From: Deltaproteobacteria bacterium
Lineage (GTDB): Bacteria > Desulfobacterota > DSM-4660 > Desulfatiglandales > Desulfatiglandaceae
Direction: 5' to 3'
Assembly: GCA_019307645.1 (NCBI GenBank)
Contig: JAFDJF010000224.1
Span: forward strand, 1 to 7,294
DNA length: 7,294 bases
This document shows positions 1-7,294 of this stretch, piece after piece. The translations under genes and the position numbers were made by a program. Every line of letters begins with the position of its first letter. The stretch's first letter is position 1. Below the pieces are notes generated by a model. The model was given only the letters and a program-made list of their open reading frames with translations. It was not told the origin of the DNA and made no database searches.

Positions 1-823
1 TCTTCACACCAAGCCACCCTGCATCAACGTATTTCCGAAGAAGGGGGCACGGCCGGTATTTGGCGTCACCTAATCCGGAATGCAGGACTTCCATAATGGC
101 CAAACACGTATCCAGACCAACAAGGTCAGCCAGGGCCAACGGACCCATGGGATGGTTCATACCCAGTTTCATCACCCGATCTATATCCTGCGCAGTGCCT
201 ACACCCTCAAAAAGGGCATATATGGCCTCGTTGATCATCGGCATAAGGATCCTGTTGCTGATAAATCCCGGGAAATCGTTGGCAGGCACCGGGGTTTTTC
301 CCATCTTCACGGAAAGATCCTGAGTGACCTGGTTGGTCTCATCGGACGTGGCCAACCCATTGATGATTTCCACAAGTGCCATCATTGGCACCGGGTTCAT
401 AAAATGCATGCCGACTACTTTTTCAGGCCTTTCTGTGGCGTTACCGATTTTCGTGATAGAAATGGAAGACGTATTTGAGGCTAAGATAATGCCTTTCTTA
501 CAGTTTTCATCCAGATCAGTAAAAATCTGAAGCTTTAAGGTCTCGTTCTCTGTGGCAGCCTCCACCACAAAATCGGCTTCGATCATATCGTTTAAAGAGG
601 TTGAGCCCTCTATCCTGCCCAGGATCGCCTTCTGATCTTCCTGAGTGATCTTCTCCTTTTTGACCATACGCCCAAGGCTTTTCTCAATAGCAACAAAACC
701 TCTTTCAACAAATTCGTCTTTGATATCGTTCATAATCACGGAAAATCCGCTGGCTGCCGCCACCTGCACAATACCTGAACCCATCTGTCCTGCGCCGACA
801 ACGCCTATCGTTTTTATCTCCAT
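1..823 (-). CDS. hbd: 3-hydroxybutyryl-CoA dehydrogenase (3-hydroxyacyl-CoA dehydrogenase family), C-terminus cut by window edge
   Basis: NAD(P)-dependent oxidation of (S)-3-hydroxybutyryl-CoA to acetoacetyl-CoA, or the reverse, in the cytoplasm; used in beta-oxidation or butyrate-type metabolism. The visible 274 residues contain both family domains. An N-terminal Rossmann fold has the dinucleotide motif VVGAGQMGSG at about residues 8-17, and the catalytic-region motif HFMNPVPMM follows. The C-terminal 3HCDH domain starts near DFPGFISNR and runs through GMNHPMGPLALADLVGLD. Relatives are about 280-285 residues, so only about 8-12 residues should be missing. The ATG at 821-823 has a strong Shine-Dalgarno AGGAGG (834-839) 10 bases upstream. 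It is on the same strand as the xdhC-yqeBC run but separated by 277 bases, so it may be a separate transcription unit with no direct role in selenium metabolism. Family call is firm; exact substrate chain length is inferred. Confidence 0.93.
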   Translation of the reverse strand, partial: MEIKTIGVVGAGQMGSGIVQVAAASGFSVIMNDIKDEFVERGFVAIEKSLGRMVKKEKITQEDQKAILGRIEGSTSLNDMIEADFVVEAATENETLKLQIFTDLDENCKKGIILASNTSSISITKIGNATERPEKVVGMHFMNPVPMMALVEIINGLATSDETNQVTQDLSVKMGKTPVPANDFPGFISNRILMPMINEAIYALFEGVGTAQDIDRVMKLGMNHPMGPLALADLVGLDTCLAIMEVLHSGLGDAKYRPCPLLRKYVDAGWLGVK

Positions 824-1100
824 ATTCTGTATGCCTCCTATAATGTTACTCAAAATTTATGACAAATTTAAAGAACCCTGGCCCTGACGACCCGGATTCC
901 TTCGCTTAATCAAATTGTTATTCACTGTAGCAGTTTAGCACTTTGCCAAACTGGGGCGAGTCCGGTGAGAGTCTCCTTTCAAAAGATCTCAACACGGATA
1001 TTAGAAAAGTTCAAAGAAGTTATCAATGGTCTTTTCTCAGGCAGGGCGGGTTGCCGTTTCATCAAAATACTAACCCGTTAGAAACAAAAGAAAATAGACA
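824..1100. other. intergenic region between hbd and xdhC
   Basis: 277 bases without a convincing gene. It holds the hbd ribosome binding site (834-839), an AT-rich leader just upstream, the partly palindromic motif at 931-953, and a GGGTT/AACCC inverted repeat (about 1048-1079) just past the xdhC stop. That repeat lacks a U-tract on either strand, so I do not call it a terminator. No well-formed sigma-70 promoter for hbd could be fixed by eye. Confidence 0.5.
931..953 (+). repeat. partly palindromic motif, copy 1 (CAGTTT-N11-AAACTG)
   Basis: The arms CAGTTT and AAACTG are perfect reverse complements flanking AGCACTTTGCC. A near-identical copy lies at 5436-5456 in the same orientation; the two share the core TTAGCACTTTG followed by AAACTG, with one substitution and a 2-base gap between them. 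It lies about 108 bases upstream of hbd, so it could be an operator or a dispersed repeat. Function is unknown. Confidence 0.5.
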
Positions 1101-1904
1101 TCAGCACGTCCAGATTTTAGGCCCTGAAGACTCTGTCTCCCTTCTAACCATTATGATTTCCGCCATAATGCTGACGGCTATTTCCTCCGGAGTCTCAGCA
1201 TGTATATCAAGCCCGATAGGGGCATGAACCGTCTCCAGCAATTCCTTTGAAATACCTCTGGATTCCAGGTGGGAAAATACGGTTCTGTTCTTTTTTCTGC
1301 TGCCTATCATACCAACATATCCAGCATCCGTCTTCACCGCCCATTCCAGCACCTTTTCATCCAGAAGATGCCCTCTTGTGACAATAACGATATAGGATGA
1401 CGGGGTTATCTTGAGCCTGGGAAGCACATCTTCAAGATCCCGGGCAATGGTCTCATCTGCCTCTGGAAACCTGTCAGGACTGGCAAACTCTTCTCTGTCA
1501 TCGATCACGACCAGTTTAAACCCCAGCATCTTGCCGATTTTGGCTATGAAAAATGAAATATGCCCTCCCCCAAAGATATATAAGACAGGTTTTGTCATAA
1601 TGGGTTCAACAAAGACCTCCATGGTTCCGCCACAGATCATCCCCTCTTCGGCCACTTCTTTCCCGGTAAGATCAAATTGAAGCACCCGAGATCTGCCATC
1701 GGTTATCACCTCCCTGGCTTCCTGGCAAACCTGGGCCTCATAACTCCCCCCACCTATGGAGCCCAGGATGCTTCCGTCACTCCTGACCAACATCTTTGAC
1801 CCTTCCGCCCTGGGAGTTGAGCCTTTAATGGTTGTAATGGTGGCAAGTGCGGCCCTTCCTCCTTCAGACCTTATCTTTACAATCTCTTCAAAAATATCGT
1901 CCAT
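1101..1904 (-). CDS. xdhC: XdhC/CoxI-family molybdenum hydroxylase maturation protein
   Basis: XdhC-family proteins bind molybdenum cofactor, promote its sulfuration (or here probably selenation), and hand it to xanthine-dehydrogenase-type hydroxylases in the cytoplasm. The 267 residues show both family domains. The N-terminal XdhC_CoxI domain has GSTPR (28-32), GSIGGGSYE (48-56) and the conserved cysteine motif MICGG (89-93). The C-terminal Rossmann-like XdhC_C domain has FGGGH (111-115), TRGH (176-179), MIGSRKK (199-205) and the tail motif PIGLDIHAETPEEIA (229-243). The ATG at 1902-1904 has GGAG (1913-1916) 8 bases upstream. It is the last gene of the accessory run; a 261-bp element now separates it from yqeC, and reconstruction gives an original spacer of 28 bases. 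The symbol reflects the family; the client hydroxylase is not in the window. Confidence 0.92.
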   Translation of the reverse strand: MDDIFEEIVKIRSEGGRAALATITTIKGSTPRAEGSKMLVRSDGSILGSIGGGSYEAQVCQEAREVITDGRSRVLQFDLTGKEVAEEGMICGGTMEVFVEPIMTKPVLYIFGGGHISFFIAKIGKMLGFKLVVIDDREEFASPDRFPEADETIARDLEDVLPRLKITPSSYIVIVTRGHLLDEKVLEWAVKTDAGYVGMIGSRKKNRTVFSHLESRGISKELLETVHAPIGLDIHAETPEEIAVSIMAEIIMVRRETESSGPKIWTC

Positions 1905-1939
1905 AATGAAATCTCCATGAAATAGAGAGCCCTTACCCG

Positions 1940-1947
1940 GTAACGAC
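1940..1947. repeat. left target-site duplication of the MITE-like element
   Basis: GTAACGAC directly abuts the left terminal repeat and is identical to 2209-2216, which abuts the right terminal repeat. Eight bases is the duplication size typical of the IS66 family. Confidence 0.8.
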
Positions 1948-2009
1948 GTAACATCTCAATAAATTCGGGTCGGTTTAGGCGGCGGCGGTGTTTTTTTAGG
2001 AATCCGCAT
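1948..2009 (+). repeat. left terminal inverted repeat of the MITE-like element
   Basis: Matches the reverse complement of 2138-2208 with a few substitutions. It is about 9 bases shorter in the segment between TTCGGGT and the GGCGGCGGCGG block. Imperfect arms suggest an old insertion or a family with unequal ends. Confidence 0.8.
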
Positions 2010-2137
2010 CACCCATGTAGGGATGCGATTATACGCGTCAAGCCTGGATTTCAAGCAACGAAAAGGCAGCGAAGATTTAAAGCCTCACATTACAAATTGC
2101 GTAGATAGCTGCCGTCAGTTTGGAATGATTCCCAAAT

Positions 2138-2208
2138 ATGCGGATTTCTAAAAAGACACCGCCGCCGCCTTATTGCAGCGATCTTACCCGAACTTTTTGA
2201 GAAGTTAC
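2138..2208 (-). repeat. right terminal inverted repeat of the MITE-like element
   Basis: Read on the minus strand it starts GTAACTTCTCAAAAAG, passes TTCGGGTAAGATCGC and the GGCGGCGGCGGTGT block, and ends AATCCGCAT. The TAA within its terminal GTAA is the stop codon now used by yqeC. Confidence 0.8.
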
Positions 2209-3044
2209 GTAACGACTTCTAAAACAGGTGGCTGGGATTTCGCCTGCCCCAGCACAACTCGACCAATCTGCGGGTGCCCTGCTTTCAGGATCCTGGAAGC
2301 CAGGATTCTCGCATTTGACAGCCCGTCATTAAGATCCGTCTTGTTGACAAAAGGGACAATCCTGCTTTGAACCGGACTTCCGCAAATTATACCGGACGGG
2401 TGCGTCATCAAAGTGGCAACAGTATCCGGCGAAACAACATCGCCCAACGCATTCCCTGATAATTTGGCCGCGATCTCAGATCTGAACACATGCGCCTCAC
2501 TCAGTTCACAACCCAGTGCATCGATGCCCACCACCGGGATCACTAAAGACGAGTTCTGAGGAATCACCGGCTCGTGATCAATATTCGGGGCCTTCAGTGG
2601 TCTTCCTGCCGCACCGTCTGCCTCCACAATAATGCATGATACAGGCTTGAGTCTACATAATCCTGCGATCAACTCCGGATCGAGCCCCTTCAGTTTTCCG
2701 GAGGAAACGATATTCTCAGAGGCGATGGTGATATGACCGTATTTTTCAGCTTTATTGAGGATGAAATCCGCTATTTCATCATCTTTCTCAGAAACCAGAA
2801 CATAGGGCGTGTCCGATGAGGAAGGGTAAAATATCTTGGTCGTGGTAGTCGTAATAACAAGTTTTTTTGGCGCCGCCAGCTCCCTGGCCAGGGCAAACAT
2901 AAGTGTGGTTTTTCCGCCGGCGCCAACCAGGCTGACCACCTCGCCCGGTTCGATATCAAAGGCCTCTCTCCATGTGTCTATCAGTCCGCCATTCGCCAAA
3001 ATTTCACCATACCCGAGGGCTTTTACTTTTCGATGATCACCCAC
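2205..3044 (-). CDS. yqeC: YqeC, selenium-dependent molybdenum hydroxylase accessory protein (P-loop)
   Basis: YqeC co-occurs with SelD and selenium-dependent molybdenum hydroxylases and is thought to act in their maturation; its reaction is unproven. Numbering from the chosen start, the protein shows a P-loop VGAGGKTT (40-47), the family motif EADGAAGRPLKAP (141-153) followed by HEPVIP, and NKTD (234-237), a GTPase G4-like motif. Start is uncertain. I chose the GTG at 3042-3044, preceded by a purine-rich GGAAGAGGG, which overlaps the methyltransferase gene by 22 bases and gives 279 residues. TTG at 3069-3071 (288 residues) or TTG at 2997-2999 (264 residues, closest to usual family size) are alternatives. 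The ending LEVVT-stop uses a TAA supplied by the inserted element; the reconstructed pre-insertion gene ended LEVVTG, so the protein is essentially intact. Confidence 0.9.
   Translation of the reverse strand: MGDHRKVKALGYGEILANGGLIDTWREAFDIEPGEVVSLVGAGGKTTLMFALARELAAPKKLVITTTTTKIFYPSSSDTPYVLVSEKDDEIADFILNKAEKYGHITIASENIVSSGKLKGLDPELIAGLCRLKPVSCIIVEADGAAGRPLKAPNIDHEPVIPQNSSLVIPVVGIDALGCELSEAHVFRSEIAAKLSGNALGDVVSPDTVATLMTHPSGIICGSPVQSRIVPFVNKTDLNDGLSNARILASRILKAGHPQIGRVVLGQAKSQPPVLEVVT
2209..2216. repeat. right target-site duplication of the MITE-like element
   Basis: GTAACGAC, identical to 1940-1947. It lies inside the last codons of yqeC (minus-strand GTC GTT AC), placing the insertion point at the extreme 3' end of that gene. 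Confidence 0.8.
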
Positions 3045-3622
3045 AAACCGCCCTCTTCCACAATGCGACAACGGCCACCCATCTCCGATCTCCTGAGGAT
3101 CTCTTTTAGATTCTCTACAGTAACCCGCTTCCTGCCCAGTCTATCATTCAACTCACGGGATTCATCAGCGATTTCACGGATAAACTCATCCGGTGTGTCT
3201 TTCCCGTAGCCCCCACCTACAAAGGCTATGCCATCTTCTTTGAGAACCCGAAAAATCTCCCAAAAAATCTTCCCCCTTTCATCCAGGAAAAAGAAGGCTC
3301 CCCTGAATATCACCAGATCAAATTGGGAATCATTGAAATCGAGGAAATTCAAATCGGTTTGTCTAACTTCAATGCCTCGGGACAACCCGGCAGCTTCTAT
3401 TTCCGCCGCGAAATATTCTAAAACCTGCAACGAGGTATCCGCAATAATAATCCTGAGTTCGGGATATTGTTCGGCCAATTCCAGGGATATTCCCCCTGAA
3501 AATGGTCCGAGTTCCAGTACAGATCCAAAATCTTTCTGATAAGACGCGGCAATCTGGGATGCCAGGAAAGGATAAATTCTCCTCCATAAGCTGTTTACCT
3601 GTTTTAAAAGGTCAAAATCCAT
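3023..3622 (-). CDS. class I SAM-dependent methyltransferase in the yqeB-yqeC operon
   Basis: A 199-residue Rossmann-fold methyltransferase. Motif I is VLELGPFSGG (35-44), the acidic end of strand 2 is IIIADTS (58-64), a QTDLNFLDF segment (88-96) fits the adenine-contact region, and the post-strand-4 segment runs GAFFFLDERGKIFWEIFRVLKEDG (108-131). This is the methyltransf_11/25 type, and no substrate can be read from it. ATG at 3620-3622 lies 6 bases after the yqeB stop, and the gene's end overlaps or nearly touches yqeC, so it is probably translated with both. Its own Shine-Dalgarno is weak (GAG), which fits translational coupling. Its position between yqeB and yqeC suggests a role in selenium or molybdenum cofactor handling, for example methylation of a selenium or sulfur intermediate or detoxification. 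That role is inference. Confidence 0.88.
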   Translation of the reverse strand: MDFDLLKQVNSLWRRIYPFLASQIAASYQKDFGSVLELGPFSGGISLELAEQYPELRIIIADTSLQVLEYFAAEIEAAGLSRGIEVRQTDLNFLDFNDSQFDLVIFRGAFFFLDERGKIFWEIFRVLKEDGIAFVGGGYGKDTPDEFIREIADESRELNDRLGRKRVTVENLKEILRRSEMGGRCRIVEEGGLWVIIEK

Positions 3623-3628
3623 GTTTGC

Positions 3629-4432
3629 TCAACGGTTATAATGAGATAACACGCATTCCAGCACGCTCCCCCCGATGGCCCTTGCCTTTTCAGAAACAGT
3701 ATAGCAGAATTCCTTTTCCCCTCTGGGGTCTATGTCCCCTGCTTTTATACCCTTCCAGACACGTGTCCCATCTCTTAACATGCCTCGAATAACCCCCTTT
3801 ATCCGGGCCTTAACCGGAGTACCGTCAACCTCTGCAATCACCTCGCCTGCCTCGACAAAATCTCCAATGTCTTTCAACGTTTTAAGGCGACCCTCCTTTG
3901 GCCCGCGAAACACCCTTTCAGCGCCATAACCGGCAATAACCCCGGGGATACCCGTATTTTCTTCCGGCTCTCCCTCAGACAGGACCCTCCCCAGATTGTG
4001 ACCGCGATTGGTTTCCACGACCAGATGCACATCCTTTCCCGCACAAAAGCCCGGGCCCAGACCGATAACCAGAGGAGCATCCGTTATCTTGGTGCCCAGG
4101 TTTTTTTTGGCCAGTATGGCATCCACCACAACATCCGGCTTCAGGAAATCAATCACCCCGGCCTCCGGATCAACAATAATCGGTATCCGGCCACTGTCCC
4201 ATACACCCTGAACCTGATCGTAAGATTCTATCAATCCGACTGTTACCCCCTCCAACGCCTTTTGACCGTCATAGACGGCCTCGCAAAAAGATACTTCTCT
4301 CCTGACTGCCAGGGGTTGCGAGATATCTGTCACGCATATTATTTTAAAACCGGATTTGAACAGCCTACAGGTAACACCGCTTGCCATTTCCCCGCCGCCT
4401 TTAACGACGAACTTCAATTTCTCTAAAGACAT
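3629..4432 (-). CDS. yqeB: YqeB (EF2563-family selenium-dependent molybdenum hydroxylase system protein)
   Basis: A member of the YqeB/EF2563 family, a marker of the labile selenium cofactor trait. It is thought to help mature selenium-dependent molybdenum hydroxylases, with no reaction firmly established. The 267 residues match the usual length of about 265-275. Conserved blocks, in order: VKGGGEMASG (10-19, Rossmann-like glycine-rich start), QPLAVRR (39-45), CEAVYDG (50-56), VVDAILAKKNLGT (102-114), LGPGF (125-129), DVHLVVETNRGHNLGRV (134-150), and a C-terminal lipoyl/biotinyl-like section GDFVEAGEVIAEVDGTPVKA (190-209). I chose ATG 4430-4432 because GAGGTGAGG precedes it and the Rossmann start then falls near residue 10. 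An upstream in-frame TTG (4508-4510) would add 26 unsupported residues and overlap the previous gene. It follows the DUF364 gene by 59 bases and precedes the methyltransferase by 6. Confidence 0.93.
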   Translation of the reverse strand: MSLEKLKFVVKGGGEMASGVTCRLFKSGFKIICVTDISQPLAVRREVSFCEAVYDGQKALEGVTVGLIESYDQVQGVWDSGRIPIIVDPEAGVIDFLKPDVVVDAILAKKNLGTKITDAPLVIGLGPGFCAGKDVHLVVETNRGHNLGRVLSEGEPEENTGIPGVIAGYGAERVFRGPKEGRLKTLKDIGDFVEAGEVIAEVDGTPVKARIKGVIRGMLRDGTRVWKGIKAGDIDPRGEKEFCYTVSEKARAIGGSVLECVLSHYNR

Positions 4433-4486
4433 CCTCACCTCATCATGACATTTTTTGCATAAATTGGACACACACCGAATTATCAA

Positions 4487-4509
4487 TGCCCTTACAAACT
4501 GTAAGGGCA
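4487..4509 (-). promoter_or_regulatory. perfect 10-bp hairpin at the DUF364-yqeB junction
   Basis: On the minus-strand transcript, TGCCCTTACA and TGTAAGGGCA form a perfect 10-bp stem with a 3-base loop. The DUF364 stop codon (4492-4494) lies in the stem. No U-tract follows in the operon direction, and A residues follow on the plus strand, so it is not a canonical intrinsic terminator. It may attenuate, protect or be a processing site between the first gene and yqeB. Confidence 0.55.
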
Positions 4510-5208
4510 AAAATGCTCCAGACCCAGCAAACGGGCCGGGCCGGCAATAGTCACGCCGTAAAATATCACGGGTTTCTCAGTCTTGAATTCACCAATTGTA
4601 TCGTTTACAAGCGTGGTTCCGGTTATCAGCGCTATATCGCACCAGTTGAGATTTGCTTCCGTCCTTTGCGGAGGCCCAATCGTTATCCCATACGCCTTCT
4701 GCCCAATATTGTTTTCATCCAGATCCATTACCTTCACATCAAACTCACCGGAAAGCGTCTCCAACATCCTGGGCTGCAACCCCCCCAGAGCGACCTTCGG
4801 CTTGCCGAATTCCTCCTTCAGATATTTTATCAGTTCCTTACTGCATCTGACAGGGCTTGTGCCTCTGCAGTGTATGCTCTTATCGATCATTCCCAGATAT
4901 CTCATCACCGCATTAATGGTAGAGATAAGTATGGCACGCCTGAAATTGCTTGTCAGGTTCATTTCAACAATCTGAGATAGCCTGCCCTCGAAATTGTCCG
5001 GCATATCTGTGAATGCCTGGCCAAATGAACCTCTAAACTCCGCCTGTATCAATCGCTCTTTACCCTTCTGAAGAAGGGAATCACGGTGTTCGGGATTTCC
5101 GACTGCCTCTTTCGCTGTAAGGGCTCTGCCCGAAATCTTCACTTCTTCAGATGCCAAATTCGCTTGATCCACGATCTCTGAAAATTTTTTCTTTAAGGTT
5201 TCGTACAT
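4492..5208 (-). CDS. DUF364 / putative heavy-metal chelation domain protein (DUF4213-DUF364 architecture)
   Basis: A 238-residue protein. Its N-terminal half has NPEHRDSLLQKGKERLIQAEF (38-58), GQAFTDMP (63-70) and INAVMRYLG (98-106), as in DUF4213 (enolase N-terminal-like) regions. Its C-terminal half is a Rossmann-like DUF364 domain with VALGGLQPRMLE (139-150), MDLDENNIG (161-169), ADIALITGTTLVN-like text at 190-202 and an ending PVIFYGVTIAGPA (213-225). Family members are linked to metal or metallocofactor handling, but no reaction is known to me. ATG 5206-5208 was chosen because GGGGGA precedes it at a usable distance; a GTG at 5227-5229 would add 7 residues and swallow that site. It is the first gene of the yqeB/yqeC/xdhC run, pointing to a role in molybdenum or selenium cofactor assembly (inference). 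Its stop codon lies in a hairpin. Confidence 0.85.
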   Translation of the reverse strand: MYETLKKKFSEIVDQANLASEEVKISGRALTAKEAVGNPEHRDSLLQKGKERLIQAEFRGSFGQAFTDMPDNFEGRLSQIVEMNLTSNFRRAILISTINAVMRYLGMIDKSIHCRGTSPVRCSKELIKYLKEEFGKPKVALGGLQPRMLETLSGEFDVKVMDLDENNIGQKAYGITIGPPQRTEANLNWCDIALITGTTLVNDTIGEFKTEKPVIFYGVTIAGPARLLGLEHFCPYSL

Positions 5209-5232
5209 ACTGATCCCCCGGCAATACACATG

Positions 5233-5261
5233 ATTTTCACCGATTTCAGCTGCAATATCAA
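5233..5261 (-). promoter_or_regulatory. possible sigma-70-type promoter for the accessory operon
   Basis: Minus strand: TTGATA (5256-5261), 17-base spacer, GAAAAT (5233-5238). Both boxes are partial matches. The predicted start lies only about 18 bases before the DUF364 ATG, just enough to include its Shine-Dalgarno. Weak call. Confidence 0.35.
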
Positions 5262-5356
5262 GAAAATCTCACTTTCGATCCTCCGTTCCGTATCTTAACC
5301 GGTTGCTTAAATACCGGTGGTGTCAGTCGTCCGTTGCCAGTGTTCAGTGGAACGGC

Positions 5357-5385
5357 TTGACACTCTAGGCTGCTTTCCTTATTGT
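5357..5385 (+). promoter_or_regulatory. sigma-70-type promoter for the rhodanese gene
   Basis: Consensus -35 TTGACA (5357-5362), 17-base spacer, -10 TATTGT (5380-5385). Predicted transcription start is near 5392, giving a 5' leader of about 110 bases that includes the repeated motif at 5436-5456. Confidence 0.6.
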
Positions 5386-5435
5386 TTTTGTTGAAAAAGC
5401 AACCTCTTTTCCCCGAAAATGTCCCACAAAAATAA

Positions 5436-5456
5436 CAGGTTAGCACTTTGAAACTG
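5436..5456 (+). repeat. partly palindromic motif, copy 2
   Basis: CAGGTT-AGCACTTTG-AAACTG. Compared with copy 1 (931-953) it has one arm substitution and lacks two bases after the core. It lies in the predicted leader of the rhodanese transcript, about 47 bases before the start codon and about 228 bases upstream of the DUF364 start. Operator, RNA element or dispersed repeat are all possible. Confidence 0.5.
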
Positions 5457-5502
5457 CCTCACAGATAATCCTGTCAAAACTGCAATAGCGAAAGGACCGA
5501 TC

Positions 5503-6090
5503 ATGAAAACAAGCTTTTTGCTGAAGATTGTTAACCCGATTCTTGCGGTTGTGTTTCTTTATAACAGGCATTATTTGTGGATTTTTTTTGCACTACTGAT
5601 CCCCCAGACAGTTTTGGGTGACTCAGACCTGACAGATGCAGAAAAGAAAGAGATAGTGTATGAAATGTATGAAGGCTACAAAAAAGAATTTCCGCTAGTG
5701 AAAGACATATCTCCCCGCCAGGCAATGAAACAGATGGAAACCGGACATGTGCTTTTTATTGATACACGAAAACCATTAGAAATGAAGGTTTCCATGCTTC
5801 CGGGTGCAATGAGCAAAGAAGCATTTCTGAAAGACGCCTCGAAATACAAGGGGTGGACAATCATCGCCTACTGTACCATCAGCTACCGCAGTGGAAATTT
5901 TGCCGTAAAGATGTCAAACAAAGGGATTGATATCTACAACCTGAAAGGGGGACTGCTTGCCTGGGTCCTTGAAGGCGGCAGGATTTATGACGCCACTGGA
6001 GAAACAAAACGGGTTCATGTCTACGGTAAAAAATGGAACTATCTACCCAGGGGATATGAAGCGGTTTTTTTCAGCTTTTTTGAAAAGTAG
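5503..6090 (+). CDS. exported or membrane-anchored single-domain rhodanese
   Basis: A 195-residue protein with a hydrophobic N-terminus in two segments (about 10-20 and 24-39, ending TVLGDSD), consistent with a signal peptide or anchor. A rhodanese domain then covers about residues 65-162. Key features are FIDTRKPLE (85-93), the six-residue active-site loop C124-T-I-S-Y-R129, and YNLKGGLLAWVLEGG (145-159) as the usual C-terminal rhodanese element. The tail VHVYGKKWNYLPRGYEAVF (171-189) recurs in similar proteins. Rhodaneses carry sulfur as a cysteine persulfide, and some carry selenium, which makes a link to the next gene, selD, attractive. However, the predicted location outside the cytoplasm argues against simple direct delivery. 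ATG 5503 has AAAGGA (5491-5496) 6 bases upstream. The catalytic residue is a normal TGT cysteine, not UGA. Confidence 0.9.
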   Translation: MKTSFLLKIVNPILAVVFLYNRHYLWIFFALLIPQTVLGDSDLTDAEKKEIVYEMYEGYKKEFPLVKDISPRQAMKQMETGHVLFIDTRKPLEMKVSMLPGAMSKEAFLKDASKYKGWTIIAYCTISYRSGNFAVKMSNKGIDIYNLKGGLLAWVLEGGRIYDATGETKRVHVYGKKWNYLPRGYEAVFFSFFEK

Positions 6091-6100
6091 TAACTACGCA

Positions 6101-6205
6101 GGTTCAAGGGTTCACGGTTCAGAGCCTGCCCCGGACCCCGATCCGGCCTTCGCCGGAATGACGAAGGAGGGTGTTTCCCGACTTTTTACGAGTTCATCAT
6201 TCTTG
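6101..6205 (+). repeat. dispersed intergenic repeat (GGTTCA triplet plus GC-rich hairpins)
   Basis: Three GGTTCA units (6101, 6109, 6116) at 7-8 base spacing are followed by GC-rich imperfect palindromes: CCGGA/TCCGG around 6131-6145 and TCCGGC-CTTC-GCCGGA around 6142-6155. Then come AATGACGAAGG and a segment GACTTTTTACGAGTTCATCA. This combination resembles high-copy intergenic repeats in deltaproteobacterial genomes (established style, copy number not checked). It may act as a 3'-end stabiliser or partial terminator for the rhodanese mRNA. Confidence 0.6.
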
Positions 6206-6511
6206 TTTTGATCTAAAATCTCAATCTCGCTTCTCTCAGAACGCTCTCAAGCTTCACTTCGATAAAAGGATCTCACCCAACCTATCGGTTTTCCCTATAA
6301 AAACCGCTTTAGCTATCGGAATTTCCAGTTTGATTAATCGGACTTTTTCCATTATGGTTTAGGTCTTCGATCAACTGATACCGAAGAAGCAATGTTTCAA
6401 ATGATTTCGAAGGTTGGGACTATTTCAGCAGGAGGATCATAATAAGGGTTACTTACATTTTTTCAACCACTAACTCACACCATATCTTAACCCCTGAGTT
6501 GCATAAAAACC
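6206..6511. other. unassigned stretch upstream of selD
   Basis: 306 bases with no convincing gene. It has a small inverted repeat TCTTCG/CGAAGA (about 6363-6386) and an AGGAGG-like sequence near 6431-6436 not followed by a start codon. Two plus-strand reading-frame pieces read protein-like across a frame change near 6345, the second ending at a TAA around 6442-6444; this may be a decayed gene end. A 32-codon minus-strand ORF (6254-6352) has no ribosome binding site. A selD promoter is not evident. Confidence 0.4.
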
Positions 6512-7294
6512 ATGACAGACAAAAAAGAGCTTCGCCTCACAGAAACGGTAAAAGGCTCTGGCTGAGCATCCAAATTAGCCCCAGGGGACCTGGACAGGGC
6601 ACTTTGCGGACTTGAATTTCCGACGGATCCAAATTTGATTGTAGGTTTGGATCGGGCGGACGACGCCGGGGTTTATAAAATAACGGACGATATCGCCATT
6701 ATCCAGACGGTGGATTTTTTTACACCCATAGTGGATGAGCCATACTGGTTCGGCCAGATAGCTGCGGCAAATGCCCTGAGCGATGTCTATGCCATGGGTG
6801 GAGTTCCCAAGACAGCCATGAACTTGGTCGGTTTTCCGATCAATCAGATGGACATCTCCGTCTTGCGCCGGATCCTTCAGGGAGGTCTGGACAAGATGAA
6901 AGAAGCGGAAGTTGTTTTGGTAGGTGGCCACAGCGTGGAGGATGATGAACTCAAATATGGCTTATCAGTGACAGGTTTTGTTCATCCAAATCGCGTGTTA
7001 ACAAAAAAAAATCTTAAAGCAGGCGACCAATTGATACTGACTAAACCCCTTGGAACCGGCATCATCAACACGGCTATCAAAGGAGGAATCGCGTCCGGCG
7101 AAGTGATTGAAACCGTCACCATGCTTATGGCAACCCTGAACCGGGACGCTGCAGAAATAATGAAAGGCTTTCCCGTCCATGCGTGTACTGATATCACCGG
7201 ATTTGGTCTTCTGGGGCATATGGCGGAGATGGTGATTGATTCCGGCCTTGGAATTGAGGTTCGGGCGGACAGTATTCCCTTTTTAGAAGAGGCC
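6512..7294 (+). CDS. selD: selenide, water dikinase SelD, selenocysteine-containing, C-terminus beyond window
   Basis: SelD makes selenophosphate from selenide and ATP in the cytoplasm, the selenium donor for selenocysteine, selenouridine and labile selenium cofactors. The frame from ATG 6512-6514 reads through a TGA at 6563-6565 (residue 18) in the context KGSG-U-ASKLAP. This is exactly where SelD has its catalytic Cys or Sec, three residues before the essential Lys (K21). Downstream family blocks are intact: DDAGVY (50-55), TVDFFTPIVD (66-75), AANALSDVYAMGG (85-97), LVGGHSVE (136-143), TKPLGTG (177-183) and CTDITGFGLLGH (225-236). So the TGA is decoded, not a mutation. 261 residues are visible; about 85 should remain. 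An in-frame TAA precedes the ATG at 6503-6505, fixing this as the only usual start, yet its ribosome binding site is poor. Gene callers that stop at TGA would miss or truncate this gene. Confidence 0.95.
6563..6600 (+). promoter_or_regulatory. bacterial SECIS element and selenocysteine UGA codon
   Basis: Directly after the UGA (6563-6565), CCAGG (6581-6585) and CCTGG (6589-6593) form a perfect 5-bp apical stem with loop GGA (6586-6588). GCC (6578-6580) and GGC (6598-6600) can extend the stem across an internal loop. The apical loop lies 21-23 bases after the UGA and begins with G, as expected for a bacterial SECIS recognised by SelB. The SelB contact details are inferred. Confidence 0.8.

Follow-up and report, generated by a model that had tools for sequence, protein, structure and literature searches.

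A selD gene with an in-frame TGA at its catalytic position, very probably read as selenocysteine, in a putative relative of Candidatus Desulfaltia

The stretch of DNA analysed, hereafter the window, is 7294 bases long. The minus strand of positions 1-5229 carries hbd, an XdhC-family factor, yqeC, a methyltransferase gene, yqeB and the gene of a DUF364 protein, and these are divergent to two genes on the plus strand, which specify a rhodanese-domain protein and selenophosphate synthetase (SelD). To judge by the nearest relatives of the SelD, the host would be an anaerobic relative of Candidatus Desulfaltia (Thermodesulfobacteriota). The features of the locus referred to below are:

1101-1904, minus strand: XdhC-family molybdoenzyme maturation factor (PF13478, PF02625; NF045664 at 329.7 bits, just below its cut-off of 350)
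2205-3071, minus strand: yqeC, selenium cofactor biosynthesis (TIGR03172, E 2.8e-51, above cut-off)
3629-4510, minus strand: yqeB, selenium-dependent molybdenum hydroxylase maturation (TIGR03309, E 3.2e-110, above cut-off)
5503-6090, plus strand: rhodanese-domain protein, whose gene precedes selD in the same orientation (PF00581, E 1.8e-9)
6512-7294, plus strand: selD, selenide water dikinase (selenophosphate synthetase) of the selenocysteine (Sec) type, running past the end of the window (TIGR00476, AIRS and AIRS_C, PDB 2yye and 3u0o)
6563-6565, plus strand: in-frame TGA, predicted to be read as Sec (alignment with the loop Cys of 2yye and 3u0o; TGA/Cys split in relatives)
6578-6600, plus strand: possible outer extension of the hairpin below, GCC/GGC (6578-6580 with 6598-6600) across a 4-nt bulge, seen in the centroid structure only
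6581-6593, plus strand: candidate bacterial SECIS (bSECIS) hairpin CCAGG-GGA-CCTGG, loop GGA at 6586-6588 (five pairs kept in near Sec-type SelDs; fold)

The presence of yqeB and yqeC near selD is the feature by which a putative selenium-dependent molybdenum hydroxylase cluster was recognised; no molybdenum hydroxylase subunit was found among the eight genes of the window that were scanned. In PMC2276186, YqeB and YqeC are presented as proteins proposed to assist selenium-dependent molybdenum hydroxylases, with genes lying near selD in some genomes. Since yqeB and yqeC lie near selD in the window as well, the SelD encoded here may feed both Sec synthesis and a selenium cofactor. In many of the best 80 of 107 relatives of this SelD, the neighbours of selD are yedF, yedE or genes related to them, and the yqeB/yqeC arrangement was found in none of the 80 within the DNA compared. 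The space between the xdhC-like gene and yqeC contains a 33-nt inverted repeat (1977-2009 and 2138-2170) whose arms are 94% complementary and separated by 128 nt; it may be a hairpin element or a small mobile one.

The selD frame extends from the ATG at 6512 to the end of the window and is interrupted only once, by the TGA at 6563-6565. With this codon translated as Sec (U), the product reads MTDKKELRLTETVKGSG-U-ASKLAPGDLDR... Although its C-terminus is cut by the end of the window, the protein matches the curated model TIGR00476 (selD) at E 3e-102, scoring 342 bits where the cut-off is 125; the match spans the TGA, and the AIRS and AIRS_C domains were both detected. When the translation was aligned with two solved SelD chains, GSG-U-ASK fell on SGCAAK of 2yye and AGCGCK of 3u0o, placing the TGA where homologues have a Cys, in the N-terminal loop in which SelDs bear Cys or Sec. 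This position is followed by a conserved Lys, which we take to have a catalytic role. The preliminary description of this DNA had placed a single TGA, with the frame open on either side of it, at the catalytic Cys/Sec position; its coordinates proved right, and the alignment with SelD families that it had proposed put the protein in the SelD family with the TGA on the loop Cys. It had also held, correctly, that standard ORF calling misses the catalytic part: a plain ORF listing finds only the frame that starts at the TTG at 6635, so SelD loses its N-terminus together with its catalytic residue. That same listing is what would be obtained if the TGA were a true stop, the gene being a pseudogene or being translated only from the TTG at 6635; such a start, however, would omit the catalytic residue.

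The relatives of this SelD also argue against a stop. In the best 80 of the 107 relatives, the catalytic codon is TGA in 76 and a Cys codon in four, with no other residue in any. The nearest relative is the SelD of Candidatus Desulfaltia (genome G001), with 85% identity. The class to which G001 belongs was sampled evenly (147 genomes, SelD counted at E up to 1e-60), and SelD was present in 138 of these genomes. Exactly one TGA occurred in 147 of the 148 SelD rows recovered from them, the exception being a fragment that begins at profile position 97, and in all 30 loci checked from these rows the TGA stood at the aligned catalytic position. The frame ahead of the TGA is conserved among the relatives. 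In a second class, that of genome G010, SelD was present in 89 of 97 genomes; its 106 SelD rows comprised 97 with one TGA, eight full-length Cys forms (all eight checked) and one fragment. This distribution in both classes indicates that Sec-type SelD is the norm in these groups. It also bears on the idea that faulty sequencing or assembly turned a Cys codon into TGA: all nine of the nearest named relatives (loci L001-L009) have TGA at this position, and they come from separate genomes, which makes such an error exceedingly improbable.

Cys-type SelDs were found in loci L010-L012 and L050 and in the eight full-length rows of the class of G010. Seven of the eight genes behind these full-length rows (loci L178, L182, L185, L186 and L207-L209) come from genomes in which another SelD row, containing one TGA, is present. 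A Cys-type SelD next to a TGA-containing SelD in one genome would possibly be a selenium-independent starter enzyme.

The preliminary description had also pointed to a GG-looped hairpin at SECIS distance from the TGA. The arms of this hairpin (6581-6585 and 6589-6593) enclose a loop that lies 20 nt past the UGA. A passage of PMC13188914 sets the constraints of bSECIS elements at a loop of 3-9 nt, a stem of 4-16 bp, a G in the first two loop positions and a distance of 16-37 nt from the UGA; with its GGA loop, 5 bp and 20 nt, the hairpin of the window fits the values quoted there, and this part of the description holds. It is a short form, with 5 bp versus 6-7 in the 14 relatives listed. An RNA fold, the check that had been suggested, did not single out the hairpin by its energy. 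In four folds compared with shuffles the window alone gave z values of +0.45 to +0.68, and shuffling of synonymous codons gave z -0.48 (p 0.285); with z near zero, the fold energy of the window alone was rejected as evidence of a SECIS. When the window was scanned against Rfam (E up to 1), nothing matched at the hairpin; three matches fell below threshold, all of them away from the UGA. A promoter and terminator scan of positions 6060-6700 gave weak matches only.

A comparison of relatives was more informative. The set used contained 148 SelD places (the window, the 80 relatives, 30 loci from the class of G001, 30 from the class of G010, and two further sets of 3 and 4, with a few genes included twice), whose aligned catalytic codon is TGA in 136, TGC in nine and TGT in three; removal of rows identical over 60 nt left 140, of which 129 were Sec forms and 11 Cys forms. 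The five stem pairs are kept in every one of the 37 Sec-type SelDs at or above 65% identity, the window included, and the codons under the stem are invariant in these 37 (GGG in 37/37, GAC or GTC in 37/37, CTG in 37/37). Most other four- and six-fold sites near the hairpin vary among them: the Ala codon directly after the TGA occurs in four synonymous forms, and the Leu codon in fourth place in at least five. Synonymous fixation is not confined to the stem: a Cys codon later in the frame is TGC in 33 of 34. In two of the 37 (L004 and L005) the encoded Asp has changed to Val with the stem kept. These two SelDs (L004:283-1068 and L005:19-804) also have RSG-U instead of GSG-U ahead of the Sec. 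Over the distinct sequences, the five-pair stem was found in the same register in 73 of the 129 Sec forms versus two of the 11 Cys forms. Synonymous shuffles gave a mean z of -1.44 for the 129 Sec forms (stem 6.72 versus 4.45 bp) and of -0.56 for the 11 Cys forms (stem 4.64 versus 4.00 bp), a difference that was borderline in a one-sided Mann-Whitney test on only 11 Cys sequences and uncorrected for relatedness (p = 0.057). Because pairs and codons are invariant across relatives, and not on account of the window's own fold, the pattern reads as selection on an RNA hairpin in the near relatives. The lack of significance of the window's hairpin on its own is compatible with the TGA being a true stop; the invariant codons under the hairpin, with the conserved frame ahead of the TGA and the near-universal TGA in the class of G001, leave that explanation next to no credibility.

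Translation of a Sec codon would require the rest of the Sec machinery, and this was sought in the ten genomes nearest to the window. In nine of the ten selB scored above cut-off, and in nine selA was found, in G004 as two pieces. Rfam tRNA-Sec scored above its gathering score in eight; since the match in G007 is a tRNA-Cys-like selC* gene (see below), a canonical tRNA-Sec is present in seven. The best tRNA-Sec matches of G006 and G009 are a tRNA-Ser and a tRNA-Leu according to ARAGORN, and in G006, G007 and G009 the absence of tRNA-Sec cannot be concluded because 150 of 735-942 tRNA candidates were scored. The profile search gave neither a selA nor a selB match in G005. The missing matches perhaps reflect genome incompleteness or, in three genomes, the limited scoring of candidates. 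Outside these ten, a Cloacimonadota MAG (G050, the genome of locus L051) has two selB genes above cut-off and no selC* match.

These results are consistent with the window gene being an ordinary Sec-containing selenophosphate synthetase, a reading to which a probability of about 0.96 may be given, and as far as sequence comparison can tell the UGA is very probably read as Sec. The central claim of the preliminary description, that this SelD is a selenoprotein of the Sec type and has a bSECIS, is upheld by homology, the position of the UGA, the invariant codons, the near-universal UGA and the Sec machinery of most of the nearest relatives. From these we infer Sec insertion, a Sec machinery in the window's genome and SelD activity. 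In the mechanism proposed, SelA would use selenophosphate to convert Ser-tRNA-Sec into Sec-tRNA-Sec; SelB would bind Sec-tRNA-Sec and the hairpin at 6581-6593 and deliver Sec at the UGA at 6563-6565, competing there with release factor 2. The Sec, located in the flexible N-terminal loop (GSG-U-ASK), would handle selenide, and the AIRS domains would make selenophosphate using ATP. The selenophosphate would then serve selenoproteins and possibly, judging by the yqeB, yqeC and xdhC neighbours, a selenium-dependent molybdenum hydroxylase as well.

None of this is out of the ordinary. Parts of PMC4561486 and PMC13188914 state that SelD is itself a selenoprotein in many species, and a part of PMC8318568 that marine Deltaproteobacteria with Sec utilization have a selD which itself contains a Sec residue; Sec-type SelD being a well-known selenoprotein in the account of PMC13188914, the finding is of a kind already known. 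When the window SelD was compared with Sec-type SelD/SPS2 (TIGR00476), the position of the residue, the loop motif, the domains and the downstream bSECIS were the same, and no difference was noticed beyond sequence divergence. The Cys-type SelDs belong to the same family, with a Cys codon replacing the TGA and the five-pair stem in two of 11 as against all of the 37 near Sec forms. The preliminary description had seen an autocatalytic loop in an enzyme that makes the selenium donor and itself depends on Sec. The logic is sound; the loop is neither new nor absolute, because Cys-type SelDs occur in relatives and some relatives carry a published tRNA-Cys(UCA) that, acting with a divergent SelB (SelB*), could decode this UGA as Cys.

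Genes resembling those of such a system were found in several relatives. The selC* tRNA-Cys/SelB* system was reportedly described by Mukai et al. in 2017. The second tRNA copies in these relatives have a UCA anticodon, U73, an acceptor stem of 8 bp and a T-stem with a bulged A, and the divergent selB that follows such a tRNA is 29-39% identical to canonical selB and 48-83% identical among the four compared. By their sequences, the two fit the published selC* tRNA-Cys and SelB*, whose structure and genes are described in section 6 of PMC7609411; the account given here also draws on a portion of PMC8124441. A search model built from four sequences (model R1, matches counted at 86-120 bits) found selC* in 12 of 104 distinct genomes (4 of 50 plus 11 of 58 relatives of G001, with four genomes and three matches shared). 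Nine further matches at 44.8-47.9 bits were left uncounted; the one checked, in G002, overlaps an ordinary tRNA-Sec. Ten of these 12 genomes have a selB*, partial in some cases, that adjoins selC* or lies near it (that of G197 is partial and ~1.5 kb away), and no selB* was found after selC* in the other two, G100 and G122.

In four of these genomes selC* and selD share a contig and a strand, with selC* upstream by 7.9 kb in G001, 8.9 kb in G100 (a partial selC* match), 12-14 kb in G140 and 20.6 kb in G092, and the genes in between include ones related to a double-cubane reductase and its activase, to YedE and YedF and to a YjeF-like kinase. In G003, the C-terminal piece of a SelB* opens a contig 4.8 kb upstream of selD, ahead of yedE...selD. 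In contrast, selC* is unlinked to selD in G054 (more than 1 Mb apart on one 4.46-Mb contig) and in G084 and G007 (other contigs); for G004, G122, G160 and G197, the available pieces do not allow linkage to be read. At loci L001 (1-8001), L167, L168 and L170, selC* heads a selenium-assimilation cluster that ends with selD, with selB* in all but L170. The selC*/selB* unit of L167 is doubled, one of the selB* genes being in two frames. The gene beside selB* in L001 (2154-3629) encodes a double-cubane-cluster reductase, and directly downstream of selD in the same locus (9204-10232, minus strand) there is an Rnl2-family RNA ligase-like gene, at 185.9 bits under its cut-off of 197.15. The selB* of G003 (L003:1-486 and L114:1602-3029) is split over contig ends and seemingly frame-broken in both pieces; going by these pieces, the Cys-recoding system may be decaying there, unless the assembly is at fault.

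This arrangement raises the idea that the UGA of SelD is decoded in two ways, as Sec by SelB and tRNA-Sec if selenium is available and, if it is not, as Cys by selC*/SelB*. A selenium-independent Cys-SelD would then restart the pathway and escape the deadlock in which Sec synthesis needs SelD and SelD needs Sec, and the organism of the window would need selC* and selB* elsewhere in its genome. A part of PMC9437257 states that selC*-type tRNAs insert Cys at Sec UGA codons and posits a role for them when selenium is scarce, which, with the incidence of selC* and selB* and their position upstream of selD in several relatives, speaks for this idea. One TGA was also present in the SelD rows of all 11 selC* genomes in which SelD was seen, of the 12; since UGA is near-universal in SelD, this co-occurrence is uninformative. 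Against it, selC* and selB* were sought in the window and neither a tRNA gene nor a selB* was found there, and the genes upstream of its selD differ from those of the selC* clusters. The unlinked selC* genes, the selC* genes with no selB* after them and the seemingly broken selB* of G003 also weigh against it.

The synthetases give no further help to this idea. Section 6 of PMC7609411 reports a dedicated CysRS* downstream of selB* for Desulfobacterales. Each of the 12 selC* genomes has two CysRS matches (TIGR00435, E up to 1e-15); none lies near selC*, the nearest on one contig being 95 kb off (G054). A long second CysRS was also found in eight of nine genomes searched for selC* without a match (a count that excludes G181, which was outside the selC* search), and the second CysRS, occurring without selC* too, was therefore rejected as its partner. 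This second CysRS is an open frame of ~725-840 aa, common in the examined genomes with or without selC*. In a SelD tree of 45 rows, the rows nearest to the window by path carry selC*, and no set of selC*-bearing rows contains the window; as the bootstrap was unsettled as well, the prediction of selC* in the window's organism from the tree was dropped. On balance, the alternate reading of the UGA as Cys is improbable as an account of the window gene, for which decoding as Sec is preferred, although the UGA of SelD might sometimes be read as Cys in some relatives. Relatives of the window SelD have the system, the window itself does not, and any action of it on selD is putative. No statement of selC*/SelB* being located with selD was met with in the literature covered, to which the primary paper does not belong, and the arrangement is hence not claimed to be unpublished.

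For annotation, the finding means that standard gene calling removes the N-terminus and the catalytic residue from a central selenium enzyme. In several relatives, a published machinery for reading UGA as Cys lies upstream of selD within one selenium cluster. The proximity of selC*/SelB* to selD would offer a specific, testable answer to the question of how selenoprotein synthesis may restart after selenium starvation when SelD is itself a selenoprotein.
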